A DNA stretch of 64,000 nucleotides from the NCBI GenBank assembly GCA_019722365.1, contig JADFUC010002279.1, forward strand, positions 1 to 64,000, written 5' to 3'. The notes below the pieces were generated by a model, which searched no databases, was not told the origin of the DNA, and saw nothing but the letters and a program-made list of their open reading frames with translations. Of this stretch, positions 1-64,000 are shown in pieces. A program made the translations under genes and the position numbers. Source of the stretch: Lithospermum erythrorhizon. Its lineage: Eukaryota > Streptophyta > Magnoliopsida > Boraginales > Boraginaceae. Position 1 is the stretch's first letter; every line of letters begins with the position of its first letter.

Positions 1-2782
1 ATCAGTATTGCTTCGTTCAGTTACGTATTGCTAGAATAGCGAGAATGAAGAATTATTAGAAACCTTAATATATTTGGGAAATAGTTTAGTTTAGATTTTC
101 TTCTTTTAAATTAAATATCCGCGAATCCCCGATATGTGTTATATTTAATCTTATGATTAGTGTAATATGTATTTTAGCAGTTGAATATACATGCTTGCAT
201 GATCGTGAGTATTGTTAAATATAACTAATCCCGTCTTGAATCAGTAGTATTGTCGTCATTTCTAAGAGTTGAAGTGCGTTTATGCGGGCATACCCGGAGT
301 TGGTAAATGTCGTATAAAATTTTCAGTAAGTGTTTATCACGAGTTCGAGTGCATGACGAGAACATAAATCTTAGCGATAAAATAAAATTCGGTATTGCGA
401 GGTGAGTAATTATAATCACGACAATAGAATCGCTTGAAATGCGATAGGCATTTCAGTTTAAAAAAACCGATACATCAAAATTTGATTCTGATTAAAATTC
501 TCGAAAAAATAATTTTAAATTCTGAGTCCGTCGAGGTGATATCTAACGAACGACTCCATATATATACAACGTATCTCAAAAATACATTAATGGCGGCAAA
601 GTACAACTAAGAGTAAATACCGTATCCACGAATACAAAAATAATTGCAAAACCGAGCTAAAGTTTGAAATAAATACAATCAAAGAAGCGGTTATTGGCGC
701 AACAAAAGCGAGGCCCTTGAATCCACCGGCCACCCGATGCTCACTAGCGGCTTCGGAATATAAACTCTCAAGCGACCTCGACTCATTGCCGCTGTCGGCA
801 CAGTACGAATGAAATGCCGCCCAAGCGAATAGGGTGTAAACTACGAAGCTTAGTGAAAACTTAGCCGGGGGTGAAACTTAAGCCATACGAAGTAGAGGCA
901 GGTCCAATAGATATAGTAGTCAAATATGAATAAATATATATATACCGGAATTTACGTTAATAAGGTCATATCGTAAAATTCCAAAGAAGGTCTCGGACAT
1001 AACATGTCGAGATATAATACAAAGTCTGATAAGACGCATAATCGCGGGAATAAAATCACGAGAGACTTCAACAGTGGCTATAACTCACAGTGAGCCATTA
1101 CATCATACCATTATCTCATGAGTATACCCCGACCTCCCAATGCGCGTATGCTCGATCCGTATACTACGGGGAATGGACTGATCGGTAACAGCGCCATTTC
1201 TTGCCAAGTAGTATAAGGCTGACACAAAAATACACGCGTAGTGATCATGAATAATGCGTACCGCTCTTATACGAGTAAGGCCAAACGCACTTATATCGTA
1301 GTATAAGGCCAAACCGCACTATACGTTGTATAAGGCCCAGCCTTGTGTCTGTGAAAGTGATCATAGATAATCATACGCTCTTATACCGGTATAAGGCCAA
1401 ACATATTTCTATACCGTAGTATAAGGCGATAAGCGTCGAAATCCTGCCCGAGGAAGAGAGTCACTAACCCTGTCGTCCAATGGAGAGGTCGTATCCTAAA
1501 ACTCAGAGTGCTCAAGTCATACATAACTCGGCCAGCGCTCCCGACAACTAAGCTGGCTGTTCCCCGAACAATATCCAAGCCTTGCCAGCTAAAGCGTCTA
1601 CATGATCAAAAATCAATGAAGCGGCGAGGCCGCGAAATACAAAAGTGTGAGGCCGCGGAACACGAGAAATGTAAGTTGAGATTTCAAGCTATTCTTACCA
1701 GCAAATCTTCAGCGCCCACGGAAATACAATCACATAATCATATCATGGTTCGCACAGAATCACACATAATCATACAATGACATGTATACTATTTTCACAT
1801 AATCGTACATGATGACATGTTTCGCAATTTAAAAATGAAATGCGTAATGTAACACCAAGGTAAGTACTTTCGCTTTCTGCACTAGTACCACAAATCCTCA
1901 CTGAAATCACAATCACGATGCTTGCCACTTCCTTTGTCAGCGCCTAACAAAATACAGGAAAGTACAATCGAAAACCCTCACTACTACTTATACTTGCGTT
2001 CTAGAAGATACATTACTGACTACAAGTGGAACAATTCTTTAACCAGTGCAAAGCAGCGAATAAGACAAGAAATAACAACCCCGTCAGACTAGCTGACAGT
2101 CATTTACCTAAAATTCCACGCCTTGCTCCTTTAACATTTTAAACCAAACATAAATTAAATGTATATAAACACCGAGTCCATAATTGACAACTTTGCTCTC
2201 CATAATCTCGATTGCTACTCAGAAACACCTGAGAATCACGCTTTCTCGGCCTAACCTACTCTAATCGTTATAAATCACGATTCTAACCTTCACGACAAGC
2301 TGATAAGGTCCCAATTAACCACTTACCCATTTAAAAGTCTTATAAATAAATTTCAACAAAGTCAAATATTTAAAATCAACTTAAACTCCAAACTACATAC
2401 CTCAGTCGTGGGAAAAGATGATGGAAAGCTTTAGTAGCTTGACTTCGAGGATCTTAACAATCAACCAAAGTGATAAAATGGAAGACAAATTTCTTGTTTG
2501 GTTGCCGATATAGAGTCTCGGCGAACCTTAAGGAGAAAGGGAAGATGATTTTGTTTTTGTTTTGTGTTTGATAAGTGGGTGAGAGTAGATAACAACTCTT
2601 GGTTTTAGAAGTCATGAGGAGTTTGTCTTGCTTAAGCAGATCGAGTTGCTGTAGGCTTAGCAATAGAACTTATTCGAATTATCCCATTTACCCTCTTACT
2701 AAATCATAAATGTAATTCGGCTCAAAATAAATTATGCAATTAATATTATTATTATCGAATTTAACCGGGATGGGTTATTCTG
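1..2782 (-). mobile_element. 3' LTR (and possibly flank) of a minus-strand Ty3/gypsy chromovirus
   Basis: Read on the minus strand, the boundary at 2782 shows a purine-rich tract followed by an LTR start of the type (T)CAGAATAACCC. This is nearly the same junction as at 53981-54004, where a second chromovirus LTR begins TGAAATAACCC after the same kind of tract. The integrase/chromodomain remnant lies immediately to the right (2890-3900), as expected for a minus-strand element whose 3' LTR lies to the left. The LTR contains the GGCCTTATAC-type minisatellite also present in the LTR near 55 kb. I could not find the outer end of the LTR; it may lie near 900 or continue to the window edge, so the first few hundred bases may be flanking DNA. 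No host gene is visible here. Confidence 0.55.
1195..1445 (-). repeat. Degenerate minisatellite inside chromovirus LTR
   Basis: On the minus strand, units of the form GGCCTTATACTACGRTAT followed by AGTGCGTTT recur at spacings of roughly 30-60 bases, at about 1205, 1262, 1300, 1330, 1383 and 1415. Two units are separated by a repeated block containing TGATCAC and ATAATCATACGC. The same motif class recurs in the plus-strand chromovirus LTR at 55139-55440, so it is a family feature of these LTRs rather than a local expansion. Confidence 0.6.
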
Positions 2783-2803
2783 ATATACCCTCCTAATAAA
2801 ATT
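2783..2803 (-). other. Polypurine tract of the minus-strand chromovirus
   Basis: On the minus strand the bases just before the LTR read AAATTTTATTAGGAGGGTAT, closely matching the tract AAATTTTTATTAGGTGGGTA just before the plus-strand chromovirus LTR at 53994. This is the expected plus-strand priming site for reverse transcription and fixes the element's orientation. Confidence 0.55.
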
Positions 2804-2889
2804 TCGACTTGAGAATTTAACAACCCAAAAACCAAGAAGAGCATTATATTGTAATCACGAAATCAAACATCATATAGAGTAAAATTCTA

Positions 2890-3900
2890 ACTTTCGCGTC
2901 TACTGCGAATGCTTGGCTCGCAAATACCGTCGCCGTTCCCAGTCGCACCGCCACCATCTTGATTCCTCCGCGGAACTTTCCGCTGTCCATTTTACGCACT
3001 CGCCGAGCACGCTATTTTAGGTCGAGAATTTCCACGGTGCTCCTCAACGTGAGGTCTCGCCGAGCTCCACGGAAGTGAGCTAAGAATATGCGACTCGTCG
3101 GGGATATACTTCCTCAAGCAGGGATACATGGAACACGTTATGAATTCTATCCCAGAAAGCTTCGGAGGCAACGCCAGCCCAAGGTAAACCATGGAGCAGC
3201 TCTCCCGATGATCTCAATGTCAAATACTTGAGGACTCGACTTCTTTCCTCGAATCGCGTCCACTTCGGGATACCTCGGGGAACCTGCGGTCGCTGGGCCT
3301 CCAAGCAGCTAATCTCTTTCTGCGATGATCGACATATTTCTTCTCACATCACGACTTTTGTCCTGGAATCTTTATTGAATCAACTTGATTTGACTCACTT
3401 GAATTCTCGACCAACTCGGAACCATAAACACTTCCTCTACCTCGTTTCCGACAAAGAAGCTGAGTCTGGCGCCTCCATGTCTAATGACCCCAAAGGTGCC
3501 GTCAATCTTGCATGGAGAACATTTATTCTAATGGCTATCTTTAGGCTTATTCCATGCGTCCCCCGATTCTCGGGAAATTTAGAGCATGGCGGGCATATCC
3601 TCGCGTCAAATGTCGTCCTGCCAGTTGCCCGTACATGCGGGGATGGCTGTACTGACTTCTGCTGGTCGGTGCCTCGCGAAACCGCCGGCCTCGAAATTAA
3701 GGCTGAAGATCAAGACTCCGACATGAAATTAAATTCATGTTCGGACGTATCCAATATGACAATTAATTTCTTAAAATTAGAAATTAAATTGTGCCATCAC
3801 ATATCCAGCAGCTGCGCAAGAGAATCTATCAAAAATGGAAGGGTCCGGGTAGTAGGAGTTAACCAGTTCATCCAGCGCACCAAATGGCCAAATCAAGCTT
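2890..3900 (-). pseudogene. Integrase C-terminus and chromodomain remnant, Tekay-like gypsy
   Basis: Minus-strand translations in shifting frames give a typical chromovirus pol end. Recognisable pieces are HNVFHVSLL near 3100-3130, KYIPDESHILSS around 3070-3105 and GELLHGLPW upstream of them; further upstream there are remnants of the QSRQKSYAD-type linker (about 3350-3400) and of the integrase core up to about 3900. Downstream, near 2940-2990, KVPRRNQDGG resembles the end of a chromodomain. Integrase inserts the cDNA and the chromodomain targets heterochromatin; both are broken here by frameshifts and stops. The reading frame is cut at about 3955 by a probable solo LTR, and reverse transcriptase is not found on the other side, so the 5' half of the element is missing from this locus. 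Confidence 0.7.
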
Positions 3901-3954
3901 GAAACCTGGCGTCGAACACCGGCCAACTACTACGTACGTGCAGAGTTAGGACAT

Positions 3955-5640
3955 TTGTAGATAGTGGTTTTAGTATTTTAATTAATAAAACTAATTTTTA
4001 TGGATTTATTAATTTAATTAATTCTCGAATACATGATTACACGTGTTGATTAGGGTTATCGAGGTTTTAGAACTAAATTGACTTGAGGAGAAAATAATAG
4101 GGTTCCAGTGATTCGAGGAGCTAATAATTTAAGGTTAAAATTAGGGGTTTCACGTTAATAGCACAAGTTACTTTTAGAATAGGGGAGTTCTACGAAGATC
4201 ACGGGGCTTAATTAATGAAGTAGGAAATGTCGGGTCAATAAATAAATTGATTTTGACCTAAAAACCCCCCAAGCTACTCATTTAAGCCATGCAAAATATC
4301 TTACGGTCGGATGGGTGCTTGAAATCGATAGTTAGATCGTAATCCATCGAAAATGGATTAACTTGATCGGAAAGCTTGAACCGAGGCGCTATTTTTTAAA
4401 ATATTCATAAGTAAGTACAAGAAAAAGCTAAGGAGAAAGGTAGAAAGGCGTAAAAAAGCTCGAAGGAAAACATCGTGAGACATTTGAAAATCTCCAAATT
4501 TTAAGATTAAAGGAAGGAGCGTATAGGGCAGTGAAGACCAAATAGGCGCCTAAAAGCATCAAGAAGGCGGTGTCGAATCTCAGGCAAAACTGACGATCGA
4601 ATCTCAGATAAAAGGAGGCCAATCGAATCTCGACAAAAGGCGACCGTCACAATCTCAGGCCTAAAGGCGGCCCGATCGAATCTCACGGCATCGAGAGTAT
4701 CTCAGAACAAAAGCGGGTGGCAGATCCCAAACAAACTATTGGAGATAAGTTGTAAAGAACCCTGCTGTGAGTCGAGTCAGAGAGGATGGCATGGCCCATC
4801 CCGGCCCCGCTGAAAGAGCACAGGGAAGCACTTAAGGAAGAGAGGGGAATTTGCCCTCGAGAAGGTGATGAGAAATTTGAGTTCTTCGCTGGCGCTGACA
4901 CCGGAATAAGTCTGGAGACACGTTGCTAAGGCTCTAATGGTAAAATCATTTGGGATCAATTTGTGAAGCCCTCTTATCATCCCGAGCATGGGCAAAGGAA
5001 GGCTGTTGAAGCCCTGCTGGCGAAGGAACCCGGCCTGCTACATATCAAGCGTCGGCCATGAGGAAGGCTGTTGAAGCCTAATGAAGACCTTTGGCTACGC
5101 GGTTACTTTAAGCCCATTATTTAGTCCGGCCACCGCGGAGGCAAATTGATGAAGCATCCAGAGGACACGTATCAGTACTTTGGTCTCGAAGTCCCATCGC
5201 GGCGAAGGTCGAACATCCAGCAATTTCTTTATTGATCAAGAGGGTCAAGCATCGAAGGCCCGGCCCGCTTTATCGATAGCTGGAGGTCGAGTCCACCATC
5301 CTTAGCGTCTCGAGATTCAAGTCGAGATAAAGATCGTGTCCGTCTATTACCCAGCGGGATCAATTTCAAGCAGTTGGACCATATCCAGTCAAGACTAATC
5401 ACCAAGTCGGGCACTGTCATGACAATATCAACTCGAGAGACCTAAGATCAATGACTCGAGTCCATATCAAGTCAAGCCATATTATAGATGCCAGCATACG
5501 TAGGAGAATACTAGATTGGTAGTCGGATCCTAATTCGTTTGATAAATTCCTTTGTACCTTGAAAGATTTCCCCAAAGAGGTTTTATTATTTTAGGGCCTT
5601 GTATAAATCATATAATCTTCTTGTGATCTGAGACTACTTT
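3955..5640 (+). mobile_element. Probable solo LTR of a TAT-like gypsy element
   Basis: The segment starts TGTAGATAGTGG followed by an AT-rich stretch of TTAATTAAT-type sequence. The minus-strand start of the TAT-like LTRs at 7315 and 17211 is also TGTAGATG-like and then AT-rich. Its distal end (AGAGGTTTTATTATTTTAGG near 5580) resembles the other end of those LTRs. Between lie degenerate GC-richer repeats. It interrupts the integrase remnant at 2890-3900. I did not find a clear target-site duplication, and the right end is uncertain by some tens of bases. The orientation is inferred from these two similarities only. Confidence 0.4.
4560..4710 (+). repeat. Short degenerate tandem repeat, AATCTCAGGC(A/C)AAAAGGCG type
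   Basis: About five imperfect copies of a 30-37 base unit built on the words CGAATCTCA and AAAGGCG occur in succession (GTCGAATCTCAGGC, ATCGAATCTCAGAT, ATCGAATCTCGACA, CACAATCTCAGGC, ATCGAATCTCACGG). A second local duplication, GGAAGGCTGTTGAAGCC, lies at about 4996 and 5061. Such minisatellites are common in long gypsy LTRs. Confidence 0.5.
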
Positions 5641-5788
5641 TTTTTCACTTAATCTATGTGCAAAAAGCTAAAATGACAACTAAAAAAACGCAGGGAGTAT
5701 AAACATATCACAATAACTAACATTACAAAGAACCAAAAACATATTAAAAATTTTGCATTCTCGATTAATAATATCCGACATGAGGGAG
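5641..5788. other. Gap between elements; MITE end relic
   Basis: This short stretch separates the probable solo LTR from the TAT-like element. It contains GACAACTAAAAAAACGCAGGGAGTATA ending near 5702, which looks like the right terminus of a Stowaway-type MITE (rule form: AAAAACGGAGGGAGTA). No coding sequence was seen. Confidence 0.35.
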
Positions 5789-7315
5789 TGTAACTGCTAG
5801 AGATTTTTTATTATTTATGACAATGTGCACCAAAACAATAAAACCCCTTTGGAGGAAATGTTACGTATCAAAGCGATTGAGGAATGCAGTATGGAATCTA
5901 TTGCTCTACAAGCAGTTCTTTGGCTACTTGAGATGATGGACTTGAATTTGATGGTCTTAGCTTGATTTGGACTTGAGGTCTTGATTTGGAGTTTTTATTG
6001 TTTGGATTTGTACTGGACCGTTATGAGATACAGTGGAGTTGAATTTGTGCTTGGATCGTTGTTCGATCCCTAAAATTTGGATAGAATGCGGATCGTGTGA
6101 TCCACAGACTTGGATATGGTCGATTCGAGAAGCACTTAGCGGCGTATACTCGTGTGGTATCTGGACCTGATTTTGATCGTTAGACTTGAGTGCGGGGCTT
6201 GGTATATGTCCCATTTAGAGTCATGGCAGTTTTACCGTCTGACTAGATTGAGTTCGGAGTTCTTAGTAGGCTTACTCACCGAACTTTGGGAGTGTAATTT
6301 GTGTGGATATCTTTATGCTTATCAAGAGGATGCTTTAGCGAGAACTTTACTCAGGTGTTTCTTGGCTTAGGCCGGCGGCTATGCGGCTTGTATCGTACCT
6401 ATCGTTTACTACAAAGGGCCTTTTGAGGCTTAATCTATAGTGATTCTATTTATGAGATACGAATGATCGAATTACCAAGCCAATTTTCAGATGTTGTTCA
6501 CAGAAATGCATTTGTGAAGTAATTGACCGCTACTTGTTTTGGCGCTATGAATTATATTTGTTGTTTCTCCGTTCTTCAATTTATACTTCTAGGTGTTTTC
6601 ACACAGCTTATCGATCTTCAGAGGTTTTCTATGAAGAAATACTTGTAGAGTTGTATTTGTTCTAAATTCTCTCAGGAGCTTTTTGTTGTTTTTTTGTTTT
6701 GTTTTAGGATGAAAATTTGAATGAATAAGGGGGTATTGTAGGCTTTAAGGACTTCTTAAATTGGTTGATCCGTGATCAGGATTTTGATCTTAACAGATTT
6801 AGATTTTGAGAGCCTTGTCCCAAAGTAGTCAAATTTTATGGAATTCTTTGTCCACCTCCAGAGGCAAAGAGGCGCGCAGTATGATGAAAGCAGGAAGGTT
6901 AGGATTAACTTTGGTCGAATGCTTTTCATATTAGCTCGACTGGCCCAGGTCTTCGATTTAAGCCAGTTCTTTAGATTAGCCGTTTTGGCGAAGATTCGAG
7001 AACTTCATTTAGGCCAAAATAGTCGAAATTAATGTAATAAAATTGGAGATTTCGAGGCCTAATTTTTAATTGACATTTAATTAGAGGCTATTTTCTGGGA
7101 CTTCGTTTGAGTTAAATTTTAGGGTTAATTTAAAACATTATTTTAGAAGCCGGTCATGACAATTCGAAAACCTTATTATTCTTGTTCGATTGTCATTAGA
7201 AATAGAAATCGAACCAATTGTAAATGTGTATCTCGTGTGATCAATTTTATTTAATCAATTTATTTATTAAAATAAAATCAATTTAATTAAATTATTTAAT
7301 TAATTTTCATCTACA
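5789..7315 (-). mobile_element. 3' LTR of the TAT-like element
   Basis: Bounded by TGTAACTGCTAG at 5789 and CTACA at 7315 on the plus strand. It aligns by eye over its whole length with 15580-17211, for example in the blocks GAGCTTGATTTGGACTTG / AGCTTGATTTGGACTTGAG, TTAGCGAG, AGTTAAATTTTAGGGTTAAT and TGTGTGATC. The two copies differ by many substitutions and small indels. Confidence 0.7.
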
Positions 7316-9631
7316 AATGCCCGTCGAACTTCAGGCATCTTACATGATGTCGAGTTCGACTGAGCAGAAATGTTTTATGCCAGCGTGAATTTAGTGCAGC
7401 GTTGTCTTGCATTTAGACTTGCGTTTAATGTGATGCGATAATTAGCTCGAGACTTGCTCGAAGGGAGGCTGCGTTAATTTCATTTCTTGAAATTAATTCC
7501 ATATAGTGGGAATTTAACTATAGTTGACATGAATTTAACCACTGGTACCTAGTGGTGGTCAAAGACCATCTAGAGGGTTAGGAGGTGGCATTTTGGTTTT
7601 ATGGTAACATCACAGTTTAGCAGTTACCACTTTTTTTTGTTATATTACCATAAGCATCTTTTCTTTTAAGGGAATAAGTGGATTAAGAAATAACGAACTT
7701 TTCGAGTCCCCATTAGATTTCGGTGCCGTCCCTATTTGAGATGGTGATGATGACCGAGATTCATACACTTAATATGGGGATTTTTTGCAACTTTTCTTTC
7801 TTGGTGATCAAGTTGCTTTGCTAAATATCCTTCCACCACTTTATCTATATAAAGGATAGTCTTCACCAAAATTTGACATAATTCTTCAAAATCTCTATAC
7901 TCTTTATGATTTTGAGGCGTTAAGGTATGGGAAGGATCAAAATTTTATCTTTTGCTCTTTCTTTACTTATCTCAAGCTTATTATCTCACAATTTTTTAGT
8001 TTCTTTTGAGTAGTAACTCAAAGTGGTGACATTCTTGACTTGGACTTTTGAAGCTTCTTTCATCAAGTAAGTTTTCTTATCCTTATCATTATGTGTCGTG
8101 TCACAGCGTCTTTTCCTTTTAAGGAATAAAGTGCTTTAGTTCCGTGTTAATACTAAAAAATAATCATGAAATTGAGCATTGTATGATTTGAATTTGTTGC
8201 TGTTTCAAATAGCTGTTTTCAACTTTCATAATTTTTTACGCCGTTCGCATAGAATATCCTTGAAATTCATGCAGTGATTCCCCAAATAAAGATATAGAGT
8301 ATCTCAAATTTTTCTTTAATTTTTGAAAATTCGTAGATAGGCTCCGTAATCTGTTTTTCATAGTTGCCTTGTTTTTAGTAACTTGCACTAAAATCACAAT
8401 TGTGAATGCTTCACTTATCCGTTCGGAACGATCCATTATATCGTCGAAGGTATTGAAGAGATCGATTGTTTGGAATTGGTCTCTTACGTGTTTTCAGTCT
8501 GAGCAATTCTCAGATTCGTTTCAATCTTCTCAGTGGAAAAATTCTAAAATTCTCGATATCCAATCTTTAGAAATTCATATATAATTGCTTGTTTGCTTGA
8601 ATTCGGTGATCGAAGATCTGGCGTGAAATTAACTTGTGCTTTCTATAATATAGTATAGGCTAACAATTTTGTGTGTTTGATGCTTTTTTTCATTTGTCTT
8701 TGATGCTTGTTTTTTGCCGTAGTGTTTGAGTTTGAGGCGTGGTTGATTGGATATCTCACGACTCGTGGAGTATCATACGAGGCGTAATGGGTATATTAGA
8801 AATACCTACATCCTTGGGTGGTTTTATGGATTTGCTTTATTTGAATCGAAGTTCACTTTTGGTTAAATTCGTAGCATTAAATGCTCGTCAATCTCGTTCT
8901 TCACTTCTTCTTTTCTTTGATATATCTTGGGTTAGACATGGGAGTAGGATACCGACATTCAGCGCATATTTGCTCCTCTTTGCTCATGAACTCGTATTCA
9001 CGTAAAGAGTTCTTTTCTTATTAGCAATGACGGGGATAACTACATTATTGAGTAGGATCACCGACGTTGTTAAACTTCTTTATCGTTGTTCCCGTCTCGG
9101 CGCATAAACTTACTTATTTGATGGGTGCGCTTATTTGTGAGTAGGATCTCGAATCGACTTCGTGATTGCGCCGTCTAGGACGATATTCGTATCGGTTGGT
9201 ACGGATAATGTACGAACTTAATCTAGGCAACTTAGTTTGAACCGTATTGTCCTAAATCATAGAGATGCGGTTTTTAGAGAATCGCGTACTCTTGAGGGGA
9301 TCGTGATCTAGGCTATGTTGAACTGAGCAAAGCGTTCGCTTAACCACAGGTAGCGTGCAGCGTGATGGATGCGCTCGTAGAAGCCTACAGGTCCCGGGTT
9401 GATTTAGTCTTTTATTCACTTCTGCCGGTATATGTGGTGTATTATTTAGGATGTCCATCCACTTTATCCATAGTACATTTTATTATTTTGCAACTTTATA
9501 CTCTTGTGAGAGTCTTGCTCTGCTGAATGTGAATATGGGTAGCTTGTGTGAGTGGGATGCCATTGTGTTTGCCTTTCTTCTTACCCACGCCATGGTATGT
9601 TGTATTCGTGTGTGGAGTTTGGATGCTTATT
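7316..9631. other. Non-coding interior of the TAT-like element
   Basis: No ORF on either strand resembles a known family. The stretch is repeat-poor and moderately AT-rich. A TATATAAAGG word at about 7848 and CT-rich sequence around it resemble an LTR or promoter, but nothing confirms this. TAT and Ogre-type elements are known for long untranslated regions between pol and the 3' LTR, which would fit this position (inference). 7570-7700 has a weak duplication around GTGGTGGT/AGGTGGCA. Confidence 0.35.
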
Positions 9632-9723
9632 TGTTGGAGAAAATATGCAACTTGTTCCATATTTAAAAAGAACAAATGCAACGAATTCGAATAAATGTAT
9701 ATAAAGCGAGATTACAATATAAA

Positions 9724-9759
<36 letters not shown>

Positions 9760-10635
9760 TCTTTCTATATATATATAAATGTGTGTGTATGTGTGATTAA
9801 ATCAGTACTTACAGCCTTGGCCAATTCTGACTATTCTCTCATGAAGCCTCAGATTCAGATTCACTTATCTTTTAAGCGCCCTGAAAAGGTAGATGCCTCG
9901 ATTAGTCCACTGCTGAGGAGCGATTGGACTTGCTAGAATCATGAGATAAATTGGAGAAGCAGGTGAGTCAAAAGCCGGCTCCCGATTGGCTATGGAAGAG
10001 GGAAAGGGCGGCGGCTTTGGGGAGAGGAGGGAGAATGAAAAATCTTGGGGTTTCATTTTCCAAATCCTCTTATAACTCGCTTTATTTGCTTTGAATGGCT
10101 TCGACTCGTTAACAGTGAGCCAACTTGTTAAACCGTTAATAAGCCCGAATGCTAACGGCTGATAACTTCGCAAGTCACTAATAGAGCATCTCTTGTTAAA
10201 TCGTCAATTGAACTAACAGATTAATTGATTCGGTTTACGTCAATTGTATTTTTACATTATCAATGTAAAACTCACCGATTGAATATTCCGTTTGATCTTA
10301 ATCAATTTCCAATTTAGCAATCACGATTTAATTTCATGCATAAAATAAGATTCAGCGTCGCTCCAATGTGTGTGGCCTTTTGGGCTCGCATGTATTATTA
10401 GTTGATAATAATAATATAATTCAATAATTAGTATTATAATGATTATGCATGAGATACAGCAATGCAGCGTAACCCGTGATATTATAATGAGTGCCTATTT
10501 AGTAATTTCTGATTACTATTATTGAGCAATTAGTTTGACTAATCTTATTTAGCTAAAACTAGTAAATGAATTGTCATGACAATTGTTCTTGATGGGCATA
10601 ATTAAAAGAAATCTATGTAAGCACAATTTCCAACA
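9632..10635 (-). mobile_element. Ty1/copia solo LTR inserted in the TAT-like element
   Basis: The segment begins TGTTGGAGAAAATATGCAAC and ends AATTTCCAACA, a good inverted TG...CA terminus. It is flanked by TTATT on the left and CTATT on the right, a four-of-five target duplication. It aligns, inverted, along its length with the LTR at 45728-46647, including GCAATCACGATTTAATTTCAT, GAGTGC-TATTTAGTAATT and AAACTAGTAAATGAATTG. In the minus-strand reading it starts TGTTGGAAATTG and ends at 9632; the orientation is taken from the PBS-like sequence next to its relative at 46647. No copia coding sequence adjoins it, so it is best read as a solo LTR left by LTR-LTR recombination. It includes an (AT)n microsatellite at about 9728-9776. 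Confidence 0.8.
9728..9776. repeat. (AT)n microsatellite
   Basis: A run of alternating AT at about 9728-9759 and a second shorter run at 9766-9777, lying within the copia solo LTR. The related LTR at 45728-46647 has only short TATATGTATATATG runs at the matching place, so the microsatellite expanded in this copy. Confidence 0.8.
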
Positions 10636-11339
10636 CTATTTGGTAGTGTATAGATCCGTCGTCGAACAGTGGTTCGAGATTCTGACTTCCGACTATTAAG
10701 TTTTAGATTCTTTGATGCTTGCGTATCGTATGGGGATGTGAAGTCAACTAGGTTGGTCGTAGGCGAGTATCTTACCGTAATCCCAGTAGTATCCCGTTCT
10801 TGAGGTATACTTCCATGGAGGCTCTCGGGTCACCAGCGTTTGTATTACTTTGGTGATTCTGATGTCGCGTTGAGGAGGATCGGTGAGATGCATCTTGCGC
10901 TTTATTCTTCCGTGCTCATTTTTTTCTTTCTTAGGAAACCGTAGCTGACTTGACGCTTATTCCCCGAGATCGAGGGTTCTTTGCATCTGATGCAGGTTCT
11001 AGGAGCCTTAATGGCATGATCACATCTTGAGGTTGACTCCGGTATGAGAACTTCAGCGGCATAATCATGGCGTTGTTGTTGATGTAGACTTTTTGGTGCT
11101 AGTCTTTACCACTTGGTTAATCTTGTCTCCCAGTAGAAAGATGTGGATGTCTGCAGTTGTATTAAGGATTGGTTATTTTATAAAGGGCTTTAGTGGAGCC
11201 GTCTTGGATGTTTGACGTATGAAATTTCATCTTGAATGCCCTATTTGGTAGGCTGGGCAGTCCACGTCTGACTTCTCGAGCTACGTGGGTATTGTGGATT
11301 TGTCTTGTTATCTTTTAGAGGCTTGTGGTCGGGATGAAA

Positions 11340-11830
11340 TATATTCTGGCCTTAGAATCTTATTAGTCGGGATATCCGTGTCGGTATAGATCACTTGTGG
11401 ATAGGATGAGATATATTCTATTTGGCACTTAGTAGCAATCCAATCAAGTTACTTGTCGGTTAGAACTACTTGGATAGAATATCATATATTTAAAGTGGTC
11501 TTCAAAGCTTACTAGTCGCTGATGTTCATGTATTTACAACTAGCACTTAGAACTTTATTAGTCGGGTGGCGTTGTCAGAATTTTAGAGGCTTATTAGGCG
11601 AGGATGGGATATGTTCACAGGTAGCTTTGAAGCTGTGTCGGGATGACCATGTTTTTATGACTAGCCAAGGCTTATTAGTCGAGGATGTATCCGGCTTTAG
11701 AGGTTATTGGACAAGATTGGGTATTTCCACAGATAGGCTTTAGCGAGCTGTCGGTCAGAAGACCGAGGTCAGCTTTAGAACTTTATTGGACATGATGAAG
11801 TATATATTCGACTAGCTTTATTAGGCGGGA
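11340..11830 (+). repeat. Degenerate tandem repeat, CTTATTAGTCGGGATG type
   Basis: At least six diverged copies of the word CTTATTAGTCGGGATG follow one another at 40-150 base spacing (near 11359, 11506, 11552, 11588, 11667 and 11813), often joined by words such as ACTTGTGGATAGGATG and ATATATTCT. This is a minisatellite-like tract inside the TAT-like element. Confidence 0.5.
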
Positions 11831-12279
11831 TGATCTTTATGGGTATAAGTGTTTCGGGTAGAAGAATCCCCTCGAAGTCTTTATTGAAGATGTGATTAAC
11901 TTCCCAGGCTGAAGCGGTCCCAATAATTGCATGATGTCTGCGTGTTTCGGATATCTCCATTCTTTGGGACTTTAGTCTCGACTCTACGAGCGTGTTACGG
12001 ATCGAAGAAGGAAGATGGCTTCCCTCTTTGTGTGTTATTGCTTCCGTTCTACATTGCGTCATTGTATGCGTGCGATCTCTGATGCTTAACTTTGTGAGAC
12101 ATTATCGATATACATTTATTTGTCCACTCTTTTTGTACTTTTTGTTTTAAGGGTTTGCCGGACAATCGGAGTTTGTTTTGTTGTTATGGTGAACTTGGGG
12201 GTCCCCAATTTTGGCTTATGTACCCATGTAAGGATTAAGTCGAATGTAGTTTGGGGGGTTTGATCTTTTAACTTTTCGT

Positions 12280-12510
12280 ATCGAGGGAGGATAATTGGGC
12301 GGGTTATGCTCGTGCTTAGGAGTTCTATAGGTAAGTTAACCTCGTGCCGAGCGGGGTTGGAGAAATTTATCACCGTGTTCGAGGTATATATGTAAGTTAA
12401 CCTCGTACCCAGAGGGTTGGAGAGTTTATACTTTCGTGTTCGGGGTAAATTGGGTACTTTATCCTCATTGCTTAAGAGGTTTAGGCGGTTTATCCTCGTA
12501 CTCGGGAGAT
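12280..12510 (+). repeat. Degenerate tandem repeat, TAACCTCGTRCC type
   Basis: Four to five imperfect copies of a unit of about 65 bases: TAAGTTAACCTCGTGCCGAG with GGGTTGGAGAAATTTAT, then TAAGTTAACCTCGTACCCAG with GGGTTGGAGAGTTTAT, then weaker copies containing TTTATCCTCATTGC and TTTATCCTCGTACTCGGGAG. Its antisense frame makes the 176-codon open frame at 12116-12646, so that ORF is a by-product of the repeat. Confidence 0.55.
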
Positions 12511-14499
12511 ATTTGGCGTTTCTTAGAGAGTCGAGTTTGGGTTTTGATCGCGTAATGCGTACTTTACCGCTGTTTTGATAGTCTCGTGCTAAGCTTGAAG
12601 TCTGACCCATCGATGGCTTCGTGAAGATGGGGGTGTTCTTGACCATTTTAGGGGATTGTCAGCTGGGGAGGACATTCATTCCACACGTTGGGGATTATCT
12701 TGGTGCCTTTTGAGGAATTCGTCCCGAGATGATGCTTGGTCGGTCAGGATCGAGTATTAAGATGGTCGCTTTATAGCCGTAGCGTTGTATACTGTCTGCA
12801 TACAGTTCTTGGGAGCGGTGCGTCTGAGGACTTGTATCGTCGGGCTCATTATCAGTCTGTGTCTTTACATTGTGTTTCACTAGCGATAGGCATGGAAGGG
12901 TGGACATGAATTTTGCCTTCGTATTTCGAGGATGTGAGGACCTATACTTCTTGCCGAGGCCCATGAAGGTAGCCCCCATGCGGTATGCCTCACTCTTGAT
13001 TCTTATCCAAGCCGGTCCTTCGTGATAACGTAGTGGCGATCTTCATATTGGGCGTTATTTACAAGCGGGTAGTGGATTCCTTGATATGCATTCGTGAATG
13101 TATTTGTACGGATCATCTTGACTATTTGGTTGAAGCTTTATCTAGGATCTGGTTTGGCGGTTAGTTACTGAGTGCTCCCATGAGGTTCTGACCCACGTCC
13201 GTTTACATGGTCTTTTCTACGATATGCGCGGGAGGTTGGCCATGAACCTCTCGCCATTCAAGGATTGAGGACCTAGTGTGCTTGTTTGGTGAGGAAAGGC
13301 GTACTATCTGGTATGCGCCGTTCTCATTATGTTGAAACATGAGGCTGAGCTTCTTACTCTCTAATTGTTCTATAATAGAATTTGAATCGGCTTTCCCAAT
13401 CTTCGAAAATAGATCACCTTTGGATGGAGTACTGGTTTTGACTTTTGCCCACTAGCCTTATAAGACCGACCTTTGTTTGTTGGTCTTCCGATTCTTCAGT
13501 AGAAGACTCTTTCTACCGGATATATAGGAATTATTTACCCGTTTGATCGGGCTACTTCTATGATGTCTTTGTTAGAAAGGCTTCTTGACAAAATGTGATT
13601 CTTCGATTGTGAAGGGATTTTCATAAGCCTTAATAGTTATTTAACCCGCTTTTATAGTCTTGAGACATGATGGAGGTCGAAGGAATTGTATTGCACTATG
13701 GATCGAGGGGCACTGATGTCAGCGTTATGTATTTCGAGGCGTGATGCTGGAACCGTGATGTAATTTCGGTTCCCTATTGTTAGAATGTAGGAATACTTTC
13801 CACTAAGACTCTTTGTACGTTTTGATTGAACCCTTGTATCAATATGCGAGGCTGTTCTATGACTTCATCAGTGGAGATTCGAAGTTTGATATACGAAGGG
13901 GTAGGATGTTTCTGGTGACCACCAATCTGACATCCTGGCGATCCTCCTTTTCACATATATATCCGACATGTAAAGAGGTCGGTTGTGATCAACGTCTTCT
14001 TGGGGTAAGTATTCGTGCGTGAAGGTGACCCGTGAAGGTTTAGGGGATTACTCGCGTTGCGCTTGGCGCTGCTTGAGGTCATCTTCCGTGGCTAAGTCTT
14101 CTTATATCTCGGTGCATAGCGAGGGACCACGTGGTCGGTCAACGAGTGTCTGCCGTGCTTTCCGGGCTAACTTGCTTACCGAAGTCTTCCGATTTTTCTT
14201 GACTTGATTAGGTCGGATATTATAAGAGTGAATGCTTGATTGCATTTGAAACATTGTCTTCTTTCGGCAGATTGCCTGTTGAGAACATGTCCGTCGCGCC
14301 TTCTTGAATGAAGCTGACCTGCATGGGACATTGTCTGGCTGTGAGAATGCTTTGCGATTAATCCTTTTTGTGCTTATTTTCTTCCTCAGGCATTTTGGAT
14401 TCGGGGTAGCTCACATTAAGAGCATTAACACAGAGTGCTTTGAACATCCACGGAATGTAAGTCAAAGAATGAATGTGCTTTCGCTCACATTTCTTTTAG

Positions 14500-15087
14500 T
14501 GAGAGAGCGTTTCTTTTATGAAGTACGCTAATGGCATGGCTAAATCTTCTGTTGCTTAGCGTTGGTTGAATATATCGTCTTTAACCGTTAGCCGGAGTGC
14601 TAAAGCTTGAACTCTTAACTTCGCGTTCAGTACTGACAAGGCTGTGATAGTGGGCTGGTTCTGGATTCCGGTATACCGCTCAAATACATTTCCTTTGAGT
14701 GATCGGACCGAGCTTGTTTGACAAATGTGGTCCCCATTTGTACCAGCGTTGTTACATGTCTCCACAAAATGAGCTATGTCTTTGTTTCGGTTCCCAAACT
14801 CCATTATTGTTAGATTTGAGAGGTTGATAGCCATCGAGGGCATTCTCGGTGATCTATGCGGGAGGTGTAGGGCTTGTATAGGAGTACGAGGGAGTGACCT
14901 CGTCTTGATTATCTTTGATTTCCCCCAGTATGAACTCTCTTAGTTGTCTTTCTGAGGGATTGTCATCCGCAGAGGAGCCGGTGTGAATGCTGACTGTAGC
15001 CTTTGTTGGCTGCCTTTGAGGCATGCTCGGGGCTTGCGGTGGAGACGTTTGAAGTGTCTCTGGTGTAGCTTTGGAGGGAGTAGGCAC
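14500..15087 (-). pseudogene. Gag remnant, Ty3/gypsy (TAT-like)
   Basis: On the minus strand, 15087-14854 encodes a proline- and threonine-rich N-terminal stretch ending in PSERQLREFILGEI. The next frame, 14843-14556, contains HFVETCNNAGTNGDH and RSLKGNVFERYTGI, which I recognise as the retrotransposon-gag core found in plant gypsy elements. Gag forms the particle around the element's RNA. The core is broken by a frameshift near 14850 and loses similarity after about 14600. Its position 500-1000 bases inside the primer binding site at 15557-15574 is right for a gag gene in a minus-strand element. Lineage assignment to TAT rather than another gypsy clade is from memory of the motif and is less certain than the gag call. 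Confidence 0.75.
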
Positions 15088-15556
15088 CTCTGTGGGACTC
15101 AGTTCCCTTAGGCTAGCTTCGGATGCCTATGTTCGATCTTTCATGATCATTACGCCTTGACTAAGTGGGATAGCGAGTCATCCTAGCGTTGTACTTGTTT
15201 GGCCAAGTCCTCGATCACTCTTGTGAGGAAGCATTTGCCCATTCTCACAGGTTGTTACTCATTCTCATTTCTAGCTGAAAAACAGGGCTAGTGGAGTGAT
15301 ATAGGACTCTGCCATTGGTGGGCTGGGTTTAGAACCATAGTTGGATAAAGATGAATACTCCGGTTGGGTAGGATCTAGGCCTCGAGGGTATTCAAGCTTT
15401 GTATAGCACGAGAGACAAGACATCTTAGGCAATTTGAGGGCCTGGGTGCGCTTTCTTGCTTGTTCGTGTAACCAAGAACTCTAGCAATATGTTTGAGCTA
15501 GAGACTGACGTTTATATTTAGGCATCTCTGCTTGAGTCGGGAATGAAGAGTAAAGA
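15088..15556 (-). other. 5' leader of the TAT-like element
   Basis: Sequence between the primer binding site and the first gag frame; no complete ORF or recognised motif. By position it is the untranslated leader and the extreme N-terminus of gag. Confidence 0.4.
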
Positions 15557-15574
15557 TAATCCCCGCGGGTGCCA
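15557..15574 (-). other. Primer binding site (tRNA-primed)
   Basis: On the minus strand the inner edge of the LTR ends ...GTTACA, then AATCT, then TGGCACCCGCGGGGATTA. The TGGCACC start and GC-rich continuation are typical of plant gypsy primer sites complementary to a tRNA 3' end. The matching tRNA was not identified. The site gives the direction of the element. Confidence 0.6.
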
Positions 15575-15579
15575 AGATT

Positions 15580-17211
15580 TGTAACTACTAGATAGATTTT
15601 ATTATTTATGAGTATCTTTGATACAATAAAACCCGCTTTAGAAAAATCGTTCTAGGTACAAACGTTGCAAGCTTGATTGAGGTCCATTGCTCGGTACATT
15701 GCTTTCTCACAAAAGGATTGATGGTAGCGAGATCTTTGAGCTTGGATTTGATGTAGTCTTGGAGCTTGATTTGGACTTGAAGGTCTTGATTTGGGCTCCC
15801 CATGTGGTTGGATTTATTAGCTTGATTTGTGCACAATTTGTTATGAGATCTGTTGGACTTGAATTTGTGCTTGGATGCGTTATGCGGTCCCCAAAATTTG
15901 GATAAGTCTGGGCGATGTGTGATCCCCAGACTTGGATAAGACTTAGTCAGAGGCTTGGTTGTTGACTTGGATATGGTTCGGGCAGGAAGCACTTAGCAGT
16001 ATACAGTATGGTACATGCAGGCTTGATCTTGATTAGACTTAAGAATAGGTGGGAACTTAGACTATATGTCTAGGCAGGTGCCTTAGCGACTTGATCTCGT
16101 CTTGGTGGGCGGGTCAGTGCTTAGTAGCTTACTCGAGAGCTTTAGGTGCTATCTTTGTGTGGATATCTTGTTCTTTGTTAAGAGGATGCTTTAGCGAGCA
16201 CTCCGTGTTCTTGACAAAGGCAAGGCGTCGACTTGTATCTGCTTGTCGTTTACTATAAGGGCCTTTTTAATTTTATGAGGTCACGAATGATCGTATTAAA
16301 TGATTTTTGGATGTTACTACGAAATTCTGACATTTGTGCGGTAATTGATCCTTTGCCTTGTTTAGCGGCCTATTTGGTGATGGGAGATGAAGAAGTTTTT
16401 GTGTTCTTTCAGTTCTTTAATTCTAATTGTTTGGTTTATAGGTTGAAGATTTATGTGTTTTTGATGATCGAGGTGTTTTCGGTGAGAAAACACCGTCTTC
16501 GAGTTTTACATGAAGAAATAAATGCGAGTTGTGTTTGTGCTAAATTCTCGGGGAGCTTTTTGTTATATTTTTTGTTTTAGGGATGAAAATTTCGAATGAA
16601 TAGGAGGCGGTATTTATGGGCTCTCGAGTTTTTTCGATTGGTTGATCCGTGATCGCTTGGATTTTGATCTTAACTTAGTTGAATTTTTGGTAGTCGAATT
16701 TATGGAATTACTTTGTCACTAAAGAGGCAAAGAGCGCCTACTATGATGAGCGAGGAAGGTTCGGGAATTGTTTTTTAGGTTAATCACGTTTTTCATATTA
16801 GCCTCAAACTTCTTGGAGTCTTGATTTAAGCTAGATTCATCCCACAGAGTCTTCATTTAAGCACTTAGAAGCTTCCGTAACTTCCATTTAGGCCAAAATG
16901 GCAGTAATGTAATAAAATTGGGGATGTTTTAGCCCAATTTTGTTGACATTTAATTAGAAATTTTATTTTAGGGAACCTTTGTTTGAGTTAAATTTTAGGG
17001 TTAATTAATGTATAAAAGCACAACCCAGGTTCCCGATTAATGTCGGAGGCTTAATTCGGAAGCCACTTATTATTTTACTATTCGATTGTCATTCGGCTTG
17101 AATCGAGCCTGGTGTGGCATGTATATTGTGTGATCGATTTTTATTTAATCGATTTCACCGATTAAAATGAATCGAATTTAATTAAAATTATTTAATTAAT
17201 TTTCGACTGTT
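15580..17211 (-). mobile_element. 5' LTR of the TAT-like element
   Basis: Starts TGTAACTACTAG at 15580 on the plus strand and ends near 17211 after the AT-rich TTTAATTAATTTTCGACTG block. It is the partner of 5789-7315. On the minus strand it is the upstream LTR and would hold the promoter. A 115-codon plus-strand ORF inside it (16233-16580) is antisense and not conserved in the other LTR copy. Confidence 0.7.
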
Positions 17212-18039
17212 TATAGGGAAAAATATAATTTTTATTTTCAAATAAAAATTATGTATGTAAATAAATATTTCAAAATTTGTTATTAATTTTAAGTATTTAA
17301 AGTCGAACAGAAAAAGATTGATCGAGTAGTTACCTTAGTGTCAAGGACTGTGTAGTGGATAAATTTGAACATATTCCTTGTCCAATAAATGACACCAGTG
17401 AAGTAATATTGGCAAGAATGAGTTCAGAAAAAATACAACAAAAGCAAGAATACGGTTCATTTATTTCGTGGCCACCAACTCCGATGCTCAGCATTAAATT
17501 AAACATCAATGCACCCTCTACAAATTAACAATTAAAAGCCAAATTAACTACTCCATTATTTCTCTCCCATTTACTATTTTTAGCAAATCTACATTGATAA
17601 GACATGTTACGCCCTTAGTACTCGAATCCATTGACGTACTAGTACTACATTACTCAAAGGTAACAAACTATCGACTGGTAATGAAATACATGTACAATTT
17701 TTTTACGCCCTACCTTGAACTATTTGTTGTCGGTAACGTTTAATATTTTTAATATTTTTACTCAACTGTTAAACATTAATTCTGATATAAGAGCAAAAAT
17801 GGAAATGTACAAATAAGTTATTTTGGGGTAGATTTTGAATCATAACGATTGTGGGTCAAATTTTATAAAATAAAAAAATCTGTCAGAGAAAAAAAAACAT
17901 AAATGAAACCCCCATCCCCTTCCGGTCTTCCCCAATGCCACCCCCAGTTTGGCCGCCACTATGGAACCACTCCCCACTGCCTGAAACTCTAAGAGGGGAA
18001 ATTGAATTTTTAGGGATACTTCAAATGATCAAATGGAAA
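17212..18039. other. Intergenic region upstream of the PROPEP gene
   Basis: AT-rich, with no ORF of interest. It contains TTGACGTA at 17631, a combined W-box core and TGACG element about 580 bases upstream of the TATA box, and CT-rich runs near 17900-17990. It lacks the frequent repeat words of the neighbouring retroelements. Confidence 0.4.
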
Positions 18040-18220
18040 AAAGTCAAATATTTTTAAAGATATACGTATTCAATGATATTAGGTTCTATTTTTGTTGAAA
18101 ACATAATAAATACTTTCGCAAATAAAGTCAACTAATGACTTTAAGGTATTATAATAAAAGCTAAGTAATCCTATAATCGAATATGTCAATTAATGAGTTA
18201 AATGTATTGCTATATAAAGT
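18040..18220 (+). promoter_or_regulatory. Proximal promoter of the PROPEP gene: W-box cores and TATA box
   Basis: CTATATAAAG at 18210-18219 is a strong TATA box 233 bases before the start codon. Three inverse W-box cores (GTCAA) lie upstream at 18043, 18127 and 18185, the middle one as AGTCAACTAATGACTTT with a TGAC on either strand. WRKY factors bind TTGAC cores, and PROPEP genes in other plants are induced by wounding and microbial patterns, so the arrangement fits (inference). Single W-box cores are frequent by chance in AT-rich DNA. Confidence 0.5.
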
Positions 18221-18451
18221 CCTCCTAAAATGATCCTAGAACAATTCTCGAGTCACTACCAATTGATTTCTCCTCATTAACTTCATTGTTGTACGTTAAT
18301 TCTTTAATTACTAAACGACAAGCATTACATGATAAAAACATTTCATAAAAGTGTGCCATAATAGGTCTTTGGTGATGCCTACAAATGCATAGAAAGAAGC
18401 AGTAAATAGAACATCTTGCTACAAAGAAGAAGAGTCAGATTTAATAAGGAG

Positions 18452-18694
18452 ATGGGAAATACAATTACTCGAGATTGTTTCCATGAAGCTTTAAGTACTT
18501 GTATCTTTAAATGCCTAGGTATTGACTATTCTTCATCTTCTATAAATAGTTTTAATGGTCATGTTTGTGATGAAACAACAAGCTGCCATCAACCTCTTCC
18601 TCCTCCACCTTCCTCAACAACTCCTGAGTCCGATCCGCCGCCGGCCAATAATGATGAATCCTCCTCTTCTACTACTGATGATGATCCACAAACT
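18452..18694 (+). CDS. Elicitor peptide precursor (PROPEP), exon 1
   Basis: The exon encodes 81 residues starting MGNTITRDCFHEALSTC. I chose the ATG at 18452 because the longer frame upstream has only a non-ATG start; the preceding context AAGGAG-ATGG is acceptable. Residues 8-23 form a short amphipathic stretch with CIFKCLG, like the AILKCLG-type segment near the N-terminus of Arabidopsis PROPEP1. The rest is low-complexity, hydrophilic and acidic: a PPPPSS run, then many S, T, D and E. There is no signal peptide, as known for PROPEPs, which stay in the cytosol or on the vacuole and are released on damage. The exon ends ...DDPQT at a strong donor, ACT|GTAAGT; reading through the donor gives a stop after four more codons. 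Joined in phase 0 to exon 2 it makes a 109-residue precursor, within the family's usual range. Additional small exons in the intron cannot be excluded. Confidence 0.78.
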
Positions 18695-18933
18695 GTAAGT
18701 GGCTTCTAATTACTATTAAGTGGTATGACTGGTATCCAAGAATCTCAAGTTTGAACACACAAATTCATTACTCATTAGCATAACTAACATTCATTTTTAT
18801 TTGAATGTCAGTTTCATTTTGTAATCCCTTCATTACAAAAAGATTACTTAGTTTGATTAATAATCTCAATTAACAAAATTTATAGTTTATTTGGTACCAT
18901 GAATTTGAATTAAATAAAAAATTGTTTTATTAA

Positions 18934-19190
18934 TATTCCCTCCATTTCATAATAGAAGAACTTTTAGCAATTGTTAGTTTATTCAAATTGAAGGTCGAAT
19001 TTCAATGTAAAAAATTAATGTTCAAAAGTTACTTTTGTACTTGGTCAACTCAAACAACATCTTCTATTGGTTCACTTGTATAGGAAGTAGTAACTTACAC
19101 TAACTATTTACACATTTCCAATATTTTAATAATTTTCTTAATATATGTGTGAGATTCTAAAAGTACTTCTATTATGAAATAGAGGGAGTA
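18934..19190. mobile_element. Stowaway-like MITE
   Basis: The terminal inverted repeats TTCCCTCCATTTCATAATAG and CTATTATGAAATAGAGGGAG, about 30 bases each (CTTCTATTATGAAAT... on the right), are flanked by TA on both sides (18934-18935 and 19189-19190). The size of 253 bases, the CTCCCTCC end and the TA target are typical of Stowaway elements (Tc1/mariner-derived). Confidence 0.85.
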
Positions 19191-21278
19191 GTAAATTACA
19201 TTAAAAATTATAATAACACGTAAAAATAATTAAATTCAAAATGTAAAAAGTTAAGTTATCAAAATTCAAATCTGGAAAATCTTCATTTAATAGAGCTAGT
19301 ATATGTGATTTCAATTTAATTACCTAATAAGATAACTTAATAATTAAAAATATTCGACCTTAATCATAAACTAATCTTATTTAAATAATTATTTATTATT
19401 GTATAACATGATACTTCCTCCGTTTTTTTATTTGTTATTTTAACAATTTTTACATAGATTAAGAAAAAGAAAAAGTAGTCAAAAGTACATTGAAAATGTA
19501 GAATGACAATCATTTAAAACTATACCTTGCTAGAAAAATGATCGGAGGCTAAGAATCATGATTCATCGGTTGCTAAACGCTCTGCTTGTCGGGTTACTTG
19601 GCAGGTACCCGCTGCAGCAATTAAAATGAGCACAAAACTCCCGTTGCCAAGCAAATTACCGCAGTTTGCAAGCAGATATTTTGTTCAAAAAGAAACTTTG
19701 ACCCAGTGAATCGGTCGAGCCCTTGCGCGTTACGAGGTCCGTTGCAAAATGAAATGAAGCTACTTCTGAGCCAGCAATTGACCGCACCAAAGTAGCTTTG
19801 AAGAACATTGCGAGCGAGCATAGAAGTCGTTGCGATACTTTGAAACCCATTGCAAATACTCCTTGAAGCTTGTTGTAAAACTTTGAAATCCGTTGTTAAA
19901 AATGTGTATTAAAGAAAAAAAAAAGATACGGCAGCAATAATAGAAAAAAAAATGCAGAAATCATTTATATATATTGCATTAAGTGCTAAGATGCAGAAAT
20001 AGTTTTAGCCATCCATTGCCAAAAATAATATCATCTATGACACCAATGCAAAATATTATTTCTTTTACACTCAATTCCAAAATGCATTGTCTAATTACAA
20101 CCAAATACAAAGAACAACATAGAACAATCAAAATGCAAAGAACGACATATATCAACCAAAATGAAGTTCAATATGAAACAATAACATAATAAGGCAGAGT
20201 TGGGTTAATATTAATTAATCTCCTTATGTACCAAATTTGATGTAAATATTCTTAAAATATGCAATTACAGATGATACAATTGAAAAAAAGAAAGAGTATC
20301 AAAATTATATATGCACTTAATTAGAATGTGTACCAAAATTCATTGAACAAATTGATACAAATTACTTAAAATTTTAAAATAAGCTTAAATAATTGAAATT
20401 AATGGATTTTATTTTTTGGCAGAAAATGAGTAAGTATTATAAATATGCAAAGAAGAAAATATATCATAAAATGTAATTTGTATTTTGATCGTTAATGAAG
20501 CCAATTAATGAGCAAAACGCTTAATAAATAAGTAAGCTTTGCATGCGTAATATAGCTCAACATCTTGACAAAATATTTCTCATTATGAAAATGAGAAACT
20601 TACACTTCAATTTTAAAATTGAAGAACAACAACTTAATCCCCTACAAAAATAAAAAAATAAATAGAAATGGGTTACATAGTTTTTATTAGAACAATCCAA
20701 ATTTAACTTTAAAAAGGCACAATTTTTTTTATTAAGAAGTCTAAAAATTTAAATAATTTAAGGAGTAGCTTAAAGTAGATGATTAATGTTTAATAGATTA
20801 TTTGTTCAAACATGATAAAAAGAATCAAAGTTGAAGATTGAGGTGGAAAATCTAAGTTGGAGATTGAGAGCATTACCTTTCTAAGTTGAAAATGAGTGGA
20901 TTAAGTTTGAATGAAGTCATTGAACCTTATATTGGGGGCAAATGTGTGGCTGAAAATTTGGGGGGCAAATTCAAGATTTTGGGATGAAAATTTTGGGGGA
21001 AAAGTGAAATTTGAAATTTGAATTTAAAACCTTTTGAAATATTTTTTTTAATTTACTCACTATAGTAATTTGAATTAATTGAGCTACCGGCTTTTCGAGA
21101 CATAATTTTAATCATTAATTACTTTTTTATATACGTTATGAAAAATTACAAAAAAAAAATATTATTAAAATATTTTTAAAGGCCAAATCAATGATATCTA
21201 AAAAGTAATTTGTGATCGAGGTCGACCGCGATCCCAAGCGTCGATTAATTTGAAATGGAGGGAGTATTATTGTACTCC

Positions 21279-21490
21279 ATCCGTCTCAAAATACATGATC
21301 ATCTAGAAAAATATTATTGTTTCACAATAGTTAATTGTTTGTATTTTTAATATACCTTTTTACAATCTCAATATAATTTTTTTACATTGTAATGTAGCTT
21401 GTTACAATTTCAATGTAACTTTTTATTTTCCTTAATAAAACACTTTTCATCAAGCAATCGCTTTTATTTTTGAAGCCGGATGAATTGTAT
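21279..21490. mobile_element. MITE candidate inside the CACTA element
   Basis: The left end TACTCCATCCGTCTCAAAAT (21279) and the right end GAAGCCGGATGAATTGTA (to 21490) form an imperfect inverted repeat. A separate relic of a MITE right end, GAAATGGAGGGAGTA, lies just upstream at 21254-21268. Confidence 0.4.
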
Positions 21491-22255
21491 ATATGTTATC
21501 GAAGAAACAATGAATAACACTTATCAATATAGTAACATCAACTAATGATAGTAATATGAAGATAGTATTATAAACTAAGTACTAACATGTTTATACTTTT
21601 AACATTGAGTGAAGAGAACATATTTAATTTGAAAATTTATTCCATTTTGGAGTTTTAACATTAAATGAAGATAATAAGTTGTTAAAATCTGGTTTTCGTT
21701 AAAATCATTAAGTTTTAACATTAAGTGAGGATAATTAGTTCAAGTGTATGTATCATATATTATCATTACATGTTATCCAAGGAACAATTAAAATTATTTA
21801 TCAATATAGTAACCTTGAAGAATGATATTAATATGAAGATAATATTCTTCACTAACTACTAACGGGTTTAGACATTGTATAATAAAATTCACATATTATA
21901 TAATAGTATTGTTATAAACTTAACATTGTTAAATTTAAATAATAAATCAATGATTTACCACCAGATAGCAACAAACTTACAATGAATATTGTGAAAATCG
22001 TTGCGAACACGTTATAAATATGTTGCTAGTTACTATTTCGTGTTGCCCTCACATTTATTATGATTTTTTGACATTGATTTTATAAGTTTAGATATTATTT
22101 ATTATTATCATTACATGTTATCTAAGGAACAATTAAAATTATTTATCAATATAGTAACATAAAAAAATGATGGTAATAAGAAGATAATATTCTGAACTAA
22201 ATACTAATGTGTTTAGACACTGTTAATACATTGAATGAGTAAAACATATTCAATT
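21485..22255. repeat. Three-copy tandem duplication, about 300 bp unit
   Basis: The block (A/T)TGTTATC(C/G)AAG(G/A)AACAAT...TTATCAATATAGTAAC...GATAATATT...ACTAA(C/G)TACTAA(C/T)...GTTTA recurs at about 21493, 21767 and 22107. Each copy is followed by a diverged tail mentioning ACATTGTTAA. The copies differ by substitutions and short indels, so the duplication is not recent. Confidence 0.7.
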
Positions 22256-23579
22256 CTTAGTATGTATATATCATTAATTTTAATAGATAAATTGCGTATA
22301 TTGTGTAATAGTATTGTTATTAACTTTTTATTTTTACATTTGAAGAAGAAATCAAGAATTACCATAAGGTTGCAACAATGTTGCCATGGACCTTATGAAA
22401 CTTGTAGCATATTCGTTGCTACTTGGGGGTTGATATTGGTAGAAAATAATTCTACAAATACTAATCGATAAAATTGAACAACAATTATTTCAACAATCAC
22501 ATATATCCAATAAAATTGAAAATTATATTTAATTTTTACATGTATTTATCATCCATGTTAAGAAGAAAATCCATATATTATGTAATAACTTTGTCATGAA
22601 CTTGTCATTGTTAATTTTGAAGAAAAAGTCAATAATTACCACGGATATGCAATAAATTTGCAACGAGCTTCATTACACAAGTCTTATGAAGCGTGTTGCC
22701 AAATTCATGGCAAACCCATTGTGGATGAAGGTTTTATTGCATAGTTATAGTTGAAGATGCAACATCATTGCGACAAGCATAGGTTAAAGGAAATATGTAA
22801 TGTTATAAAATTATATAACCCTATTTTGAATTGTTAGCTCAAACAAAGAACCACGATTTTGCTAACTTCTAAGGTATAAAAATGTAAACAAAATTAAATT
22901 AATTAACTCCTTGCAAACTTGTTGCAAACCCGTTGGAAGGTTGCAACGGATAGCGGTCCATTGTGAACTCGTTTCAATACTAGACCAGAAACTTTCTAAA
23001 CAGGCTTTTTTGCACCCGTTGCAAAGTTATGGTAAATTCGTTGCCAAGTAGACACCGTTTTGCAACTGTTTATTTTGCCCCTAGCCACTGCTCCTCTTTC
23101 TGGTTGTGATATTATTGGTTGGTTGATAATTTTATGAGAAAAAATAGTCAAAAGTTCATTGAAAATGTAAGAGTATAATTTTTAATGCTAGAAGACAAAT
23201 ATTTTGAAACAAAAAATTTAGACTTCATTAAATAATACTCCTTCGATTTTTTTTGAAACAAAAAATGAGAAAAAATAGTCAAAAGTTCATTAGCTTCAAG
23301 GATGACAAATATTTTGAAACAAAAAATTTAGGTTAGAACGACAAATAAAAAAAGAAGGAGTATCATATAAGTTTATGCTACGTGTTATTTAATCTTATTG
23401 ATCATTTAATTATAAAATGTTAAATGAATGAAATTCTAATGAAAAATAGGTTGACCAATAAAGAATCCCAATTAAATTGAAATAAATGGATTACTATGTA
23501 GGCCAGCAGAGGCGGATCGTAATTTAATGGTTTTAGAATTTTGGGCCATGCGCAAACTATGTGGGTAAAAATGCTAATT

Positions 23580-23960
23580 TATCCTATAATGTTCTTTTAG
23601 TTGTTGTTTTAGTCCAAATTTTTTGTTTCAAAATAGTTCTCGTTTTAGCCAAATAAATTATAATTTTATATTTTCAATTTACTTTTTGATTACGTTTTCT
23701 TTTTTAAATTATCAACCAACCAATTATGTAGTTTCAATTGATTGTCTTTTTAAATTTTCAATTTACTTTTTTACTACTTTTTATTTTCCTAATCTTTATA
23801 TAAATGGCGAAAATGACAAGTAAAAAAAACGGAGGGAGTATAATGGAGTATCTGATTGGACTTCACTAAATAATACTTCCTTCGATTTTTTTTACTTGTC
23901 ATTCTACCAAAATTTTCTTATTTTCTTTTACTTGTCATTCTACATTTCCTATGCACTTTT
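23580..23960. repeat. Cluster of Stowaway-type MITE ends
   Basis: A right end GACAAGTAAAAAAAACGGAGGG, finishing in AGTA at 23840, closes a MITE whose left end is degenerate (near 23590). A new left end, TACTTCCTTCGATTTTTTTT with ACTTGTCATTCTA, begins at 23874; its right end was not found. Nearby 23503-23545 (AGCAGAGGCGGATCGTAATT) and 24448-24490 (CAGTGACGGAACTAGTA) resemble ends of other small hAT-like repeats, but I could not pair them. Confidence 0.45.
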
Positions 23961-25354
23961 TCCTATTATATCTCTAAATATTAAATGCATTTGAGTCATT
24001 TTTATCTTCATTAATTTGAATATTTATTAGAATCCGTGTAGAGTCAAGATTTCATACTCTTATAAACGACGGTAAAGTATTTGTAACTTTCTTCATAATC
24101 CGCTACTATTTTTATTTTGCTCCCTTGTAAGACGGAATATCTATTTTTGAATGTATTTTATGAAGATTATATAGTTTATTTACGTAAAAAGGACTAATCA
24201 TATTCCATTTATATCAAAATTGTTTAGTTTGATTTTCAAATAATTAAAATAATAAAAGTAAGTAACTTCAACTAATTTATATAATTTTTAATCAAACCGT
24301 CCAAGCTAACTCAAACCGAACAATTAAGGAAATTTTAAAAAATATTTGATTCGATTTGATTTTGATTTTTTAAATGATTTATCAATCGGTTTGGTTTTGA
24401 TTTGTCATTTTAATAATCCGCCAATAATATAACCAAGTACCAAGTACTCAGTGACGGAACTAGTATTTTTATATTAGGGTGGCGGATTACTTGATACTAT
24501 ATTTATAAAGAAAAACATAAAAATTTAGAGGGGCGAACAAGATAATTTTTAAAAGAATACCTATTATTTTTTATAAAATTCTTAATAAAATTACTATTTT
24601 TTAAAAAAATTATAGAAGGCAACTGCTCTCCATACACCCCTAATTCCTCTACTGCAACCACTATTATACTTTATTAAGAAAAAATACATTATACATTCAC
24701 TCGTCTGTCTCTTTCGAATACACTGTTGCGGGACTTGAGACGATTCCAATTCACATCAACTATTATACAAATCATACCTTATTAGGTAAGAGTTAATGAA
24801 TAACTATTGCTAATTACTAAATATCTATTACTATTTATACAAGGAATTTAATCTATCAAAGTAAACATGAAATGATCTTAGCCATCAAATCGTGATCCAT
24901 ATCAACACATGTTGATCATGTCCTTTATCAACATACTTCTATTTGTTTGATATATTCTTTCATTACCTACTATCTATTCTAATAAACACGATTACCAAAT
25001 TTTAATGTTTTGTCTTTGTATATATTACAAAGTATTCTGCAATGAGTAAGATGGAGTGGGATACCTACTACATCTATGTCATGCATGTTAACCTGGATAA
25101 GAAAAACTTGTTAGATATAAGTGTATGAATATCTAATCATAGAAAAGTCCGGATAATTCTTTTGTAAGGGCATTACAATTGAGTAAATAATTGGGAAGAA
25201 GAAAAGGAAAGAAATATTACTTATGTGAGAATTTTCTTGGGAATAATTAGTTATTACATGGTTAAGTAATGGCTTAAATTCTTTCTATTCATAAATTAAA
25301 CTTTAACGAATTGGTCGATTTGTTAAACAATTAACAACTAAACAACCCATCAAC

Positions 25355-25445
25355 CAAGACTTCTAGCCTATTGGTTATCACCCCAAACCTCCACATGAGA
25401 GGTCTTGGGTTCGATCCAGAGAGGAACCCACCAAACGAATAAATT
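25355..25445 (+). mobile_element. tRNA-derived SINE candidate
   Basis: A Pol III box A-like TAGCCTATTGG at 25364-25374 and a box B GGTTCGATCC at 25408-25417 lie 33 bases apart, the normal spacing for SINE promoters. The body between reads like a degraded tRNA-related head (TATCACCCCAAACCTCCACA). No acceptor stem can be folded, so it is not a functional tRNA. The tail end is unclear. Confidence 0.45.
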
Positions 25446-26120
25446 TTGATATTGGGATGAATTACATTGAATTGAATTTAATTGGATTAGATATGAATTT
25501 AATGATATTGTTGTGATGTTTGAACGAATCGAGCACAATAGAAATTAATCATGTTAAGTAATTGAATTCAAGAACAGTATCTGAAGAACTTAATGATGCG
25601 GTGGGGATGGGGTGGGGGTTTGATTAAGGAGTTGGGTGCGTTAGATTTTTAATTATTATTATTTTTGTTTTAAATGGCTCAAATATATTTGTGTTGTTAA
25701 TAATTGATCCAGAAATTTGACATACATATACAATTTCGTTTTTCCTTTCAAAAATGTATTCAAGGAGAAATTTGACCAATATATTATAATAGTCTAGGGC
25801 AATCTGACCTAATGAAAAGGTTTAGGTGGTAAATTGACATGTTCCTTAAAATTTAAGAGGCTGGATGAATTTAAGCCTTAACTAATTAATAAAGTTTAAG
25901 GAGTTGGATGAATTTAAGCCTTAACTAATTAATGTGATTTTTTTTTTGTTTATTTGAAGAAGAATAATTTGTTTTGATTTATTTGAGAAACCTATAAATA
26001 ATCCCCTTCTGTAGGTTTTATGTTGATTTTTTAATTATAGGATATGTAAATTAATGGTTCTAAGAAAAAAAATTACATCAAAATAATTAATTATCAAAAA
26101 ATAGTGATCAATCAAATCTA

Positions 26121-26640
26121 TATCATATATAATGTCTAAGGATCCTATTGATGGTTATCAAGTGAAACCAAAATTTGATATTCCTATTTTACCCTTTTAG
26201 TAACTAACCACCTGAAATTCAACTTTTACAATATTTGCTTACATTTGACAAAACTATCGGAAACAAAGAAGAAAATAAAGGTCTCCGGTTATTTTTTCTA
26301 TGGTGGTGTATTGTCAGTTACCAAAACACCGAATATGATGGTATGATATTTTTTTCTCTTACATATTTCGTATGTTACATAATTTTAATTTATTATTTTT
26401 ATTGTGAAAAAAGATATTATAAAATAGATCGATGAATTTGCACAGATTAGACTGTGCACAAATAACTAAGTATATATTGGCCCGTTATGAAATCAATGGG
26501 TTCCTTTAAATATATAATTTCACTTCGTAATATAAAATGATTAAATATTAAGATTTCCTCACAAAAGTTAGAATATCTAACCTTTTCAAACAAATTGGTA
26601 ACTGTTAATAGGATCCTTAGACATTATATCATATATGATA
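26121..26640. mobile_element. Inverted-repeat element of about 0.5 kb, 160 bp upstream of exon 2
   Basis: TATCATATATAATGTCTAAG GATCCTATTGATGGTTA at the left is matched by the reverse complement of 26600-26640 (TATGATATAATGTCTAAGGA, then TCCTATTAACAGTTACCAA). The terminal inverted repeat is about 40 bases. The inside is AT-rich and has no transposase. It could be a Mutator-type or other MITE; the superfamily is not clear because the target duplication is not evident. The 66-codon ORF at 26235 lies within it and looks spurious. Confidence 0.65.
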
Positions 26641-26802
26641 CAAATTAGTAGCCTTCCTGATTTTATTTCATTGTTATCTTTTGTTTTTTCATTTAGAATG
26701 TGTTGATTGTGATATTTTCATTGTTAGCTTTTGGTTTTTCTTTTGGAATGGTTTCATTGTAATATATTCTTAGTTTGAAAGTATTTCTAATAACATGCAT
26801 AG

Positions 26803-26889
26803 GGAGGTGAAGCAGCGGCTTCAATTCTACTCGGAAGGCAACCTACAAGACCAGGTGTTGGCACTGGAGGTCCTCCTCAGACTAATTAA
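26803..26889 (+). CDS. Elicitor peptide precursor (PROPEP), exon 2 with the Pep peptide
   Basis: After the acceptor ...CATAG the frame encodes 28 residues and a TAA stop. The C-terminal 13 are RPGVGTGGPPQTN. The last 23 residues line up without gaps with the tomato-type Pep as I recall it, whose end is RPKVGSGPPPQNN: shared positions include the G-R pair at Pep 6-7, P at 9, R-P at 11-12, V-G at 14-15, the G at 17, P-P at 19-20, Q at 21 and the terminal N. The final N and the proline/glycine-rich core are what PEPR receptor kinases recognise in this family. Mature Peps are released from the C-terminus of the precursor by metacaspases, commonly after R or K; the arginine that precedes Pep in other species is not obvious here, since the residues before the alignment are GGEAA. 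Alternative: an unrelated proline-rich tail, unlikely given the gapless fit. Confidence 0.8.
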   Translation, partial: GGEAAASILLGRQPTRPGVGTGGPPQTN

Positions 26890-27620
26890 TTAGACCCCAT
26901 CTAATTATTTTGATCTGACCAATCCTTCAATTCAATGCATTTGTACGTCCTTAATGTACAAAGAATTTCTATTCAGTTTAACAAATCTCGTTTGAATAGC
27001 TGAATTTTTATTAGTTGGTTTCTTTTATCAGAATTTTCTTTTTGTATATAATATTTAAATCTATTTGGGACAGAATAATAACTTTTGATTGTCCGTAAAC
27101 TACTACCATATGACCTTCAATAATTTTTCTAGATAATGATAAATTAACACAAGTACAAGGGTTGGCAATGACTTATGAGGTTAAGCATTAAGTTTAAGTA
27201 TTAAATTTAAGTAAGATCATTTGATCTAATGATTATGAGTTGGAATTGATCTAATACCTGAGAGATGTGAGAGATAAATTTGTCAAGTATTTTTTATGAA
27301 AATTGAATTACTCTTTAAACTGCAATTAATGTTGTGATTTTTAGGGATATGATTTATTTTCTCTTTCTCATCCTTCTTTATAAGATTTTTTAATTGAAGT
27401 AAGTTCTTTTTATTCCATAAATAACAGTGATTCAAAAATTTTCAATCATTTACTCTCTTTTATTTTATTTTCTACTGAATTCAAAATTGATGAACTTAAT
27501 AGTTTGCTATACTGAATTTGAATTGCTACACTAATTGAAGTTGTTTCGCTTGTTTGAACGATTTCTAATTATTTTGTACTTTCTTTAACAATGGGACCCG
27601 ATTTTGAGGATGTTATCATT
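26890..27620 (+). other. PROPEP 3' flank
   Basis: AT-rich sequence after the stop codon with weak poly(A)-signal-like words such as AATAAT (about 27072). No clear cleavage site and no other gene. Confidence 0.3.
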
Positions 27621-27895
27621 TTGAAACTTATTTCGGGATTATCTCTAACATTTCATTACCCCATGTACCATTATCGAACGGACATATTTTAGGTAGTTAT
27701 CAACTTAAATTTTTTTTCGAGATTTTTTATAGCTTCTGATTGCCCATATACCATTATAATGGACATTTTTTGAGGGAACTACATGTAAAACTTATTTTAA
27801 ATCGTCCGAACTCCTAATTACTCATGTACATTTAATAATGATACATTTTTTTTGAAATTACCATCTTGAAATTTTTTTTGGGTAATTTCTACATC
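27621..27895. repeat. Three-copy degenerate tandem repeat, about 85-90 bp
   Basis: Units containing CCCATGTACCATTATCGAACG-GACATATTTT, CCCATATACCATTATAATG-GACATTTTTTG and CTCATGTACATTTAATAATGATACATTTTTTTTG follow each other, each ending in a T-rich run (AAATTTTTTTTCG, AAACTTATTTTAA, GAAATTTTTTTTGGG). Confidence 0.55.
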
Positions 27896-28109
27896 ATCAT
27901 CATACATTTCATCTCTTCATAAGTCCTCAAGGTCTACTCAAGCCAAACTCTTTTCTTAATTTAACAATAGATTTAAGATTGCACTTCTTTGAATATACCT
28001 TATAACCAGAGTTTGATAGATTATATATGTGTTCCACATCTTCTACTAAGATTGACAACACCTTATTCTTACTCAAGCATATGTGAAGAACCACTACCAG
28101 AGGTAACCC

Positions 28110-28850
28110 ATGTAAATAAAATTTGGGTAACATATATTCAATATTTTTCACGTTAATAACCGAAAAAAAAACACCAAATGAGTAATATATATTCAATATT
28201 TTCCACATCAATAACCCAATTAAAGCAACGAATAAGTAATATATATTCAATATTTTTTCGCACCATTAACCCAATTAAAATAACAAATGGGTAATATATA
28301 TTTAATATTTTTCACATCGATAACCCGACAAATACAACAAATGGATAATATATTTTTCACATTAATAACCCATTTAAAAAAATGAATGGGTTATACATAT
28401 TTAATATATTTCACACCATTAACCCAATTAAAATAACAAATGGGTAATATAAATTTAATATTTTTCACATCACTAACCTAACAAACACAATAAATGGATA
28501 ATATATTTTTCACATTAATAACCCAATTAAAACAATGAATGGGTAATATATATATTCAATATTTTCACACCATTAACCCAATTAAAACAACAAAAGGGTA
28601 ATGTATCTTCCATAATTTTCACACCAATCACCCAATTAAAACTACAAATACATGATATATATTAGGTATTTTTCACGCGTTAATCCCGATTGAAAGCTTG
28701 ATACATGGGTAATATATATTGACATTTTTTCCACATCGATAACTTGAGAGTTAAGTAACAAATGGATAATATATTGACACTGACTAAAATAACAAATGAT
28801 AATATATTCCATTATTTTCACACTGATAACTTGATTAATGATATCACTTG
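28110..28850. repeat. AT-rich tandem array, about 54 bp unit, about 14 copies
   Basis: The unit is CCCAATTAAAACAACAAATG followed by GGTAATATATATTCAATATTTTTCACA and a short linker (TCATTAA). About 14 copies run from 28110 to 28850; the last three to four are degenerate. Some copies are 45 bases long through an internal deletion (at 28328 and 28480). The three-unit block 28272-28423 is repeated as 28424-28575, a higher-order repeat of about 152 bases. Two small minus-strand ORFs (107 and 108 codons) merely track the repeat. The array ends just outside the inverted end of the hAT element. Confidence 0.85.
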
Positions 28851-28889
28851 ATTCCATGATAACCCGAATTAAATTTTCCAAGGCTACAA

Positions 28890-29210
28890 TGGCCACATGT
28901 TTCAAAACATTCACCATTCGATCGCGTATTTCCAAAATGACTACGTTTTGATCCTTGGCATGTTTCAAAAATGTCCAACTTGATCATTTCGTCAACTTTT
29001 CCGTTAGTTCACAAACTTTGAGGGCATATGCCTCTCATGTGCCATTTTCAAGGGGTAATTTAGTACTCATAATCGAAAAGAAAAACAAAAATAATCATTT
29101 TAAACAATAATTTGTTCTTTATAAAATATTAATAAAAATAAAGAAATTATAAACACTCCTACCCTTTTTGGCCTTTGCAGCATGGCCTCACTTCTTCTTG
29201 ATCTTCTCCG
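28890..29210 (+). repeat. Left inverted end of the hAT element
   Basis: It shares with the reverse complement of 40560-40950 the words CATGTTTCAAA, CATTCGATC, TTGATCATTT/TTGGTCATTT, CCAACTTTTCCGTT-type, TTCACAAACT, TTTTTCAAGGGATAATTTAG-type, ATCATTTTAA, ATTATAAACAC and GATCTTCTCCGAC-type. The outer 60 bases are built from repeated CATTCGATCA and CATGTTTCAAA words, the subterminal-motif style of hAT ends. Confidence 0.75.
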
Positions 29211-29419
29211 ACTATTTTCCAATTCATGCTTTAGCGATACCGAAATTGTTACCATTTGATGTTCACCGTTGGACACCATTTTAGCCTCACTTGAAAATAC
29301 AAGTAGTGATTATCTTAGGAATTTGACTTCGTATTATGAGAATTTTAATAGCTTCTTGAAAAAGTCAATGAGTGTTTGCTTATTTGCTAATCTAGGAAGC
29401 ATGGGTACTTGATCACCTC

Positions 29420-29580
29420 TGAGACCGATGCCGAGGATGGCGTAGGGAGGCTTGGGGAGGCATGTAGGGGCGTACCGAGGATAAGTGGGGGCGTCTCGAA
29501 AAAAAAGTGGGGCGTTTCGGCCAAAATGCGGGGGCGTTTCGGGACGGGATCGAGGCGTTCGAGAAATGTTTCCTCCTAAA
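29420..29580 (+). repeat. GC-rich subterminal motif cluster, GGGGCGTTTCGG type
   Basis: The words GGAGGCTTGGGGAGGC, GGGGGCGTCTCG, GGGGCGTTTCGG, GGGGGCGTTTCGGG and GAGGCGTTCGAG occur one after another in an otherwise AT-rich surrounding. The mirrored place at the right end, 40480-40550, has a weaker GGCGTTTCTAGTCGTTCCG cluster. These could be transposase-binding repeats (inference). Confidence 0.5.
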
Positions 29581-29969
29581 GGTATGTCTACTATTCTAAC
29601 AACTATTCTAAAAATAAATGAAGATTAGAGCAAATTAGCTAATACGTCTATCGGTGCTTTTATAATTAAATTATTGTCTTGTTCTCTTTTTTTAGTGGCT
29701 TTTATCGATTCAATTATTTTGATTCAAATAATCTTGGAAGTTATATGCTAGACCATATAGTCATATCACGGTAATGATAAAAACTTTCGATTTCTTTGTG
29801 ATTATTTTGATTATTTTCGATTCTTTTGTGATTATCTTGGAAGTTGGAAAATTTGGACCATATAGTCGTACAATAATCATAAACTTTGGAAGTTGGAAGT
29901 TGAACTATAGTCTATGCAATTTTTTGTTTCGTTTTTTTTTTAAATGATAACATTGTGTAGATTGATAAG

Positions 29970-30349
29970 ATGAATTCTCAAAAGTGGAGAAGTAATAATA
30001 TTGGTAGTAGTTACGGTAATGGAATTGCGCTAATAATTTATCAAGTGGGCAGAAGGAACCTCCGTTATGGAATTATGTAATTAAATTAGAGAAACAAGGA
30101 GTGGCCTTGGGAGGGCAGGAGATTTGCGTGTAAGCTTTTGTGTGAGGGAGGCGACAAGGAGGCTCGTATTCGAGAATGTTAGTGCATTATGGTTGGTGAA
30201 TGTTTACATTTAGTCACGACCTGACCGTCCTTGGCTGATTAGAATGTATTCGAAACCCGGCAGGGGGATCTTTCACGAGATTATGTTTCCATAATTGAAG
30301 AGGATCTGGGAGGATCTAGGAGATCGAATTGGTGGCTATGGGCATGACT
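29970..30349 (+). pseudogene. hAT transposase, N-terminal fragment (before the copia insertion)
   Basis: After an ATG at about 29970 the frame shows PLWNYVIKLEKQG (30062-30100), the conserved start of the BED zinc-finger region of plant hAT transposases of the DUF659 kind. The zinc ligands are hard to follow afterwards because of stops and frameshifts. The fragment ends at the copia LTR (30350) and the gene resumes beyond 38360. The BED finger would bind the element's ends. Confidence 0.6.
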
Positions 30350-31036
30350 TGTAGATCGAAGTACGGAAAGATACACGTCTAAAAATAAATAAAGTATATT
30401 GACGAAGCATTTGTGTAATTGCAGAAGGAAAGATTCATTTATAAATGTACAAGATGGAAGTTTTTGTTTATATCAATATTTGCTATAAACGTTGCATGTT
30501 CTACGCATATTATGGGCACCATTTGCCGGATAGAAGATAGTGCCAAAACAAGAGTGTATTACGCTTATTGTATTGAAGCATAGAAGCTTTGTGTGAGAGT
30601 TTAGTGTGTAAAATTTGAATATGCGAGGTATTATTATAAACTCCTTTAGTTATTGTTCATTTATGCGTGACACTGGTTGCAGGTTTTTATTCTTCAGTCA
30701 TTGTAGTTTTTCCTTTTACTAGGGATAGTAGTGCATAGTGAAGGACCAGGGGTGTTATGCGCATAATTAGGGGGCTTTGAACTTATACATTCGATTGGAG
30801 TAGAATAGGGTGAAGAGAATGGGGAGCATTCGAGTAAGGACCTGTTTGTAATTCTTGATCATATTGGAATCGTTCATTAGGCAATGCGCCTCCCCAAGCG
30901 TAGGTGATGTTTTATGCTTGGGCGGGTTGCAATGTGTGTTTTTATTTTGGTATTGTTTACTACTACTGCGATTGTTGTTGAGTCGTTAGTCGTTGACGGT
31001 TGATGCGTAACATTGTCCTTGCGAGAGAGGTTACAC
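30350..31036 (+). mobile_element. 5' LTR of the SIRE-like element
   Basis: It starts TGTAGATCG and ends GGTTACACA. It aligns with 37683-38360 throughout, for example CTAAAAATAAATAAAGTATA, AAACAAGAGTGTATTACGCT, ACTAGGGATAGTAGTGCATA and CCTGTTTGTAATTCTTGATC. Confidence 0.85.
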
Positions 31037-31044
31037 AATTTGAT

Positions 31045-31056
31045 TGGTATGGAAGC
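31045..31056 (+). other. Primer binding site of the SIRE-like element
   Basis: TGGTATGGAAGC, a few bases after the LTR end, is close to the TGGTATCAGAGC complement of initiator methionine tRNA used by most plant copia elements. Confidence 0.65.
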
Positions 31057-31084
31057 GGGCTTTCTATTATTAAGAGTGAGATAG

Positions 31085-31700
31085 GTGTAATGTTATATAT
31101 ATGGAGGTTTCGAGAGGAGGTCAACGACTCGGCCACTGTTCTCGACGGGACTAACTATGCCCCTCTTTGGGCGAGAATGTGACGCCTGCAGAAATCTCTC
31201 TTGATACGAGGGCACGGAGAGGCATGCGTGTTGGATGGACTGCTCCTATTGTTAACAACGAAGGTGTACTCACGATATTTGGAGGATAGTGGACCGTTGA
31301 AGGCGAAGCTTGCGCTTGCGATGATAAGGCTATGAATGCTATCTTCAATGCGGTTGACCTAAATGTGTTTAAGCTAATTAGTATATGTACGGAAGCAAAG
31401 ACTGCATGGGATATATTGCAAACCGCATATGAGGGAACCTTGAAGTGCGTAGCCTGTCGAGACTCGGCTGACTAACTACTAAATTTGAAACTCGAGAATG
31501 GAGGAGGATGAGTGCATAGCGTGTATAACAACAAAGGCGGAAGGATATGGCAAAATGATCGTTTGCCCTAGGTGAGCATCTATGGGCGAAGAAAAATTGG
31601 TGAAGGAAAATTCTCCAGAAAGATTTGCGCTTGACTAATAGTAGGAGACATAGACAAAGAAAAGTATAATGCTAGTATTGTGGTAGAAGAGGTCTTGTGC
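31085..31700 (+). pseudogene. Gag of the SIRE-like element
   Basis: Near 31125-31180 the frame reads VLDGTNYAPLWARM, the start of the copia gag core. Near 31330-31430 other frames give NAIFNAVDLNVFKLI and AKTAWDILQTAYEG, both typical of this lineage. Later frames show EDECIA and GEEKLV-type pieces. Several frameshifts separate them. Gag would form the particle that packages the RNA. Confidence 0.75.
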
Positions 31701-31819
31701 CCCTCTTGTTACAAAATTATGGATTGAAAGGAAAGTATCAATGGCACAAAACTTCGGTGGGTCATGAAAGCAAACATTGTTAGTCAAGTAGCTACCGTCT
31801 TTGAAAAGCATTCAATGAG

Positions 31820-32380
31820 AATCAGCTGGTATTTTGATAGTGGTGCGAAGACACGTAGGCGGTAAGAGGAGGCATATGCTGCCCAGTATTTGCTCTTTGA
31901 AAGCGTGATTATGCTTGACTTTCGGTGATGGAGAAAAAGGAGAAATTATCGAGGAAAGGCTAAATGTGAATGAGGTCTACCTCGGCAGCCCGTGTTCTCT
32001 TTGTCAAAGATTTGTGCAATCTTATTAGCATAAATCGACTATGTGACAAAGCGTGAAGGTCTCTTTACGTAAGTAAGGGGTGTCTTGTCAAGGCGAATGT
32101 GAGGAAACACACCGGTAATGTAATAGTGCGAGGTCAGCGATAAGCTGGCATATAGTAGGTCGTTCGAGCCATGATGAGTAGAAAAGAGCGAGGATATTTG
32201 AACTAGCGCAAGCAGTGCAGACATACTCGTATAGAAACATTGATTGTTACAAAGAAACATCCGAGGGATACACTTTGCTTGAAGTATAAGATCGAGAATG
32301 TTGTGAATGTCATCTTTGGAAAAGCAGACCAAAAGTTTTAGCCCAGTTTCTGACATATGGTAACAAGCTGCGTGTACTTA
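31820..32380 (+). pseudogene. Protease and pre-integrase region, SIRE-like element
   Basis: WYFDSGA at 31827-31847 holds the aspartic protease active site (D-S-G, the usual form in copia). Downstream, FGDG and GEI-type pieces at about 31920-31950 match the region after the active site. The integrase zinc-finger part up to 32380 is not readable in a single frame. Confidence 0.65.
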
Positions 32381-32900
32381 CTTATTTAATGTACATGGAT
32401 TTGATGGGACCCATGCAAGTCGAGAGTATAGGAGGAAAGAGGTATGTATATGTGTGTGTGGATGATTTTTCTAGGTATACATGGGTGGATTTTCTCAGGG
32501 ATAAATCTGACACATTTGAAGTTGTAAAACGACTTATTCTACAAGTTCAAAATGAGAAGGAACAACAAGTTGTCAGAATCAGGAGTGACCATGGAAAAGA
32601 ATTTGAGAATGCTAAATTCCTTGAGTTTTGTACAAGTGAGGGAATTATTCATGAATTCTCAGCCCCCATAACCCCACAACAAAATGGTGTAGTAGAGAGG
32701 AAGAGGCCGAACTATCAAAGAGATGGCACGGGTAAATTGCTCGTTCGAAGAAATATTTCTCTAAAATTTTGGGCCAAAAGCAATCGACTTTCGCTTGCCG
32801 TTCATGTCGGGTAACCGCCGTCCGGCGCAAAACAACACAAATTATGAAATATGGAGGGGGAGAAAGCCTAATGTACAATATTTTCATGTTTTTGGTAGTT
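32380..32900 (+). pseudogene. Integrase core, SIRE-like element
   Basis: The open frame 32389-32814 is the best kept part of the element. The three catalytic acidic residues are visible: D in MDLMGPM (32395-32415), D in IRSDHGKEFEN (about 32578-32611), and E in QQNGVVERK (about 32680-32706). The fold GKRYVYVCVDDFSRYTWV lies between the first two. After about 32715 the frame is disturbed. Integrase joins the double-stranded cDNA to the host chromosome. Confidence 0.85.
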
Positions 32901-33259
32901 TGTGTTATATTCTTGCAGATCGAGAGCCAAGGCAGAAACTAGATGTCAAAGGTGATGAAGAGTCTTCTTGAAATTTTCGAGAAGCAGTCGAGCCTTCGAG
33001 TTTACAACAAAGAACTCCAACGGTTATGGAGTCCCTTAATGTGAGAGGTATTGGACACGGGAGTTGCGACTTCGTGATCACGGCTGACCGAAGATGTTGT
33101 GCACGTCAAGACACTTGTACCTTGACAATGAAAGCGATCTTGAAGCAGCCAGCTAATGAAGCGGTGATGAAAATTAGGCCTATCTTTGCGCCACTCGATT
33201 CAAAGGGACCGTCCCTCTGAGGAAAATAGTATTGGAGAAAAGAACTAACGGACTATAGA

Positions 33260-34440
33260 AGAATGGTTGGACTACTTGGAGAGAAAGTTGCAAGATGAAC
33301 ATTGGATTAATGCCATGCAAGAAGAATTAATCCAATTTCAACGTAATGATGTGTGGGAACTCGTGCCAAGACCAAAGGATCATAATGTGATAGGGACAAA
33401 ATGGATTTTCAAAAATAAATCCGATGAACAAGGCGTTGTGACCAGAAATAAAGCAAGACTAGTGGCACAAGGATATTCACAAGTGGAAGGTGTAGACTTT
33501 GAGAAACATTTCTCTGTTGCGGTTAGAGCCATCACGACTTCTCACCGTAGCTTTGTATGATGAAGTTTAAATTGTCGGATGGATGTGAAGTGCGTTCTAA
33601 ATGGTGTTGTTGAAGAAAAGTCTATGTGGAGCAGTAGAAGGTCGTCGATAGCGGATGTCCCGAACATGTGTGGCGAAGAAAGCTTGTATGGTCACCAGCT
33701 TGGCTCCTCGGCTGATGCGAGCTCGCAGTATCACATTGACGAAAAGGATATACAGATGAGGACCGATAAGACCTACATTTATCAACATGAAAAAGAATGT
33801 TTTGATAGTTGCGAATCTATGTTGATGATATAATCTTTGGAGAATGTCCGAACAACTAGTGCAACAATTTGTTCAGCCAAAATGGAATCGGAGTTTGGGA
33901 AATGAGCATGGTAGGAGAGTTGAATTATTTTCTTGGATTTCAAGTCAAGCAGATGAAGGATGGCATCTTTATATCTCAAACGAAATATGCCAAGAATCTT
34001 GTGAAAAAATTTGGACTCGAAAATACCAAGTCAAAGAGGACACCAGCTGCAACTCATGTGAAAGTCAGTAAAGATGTTGATGGAAGTTCAGTGGACATAA
34101 GCAATTATCGGAGTATGATAGGGAGTTTGTTATATCTCACAGCAAGCCGTCCTGACATTTCCTACTCGGTGGGAGTATGTGCTCGTTTTCAAGAAAATCC
34201 CAAAGAAAGTCATTTGAACCAAGCCAAAAGAATCATCAAATATGTGAATGGTACGTTGAATTATGGACTATTTTATGCTTTTGATACTAATGATTCATTG
34301 GTAGGATATTGTGATGCCGATTGGGCGGGAAATCTGAGAAGGCAGGGAAGAAGCGGCTTACGGTGGATGTTTGCTTTTTTGGGAAATAATCTAATATCCT
34401 GGTTTAGCAAAAAGCAAAACTCACGTGTCTACCGGCGGGT
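33260..34440 (+). pseudogene. Reverse transcriptase, SIRE-like element
   Basis: 33267-33560 encodes the start of the copia RT: WINAMQEELIQFQRNDVWEL, then IGTKWIFKNK and ARLVAQGYSQVEGVDF. A damaged stretch follows (33560-33810). The catalytic YVDD is at 33818-33829, followed by IIFG. The next frame, 33869-34400, continues with GELNYFLGFQVKQ, ISQTKYAKNLVKKFGLE, YRSMIGSLLYLTASRPDI and YCDADWAGN. The gap between the pieces is one of frameshifts rather than missing sequence. Confidence 0.85.
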
Positions 34441-34735
34441 AGGCCGAATATATATAATGTGAGTATGGTGTACTCAACTCTTATGGATGAAGCAAATGCT
34501 TGAGGAGTATAATGTGTGTCAAAATGCCATGATCTTGTATTGTGATAATTTGAGTGCCATCAATATATCAAAAAATCCTGTCCAGCATAGTCGAACCAAA
34601 CATATTGATATCAGGCACCATTTTATACGAGGTGGTAGAGACGGGTGGCGTCACTTGAACATGTGATGCGGACAACTTTGCGGACATTTTTTGCTAAGGC
34701 CTCGGATGCGGCTAAGTTTTGAATCCTTGAGATCG
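34441..34735 (+). pseudogene. RNase H, SIRE-like element
   Basis: The frame continues as ILYCDNLSAINISKNPVQHS and RTKHIDIRHHFIR (about 34535-34630), the conserved end of copia RNase H, then a degraded tail with ADIF and KA pieces near 34675-34700. RNase H removes the RNA strand during cDNA synthesis. Confidence 0.75.
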
Positions 34736-35150
34736 TCTCTTAGTTGTGTGTTGATCAATAACAATTAAAGAAGAGTTGTAGCAGCTTATTATTATTGTAA
34801 CAAGTGTTCTTGACAGTGTGAAGAGAACATGGATTCTCGTGAGGTTAAGTCAGAAGCTATAAGCGGATGTGCAGAAGCTGTGGAGTGAGTTATGAATTGG
34901 CGGGAAAAAGAAAAGAGAATCGTTTGATGACTCGGTACATGATAGTTATTAGCTATTTATCTGGTGAGATCTTGTCTAAATCTCGCATTTCCATTTTAAA
35001 CGCTTACCATAAGCAATCCTTTTCAATAATTAAAACCGTCATTAAAACCTTCTATTCCATATTACTCTGTTCATAAATCATCCTTTAAAGGCCTCAATCT
35101 ATGTGACACAAGAATTTCTGCATTAAATGACCTTTATTTCTGCTTTTGCT
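34736..35150. other. Spacer between pol and the env-like gene
   Basis: AT-rich sequence after the end of pol with no recognisable motif; in SIRE elements a spacer at this position separates pol from the downstream gene. Confidence 0.35.
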
Positions 35151-37250
35151 AAAACGTCGTCGGTAAGTATGGTGAAGACACGCCGAGGTTTGAATACTTC
35201 CGGAAGGCCGCAAAGGGAAAGACAAGTCTGAGAACCGGAGATGAAACATGCGTAGAGTTCAGACCCTCTATTGTAAACATGAAGGGTCCTAAGGCGAAAA
35301 GTTAGAAACCAAAAACTCGAACCTCGAAGCAGTAGTAGAAGAGGCCGTGCAGGTCCCGATGCCCGGCGAGGAGCATCCCCCTGTGGTTATTGACACGAGT
35401 GGGCGAGACTAGGCAGTGCCTTAATTATCTTCCGTGGGTTGATTACACAAATGCGGGGAACTAGATAACCACAGCTTCAGACACTTTCATGATGCGAGAT
35501 GATGATGTAGAGGTGAGAAAGGTCACAATAATAGTTGAAATTAATGATGAAGAGATGGTGGAGGAAGTGGGTGAGGTATTTGAAGATGAGTCCTTGACGC
35601 TCTTGGGTATGTTAGATATCGAAGCTGCAAGTCGGCCGGTTCATCGGCTAAGCCGTGCATTGTTAATGGCGAGGTGTGAACCGTCTACTTGTTAAGATAC
35701 GTGGAAGATGATGTTGAAGATTGTGGTCCTGCTTGGCCCGAGAATGTATGGCTGATAAAGTGCGGTCATGTTGCGGAGGATGTGGTACCCGGATATTTGC
35801 GAGAGGACAGCTGAAGCTTGAAGCAATGAAAGAACAGTGTCAAAACCCCTTTTCAATGGCCATTCTTGTTCCCGGATGATGCATTAGGAGCATCGTCTTT
35901 GGGAGGAGTATGTCCTCTGACATACCAAGAGTTAGTGCCACAAAGCCTACGACTGAAGAGGCTCATGGGGATGATGCTCAAGGTGGTACTAACACCTTGG
36001 ATGAAGACACTGTGTTCCCTTCTCCGGAAACAAAGAAATCCAAGAAGAGGAAACTGAAGAAAATAAGTGAAACCGGCCACTTTCGAGGCAAAATTGTCAA
36101 AAGAAGAAAGGCTGCCAAGAGAGCTAGAAGAGCCAGAAAGGGCAAGAAAAGGCTGCGTTGAGCCTGAGGTTGCTAGGCGTCTGGCTACGAAGGAAAAGTG
36201 AAAGGCGCGGGGTACCACGTAAATGCCTTGCGTACGTCGATGACGAATGGTACTTTGAACAAGAACAACAAGCCAATGATCACGATGAGGACTCGGATGA
36301 AGAAGATATTCTTCTTTGTGATGGAAAAGAAGGAGGAAAATGAGCCAAATCCCCGGATAAATGAAAAGCAAGGGGTGAGGGTAAGGAATCGAAGAATTCC
36401 GAAGAATGTAGTCGATGTTCCTTGATGTGTCTCTTAACTCTGAAGAAGCAATGGCCAGGTGGAAGTTTGTGGCCAACCGACGAGTAGCTGCTGAGAAGTT
36501 ATTGTCTAAATCGACGTAGAAGAACTCCAACATCATGGGGATTCTTGAGGAGAATTTAGTCATGGCCGTATGGAGGTTCTTTAGCTACCTTTATCCGAAG
36601 AACGTCGAGGGAGTTCATATGCGACATGTAAAGCATTGATGATACTACCGGTCCTCGTAAATCCTGGTAGCCTTCATGATAAATACGCTTTGTTTTCTCC
36701 CGGTTGATAAATGATCACTTTGAAGACGAATAAGAGGTGTGGGTATAATTTGAGGACCAGAGATATAGTCAAAGTGTTAACTGCTGGCGTGGTTGACACA
36801 TGGCTTTGTGAGGCGCCATCTTCCAAGTTGAGTGTGAAGTATGTTGTGCTGCATAAGATAGGAGTTAGGGTGGATTCCCAGCTACTCGCCTTTAGTGTAT
36901 ACGAAGCATTAGGAAAGTTCTTGTATATGGTAGGGACCGGTCTTTCCTTTGAATGGGAAGGTGCTTTCTTGTCGAAATCAACTTTCAGCGTACCCTTCGC
37001 GTCTTTGTCATGAAAGCCCGATCCGTATCCAAAAATAATCTGCGGCGTTCTTACGAGCTAGCCTTGATGATATTCGAGCATCGATGATGTTGAGGGAGCT
37101 GAATTCGAGGAGTGCATTACCGTCGCTCTGGGCGATGGAAAGGAACTCGTGGCCTATGTACTGCAGGGACCTCGAGGCTGAAGAAGACACCTCCACCACT
37201 TACCGTGTACGGTGCAGCTATTTGAAGGAAGAGATTAGGTATTTGAGCCG
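35150..37250 (+). pseudogene. Env-like third gene of the SIRE-like element
   Basis: Starting near MVKTRRG (35170) there are long stretches rich in charged residues, including an acidic segment (35489-35620) and a lysine/arginine-rich segment that resembles a nuclear-localisation run (about 36030-36150). Further on, SVKYVVLHKIG (36831-36863) and a following ALGKFLYMVGT (about 36900-36940) recall the env-like ORF found downstream of pol in SIRE/Maximus elements. Function of this ORF is unknown even in intact relatives. It is broken into several frames. The minus-strand 236-codon ORF at 35853-36563 is its antisense shadow. Confidence 0.65.
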
Positions 37251-37399
37251 GGGTGATTCGAACTGGCGTGGCTCGTAAGTCGTGTTAGAGGCAAAAGCTG
37301 GCGGGGAGGCGGTGAGGATGATGTTGGTGTTGATGATCGTGCAATGCGATGGTGTTCTTGTCGAGAGATTGAACTAGTGTCCTTTGGCTATGTTTTTGG

Positions 37400-37418
37400 G
37401 ACAAATAGGGGGAGATGT
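37400..37418 (+). other. Polypurine tract candidate
   Basis: ACAAATAGGGGGAGATG is a typical copia polypurine stretch, but it lies about 265 bases before the 3' LTR, as often in SIRE elements, so it may be an internal tract. Confidence 0.4.
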
Positions 37419-37682
37419 CCGGAATGGAGGAACCCTATGGTGGAGTTTTTTTCTTGTTCTAGTTATCATGTGATATGTTACTTTTTGGATGTGTGGTGGT
37501 GTAAGCCGTATGTGGCTTTAGTTTCGTTTATATTGACATTCTGTCTTTGGCCGGTATCGGCGCTATTGTATTGACAGTTGGTCGTATGTTGTTCGTATAC
37601 AATCGTTAGCATGGTATTCTGTTGTGTTTTCTACTTGCGGATATTTACTCTTCTATTTGCGGGTATATACACTTGTGTGACG

Positions 37683-38360
37683 TGTAGGGTTCTCAAGAGT
37701 ACCGGAAGATACCGTCTAAAAATAAATAAAGTATATTGACGGCTTGTTTATTAATTGCGAAGGAAAGGATTCATTTATCGTAATGCCAGATGGAGTTTTG
37801 GGTGTATAGCGATATTTGCTATAGCGTTGCATGTTCTACCCAGTATATTATGCCTTCGTTTGCGAGGCCGAAGATAGTGCAAAAACAAGAGTGTATTACG
37901 CTTATTGTATTGAAGCATAGAGCTTTGTGTGAGAGTTTAGTGTATAAATTTGAATGTGCGGAATTATTACTATAAACTCCTTTAGTTGTGTACAACTATA
38001 CGTGACGCTTTGAATTTACGACAGTTTTATTCTTACGAAGATCATTGTAGTTTGACTTACTAGGGATAGTAGTGCATAGTGAAGGATAATGGTGTTATAG
38101 TCGTAGAACTGAACTTATACGTCGGTGGAGTAGAATAGAGAAGAGAATGGGGAAGCGTTAAGACCTGTTTGTAATTCTTGATCATATTGAACTCTGCCGT
38201 TGGGCAATACGCCTCCCAGGGCGTAAGGTCAACGTTTTTTAGCCATTTGGTAGATTCTGGCTGTGTGTTTTTATTTTGGTGTTGTTTTCTACACAATTGT
38301 TGTTGGTCATTGATTCTGTTGAAAGTTGGTGCGTAACATTGTCACTTTGAGAAGGTTACA
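37683..38360 (+). mobile_element. 3' LTR of the SIRE-like element
   Basis: Starts TGTAGGGTTC and ends GAAGGTTACA. It is the partner of 30350-31036, with many single-base and short indel differences. Confidence 0.85.
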
Positions 38361-38389
38361 ATTTCCACCAGTTAAAAGCGCATTTACTT

Positions 38390-40290
38390 GGTGAAGAGCA
38401 TGGGATTACTATTTGTAGAAAGCAACAACGACTCGCGGCAATGCAAATTTGGAAGATGAATTTGAAAGAGAAATGATGCGGACTTGGGGAGGTTCCACTT
38501 TGGCTTGTGAAAGTGTAACAGAGTCTGCCTTAAAGAAAAAATGTCTTGTTTTTCACCTATCATGACATCATTTGGTATTCAAGCCAGAGACCAATTGGAT
38601 CAAGAAATTGCAAGAATGTTTTATACTGGAGGCTTGCCATTCAATCTTGCAAGAAATCCACATTAGCATAGGTCTTATCGGTTCTTTGCTATGACCAAAA
38701 TTGATGGTTATGTACCTCTGGTTATAATAGCTCAGTTAACCTTATTGCGGCAAGAAAAAAACAATGTCAGTTATTAGGTGCCCGGCATGGAAAGAAAAGA
38801 AATTTGGCGATTGTGAGTGATGGTTGGAGAGCGTCTTACAAAGAAAGCCTTTGATTGGTACGCCAAGCTGCTTCTTGCCAGTAGTCTACACCGAGAAATT
38901 TTGTGAATTGTTTCGGCGAAGTGAAAGATAGATTTTTATTATTTGATTTGATGAAAGAAGTTATCAATGAAGTGGGACATCAAAAATAATGCCGAAATAA
39001 TTCTTACAATATCAGAGTGGCATTTGGAGAAGATGTAGAAATGCATTTCCCATCTATTGGACACCGTGTGTTGTTCGTCCCACTTAATGCTTGCTTTGAA
39101 AAATATTTGTGCGACAAAACATGTGGAAGGAATGTAAATATGAGAAGTGTAATTGGATAATCGGCGTTGTTCATGGGGATGCGCTCGCAATAAAACATTT
39201 CATTATGAACGTAACATGAGGCTAGCGATTTTAGTAAGTTACTATATACTTAAGTACTTTGGTTGTTGATAACGTTTTGCCTTTATCATTGTGATGCTTA
39301 AAGACTAAAGCTTATAAAAAAGGGTCTTCAAGCCATGGTTATAAGTGAGGAGTGGTCTACTTATAGAGAAGATGACATTGGGAAAGCAAATTTTGTTAAA
39401 GAGAAGATTGTGAATGATGATTGGTGGGAAAAAGTGTCTTATATTATTGATTTCACAAAACCTATATATGATATGATTAGATTTTGTGACACTGACAAGC
39501 CATGCCTTCACTTGGTATATGAGATGTGGGATTCTATGATCGAAAAGGTGAAGCTTGAGATATACAAGAAAGAAAATCGTTCATCGTCTGAATTTAGTAT
39601 CTTCTATGATGTTGTTTATGGGATCTTAGTGGCTCGTTGGACGAAGAATAACACTCCTCTACATTGTCTAGCTCACTCTTTAAATCCAAGGTATATGATT
39701 TAATTATATGATTTATTTTTTATTTTTATTTCATTGCCACATATATATAACACGTTTTGTATGTTGTAGATTTTATAGTGATGAATGGCTAAATGAGGAT
39801 TCCTCCAGACTTGGTCCCCATAGAGATGAGGAAATCTCACGTGAGAGAATGAAGTGTTTTCGAAGATTGTTTTCAAGTGATAATGATCATAAGAAAGTTA
39901 GGGATGAATATGCATTATTTTCAATGAAGATGGGTACTTTTGAGGATTTAACAAGCATTTCAATGATGTCTGTTATGGAACCTAAGAGTTGGTGGGCTAA
40001 CTTTGGTGCCCAAACTCCTCTCCTCTAAACTTTGGCTTTTAAGTTCTTCAGAACAGCGCAGTTCTCTTCTTGTGTAGGCGTAATTAGATCTTTTTACTAA
40101 ATTCGTTCATTTTCGGCTTAGAAGGAACGAAGTTGAATCAGTGGAGTGCTTAGATTTGGTTTAAATCACAAAAATCTCATTGTTTTATCGAGAATTAGAT
40201 CCCGATGTGGTGAAAAGCCAAAATGTGAATGTTGGTGGAGATGAGTTTAATTCTATGGAAGATGTGGGATTCATGGAGTTTGCGGACCTC
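38390..40290 (+). pseudogene. hAT transposase, central and C-terminal part
   Basis: Near 38595-38660 the frame reads DQEIARMFYTGGLPFNLAR, part of the DUF659-like domain. The best open stretch, 39335-39690, contains PIYDMIRFCDTDKPCLHLVY, WDSMIEKVK and PLHCLAHSLNPR. A canonical 79-base intron (GTATAT at 39691, AG at 39769) joins LNPR in frame to FYSDEWLNED. The following exon ends with MEPKSWWANFGAQTPLL (to 40025), part of the hAT dimerisation domain; a degraded tail with EDVGFMEFADL is near 40255-40290. The tryptophan pair (SWW) of the hAT C-terminus is present. Stops and frameshifts occur between 38650 and 39330 and after 40025, so it is likely inactive. Confidence 0.85.
39691..39769 (+). other. 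Intron in the hAT transposase gene
   Basis: The GT-AG intron is AT-rich with a long T-tract before TTGTAG; removing it restores the expected ...LNPR|FYSDEW... frame. Its survival shows that this part is not a processed copy. Confidence 0.75.
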
Positions 40291-40559
40291 ATTTAGATAG
40301 GCAGTTTTGAAAGTGATTCTTTCGTTGGTAACTTATTTTTGTTGCTTTAAGATATTAAAGTGTTTCATTTTGTTTTGTTGAGACTTATGTGTGACTATTT
40401 TATATTTTAATATATGGATATTTTTTTATTATATCTTTATTGACATATTCATGTCGTACCCGTATCCATAAATTTTTATTTAGGCGTTTCTAGTCGTTCC
40501 GCTTCGACTTAACGTCCCCGTGCCAGGCTTCGATTACTCTTGGCGCTAATCCATTCTGA

Positions 40560-40950
40560 TTTGTAGTCTACATTAACAGCCGTAGTCGGAGAAGATGGTG
40601 GTGAAGTAAGGGAGGCGGCGGTGGTGGTAGGTGGGGAGGGGGTGTTTATAATTTATTTACTTTTATTAATAACTTATAAAAAAATATTGATTAAAATGAT
40701 TTTTTTTTTGTTTTTGCTTTTTGATTATGAAAATACTAAATTATCCCTTGAAAAATGGAACATGGGGGAGGCACGTACGCCGAGAGTTTGTGAAGCCAAC
40801 GGAAAAGTTGGCGGAAATGACCAAGTTGAAATTTTTTTGAAACATGGGTGATCGAATGGATCATTTGAAACATGTGTGTCGAATGATGAGCGTTTTTGAA
40901 AGCATGTATGATCGAATGGTAGTTAGCCCGTTTCAAATGCATGCACATAT
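40560..40950 (-). repeat. Right inverted end of the hAT element
   Basis: Reverse complement partner of 28890-29210; the inverted words GATCGAATGG and TTTGAAACATG recur four times near 40840-40935. The inner part carries a short GGCGGTGGTGG stretch at 40615-40630. Confidence 0.75.
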
Positions 40951-43230
40951 TCGAATTTTCACCGCAGGAAACAAAAGAACAAAGCATATTTTCTCTTTGT
41001 TTTAGTTGTAGATATCATGGAAATATTGCATATTTAATAAAAAAAAATGGACTTTGGGATGATAATGCAGTACCAGCCTTTTTATTTATCAATTTTCTGC
41101 ATAATGTAATGAATAATTAGTATGTTCTCAATTATTGGCAGAGTTTTGAGTGAGATGGAGGATTTGGGAATTTGAGAAAGAAGGCGGAGATTTGAGATAT
41201 TAAAATTAGGCTAATTTGAGGAGAGGAAATGAGTATTTTATTCTAATTAATTAATGGTTGATGAAAATGATAAAAATAACTCATTAAACTGAGAGCTTGA
41301 AAATAAGCTTAGGTTCACAAGTCATATTAACATGTCCTTTAAACTATTCTATCACATTAGAGGTTTAAGAAATGTTTAACCATTACGAAGGATTCAGCTT
41401 AAATCATTGTGTCTAGTAGATTATCGAAAAACACGCCCAACTGCCTGAACCATGCATCTAACTGTTTAGATTTCACAGATGCAGGATTGTAATTTCTGAA
41501 ATCAATATTAAACAAAAGAATCAGCGACACGCGTCTCATGCTAGCAGTTACATTCCTTTCTATTCATTGTAGAAGTCGGTTTCCATGTTTCTCACTATCT
41601 CAATTTACTTAAACTAGGTGGCATGTGTGTGTGCGTCTATGTCATTTCCGATTAAATATTTTATTTACTTGATATTTATTCATGAAAAAAATGGGTTGAC
41701 ACATTAATTTTTATCTTTCTCATAGGAAATGAGATTTTTGAAATATATTTGGTTATAGATTGATGCATATTTGATCTGAAAGTTCATTTTACACAGTAAT
41801 GCGCATATATTTTTAAGTTTCTTTTTACAAAAGCATGCTTATAGATATAAAACTATAACTTTCTAGTGACAATGTGCAAGATTTTTGGTAACTACCTAAA
41901 TCATGGGGCTTGATTGTTGGGTTTCGATATTAAGAATAACGATTATAAATAAACTTGAGCAGAGGATTCTACGAATGATATAAAAATATATATACAAATG
42001 TAGCTTTCTTGAAGTTTTGCAGGAGGAATATATATGAGGAGGTATGAGTGACCAGCGTGAATTGTCTCTAAGAATACTGCGCTGACGTGAGCAGTATACA
42101 TGGCAAAGAAACTCTTAGAGCTCCTTTAAAGATTAAGGCGAGGAAGAGATTGGTAGGCTGAGATTTTACCTCTTACCTCCACCCAGAGGGAAAAAGAGAG
42201 GGTTTTGCCTTCACTTTCTCAGATGAGAAGTGAAAATAATGAATGGCAGTTTGTCATCAAGTTAGATCACTTTATATATAGTTCTCGAAGCCTAAAATTT
42301 AGGTCAATCACGGTGAAGTGGGGCGAAAACTCTTCCGCTCTTTTCTTGCCGCTTTGGTTGGTATGACTCCATGAGGGGTGTTCTAGAATCTTCCACTTGT
42401 GAATTCCATTTGACATGATCATTCGTGCTTTCGATTTCCCAGCGGTAAACTATGGTAAGATATGTGTCGTAAATACTCTTTGCACCCGTACTTATCTTGG
42501 GTGTATGAGTGATGTGATCTCGGTCAAATGCGAGTTGGCAATAATCACCGTCAGTTCTCAAGAGACGAGAAATCTAAACCGTGATATCCGGTTATACGAA
42601 TTTCATCTTGTATACAAGATGTATGGCTTCTGGCTTGTAGTATATCTGAGAACTGATCTTTTATAATCATAAATTATGGAAAGCGTTTGAAGCCGAGGGT
42701 CAAAGTACATTACTTACGTAAGTTGAAATTCGGATCACTCGGTCTAGGGCGCCATTTTAACATAAATTCTATGAGAAACTTCTTGAGAAGCAGATATCTG
42801 ATCTTCTAAATTCTCATGGTGGTCATTGATCGATATCGCAGTCCAAAACCGTTTTAAGCAAATATGCCTATGTATTGACTAGGTAGTCATTCTTCCTTCG
42901 ATCCAAGAAACTTGATCGGACAATCATATATTAATTAATGGTGTTACATTCAATAGTCAACACCGATTAGGGGACCTGATATCGTTGTCTTACAGGCTTG
43001 GAAGAGCAGGTTTTGCTTGTTGGAGTCACTTAGCTCGAGAACCTCTATAAAACTTTATATTGCAAATGAAATAATTTACATTACTCATAAGTAATAATTA
43101 TACACGTATATATATATATATATATATATGATCATAGGTCAAAACAATGATATATTTTATTGAATTTTGGAAGCTTAAAATTCCAAGTATTGCTTCTGAT
43201 AAATCATGAAGGCATATATAAAGAAACCTA
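40951..43230. other. Intergenic and LTR-like sequence
   Basis: 40951-41990 is AT-rich with nothing recognisable. 41990-43060 contains LTR-like text (CT-rich leader, TATATATAG at about 42275) and could be the 3' LTR of the minus-strand copia remnant to its right, but no matching partner LTR was found. An (AT)n tract lies at 43106-43129. Confidence 0.35.
43106..43129. repeat. (TA)n microsatellite
   Basis: Uninterrupted alternating TA of about 24 bases. Confidence 0.85.
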
Positions 43231-45720
43231 GGCTCACGTTATGACTAAGACCCGCATGGCGTGTCCTTGGGATCGATGCTTATGCATGTGCTTATCGTAC
43301 TTTGCTTTGGAGTCAGTGGTTTAGTTAAGGGGAGGCTCTTCACGATATCATCGATTAGGAACCTTACATATTCTAAGATGCTATACATCGGTTATCTCGT
43401 GAATAAGATGATCTTTCTATAAGTACATGTTTGGATACGTGATTTGATCTTGGTTCGCTTAGGCGACTATTGCTCGATGTTGTCCTGATATAACTCGGCT
43501 GGACATGATATTGGGGTACTACTCGAGAGTTCACTTAAATTTCTTGATCCGATTAAGCTTCGCCCCGCGGCTTTAACAGGTACATTTGTTGGATTTAGGC
43601 TACGATTACTGCTGCTCACTACTTGCCCGAGCGTTGCTTGTTAATTTAGGTAGAATACATAACTTGAGATGAATATAAATCTCATTGGTTTGGTGGCATC
43701 GGTGTAACCCTCATCAATAACTTTCATTATCCCATTTTGCGGTCTAGTGATTTTCACGGGACATGATTGGCTTGGCGGCTTGTTACACTCGAAGCATGCG
43801 ATGCGATGCGGGCGTGTACATAACATGACATACATGATGGATCACATGGGCGTGCCTAGGACACCATCCATCTTTCTTGAAGCCCCTCATTTGTCGGACA
43901 ATGAGCTGGCGTGTGCATCTCATAGGGAGTTCCTTCCTTGGAGTATTCATCTTAATTATTTTCCTTGCTTTATCGATAGCAGTATTTTGGCTCAATCCAG
44001 TGCTTCTAGATGGAATCTCTATGGGAATTTAATTTCATGAATATGATGAGCTTCTCTATGTCTTTCATAGAAACACCTCATGTAGCGAAAGCAGTTAGGT
44101 ATGTAAGTTTTCTATGATCGGTATGTAAATGCACATGCATGTTATAAATGTAATACATTAACCTTCTTTGTATACACCCAAGAATCTTCTTCATTCTTAA
44201 TGAAACCCGAGCTCTTTAATTGACTTCATTAAAATGAATATTCCAAGCTTATTAATCTTGCTTAAGTCCATAAATGGATAACATGGCTTGCATGCCTTAA
44301 CTAGGTCACAGGACATACGAATCTGAAGATTTGTCTCGCTTGAACAACTACTTGAATTCCCGTTAAAGGAATCCGGTCTTTACATCCATCTTCCAAATCT
44401 CATAATCATAATAGGCGGTGTTGTAAGATAATCCGGAATAGGTAAAACTGCTCAAATAGGAAAGGTTTCATGTCAATTCTTAATTTGTTTGAAACGCTTT
44501 GAATTTCTGAAATTACAGCCTTATAGACTGCTCATTTCCATCTTTATCGGTTTGCGTTTAAATACCCATTTGCACTCATTAGGTACAGCACGCCGGGTTG
44601 ATTCATCGATGTCAAACATTATTTTGGTACATTAAATGTATCTCGGATTTGTGGCTATAAGTCATTAAACCGAACTTGCTGCTCTGTGGGTTCATATGAA
44701 GAGAGGGCTCGCCACTTTCAATTAAGAAATATTCCCCATTACCACCTATCGGGTTCTTGAGGAGTTACATCCAGGCCTCCCCAGGGTAGTGTGAGTGCCG
44801 ATTTGGCTCGATCACGGTTTCAGGTGGATGAAGTTGAACTTTTCTGCATATGGAGGGGGCTCGCCTCTGAGGTGAATCGATCCGTTCTCAGCGTTGACTT
44901 CCTCGTTATCTTGAACAACTTCAGGGCTAAGCAACTACATATCTCTTGGCTAGAGTATTCTTCTCAAGAAAATTCCCATTTAAATACTTGATGAAAATAT
45001 TACTTTCATACTTGATAGAAGTAATACCCTTTGGTTTCTTTAGAATAACCAATGAAATAACATTTTCTGAATTTGGGTCCAAGCTTATGCGTGGTCAATT
45101 TCTTGACATAGGCTTCGCTACTCCAAATCATCGTATGACCCAATCTTGGGATGGTTCCCAAACCACACATCACATGTAAAAGTCTTACTTAAACTAATTT
45201 AGTTGGACATTTATTTAGTGTACATAGCGGGTTTGTAAAAGCATATCCCAAAAATTGACATTGGTAGTAGTTCGGATGTCTGCATCATGGATCAAGACCA
45301 TATCCAATAAAGTTCGATTTCTCCTTTCGACAACTCCGTTATGTTGAGGTGTTCGAGCGGGGAGTGATTTGTGATCTGATACCCTTTCCTACCACAACAT
45401 ATTGCTTTAAATACTTGACTTAGAAGTATTCTCCTTCTGTAAGACCGAAGCTTGCACTTAATCGTTTTATTGAGGTTGGTTCTCGACTCCTTTCTAAAAC
45501 TCTTTGAACTTTTCCAAAAGCTTCGTTCTTATACTTTATTAGAATATGTTGCAGCATCTATTATACTCGTGGTGAAAGTGATGAAGTATAGTCGCCTCCT
45601 CACAGCGGGAGTATTCGTTTAGTCACATGCGGCTAGAGTATGTATGATGCCCCATATTTGTTGCCCTACCCGCTCGTATCGGTGAAAGGGAGTGATTTGG
45701 TCATCTTTCTAGAAAGCATG
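43231..45720 (-). pseudogene. Tork-like Ty1/copia pol remnant: integrase to RNase H
   Basis: On the minus strand the order from right to left is integrase, RT, RNase H. VVERRNRTLLDMV (45334-45298) is the E-containing end of the integrase core; upstream near 45480-45530 are pieces like KYKNEAFGK. The linker that follows integrase has KCPTKLV, WFGNHPKIGSYDD and HKLGPK-type pieces (45220-45060). RT is poorly kept until MYVMLCTRP (43835-43809) and a GYTDA piece (about 43700). The RNase H end is near 43500-43270, with KPLTPK. Gag and protease are missing between 45720 and the adjacent LTR, and the element is broken throughout. Confidence 0.7.
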
Positions 45721-45727
45721 ATTCGCG

Positions 45728-46647
45728 TGTTAGAAATACGTGCATATTGATTTCTTTAATTATGCCATTCTGACGATTGTTGTAGCAATTCATTTACTAG
45801 TTTTTAGGTAAATGAGATTACTTAAACTAAGTGTTGATATTAGTAATTTATAGAATTACTAAATAGCACTCATGATAATATTCGAGGTTGTATGCGATTC
45901 TTTAGATACCAAATGCGTGATCGTTATAATAATACTAATTGTCAATTATATGACTAATATTATCGAGCTCAAAAGATCGCGCCTGTAGAGTGGCGTTAGA
46001 ATCTTATTTCATGTATGAAATTAAATCGTGATTGCTAAATTGGGGAATTAAAAATACTAGATATTGATGAGAGAGTTTCATTGATAATGTAAAATACAAA
46101 TTGGGCAGAAACCAAATCAATTAACTTGCTGATTCAATTGTGATTTAACAGAGAAAGCGTTAGTGCACTTTGTTGATTCTTTACTCGTTAGCATTCGTTT
46201 TAGTTAGCAGTTTTTAACGGGTAGGTTTCGTTGGTTAGTCGAGCCATTCCGGGTTAAATAAAGGAAGAAGCTATAAGATATTTAGAAAATAAAAACCTTA
46301 GATTTTCATCTTCCTCCTTTCCCAAGCGCGCCCTACCACTTATTCCTTAATTGAGTCAAAGTTTTTTACTCGAATTTGTTCTCTGATGATCTTGTGATTA
46401 GCGAGTCGATCGGCGTGGATCGAATTGCTCTGTGGACAAATTGGAGGCATACACCTTTGTGATGCTAAAAGCTAAGTAATCCAACGGAGGCTTCGTGAGA
46501 TAATAGTTGGTAAATTCATTGTAATCTTTGGTTATACGTATATGTATATATGTATTTTATATTGTAATTCGTTTATATACATTTATTCGATCTTGGTTGC
46601 ATTTGTTTATGTTTTTAAATATGAACAAGTTGCATATTTTTCCAACA
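45728..46647 (+). mobile_element. Ty1/copia LTR, relative of the solo LTR at 9632-10635
   Basis: Begins TGTTAGAAATACGTGC and ends GCATATTTTTCCAACA. It aligns, inverted, with 9632-10635. The sequence right after the end, GTGGCATCATGTGC, resembles a copia primer binding site, so the LTR is read on the plus strand and would be a 5' LTR. The flanks TCGCG and GTGGC are not a target duplication. It abuts the minus-strand copia remnant on the left but is in the opposite direction, so the two are probably separate insertions. Confidence 0.75.
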
Positions 46648-46661
46648 GTGGCATCATGTGC
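46648..46661 (+). other. Primer binding site candidate
   Basis: GTGGCATCATGTGC directly follows the LTR end and differs from the copia consensus GTGGTATCAGAGCC at a few bases. Confidence 0.45.
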
Positions 46662-47299
46662 ATGTTTAAATTGTATATTTTTTATTACATTTTATAAAAT
46701 TTGTTGTATGAACATGTTTATACGATTTTCATGTATATATATTCTTGTCGTGAATATATGTTATGAAAAATTAATCCATGGACTATATGTTATAAATGTT
46801 TTTTGTTGGATTTTAGGCATTTAAAGTGCATAAAAATTCCACCAATTTGTTTTTGAACTCACAGAAGGGGCAGAATTAAATGCCGAAAAATTCATAGTTT
46901 TTTGGATAGTGTAAGTGTCAAGGAAAACATTTTTTACTAAATTCCAATTAGAAGAAAATGTCAACCAAATTGTATTGGAATAGTGGGTTGGTGATTGAAT
47001 TGAGTTTAAAACCTTCCAATCGAGTTTTTTCCCCAAGCGATTAAATTGAATCAGCGAAAATTAGGAAGGTGAAATGGAGGCGCGGCCTTTGGAGCCTGCA
47101 GGGGCGCATCCGTCGCTAAATGGGGCGGTCCTCGGATTACAAACCTAATTCATTTTTTAAAATGTTAATTCGGTTTTTGTAAATTGTTAATAATTTTATT
47201 ATTATGATAATTGTAATTATCAATTTTGGTGATAATAATTTAATTCAGTACATGAAACATCTTGAATGCGACGTGCTTGTTTTTCTTGAAGAATGGAAA
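46662..47299. other. Leader-like AT-rich sequence downstream of the copia LTR
   Basis: AT-rich with a GC-rich patch at 47065-47130. A 98-codon ORF overlapping the LTR end (46528-46824) has no recognised motif. No gag was found, so the element is truncated here. Confidence 0.35.
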
Positions 47300-48010
47300 G
47301 GTTGCGGTCACACGACCTCGAGATGAACTTTCTTCCGATGCGACCAATCGTTCTGTGATGCTTCGTACCTCCTTGTAAGTGCGAGGAGGTCCGTGCCTGG
47401 GAGGGCCCATCTTTGTCGTGGTGGTTTCGTGCCGTCTTTGGCGGGAGCCTGCGAAGTGATAGAAGGAGCCTTTCTCGGGATTGATTAGCGGCCGGCGTTC
47501 CTCGATAAGCTCAGGGATTTTCAGTACTTGGGTGATGTTTTCGCCTTTTCTTTGCTAGCGCGTCATCCCGCGTATATCTCCGTATTCACTCCCGATACGT
47601 TTCTTTGATGATATTGTACCATTCTTTTGGTAAGTAGCTCTTTGCGTTTACAACCCGAGAAACGACATCACGCTTCCCGGCGGCGTAGCGTACCACGTAT
47701 TTCCGTCGACGAGCCTCCTTTAAACAAAATAGAGGATAGCCAATCCTTTGGGCGAAACTGGTTGAGGATTTGGTGAAGTCGGTACACATTCTCATTTGTT
47801 ATTGGACTTTGTTTACCGGCCACATTTGATATCCATTAGGAGCTGCGGAGAACCACTTGTCGCTGTGGACTTTATAAACTCTCCCAGCTTCCTTTCGTAA
47901 AAGGCAGAGTTAACTTTTCGTCTAAAAAGTTCTCTTATTTTAGCGGAGATTGGCACGAGAAAGATAGATTTTGTAGAAGGCGTGAAGAAGGGCGATATTC
48001 GATTCATGCT
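47300..48010 (-). pseudogene. Reverse transcriptase fragment of a TAT-like gypsy element
   Basis: On the minus strand, MRMCTDFTK (47795 leftwards), preceded by a KSNNK-type piece, is the conserved RT palm start of TAT-like gypsy elements; it is followed by FAQRIGYPLFC, a damaged form of the usual proline-tyrosine-proline stretch. The part 48007-47813 includes IKSTATSGSPQLLMDIKCGR, compatible with the preceding region. It is a short fragment without LTRs, stuck against the truncated 5' LTR of the next chromovirus. The 8 kb TAT-like element at 5789-17211 may be a relative. Confidence 0.55.
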
Positions 48011-48189
48011 GGTATGTCTTCGGGGCTCGGATAAGAGACCTCGAGAATTCTAGAACCCGAGGTATTATTTCTTTCGTGGTGTTGTGGCGATAACTTCATC
48101 TAAGCTTTGAAACTTCATTGCATCGTCTCCTTCACAGAAACGAGAATGAGATCGACTCGCAGAGTGGGGGCTCGGGCCGTTAAGTGTGA

Positions 48190-49298
48190 TGTGTTTGCCT
48201 CGTTGCGAGTGTGATGTATAGCTTATGTAGACGGGCATAAAGTTTCTCCACAGGTTGGGGTTGATTATATCTTGGCGTTAGTTGTAGGAATCAGTTTTCG
48301 TTGAGTTGATTGGAGTTGTTTAGTGTAAATTTGAGTGTGCAGCGTTCTTTGGTAAGTTGAGAGTTGAATGGTCTAGTTGTTGGTCGTGAGGTTTTATATT
48401 GTTGGTTGATAGAGTGAGTTGTGGATTAGATTGGGTATTGTTGTCCTTTGTTTGCCAGGATAAGCGTGATCTTGATATTGGTTGTCTTTTATTAGGGTAA
48501 TGCGTGTTAGTTAGATTAGGCCTATGAATAATGACCATAGTAATGACGGTATTGGTATAATCTTATGATGCGAAGCATGATAGCAATTCACTAATGATAT
48601 ACTCTTTTATTTATGGCCTTGAATAATTATTGTATCTGCGTAAATGCCCGTATCTTATGCAAAATTAATGATTTTATAGTACACTACTCGTAGGAGTGAG
48701 TTAATTTTTCCTCTTAAGACACGTACTAAGCTAGAACTGCCTTTTTTTTGTCATTTATGGGCGGCATTTTCATTTGTGCCAGGTTGACAGGTGGTGTTGT
48801 AGCATTTTTCGAGCTTGTTCGAGTGATCATGCCTTAGAGCCTAGGTGAGAGACGGGTGGCAGTAGATCTCCCTTGATCTCGTTGTTTTGGATTGTATTCG
48901 ATTCGTGCGTATTGTTGTATTTTTGGGATTTGGAATGGTTGTTGTAGATATTTGTACATGATGTTTGTTGTATGTTGTTGTGAGGTGTGTGGTTAGGAAA
49001 TACCACGATGGATTATTTTTCTTTAAGCTGCTGTCATTGAGAATATCGAATGGCCTAGTGGTTAGGAGGCGCTTCCCACGTTATTTAGAGGTCTGGGTTC
49101 GATTCTCGTTGTAAGGGCGGTGGGTGGAGTTTTTCTAAAAAGAAAAAGCGCTCTTGTCCGTTGTATATTGTTTTTATGGGTTTATTTGAGGGCAATTAGG
49201 TTTGTTAATTGGAGTCATCCGTGACGTGGTGACTATGGTGTGTCGAGTTTGAGCGATTACAACCTCGGGCGGCCGACTGCAGGGGTGGGTCGTTCTGA
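48190..49298 (+). mobile_element. 5' LTR of the chromovirus, truncated, with SINE insertion
   Basis: It aligns with 55425-56375 of the 3' LTR: GTGTGATGTATA, AGTTGTAGGAATCAGTTTT, TTGTTGGTTGATAGAGT, GGTATTGGTATAA, CACGATGGATTATTTT, TTGTCCGTTGTATATTG and ACCTCGGGCG. The 5' half, including the minisatellite, is absent. Confidence 0.75.
49029..49148 (+). mobile_element. tRNA-derived SINE inserted in the chromovirus 5' LTR
   Basis: Box A TGGCCTAGTGG (49051-49061) and box B GGTTCGATTC (49096-49105) are separated by 34 bases; the tail is TTTTTCTAAAAAGAAAAA. The same place in the 3' LTR (about 56222-56232, TTTTCTTAAG|CGCTCTTG) has no insertion, so the ends are defined by comparison: the insert is about 110-120 bases with a short AAGC-like duplication. 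It cannot fold as a tRNA. It was inserted after the retroelement's LTRs were formed. Confidence 0.8.
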
Positions 49299-50760
49299 TT
49301 TTGAGTATCGGGCGTATGTTTGATTATTTTGTTGTGCATTGTGGTTATGTGCTGTGTGTGTTTTCTTTTTGAGTTGTGTTGGTTGAGTCTTTTCTTGGAA
49401 GTGCGTCTTTCTTTCATTTTTCATAGGCTGAGGATGCCACCGGTAGACGGGTAGGGTGACCCGTGCCCACGAGGAGTGCCAGCGATAGACGAGGATCTTT
49501 GGAGGTAAGTGAGGTGGTAGACAGCGAGTAGAGTTGTGGGCGAGGCGAGCTTGATGTGGAGCAGGCAGGTTCCGGTGTACATCCTGATCCCCCAGTTGAT
49601 CCTGTTGTTGGGGATGAGTTACATGTTGGAGAGGACCTGGTACATGCACAGATAGCAGCCCAGCAGGAGGTTGAGTTCCAGAGTAAGCTCTTCGACCGTT
49701 TCCTGAAGAGATCCCTGAAGTTCTTTGGAGTAGGTACTCGGGTGGGCGATCGAGTTTGTAGAGACTTGGACACCCGTGGCCGAGCCGATGAGCATTGAGG
49801 TGAGCGAGGTCGGGAGTTCGGCCTACGGACTTCACGAGTGCCGAGGTTGGTGGTGGGGTAATCTCATTTATCTACAGCTGGCAGAGAGGATCCGGTGTCT
49901 TGGGCATTTGTGCCGTTGTTGAGTGTGCTTGAGTACCCGTATAGCCACCATGAGAGGACCTAGTCGATGACTCGGGTGGCGATCGGTTGATAGTCGAGAG
50001 AGGCGATTTAGTGATTTAGGTCGCGCCAACAGTATTACACCCGACCGAGGGCGGTGCCCAGATTCGTGGCCGAGGATGAGATGGGAGATCGCACGGTATT
50101 ATTGTTGACTTCACCAGTTTTCATGAGTTGAGGAATCTTTGCTTGAAGGTTGAGATGGAAGTTAGTGAGCTGGCCAGCGGAAGGGCAAGAGGCGACGGGG
50201 AGATAGTTGGTCCCGGCCGGACTCGTCCGGGTGTGACGTTCGGTGCACCCGGTAGTTCGTCCACCCAGAAGTTATTCGGCGGCTTCTTACACCACACGGC
50301 ACTACGGAAGATCGGGTGGGTCCCGAGTACTTGGAGTTCCAGTGAGGTTAGCGGTTTCCGTGTGGTCGGGCTGGTCACGTGATATGGGATTTCCGGAGAG
50401 AGAGAGAGGATCTATTTCCGTTGTCGGCACGGGCGTGCTTTGCGAGCTTGTCCTGCGTCGTGGGGAGTGGGAGGTGCTGAGTACTTCTTCCTAGAATGAT
50501 GCCGAGGAGGTGGGTATCGAGGCGGCGAGGGGGTGGGCCTTTGGAGCCACGGAGGGTCGAGTCGTGGAGTTGGAGGCTCTCGGGGAGGCATGACGGGTAG
50601 CGGCAGTGGTCTTTGGTAGAGGCCAAATGAATGCGAGTTACTCGAGGCGAATACTCCTAGGATGTGTGGGTACCTTGTTGTTATGTAATCTTTTGAAACT
50701 AGGTACTTTTTGATTACGGGCTACTCGTTCTTTTTATTTCCCGAGTTTTCTTCGATGTTT
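49299..50760 (+). pseudogene. Gag region of the chromovirus
   Basis: A start MPPVDG is at about 49434. Frames then give a glutamine/glutamate-rich helical stretch (about 49556-49760: HVGEDLVHAQIAAQQEVEF and QSKLFDRFLKRSLKFFGVG), consistent with a gag N-terminal region. The zinc knuckle is not readable. The longer minus-strand ORFs of 119 and 192 codons in this place are antisense. Confidence 0.5.
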
Positions 50761-50980
50761 TACCATGTCGAGAGTCGCACTTGTTCCCTTGTATTATGAC
50801 ACCGGTAAAGGGAGGTCGGTTGAGGAATTGGGCTCTGTATGTAAGAGATTGTCACTTGTTGTGAATAATCGATTGTTGGTTATTGGATCTCGCTTCCATT
50901 TTGAGCTATTAGATTTTGATCTTATCTTGGTATGGAATTTGGTTGGGAGACATCGCCAAGATTGATTGCCGTAAGGAGTT
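50761..50980 (+). pseudogene. Aspartic protease of the chromovirus
   Basis: A YDTG piece near 50796-50810 is in the position of the D-T/S-G active site. The frame 50765-50965 ends with FDLILVWNLVGRHR, the conserved protease end of chromoviruses. The protease cuts the polyprotein. Confidence 0.6.
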
Positions 50981-51159
50981 TTATTGTTGTGAGTCGGGAG
51001 TAGGCCGGATATTACGTTTTAGGGAGATAGGAAGATTACTGCCATCGATTTTGTTCGGCGCTTGAGGTCGAGTTGATGTAGAAGGTTGTCTTTGAGTATC
51101 CCAGGAATTGTGGTCGGCACGGAGAGAGGAGAAACGGTTAGAGGATATGCGAATGGTGG

Positions 51160-51910
51160 TAAATTGTGTCGATGTTTTTAGGGAGGTTGCCGGGTTACCG
51201 CTGAGAGAGAAGTGGGTTGTGATTGAAGTAGTTTCGGAGTCTGCGCGTTTCTATTGCGGTGTATAGAATGGCTCCGGCCCGAGTTGAAAGAGTTGAAGAC
51301 TTCGATTACGAGGGTAGCGATAAGGGGTTCATCGGACAGTATTTCTCCGTGGGAGTGCGCGGTTACATTTGTGAAAAGAAGGTGAGTACGTTGAAGTTGT
51401 AAATCGATTCTGAGGCCGGTTAAAATAAAGTGACTACTCGGGAGCCGTTATCGGTTCTTGGGGATAGATGATTTATTTGACCGGTGACGGATGCGAGTGT
51501 TTCCAAGGTGATTTGAGATCGGTTATCGCGGTTGAGGATCAAGAGAGAGTGACATTCAATCATTTTGATCGAGGGGATGGGCCTTATGAGTTTATCTTTA
51601 ATGCCGTTTGGGTTGAGTGTCTGCGCGGCGTCGTTCATGGATTTGATGGGCTTAGGGTGTTTTAGGAGTTCTGGATAAGTTAAAACGGTGTGTTCATTGA
51701 TGATATTTTGATCTCTTTCAGTGACGAGGAGGCCGCGAGACACTTGCGGGTTATGTTGTTGGAGACATTGGGGCCGAGCGCGGTGCCATGCAGTTTAGTA
51801 AATGTAGTGCAGTTTGGAGAAGGTATAGTTCTTGGGCCATGTCGGGTGATGGTATTGTGGACCCTCGGAAAGTGGAGGTTGTGAATAATTGGGCGAGTGT
51901 GACCCGAGGT
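51160..51910 (+). pseudogene. Reverse transcriptase of the chromovirus
   Basis: In changing frames: DVFREVAGLPLREKW (about 51173), VYRMAPARV (about 51259), KGFI near 51325 and FIDDILISFSDEE (51694-51732). The last has the catalytic D-D pair and continues with AARHLR. At least four frameshifts separate these pieces. Confidence 0.8.
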
Positions 51911-52019
51911 GAGGAGTTTCTTGGGTTTGGTATTACAGGAGGTTTTATCGAGGCTTACCGTTGATATTCTCGGGCTTTCGATGACTAGATTGACCGAAGG
52001 GTGTTCACTGTTTGGGATG

Positions 52020-52340
52020 AGATTGTGAGATGTTCGAGGAGTTGAAGGCGAAGTTGACTCTTGGACGGTTTAGCTCTACCGTCAGGGTTTGGCGGTTCGT
52101 GATCTGCGGCGATGCGTCGCGCGAGGTTGGGTTGTGTATTGATGCGAGGAATGGAAGTGATTGCTTATGCTTCTCGGCGGCTGTGAAGGACCATGAGGAG
52201 GAATTACCCGACCCATGATCTTGAGTTGGCAGCGATTGTTTTTGCGTTGAAGCTGTGGAGGCATTACTTGTATGGGGTTGGATGCGGAATTTTCTTACGT
52301 CAACAAAGTTTGAGAAATTGCACACCAGCAGAGACTTGGT
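52020..52340 (+). pseudogene. RNase H of the chromovirus
   Basis: [18 protein letters not shown] (52205-52258) is the conserved RNase H E-containing segment, preceded by AYASRRL-type text near 52165-52185 in another frame, and followed by RHYLYGV. Confidence 0.8.
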
Positions 52341-52559
52341 GAGGCGGAGGAGATGGATGAAGTTTATCGTGAACTCGTGTGACTATCAGTATCGCGGGGG
52401 AAGGCGAATGTGGTAGGTCTTTCTTGGTCGGAAGGGGTGAGAACCAGGGAATGGCTTGGAGTTGATGCGGGGTTGGTAGGAGTAGTGCGTTGTTGGCTCG
52501 TATGAGGTGGGCACATGTCTTTGATCGAGATGGAGCCGGGGAAAAGGTGAGAAATTACA

Positions 52560-53700
52560 GAATATCATTCGAGAGAGGTGAAGAGTGGAGGTAGATCGGT
52601 TAGTGGTTGATGATAGTGGTGTGTGAGAGGATGAATGGTAGGTTGGTTGTGCTAGTATTGCAGCATTTGAAGAGGAAATTCTTGATGAGACTTCATATTA
52701 ACAAGCACATAGCGTGTGCCGGGTAGCAAAGATGTGCTCCGAGTTGGCAGGTTGTTATTGAGTAGTGCAGGATGAAGAGATTGCGAGTTTGTGGGGAGGT
52801 GTTTGGTTTTCGGTGAAGATTGAGCATAGACACCTGCGGGTTTTGTTCTCGGCCACTTCCGATTACGAATGGACGTGGAAGAAACATCCTTGTGGATTTA
52901 CTTATTTGGACTTCTAGATAAATCGAGGCGGAATGATAGGATTTGGGTAATGGAGTAAAGATGAATTAAAGTACTCCTTTCTACCTGTGCATCGTAGATG
53001 GACGAGAGAGGCTAGCGAGGAGATATGTTGTCGAATTGTGAGGCGTATGGGGTTTCGGTGTGGGTATCTCGGCGTGATGCGAGTTCTTCGAGATTTTGGA
53101 GGGTTTCAGGCGTTGTGGACGGCCGGAGTTGAGTTGGTATCTTTCCGTCCCAGGCCAGATGGGCAATCAATGAGGACGATCCAGACTTTGGAGGATGTCG
53201 TCGGCGTGTATCTTGAGTTTTACCGGGGAGTTGGGATGATGAGTTGCCTAAGATGGAGTTCGAGTATAATAATAGTTTCCATGCTAATGGGACCATTTGA
53301 GGCGTTGTATGGGCGAGTGTCGGACTCGGTTGTTGGAATGAAGTGGGGAGAGAGGAAAGTTTATGGTTCGAGTTGAGTGGAAGATCGGTGGAGAGGATCA
53401 GAGTTGATGCAGCGACATCGATAGCGCACAAGGCGGGGTAGAAGAAATATGTTGATAAATGCTTGAATTGGACTTGTCTTTGAAGTTGGAGATCGAGTGT
53501 TTGAGGATATCTCCATGAAGGAGAATTTGGGCCGAAGAAGTTAGGAGTCCCGTTATATCGGACCGTTTGAGATTTTTGGCGAGTGGGATCAAGTAGCTTG
53601 TCGTTTAGCGTTGCCTGGAGTTGGATAGGATTCGCAATGTATTCCGTGTGTCTTTTGAAAGTATATCGGGATGAATCTCGCATTCTTAGCTCGGTACCGG
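52560..53700 (+). pseudogene. Integrase of the chromovirus
   Basis: The zinc-binding region is at 52660-52850; only pieces remain, such as VVIE near its middle and KIEHRHLRV at the end, in varying frames. The core lies at 52860-53310; 52987-53376 is open and includes DGQSMRTIQTLED (about 53158-53196) with the catalytic E in the last part, then GPFEALYGR. The C-terminal part ends with a VFHVS-like junction near 53640-53690. Confidence 0.8.
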
Positions 53701-53870
53701 TGGAACTTGAGGAGGATCTCACCTTTGAGGGAGAAGCTGAAGATTAACTTTGGCCAGGAAGGAAGATGTGAGAAACAAATTGGTGGCCTTGGTGAAAATC
53801 TTGTGGAGGAATCAGCGTAGAGAGCTGGGAGCGAAGATGATATGAGGAGGCGGGTGCCACGACTTTCGTA
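53620..53870 (+). pseudogene. Chromodomain at the end of the chromovirus pol
   Basis: YIPDESH-like text (53660-53690), then VELEEDLTFE, then an aromatic-rich chromodomain remnant with VKILWRNQ (about 53797-53820). The same ending is found at 2890-3100 in the other chromovirus, which helps identify both. Confidence 0.75.
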
Positions 53871-53980
53871 GGAGTAGTTGTGTCATGGTTGTATGTTTTA
53901 AGTATTGTATGACTTCGAGTTTCATTCAGTGGTTCTTCCGTGGTTGTTGAGTTGAGAAATTTCGAGGGCGAAATTTTTAT
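53871..53980. other. 3' untranslated region of the chromovirus
   Basis: A short T- and G-rich segment between pol and the polypurine tract, with no feature of its own. Confidence 0.4.
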
Positions 53981-53993
53981 TAGGTGGGTAGAT
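53975..53993 (+). other. Polypurine tract of the chromovirus
   Basis: TTTTATTAGGTGGGTAGAT directly precedes the LTR start TGAAATAACCC at 53994; GAGGGCGAAATTT lies just before it. This is the typical arrangement for Tekay-like elements. Confidence 0.75.
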
Positions 53994-56375
53994 TGAAATA
54001 ACCCGTTCCGTATAAGTATTATTTTAATATTATTCGAGGGTAGAAATTAGATTCGGGTTCGAGTTGTGTTGTTAAACCGAGACGAGTTTTAAAACCGCAA
54101 ATCAAACGAGACTTAAACTATCATAAATATCTCAGCCAGCTCACGTCATTATTCATCGTCATCAAAATCTCATGACCCTTTTTTTTTCCTTGGTTGGCGA
54201 ACCCACTTATCGCCCTCCCCGGGTTGATTTTTTATTTTCTTGATGTAATCTTGTTGCCGATTCCTCCGTAATCTTGTTCTACGTCTAGCAGTTATCGAAA
54301 GGTATGATTTTTATGTTAGATCTAATAACTATTTTTGAGCTATAGTTGACTATCTTTGTAAGTTTGACTTTTGTTGACTTGAGTTGACTTTGAATTTGGG
54401 ACTTTAGAATGGTAGAGATGTATCATCTAAGCTTGAATATTGTGGTTAGAAGTGATTGTAATCGATTTTTGGGGTTGAAATGTGTTGAATGAGTTAGTTG
54501 ACTTTTTCCCGAATCAACTTAATTTGTAAAAAGTATGTTATTGGATTTTAATATGGTTATTTTGGAGTATAAATTGTGACTTTTGTGTGGTTGGTAGAGA
54601 TTATGTTAATATAAGTTGGGTAAAGTGAGTAGTATTTGGGGTTTTTGGAATTAAGATTGTTAATAATGGAAATATTAGTTTGGGAAAGTTGTTATTGGGT
54701 TGAATAGAAGTTGTTTAAAGTGTTAGTGTTTGAAGGAGGTGGAGGCCGATTGGGTTGGGGTTTGTGATGGTTAAAATTTTGTGGAATTTATTAGTCGTTT
54801 AAATGCGCATAGTAATAATATGCTAGAGTTGTTAAGTTGATAACTATAATTGTTGTAAAGTTGGATAGTTAAAAACTAAAGAAAGCGAGGATATGATTGT
54901 AGTAAGTAGTAATTGGCATTTTCGGGTGTTTGTGATTGGAGCATGGAGGCGTGGAAGCGGCACTTGGATTAGCTAGACGAGACATTTATGTTGTTAGCCA
55001 AGGTGAGTATTTATCTCACGGGTATAGATTAATTTACTTCTTCATGAATGTGTTGCATTTGTTGATGTTATGAGCATATTTATGTATGTATCAATAGGTT
55101 GATTGTTGGTTATGTCTGGTTAGTTTGTGGTTTGCGCGTACTGCGATGCGAGTGTGTTGTGGTTGCGCTTTATGCAATGATGCGAGTGTGTTGGTTGCAC
55201 TTGTACTGCGATGCGAGTGTATTATGGTTGCATGGCCTACGGGGCGAGTGTGTTGTGGTTGCGCATGCTGCGATGCGAGTGTGTTGTTTCCTTGTACTAC
55301 GATGCGAGTGTGTGGTATTTCCAGCTTTTACTACGGTACAAGTGTGTTGTGTGTTTTTTACATAAATGTCTCGTTCACAGTGTCTTGATCGGTATTGCCT
55401 TATACTTCGGTATGAGTGTCTTTGTATTAACCGTGCCTCGTTGCAGTGTGATGTATAAGCACGTAATAATAGAGGGGCATAAGTTTCTCCCTGAGGTTGA
55501 GGTTGATTATATGTAGCATTAGTTGTAGGAATCAGTTTTAGTTAGCAGGTTGATTGAGTTGTTTAGTATGGGGTAGATGGTACCGGCGTTCTTTGGTAGG
55601 AGTTAGAGAGTTGAATTGGTCTAGTTATTGGTCGTGGGTTTTACATTGTTGGTTGATAGAGTAGAGTTGTGGATTTGATTGGAGTATTGTATAATACATT
55701 TGCCAGGATAGCATAGTCTCGATGTTGGTTGTCTTTTATTAGAATGTGCATGTTAGTTGGGTGGGCCTATAATGACGGTATTGGTATAACTTATATGATG
55801 GCATGATAACGAATTCACTGATATACTCCTTATTTGGGGTCTTGAATAGTATTGTATCTGCATCATCTTCATATCTTATACCAAATTAATGATTTTATAA
55901 TATACTTTCGTGAGAGTGAGTTAATTTTCCTCTTAAGACACGTATTTACTAAGCTCATATTTTGCCTATTCTTTTTTATAGGCGGCATTTTCATTGTGCA
56001 GATTTGTGGTGGTCTTTGAATTTTTCGAGCTTGTTCGGTGATGTGCCTTAGAGGCTTTGGGTGGCGGCGGGCCATCCTCACGGTCGTTGTTTTGGATTGT
56101 GAGTTTAATACGTATTGTTGTACTTTGGGATTTCGGTTGGTTGTTGTAGATATTTTTGTGCATCGTGTTTGTTGTATGTTGTTGTAGGGTGTGGTTGGGA
56201 CATACCACGATGGATTATTTTCTTAAGCGCTCTTGTCCGTTGTATATTGTTTTATGGGTTTATTTGAGGGCAATTGGGTTTGTAAATTAGTCGTCCATCG
56301 ACGTGGTGACTCACGGTGTGTCCCAGGATTTGGGCGATTCTAACCTCGGGCGACAGACACAGGCGAATCGTTACA
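53994..56375 (+). mobile_element. 3' LTR of the chromovirus, about 2.4 kb
   Basis: It starts TGAAATAACCCGTTCC and ends GAATCGTTACA. It contains a T-rich leader (54190-54260), a TTGACT-rich stretch (54345-54390), and the minisatellite at 55139-55350. Its right half matches the 5' LTR. No target duplication can be tested because the 5' LTR has lost its outer end. Confidence 0.8.
55139..55350 (+). repeat. Minisatellite in the chromovirus LTR, about 31-33 bp unit
   Basis: Seven units of the form TACTGCGATGCGAGTGTGTT with GTGGTTGCGC follow each other; two weaker units with TATACTTCGGTATGAGTGTC and ACTACGGTACAAGTGTG extend to about 55440. The last units resemble those in the other chromovirus LTR (1195-1445). 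Confidence 0.85.
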
Positions 56376-56561
56376 TATATACTATTGGAAATATGAAATT
56401 AAGTCTCACAAAAAGTACCGTTGAACATTTTAGATTGTACTGATAATTTACCCATTCAAATTATATATATATATACATATATATATTTTAGGATGGCGTA
56501 TTGACATTAGGATTGCGATGAAACTGTTGAAAGTGCGCTCGTATGTTGCTCTTGTTAATTG
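56376..56561. other. Flank between the chromovirus and the inverted structure
   Basis: AT-rich sequence with a TA-rich microsatellite at about 56460-56492; no gene. Confidence 0.35.
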
Positions 56562-56830
56562 GAGTCTAAGAGGTCACCTGAAATACTAAACCCGAACTAT
56601 ATAATAAATGTATCATAAACTTCCGAGTATAAAGTGAAGCAGAGAAACATTCGGAGACTGGAAAAATCGAATCCCGACTATACTTTCGTCAAATACATTT
56701 GTGGGCGGTGGAATGATGAGGTTTTGAGATGATTTTCTGAACATTTGAAACTACAATTTGCTATTCAAATTTGTTTAAAACCAGCAGAACTAAAACTAAT
56801 GCTCATATTTAAAAGAAATCATCTGATACG
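56562..56830 (+). repeat. Outer inverted repeat, left copy
   Basis: Matches the reverse complement of 62945-63265: CGAACTATATAATAAATGTA and TCATAAACT, GAAACATTCG, AATCCCGACTA, GGGCGGTGG, TTTGAGATGATTTT and AGAACTAAAACTAATGCTCA. A short third relative of its start, GAGTCTAAGAGGTCA, occurs inverted at 58470-58490. Confidence 0.8.
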
Positions 56831-58690
56831 TCACCAAAAACCCCGAAAATAATAGGCCAGATTTGGAAAGCAAGTTTTTCTTCCATGCTGTTCCCTAATT
56901 TATGCTTTAGCGTTCTAGTAAGCGTGCGGAAGAGTTATTAAATATCTTTGGTGTGGGCGATCTTAGAGATACTCGACTTGAGTATTTGTGAGCAATTGAT
57001 TCCATTGCCTACTAATTTATTCGACCAAAAAGGTACACACTTGTAGCCAATTCTGTTTATTGTTTTTGTACAATCCGTAGCATTCTGGAATTCGTATCCA
57101 TTAAGTTTAGAACTTGATTATGCGTTTAAGAACATAATGGTGGTCTGGAGCTCGAGATTTCTGGATTGTACAATTAGCATAAATAATCATGAAAAACATT
57201 TTTAGCGAATTATGGGTTGTTTTTGCTTGTTTAATTTATATTTTATAATTGTTTTGATTTCTTTAGATGAAGTATCTTAATAAAATAATTAAATATGATT
57301 AAAATTTTCTTTATTTTGGAAATCGCTTTTAATGTGAAAAGAAATACACCGATAATATTTACGATTTTTGATAATTTTAATTTTTGAATTAATTTTTATA
57401 TCGGTTTGTTGATTGAAGCTTGGTAAAAGCAGGTGATTATGTTCGATAGGTATGGGGACAAAAAATATTAAATCTTGCGGCACATCGGCCTTAGGCGGCG
57501 TGTGGGGGCGGCGTGCGGTGACATCAGCCGAGTGGTGGAGTTGACTCGTCAAACAACTGCTTCGTTGGCAGGCCGTTGACTTCGGGTCGAGCCGGTGACA
57601 CGACCCGGCCTGACCCAACTCGACTTGGGCCGGTCGGTTTGAAGTTTCCGGCTTGCGTGGCGATTTGTTGGTGTTTCTAGCGGCCATAAATAACTGTTGC
57701 TTGGCTGTACTATTTGGATATAAATATTTATGATATTTGATTTGTATACTTGGAAACTTAATTAAATAGACAAAAAATGTATTGTCCGTTCTTTGGAATA
57801 AACAATGAAATACTTGTGAGAATATTGTGATGAAGACACGAGCATCTGGCAGAATACTGCAAGGCTGTCATGACGGCTGAAGTCCATCCAGGAGGTTTTC
57901 TTTAGAAACATTTTAAAATATTGAACTATAATCGAGGTTGGGCAGAAAAAATTCCAAGCGAAATTCTTCCACCTACTTACTCGACCAAAACAAGAAGAGA
58001 GGGAGAGAGAGCTTTTGTTTTTCACAAAAATGACTATCAAAAAGTGAATGAACAATTTTTTTCATGAAAGAGTGTCCTATTTATATGCACTTAGACCCTA
58101 AATTTTAGTCATCCAATATAACTAAAATATTGGGTTTTAAGCAAAATGCCACCTCCTCTGAATCCCTTTTGGTGGGCTAAAAGCAATCCCGTAGGACAGT
58201 GCAGTTCTAGAATTGTAGCTTTTAGAACAATTTTGGAATTGCCATCTCCTCTGACTCCTTTTGGTCGGCTATATTGGTAGAAAAGTGTTCTAGAATTTTT
58301 CTGATTCTTATTCTTTAAAATAAGGGCACATATAAAAAGCTAAGAAGAATATTCAAATAATGATTCTACAAAAAGAAAATTTCGGAGAAGCTTGTACCGT
58401 AATAATTCGAACATTCCATTTTAAACCCCTGAAAGTTATAATTAAATTATGACTCGCTTTCGTTGTAAGTGTCTGACCTCTTAGACTCGATTGACAAAGA
58501 CATGTACTAAATAATGTTAGCAGAACATTATATATTAATTACATTGATTATGAAGGACGATAGCCATCGTAACCCCAATGTCGTCTAAGGTATCCTAATA
58601 GGAACATTACTACATAATCGAGCGTATATTCGACTTAAGCTTAAATGAGTAAATCGGTTGTGCAATCGAATTCTTCAGCTGACACTATTT
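56831..58690. other. Left spacer of the inverted structure
   Basis: AT-rich except for a GC-rich island at 57470-57690 with minus-strand frames (for example 57289-57687) that match nothing I know. 58147-58300 has a direct duplication of about 90 bases (CCACCTCCTCTGAATCCCTT / CCATCTCCTCTGACTCCTTT, each followed by TTCTAGAATT). The text resembles copia LTR sequence, but no partner was found. Confidence 0.35.
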
Positions 58691-61620
58691 CAAAATATCT
58701 CACATTTCAACAGCGGTGCCGTGGATGACACGTGTCACGCAGCGTGGCGACCACGCCATGTCGGTGATGTGGTTGCCGGCCGCATGTCCGCGTGCCGTAC
58801 CCACGTCGATGACACGTCCGGCAGGCACAATGGGATTGGCTTATGGTTTGGATAATTTGGGTGGGCGTCCGAGTCCTGATCCCGATGTATGGATTACGTT
58901 GGGTTGGGAGGTGGACACCTTTGTTGGGTGGCAGTTTTTGAGGCGCTATTTGGTCCGTTTGATTTATTAAATGGATCAATTGAGTTTTGGTTTGATCCAA
59001 ACTCAATTCTTGATGGATTTTTACCAAAATTAATTTATTGGACATCAATTGAATTGAATTAATTTAATTTCTTTATGAGAATTAATTTAATCAATTATTC
59101 TAATCACATTAAAATTAGTTCTAATTAGATTAGATTAAACGTTAATTGTTTCTTAGAATCAATTAAAGCTAATGGACTTGGGCCAATTAAATTCTAATTC
59201 GATTAGAGTTTTAATCATAATATTTTGAATTTGATTTAGTAGGTTTGAGACCTAAACTTATTAGATAATTGGAGTTTTAAATATAACATAACTTAGGATT
59301 AATAATCATGAGTGTAAAACAAGTATTTTTGGATAATTTCATTTCATTTCATGATTGTTAACGACATGTAATATGTGTCTTATTGCTTAAATCCGTACCA
59401 TGTATGTTTAAATATAATATTGATTATTTATCGTGCATAATATAATATGATATATTTGATAGTTAGTAGGTATTGTGATATAATATCATATTATATAGAT
59501 ATTATGACATATAAATATTATTTTACTTAAAGAATGTTTAGTCTTGTATTTATAGAAATACATTAAAACTTGAGATAACTAATCGTAATAATTAATTATT
59601 AAATATTAATCCCACCTCGAGGATAGGTCAATAGGAAAAAATAGTTTTGTGAAACTAAAAGTATAGTTTAGAAATATTACCAACTAATAATTATATCCCA
59701 ATTTCCAATAAAGTGTTGTATTTCATAAGACTCGTGGGTGTATTCTTTTAAGCTTGTTTGATCGATACTATAACGACCGCCTAGGTGAAATTTTTTGAGT
59801 TAGGCAGATAAATCGCTTGAATAATCATAGTCTGCTTGATGGATACTTGATAAAAAATGACTTCATTTAACATGATAAATAAAAACATTACAACTTGTCC
59901 GTGAATGAACTAGCTTGACACTACAACTTAGCGATAGTAATAATATATCTGACATCAACCAGCGGGTTTACAACTCGAGACAACAATAGTATTAGAGTAC
60001 AACATAAATCTCCAAGAAGATAAAAGTATATTGTTGAGTCTTCCCGTACCATCGCCACACCTCCGCAGTGCGCAGCTGCTGGAATCGTGCATCTTGGTCG
60101 TCCCTTGTGACTTTAGGCATATAAAATGCCCGCCCATAGAGACTAGAGTCATTTATGAAGGCCGTGAATACAATATCATAGAAGTTAACCCGTCATTCAT
60201 ACAAGCGAGGATAATTCAAGTCACACATTTAAAGGAGCTATACACCTCCAAAGGGTTATATTTTATATGCCTATGTTGTTGCGGGATGATCGAGATGCAT
60301 TGGCCGAGTAGCTGCATACCCGTTGAGGTGGTGATGGTGGCTTGAAGACCTCGACAGTCATACTTTATCTTCTTCGGAGATTTATTTTGTACCTAATAAT
60401 TATTGTCTCAGTTGTAAAACCCGTTGTTTGATGTTGTATTTATATTATTACTTATCAGTTGTTGTGGTGTTGATTAGTTCACCCGATGGACAAAAAAGTT
60501 GTAATGTTTTATTTATCATTAAATGAAGTCATTTTTTATCGTTATCCATCGTTGGTGACTCTGATTATTCAAGTTGATGACAGTCCCAACCTCAGGGCCA
60601 CCTGGTAGTATTGATCAAACAAGCTAAAAGAATATACCCATGAGTCTTAAGAAAAAAACAACACTTTATTGGAAATTGTGATATAATTATTAATTGGAAA
60701 TATTTCTAAACTATACTTTAGTCCCATAAACTATTTTCCTATTGACCTATCATTTGAGGTGGATTAATATTGTAATAATTAATTATTACAATTAATTATC
60801 CCAAGTATTAATGGATTTCTAAAAATACAAGACTAAAATACCTTTAAGTAAAATAATATTTACAGGCCATATTATCTATATAATATAATAATATATCACA
60901 AGGTCCATGTCATCCATCAAATACATCCTATTATATTATATATGATAAATAATCAATATTATATTTAAACATACATGGCATGGATGAAGCAATAAAACAA
61001 GCACATATATTACATGTCAAAAACAATGTGAAATAGTAAATTATCCAAAAATACTTGTTTTACACTCATGATTATTAGTACTTAAGTTATGTTATATTTT
61101 TAAAACTCCAGTATCTAATAAGTTTAGGTCTCAAACCTAATTAAATCCAAATTCAAAAATATTATGATTAGAAGCCTAATCGAATTGAAATTTAGTTGGC
61201 TAAGTCCATTAGCTTTAATTGATTCAAGAGCAATTAACATTTAATCAAATCTAATTAGAACTAATTTTAATAATTAAACGAATGATTAAAAGCAATACTC
61301 ATAAAAGAAAGAGGTAAAATAAATTCAATTCAGTGATGTCAATAAGTAATTTTTGACAAAAATCCGATGAAACCGGACAAACTTCGAGCCAGTCCATCTG
61401 GTAATCAAGCGGTTTAATATGGTCTGCTGGCGGTCCCACCCAGCAACGTCGTCATTGGACGGGGGACGTCGATCCAAATATCGACATAAATCGGCAATTT
61501 CAGCGTCGTGCGGCGTGTTGATACGCGTGGACATGGCGTCATCGGCATGGCAGGACTGCGTATTAAATCACGTAACATGACAAAAATATTGAATATTTGA
61601 GGCAGTGCCGTTAACCGGTG
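58690..61620. repeat. Near-contiguous palindrome, arms about 1.45 kb, centre near 60193
   Basis: The left arm 58690-60190 is matched by the reverse complement of 60195-61620 with very little or no spacer. Matches include GGCATATAAAAT (60116 versus 60272), AAAAAATGACTTCATTTAA-type, CAACACTTTATTGGAAATTG-type, CTATTGACCTATC, CATGTATGTTTAAATATAAT with ATTGATTATTT, TACTTGTTTTACACTCATGA, TAATAAGTTTAGGTCTCAAA and CTAATGGACTTGG-type. Pair coordinates sum to about 120387 near the centre and drift by only a few tens of bases at the ends, so the arms are collinear. The outer 250 bases are GC-richer and more diverged. The 104-codon ORF at 60031-60345 crosses the centre and is not credible as a gene. Confidence 0.85.
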
Positions 61621-62944
61621 TCTTCCATTTGGTCGAGTCTCCGTTATGTGTGTTCCTGACCAGGGCTACTCGGCCCTTGATGTCAGTATTGCTGTATGTG
61701 TTAGGACAACTATGGCAATATCTTTTGTGATCGGTCTAAGGTCGCAGCGCTGCAGCGGTCTGTTTAATAACAACTTTAGGAGATGTTCGACTGAAGAAAC
61801 TCGAAATTTTCTTTTTGTCAGAATCGACCAACTGGTATTCTTCTTGGCTTTATGTAGCCGCTTATTTTAAGAGACCAGGAGGCAGAGAAGGAATCTAGAG
61901 GAAACAGCTCTGCTGATATGGCCAAAGTTGAGATGGCAATTCAGAACATTCTGGTCCCTAGGCTGAACCCATTCTAATGGGACAGTGGAGCAAAGGATTG
62001 TTTGCTAAGCTGTGACTCTGTTACAGGTATGGTTGATGGCTAGAGGTGGACTTGGTGCTATAAGTAGAACTGCTTTCATGAAGAAAGGAGGCAACATTCA
62101 CGATGGTCACTTTGTGAGCAAAGCTCTGCTGGAATGGGAGTAGCCAGATGGAAGAATTTTAAGTTGGTTCTGACTGGAACCCATGGTTCAGCTGTTGCAA
62201 GGTCTAATGCTCGGGATGGTTATTACGACTGGATATTGATGAACGGTCTTAGAAAACGTGCTGTGCTGGGTCTTCATCACAATGTGCTACTCTATTTTGT
62301 TCAGGCTCTATTTAGTATTGCTTATACAACGGTAGTGATCATAACTGACTATATCCAAATAATATTGTTACAGCAATCGTTGGCTGCAACACTGCGTCAA
62401 GCAAGCTTGGGCAGTGGGCGGTAGTGCTCCAAATGGGGTGTTCCAGCCAGTCAGACTGTTTGTCAGGGGCGCTTTCGATTGACTCGATGTTATCATTATA
62501 TCGACCTGCGTCGGCCGTGGCCTGAAGACAGCACTTTTTGTCGATGTTCGACATAATCTGGTTTTTCATTTCAATCGATAAGCTGATATAGAGTGAAAAA
62601 AGAGCTCAAGCCATCAAAAAATAAATATTTTGCGATTTTTTCACGATGAATTTCAAATTTTGTCATGTTGGTATTTGACCAAGACTCTTCATCTGAAAAA
62701 TCAAACGCAAAAACAAGTGAGCAAGCTACGCCAGACTACGGCGTACTGCGTTGACACGCCAATTTAAATAACGTACGAACTACGCCATTAGCGATGATCG
62801 GTTCTAAACCCAGCGGTTAAGTCAAATGCGGATTGTGCAAGCTGTCAGGCGGTGGCTGCAAAATGGCTGCCTTTGGTGAATAGAGGCTGGCAGGCTGGCG
62901 AGCCAGTCAGCCTGTCTATAGATGGTCACGCCGGCCACGAACTG
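61621..62944. other. Right spacer of the inverted structure
   Basis: No counterpart in the left spacer was found. GC content is higher than in the neighbouring arms. The part 61870-62280 looks like coding or exon-like text on the plus strand (for instance VARWKNFKLVLTGTHG at about 62135-62185), but no family could be named. Confidence 0.3.
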
Positions 62945-63265
62945 CTCGTCGTTTTACTAGAAGTATAAAATTAGGAATAAGATGGAAGAAAACTGTTTTC
63001 AATGAAGAGAATCATTATTTTGAGGTTTTATTGAATAGGCGATTTTAAAATCAAATGAGCATTAGTTTTAGTTCTGACCGGACAATATTAAGCTACTGAG
63101 GACCCGATGAATAAAATCATCTCAAACTCATCTCCACCGCCCCGAACGATCGGTAGTCGGGATTCTTTTCCGTCGAATGTTTCACTAGATGTTTCAGTTT
63201 ATGATACATTTATTATATAGTTCGGTTTAGTATTTGTGTGTGTGACTCTTAGAAGACAATTGGCT
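62945..63265 (-). repeat. Outer inverted repeat, right copy
   Basis: Reverse complement partner of 56562-56830; see the shared words there. It contains GATACATTTATTATATAGTT in the opposite orientation. Confidence 0.8.
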
Positions 63266-64000
63266 GAAGCAACTGCGGCGGAACTGTCAAGCAAATGTCC
63301 CTGTGTGCGCTAATCACAAAATATATATGCTGCTATAATTTGAATAGATGTGGCCTGGCTAAGAGGCCATTCAGCGGGCGACCTGTGAGATAAAATTTCA
63401 TATTTCAATAACCATAACAACAACGACCGGCGCCGATATACAGGCCGTATCGTCCAAATCTGGACTGTCTAGAAGATGACTGTTACATCTCAAACAAACC
63501 CATACTTTAATATACAACGGACAAGCAGAACACAGAAAAATAATCCGTGGCCTCGTCTGGCTGCAGCGGCGCAACAGCATGCAACGTAAAGCAACACCAA
63601 AACAGCCGATCATCCCAAAGTGTCGTGGCAATCCAAAACAACGGCTTTGTGAGATATGCTGCCACCATATTCTACCAGAGCACCAGGCGATCGCAGAGCG
63701 GCTCGGCGCTGCGGCGCTACTGCTGGCACAAATGGTACGCCTGGGGTGTGGCTGAGGCAGAAGGAAATTCTTCACTCCCAGCGGCCTTATAAGGCTCGCC
63801 AATTTGGCATAGATATGAAGATGATGCTGAAGATTACTGTCAGACAAAACTAAGGAGTATATCGTGGTGGTGGATTATCGTCTTAAATCATCTTATCTTG
63901 ATGCGTCGTCTGTCGTGTCGCCAGGCCCCAGCCCAACATGCGTGCGGCAGAGGCAATGTCTGTGACCTCGACGACAATGTCAAACACCAGCGTACTGAAC
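63266..64000. other. Unassigned GC-richer sequence at the window end
   Basis: The longest frame is a 149-codon minus-strand ORF (63398-63847) with cysteine- and serine-rich, low-information composition and no recognised motif. Nothing else can be supported. Confidence 0.3.

Follow-up and report, generated by a model that had tools for sequence, protein, structure and literature searches.

A very probable, divergent PROPEP gene in Lithospermum erythrorhizon, with two PROPEP-like relatives and one PEPR-type receptor gene in the same genome

Results

A two-exon gene model with a long intron

The window, i.e. the whole stretch of 64,000 nucleotides analysed, carries two open frames that, joined in phase 0, encode a predicted protein of 109 residues (Table 1). 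The exon coordinates, the reading frame and the splice phase proposed in the earlier note were all confirmed: exon 1 ends in ACT and is followed by the donor GTAAGT, and the acceptor end TGCATAG directly precedes exon 2. In PROPEPs the exon for the mature Pep is distinct from that for the N-terminal part (PMC5782389), and the split predicted here from the sequence fits this layout. Upstream of the ATG the motif TATA[AT]A[AT] has a single match, counting either strand, in positions 18101-18451, a putative promoter motif by consensus only. The W-box TTGAC[CT] occurs three times in the 1 kb upstream as compared to 1.23 per kb in the window (Poisson probability 0.13).

Table 1. Positions of the predicted gene, its parts and neighbouring features in the window
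Feature	Positions	Strand	Basis or detail
TATA-box-like motif, 241 bp 5' of ATG	18211..18217	+	TATA[AT]A[AT] consensus match
Exon 1: N-terminal PROPEP part, CIFKCLG and acidic middle	18452..18694	+	open frame, 81 codons
Match to Pep1_7 profile positions 21-44 (residues 9-33)	18476..18550	+	Pfam
Predicted intron, 8,108 bp, GT-AG, phase 0	18695..26802	+	sequence of splice sites
Short multicopy MITE-like element in the intron, 38-bp inverted ends	18930..19194	+	inverted repeat I3
Exon 2: Pep-carrying, 28 codons and TAA	26803..26889	+	open frame
Predicted Pep region: residues 87-109, the 23 that align with tomato Pep	26818..26886	+	13/23 identical
Candidate for a shorter mature peptide: the 16 residues (94-109) that follow Arg93	26839..26886	+	inference

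The predicted intron is far longer than those of the two paralogous gene models C168 (180 bp) and C844 (758 bp) described below, and the multicopy element begins 235 bp into it. Of 104 candidates in the genome 40 were scored, and among these, stretches resembling this element were found at 39 other places; the copy in L032 is 94% identical to it. Reading through from exon 1 into the intron adds VSGF before a stop codon is reached. Together these features would be compatible with a gene that is a PROPEP by descent but has no Pep now, the intron, enlarged by mobile elements, being poorly spliced so that transcripts end within it and give rise to a peptide-less protein. Against such a loss, neither exon is interrupted by a stop codon, the donor reads GTAAGT and an acceptor in phase 0 lies directly before the Pep exon; moreover, positions 15, 17, 21 and 23 of the tail are kept, which suggests that the tail is under selection. 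We consider the loss of the Pep to be improbable.

Self-comparison of the contig demonstrated that it folds back on itself, with the fold at about 60 kb. The right arm is a degraded copy of the gene region in inverted orientation and might be an artefact of the read. The similarity on the reverse strand at the contig end was thus rejected as a second copy of the gene. The intron element is 62% identical to the right arm, which does not exceed the 63-67% of wrong-strand controls. Labelling the rest of the contig as raw read on the basis of composition proved too strong, as CpG observed/expected ratios of 0.92-1.17 are also found in four stretches of the C844 contig (L024-L027).

The precursor N-terminus and its relation to Pfam Pep1_7

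The segment CIFKCLG claimed for exon 1 is present at residues 17-23 and is followed by the acidic middle that had likewise been proposed, residues 24-81 containing ten acidic and no basic residues. This middle was also described as free of a signal peptide, and no hydrophobic core resembling that of a signal peptide was found using the 18-residue mean hydropathy as a proxy (0.32 or below among the segments listed). The product is thus, by this proxy, a small precursor of 109 residues that has no secretion signal, as expected of a PROPEP. The amphipathic character ascribed to the N-terminus was not borne out, as the hydrophobic moment does not exceed 0.19 in 18-residue segments starting at residues 1-12, whereas AtPROPEP1 reaches up to 0.55 among the segments listed.

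Pep1_7 (PF17232), a family named by the earlier reader before the Pfam comparison, ranks first among Pfam families for the whole protein, with 15.4 bits against a curated cut-off of 26.2. With exon 1 alone it was the sole family listed out of 24,736 (13.8 bits, E 0.086), a value that means little by itself since one of eight shuffles matched another Pfam family at E 0.064; none of the eight matched Pep1_7, and AtPROPEP1 scores 62.6 bits. In a whole-genome search with the family, in which 5 candidates were scored, the exon of the window gene was absent even at E 10. In our view the cut-off marks what can be detected and does not define the family, since identity among many PROPEPs is below 10% (PMC4526913) and since the unrelated C1602 exon passes it. 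No EKE motif was found in the 109 residues. This motif is reported for several PROPEPs but is not defining for them, as coffee PROPEPs carry EKD instead (PMC11289955). The window protein thus shares the KCLG segment with AtPROPEP1 but differs from it in scoring below the Pep1_7 cut-off, in the missing EKE motif and in its low hydrophobic moment.

The C-terminal tail resembles tomato Pep

The gapless match of the last 23 residues to the tomato-type Pep, the central claim of the earlier note, could be reproduced. SlPep (also SlPep6 or REF1), the letters of which were matched in PMC12283378, shares 13 of 23 residues with the tail at the extreme C-terminus, giving a BLOSUM62 score of 66. This is far above chance: among 4,272,743 random stop-ended tails the maximum was 34, and the next best of 1,717 tails in the window scored 13. 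The tail keeps Gly15 and Gly17, as in SlPep, as well as Gln21 and Asn23. The predicted Pep thus lies at the extreme C-terminus with the critical positions 15, 17 and 23 in place, positions that PMC4526913 and PMC5782389 describe as important in AtPep1. At position 15 the window tail and SlPep have Gly and AtPep1 has Ser. Seven of 23 tail residues are identical in AtPROPEP1, with Gly17, Gln21 and Asn23 being common to both Peps. A solved-structure search with AtPep1 alone gave no match.

Ten of the 23 positions differ from SlPep, including RR to LL, K13 to G, P18 to G and N22 to T, and the window tail is less basic (+2 versus +4) because the RR pair of SlPep is replaced by LL. In solanaceous Peps, by comparison, residues are identical in seven of nine members at 20 of 25 positions (PMC11289955; the letters of StPep1, the potato Pep, are printed in PMC12734062). 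Judged by this published description, the window tail therefore probably lies outside the solanaceous range.

The 23-residue tail contains no basic residues other than Arg93 and Arg97. As metacaspases cut after Arg or Lys (PMC13157962) and as no basic residue directly precedes the 23-mer, a mature peptide of 16 residues starting after Arg93 is a candidate product.

Two PROPEP-like paralogs in the genome

In the 366-Mb genome we found two further two-exon, phase-0 gene models that are PROPEP-like, C168 and C844. All three genes share the GTAAGT donor, phase 0 and the location of the Pep in exon 2, and for each of them Pep1_7 is the best Pfam family, the C168 protein scoring above the cut-off (36.8 bits) and the C844 protein below it (23.4 bits).

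The C844 protein aligns with the window protein over the whole length (43 of 119 columns identical, E 2e-9 as a single comparison). The alignment score of 117 compares with a maximum of 67 in 2,000 shuffles; for the exon 1 parts alone the score is 84 (shuffle maximum 56) and for the exon 2 parts 44 (shuffle maximum 42, so that none of the 2,000 reached the score). Both proteins start with MGN, have KCLGI followed by serines and end in a tail of the V.TG.PQTN type. They differ in that identity amounts to 36%, ADEL follows the Asn in C844 and its tail is one residue shorter. The similarity between C168 and the window protein is weak, with a score of 39 that was reached by 22 of 2,000 shuffles (58 of 2,000 for the exon 1 parts, 7 of 2,000 for the exon 2 parts). 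Searching the genome with the C168 protein recovered, besides both exons of C168 itself, a single weak match at C2312 (E 0.56).

The scan of stop-ended tails recovered neither paralog tail, as residues follow the Asn in both. The C168 tail was recognised by reading the DNA of the locus. The C844 tail came from an any-position scan of both strands of about 47.4 kb of the contig, where it scored highest of five stretches with 29, the next two scoring 28 and 27, so that its assignment also rests on strand, distance, acceptor, phase and the comparison of the exon 2 parts.

Pep1_7 loci in the genome numbered four, of 5 candidates scored. C1602 and C855 were rejected as PROPEPs, KCLG being located near a KTD-stop with no Pep-like tail in frame; both appear to represent one and the same terminal exon of a different gene, C855 alone having been read as DNA. 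As the C1602 exon passes the Pfam cut-off with 27.0 bits, the cut-off alone is no proof of membership.

The paralogs also bear on two further readings of the locus. By eye, an open frame that happens to contain a KCLG word might have been joined to a proline/glycine-rich tail unrelated to it; the match of exon 1 is weak when taken alone (E 0.086 against Pfam) and the donor has six of eight consensus letters, but random tails never came near the score of the window tail and C844 can be aligned from end to end, tail included, making coincidence very improbable. Several plant peptides are Pro/Gly-rich, some ending in Asn, and a precursor of the systemin, CEP, IDA, PIP or SCOOP type could have converged on such a tail, yet all of these except systemin are known to carry a signal peptide, none was seen here by the hydropathy proxy, and Pep1_7 is the best family for all three genes, so that this origin, too, is hardly to be expected.

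A PEPR-type receptor in the same genome

One PEPR-type gene stands out in the genome with 966.8 bits, compared with 526.9 bits for the runner-up among the 41 scored out of 1,615 candidates. Among solved structures the first 793 residues of this receptor match PEPR1 best (659.6 bits versus 519.7 bits for GSO1). It is identical to AtPEPR1 (PDB 5gr8) in 543 of 1,099 aligned columns, the two are best matches in both directions, and the contact residues Tyr395, Asp441 and Arg487 are kept.

Discussion

The Pep-like tail, the two related genes and the fitting receptor gene found in this genome together make it very probable that the window gene is genuine and belongs, as a divergent member, to a known family. 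The interpretation as a PROPEP gene put forward in the earlier note is thus supported by the comparison with random tails, which that note had named as a possible refutation and in which the C-terminus is far closer to Pep (66 versus a maximum of 34), by Pep1_7 as best family, by the paralogs and by the receptor. Judging from sequence, we are highly confident that the gene encodes the precursor of a plant elicitor peptide. New here are the two additional PROPEP-like genes and the PEPR-type receptor gene in the same genome.

By analogy with the family, the 109-residue precursor would be synthesised with no signal peptide and would stay inside the cell. Upon wounding, a calcium-activated metacaspase would cut after an arginine, most likely Arg93, liberating a peptide of 16 residues. 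The freed peptide would reach the cell surface and lie along the PEPR ectodomain, where Gln21 and Asn23 would contact the conserved Tyr, Asp and Arg of the receptor, and the bound peptide would trigger defence or regeneration signalling.

The N-terminus MGNTITR fits the N-myristoylation pattern (PROSITE PS00008), and cysteines are located at positions 9, 17 and 21; C844 starts with MGNC and does not match the strict pattern. The window gene, and perhaps C844, might therefore encode a lipid-anchored PROPEP that is tethered to a membrane by myristate together with palmitate and freed by proteolysis, an idea that we offer tentatively and consider unlikely on balance. PROPEP, myristoyl and PEPR co-occur in five papers, and we claim no priority for it. 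If true, the PROPEPs of this genome would fall into two classes that feed a single PEPR: the classical type, which is basic and represented by C168, and an MGN type whose Pep is of the Pro/Gly kind.

Peps diverge so rapidly that they can escape gene finders and family models. This might be the case here, as the window gene is below the Pfam cut-off and has a second exon of 28 codons behind an 8.1-kb intron. PMC11289955 describes PROPEPs of N. otophora and Coffea humblotiana whose divergence lies close to where the Pep begins; these oddities may reflect a last exon missed by annotation. Finally, three precursors and one outstanding receptor in a single genome make it possible to ask whether different Peps of one plant are equally strong, or have the same role, when they act on one receptor.

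A two-exon gene with a Pep-like C-terminus

The reading frame, exon coordinates and phase-0 junction proposed in the earlier note are present as it gave them, and the two joined exons yield a predicted gene model, read from the sequence, that encodes 109 residues. The predicted intron comprises 8,108 bp with a GC content of 26.7%.

Coordinates of the window gene, associated elements and related loci in the genome
Feature	Position	Strand	Remarks
Exon 1	18452-18694	+	ATG start; ends ACT/GTAAGT
Exon 2	26803-26889	+	preceded by TGCATAG
TATA-like motif	18211		upstream of exon 1
Multicopy element	18930-19194		inside intron; 38-bp inverted ends
Inverted repeat (L003, L016, L017)	window 20000-64000 and C1052 64001-91989		C1052 is the contig holding the window
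C168 gene (L022)	C168:490263-490712		exon 1 490712-490584; exon 2 490403-490263
C844 gene (L023)	C844:46052-47133		exon 1 47133-46888; exon 2 ESEDLRKPPKQGVTTGSPQTNADEL

Each stop-ended 23-residue tail was scored with BLOSUM62 against the tomato peptide SlPep, in a spelling that agrees with the one listed for a printed source. The last 23 residues of the window protein share 13 of 23 residues with SlPep and score 66; the runner-up among the 1,717 stop-ended tails of the window scores 13. In a random control (148 Mb with the window's third-order composition) none of 4,272,743 tails had 10 identities and the top score was 34, bearing out the resemblance to tomato Pep claimed for this segment. Positions 15, 17 and 23 are named as the most important residues of AtPep1 in PMC4526913 and PMC5782389. 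The window tail carries Gly, Gly and Asn at these positions, as does SlPep, and keeps Gln21 and Asn23.

With exon 1 alone Pep1_7 (PF17232) was the sole Pfam family listed (E 0.086, 13.8 bits), and it also ranked best for the whole protein (E 0.026, 15.4 bits); both scores lie under the curated cut-off of 26.2 bits. Pep1_7 was found in none of eight shuffled proteins. Since one of the eight hit a different family at E 0.064, the E-value by itself is weak; the match counts because this single family among 24,736 had been predicted beforehand. The amphipathic N-terminus that had also been proposed was not recovered, the hydrophobic moment being at most 0.19 in windows starting at residues 1-12 versus up to 0.55 in AtPROPEP1.

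Intron and inverted repeat

At least 39 other places in the genome (best 40 of 104 candidates) match the intron's first 500 bp, each match being confined to about 18930-19194, and the intron has therefore been enlarged by a mobile element at least there. The closest copy among the matches scored (L032) is 94% identical. Elsewhere in the window, judged from translations, 32290-34459 holds broken copia-like retroelement pieces with integrase- and reverse-transcriptase-like open frames, and open frames at 39302-40025 resemble a hAT-type transposase.

A reverse-strand alignment also links the intron to the terminal part of contig C1052 (91,989 bp), and self-comparison revealed an inverted repeat within this contig, with the fold at about 60 kb. 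The pairs (21.1-28.6 kb with 90.3-84.2 kb, and further pieces to 56.6/63.2 kb) are 69-89% identical with a steadily drifting offset. For pairs starting at 20-29.5 kb the right arm has a GC content of 0.318 versus 0.256 in the left arm, with 222 AT-to-GC and 79 GC-to-AT differences and with 302 bases missing and 85 added. Because this pattern is lopsided, the right arm is perhaps a folded-back noisy, uncorrected long read; it may also be a real inverted duplication that has since decayed. GC is 0.28 within about 16.5-29.5 kb and 0.40-0.44 outside; CpG is about 1.0 outside this range and 0.29-0.50 around kinase loci L004-L015. This composition fits a folded-back read weakly, as four stretches of contig C844 likewise have CpG values of 0.92-1.17. 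Whether the fold-back is artefact or duplication, the gene in the window is the copy that is intact: its exon 2 agrees with the right-arm counterpart at 62 of 82 aligned bases, a scan of the counterpart gave no Pep-like frame, and the right-arm exon 1 is expected past the contig end. Small features read by eye in the folded-back region call for caution.

Relatives in the same genome

When the genome (366 Mb, 2,391 contigs) was searched with the window protein at E 0.001, all 7 of 7 candidates were scored and the hits were confined to the two exons of the query gene itself. The Pep1_7 profile (5 candidates scored) picked out four loci elsewhere in the genome; the window gene was absent from its hits. 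Of the four, those on contigs C1602 (L019) and C855 (L021) were rejected as PROPEPs, as they look like one same last exon of another gene, apparently conserved in two copies and lacking a Pep; the Pep1_7 match at C1602 (27.0 bits, over the cut-off) is probably a false positive of the model.

The C168 and C844 loci are predicted PROPEP-like genes of two exons each, both with phase-0 introns and GTAAGT donors. The C168 model has a 180-bp intron and 89 residues ending in TINTGSGAQTNTSSS, and its protein exceeds the cut-off (36.8 bits); the C844 model has a 758-bp intron, and its protein falls under it (23.4 bits). The window and C844 proteins align over their full length (43/119 identical, E 2e-9 in a single comparison) with a score of 117, the best of 2,000 shuffles reaching 67; the corresponding figures are 84 and 56 for the exon 1 parts and 44 and 42 for the exon 2 parts. 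The window:C168 similarity is weak, its score being reached by 22 of 2,000 shuffles, and that of C844 and C168 is somewhat stronger (2 of 2,000). Aligning these three proteins with AtPROPEP1 gave ten invariant columns, including window K20, C21, L22, G23, G103, Q107 and N109. The window tail probably lies outside the solanaceous Pep range as described in PMC11289955, judged from the sequences of SlPep and potato StPep1. The window gene is a PROPEP-family member diverged enough to fall under the Pfam cut-off.

A candidate receptor

An AtPEPR1 query, identical in its ectodomain to 5gr8, identified one outstanding locus (C1952:88331-91876, main piece 966.8 bits), followed by one of 526.9 bits (best 41 of 1,615 candidates). 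The gene model encodes 1,105 residues with a single 252-bp intron within the kinase part, and 543 of 1,099 aligned columns are identical to AtPEPR1. Against solved structures residues 1-793 matched PEPR1 first (659.6 bits; GSO1, 519.7). The equivalents of Tyr395, Asp441 and Arg487, the last of which we take to be the arginine of LRR 18, are all three kept. Excerpts describe Tyr395 and Asp441 of AtPEPR1 as bonding Pep Gln21 and Asn23 (PMC6668560), the LRR 18 arginine as holding the Pep C-terminus (PMC6749341), and 18 of 25 contact residues as not conserved between families (PMC4526913).

Proposed processing and action

As no basic residue directly precedes the 23-mer and Arg93 is the first arginine within the tail, the 16-residue peptide QPTRPGVGTGGPPQTN is the likelier mature product. 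The N-terminus MGNTITR fits the N-myristoylation pattern, and the window precursor may, at low probability, be lipid-anchored; C844, C168 and AtPROPEP1 do not fit the pattern. In PMC13157962, PROPEPs are described as lacking a signal peptide, AtPROPEP1 and AtPROPEP6 are placed at the vacuole membrane, metacaspase 4 cleaves AtPROPEP1 after Arg69, and tomato Pep, also called REF1, promotes wound regeneration. According to PMC4526913, AtPep1 stays active when reduced to its last 15 residues. By analogy with the PROPEP family, on which our view of processing, release and perception draws, the window precursor would be cut after Arg93, freeing the 16-residue peptide.
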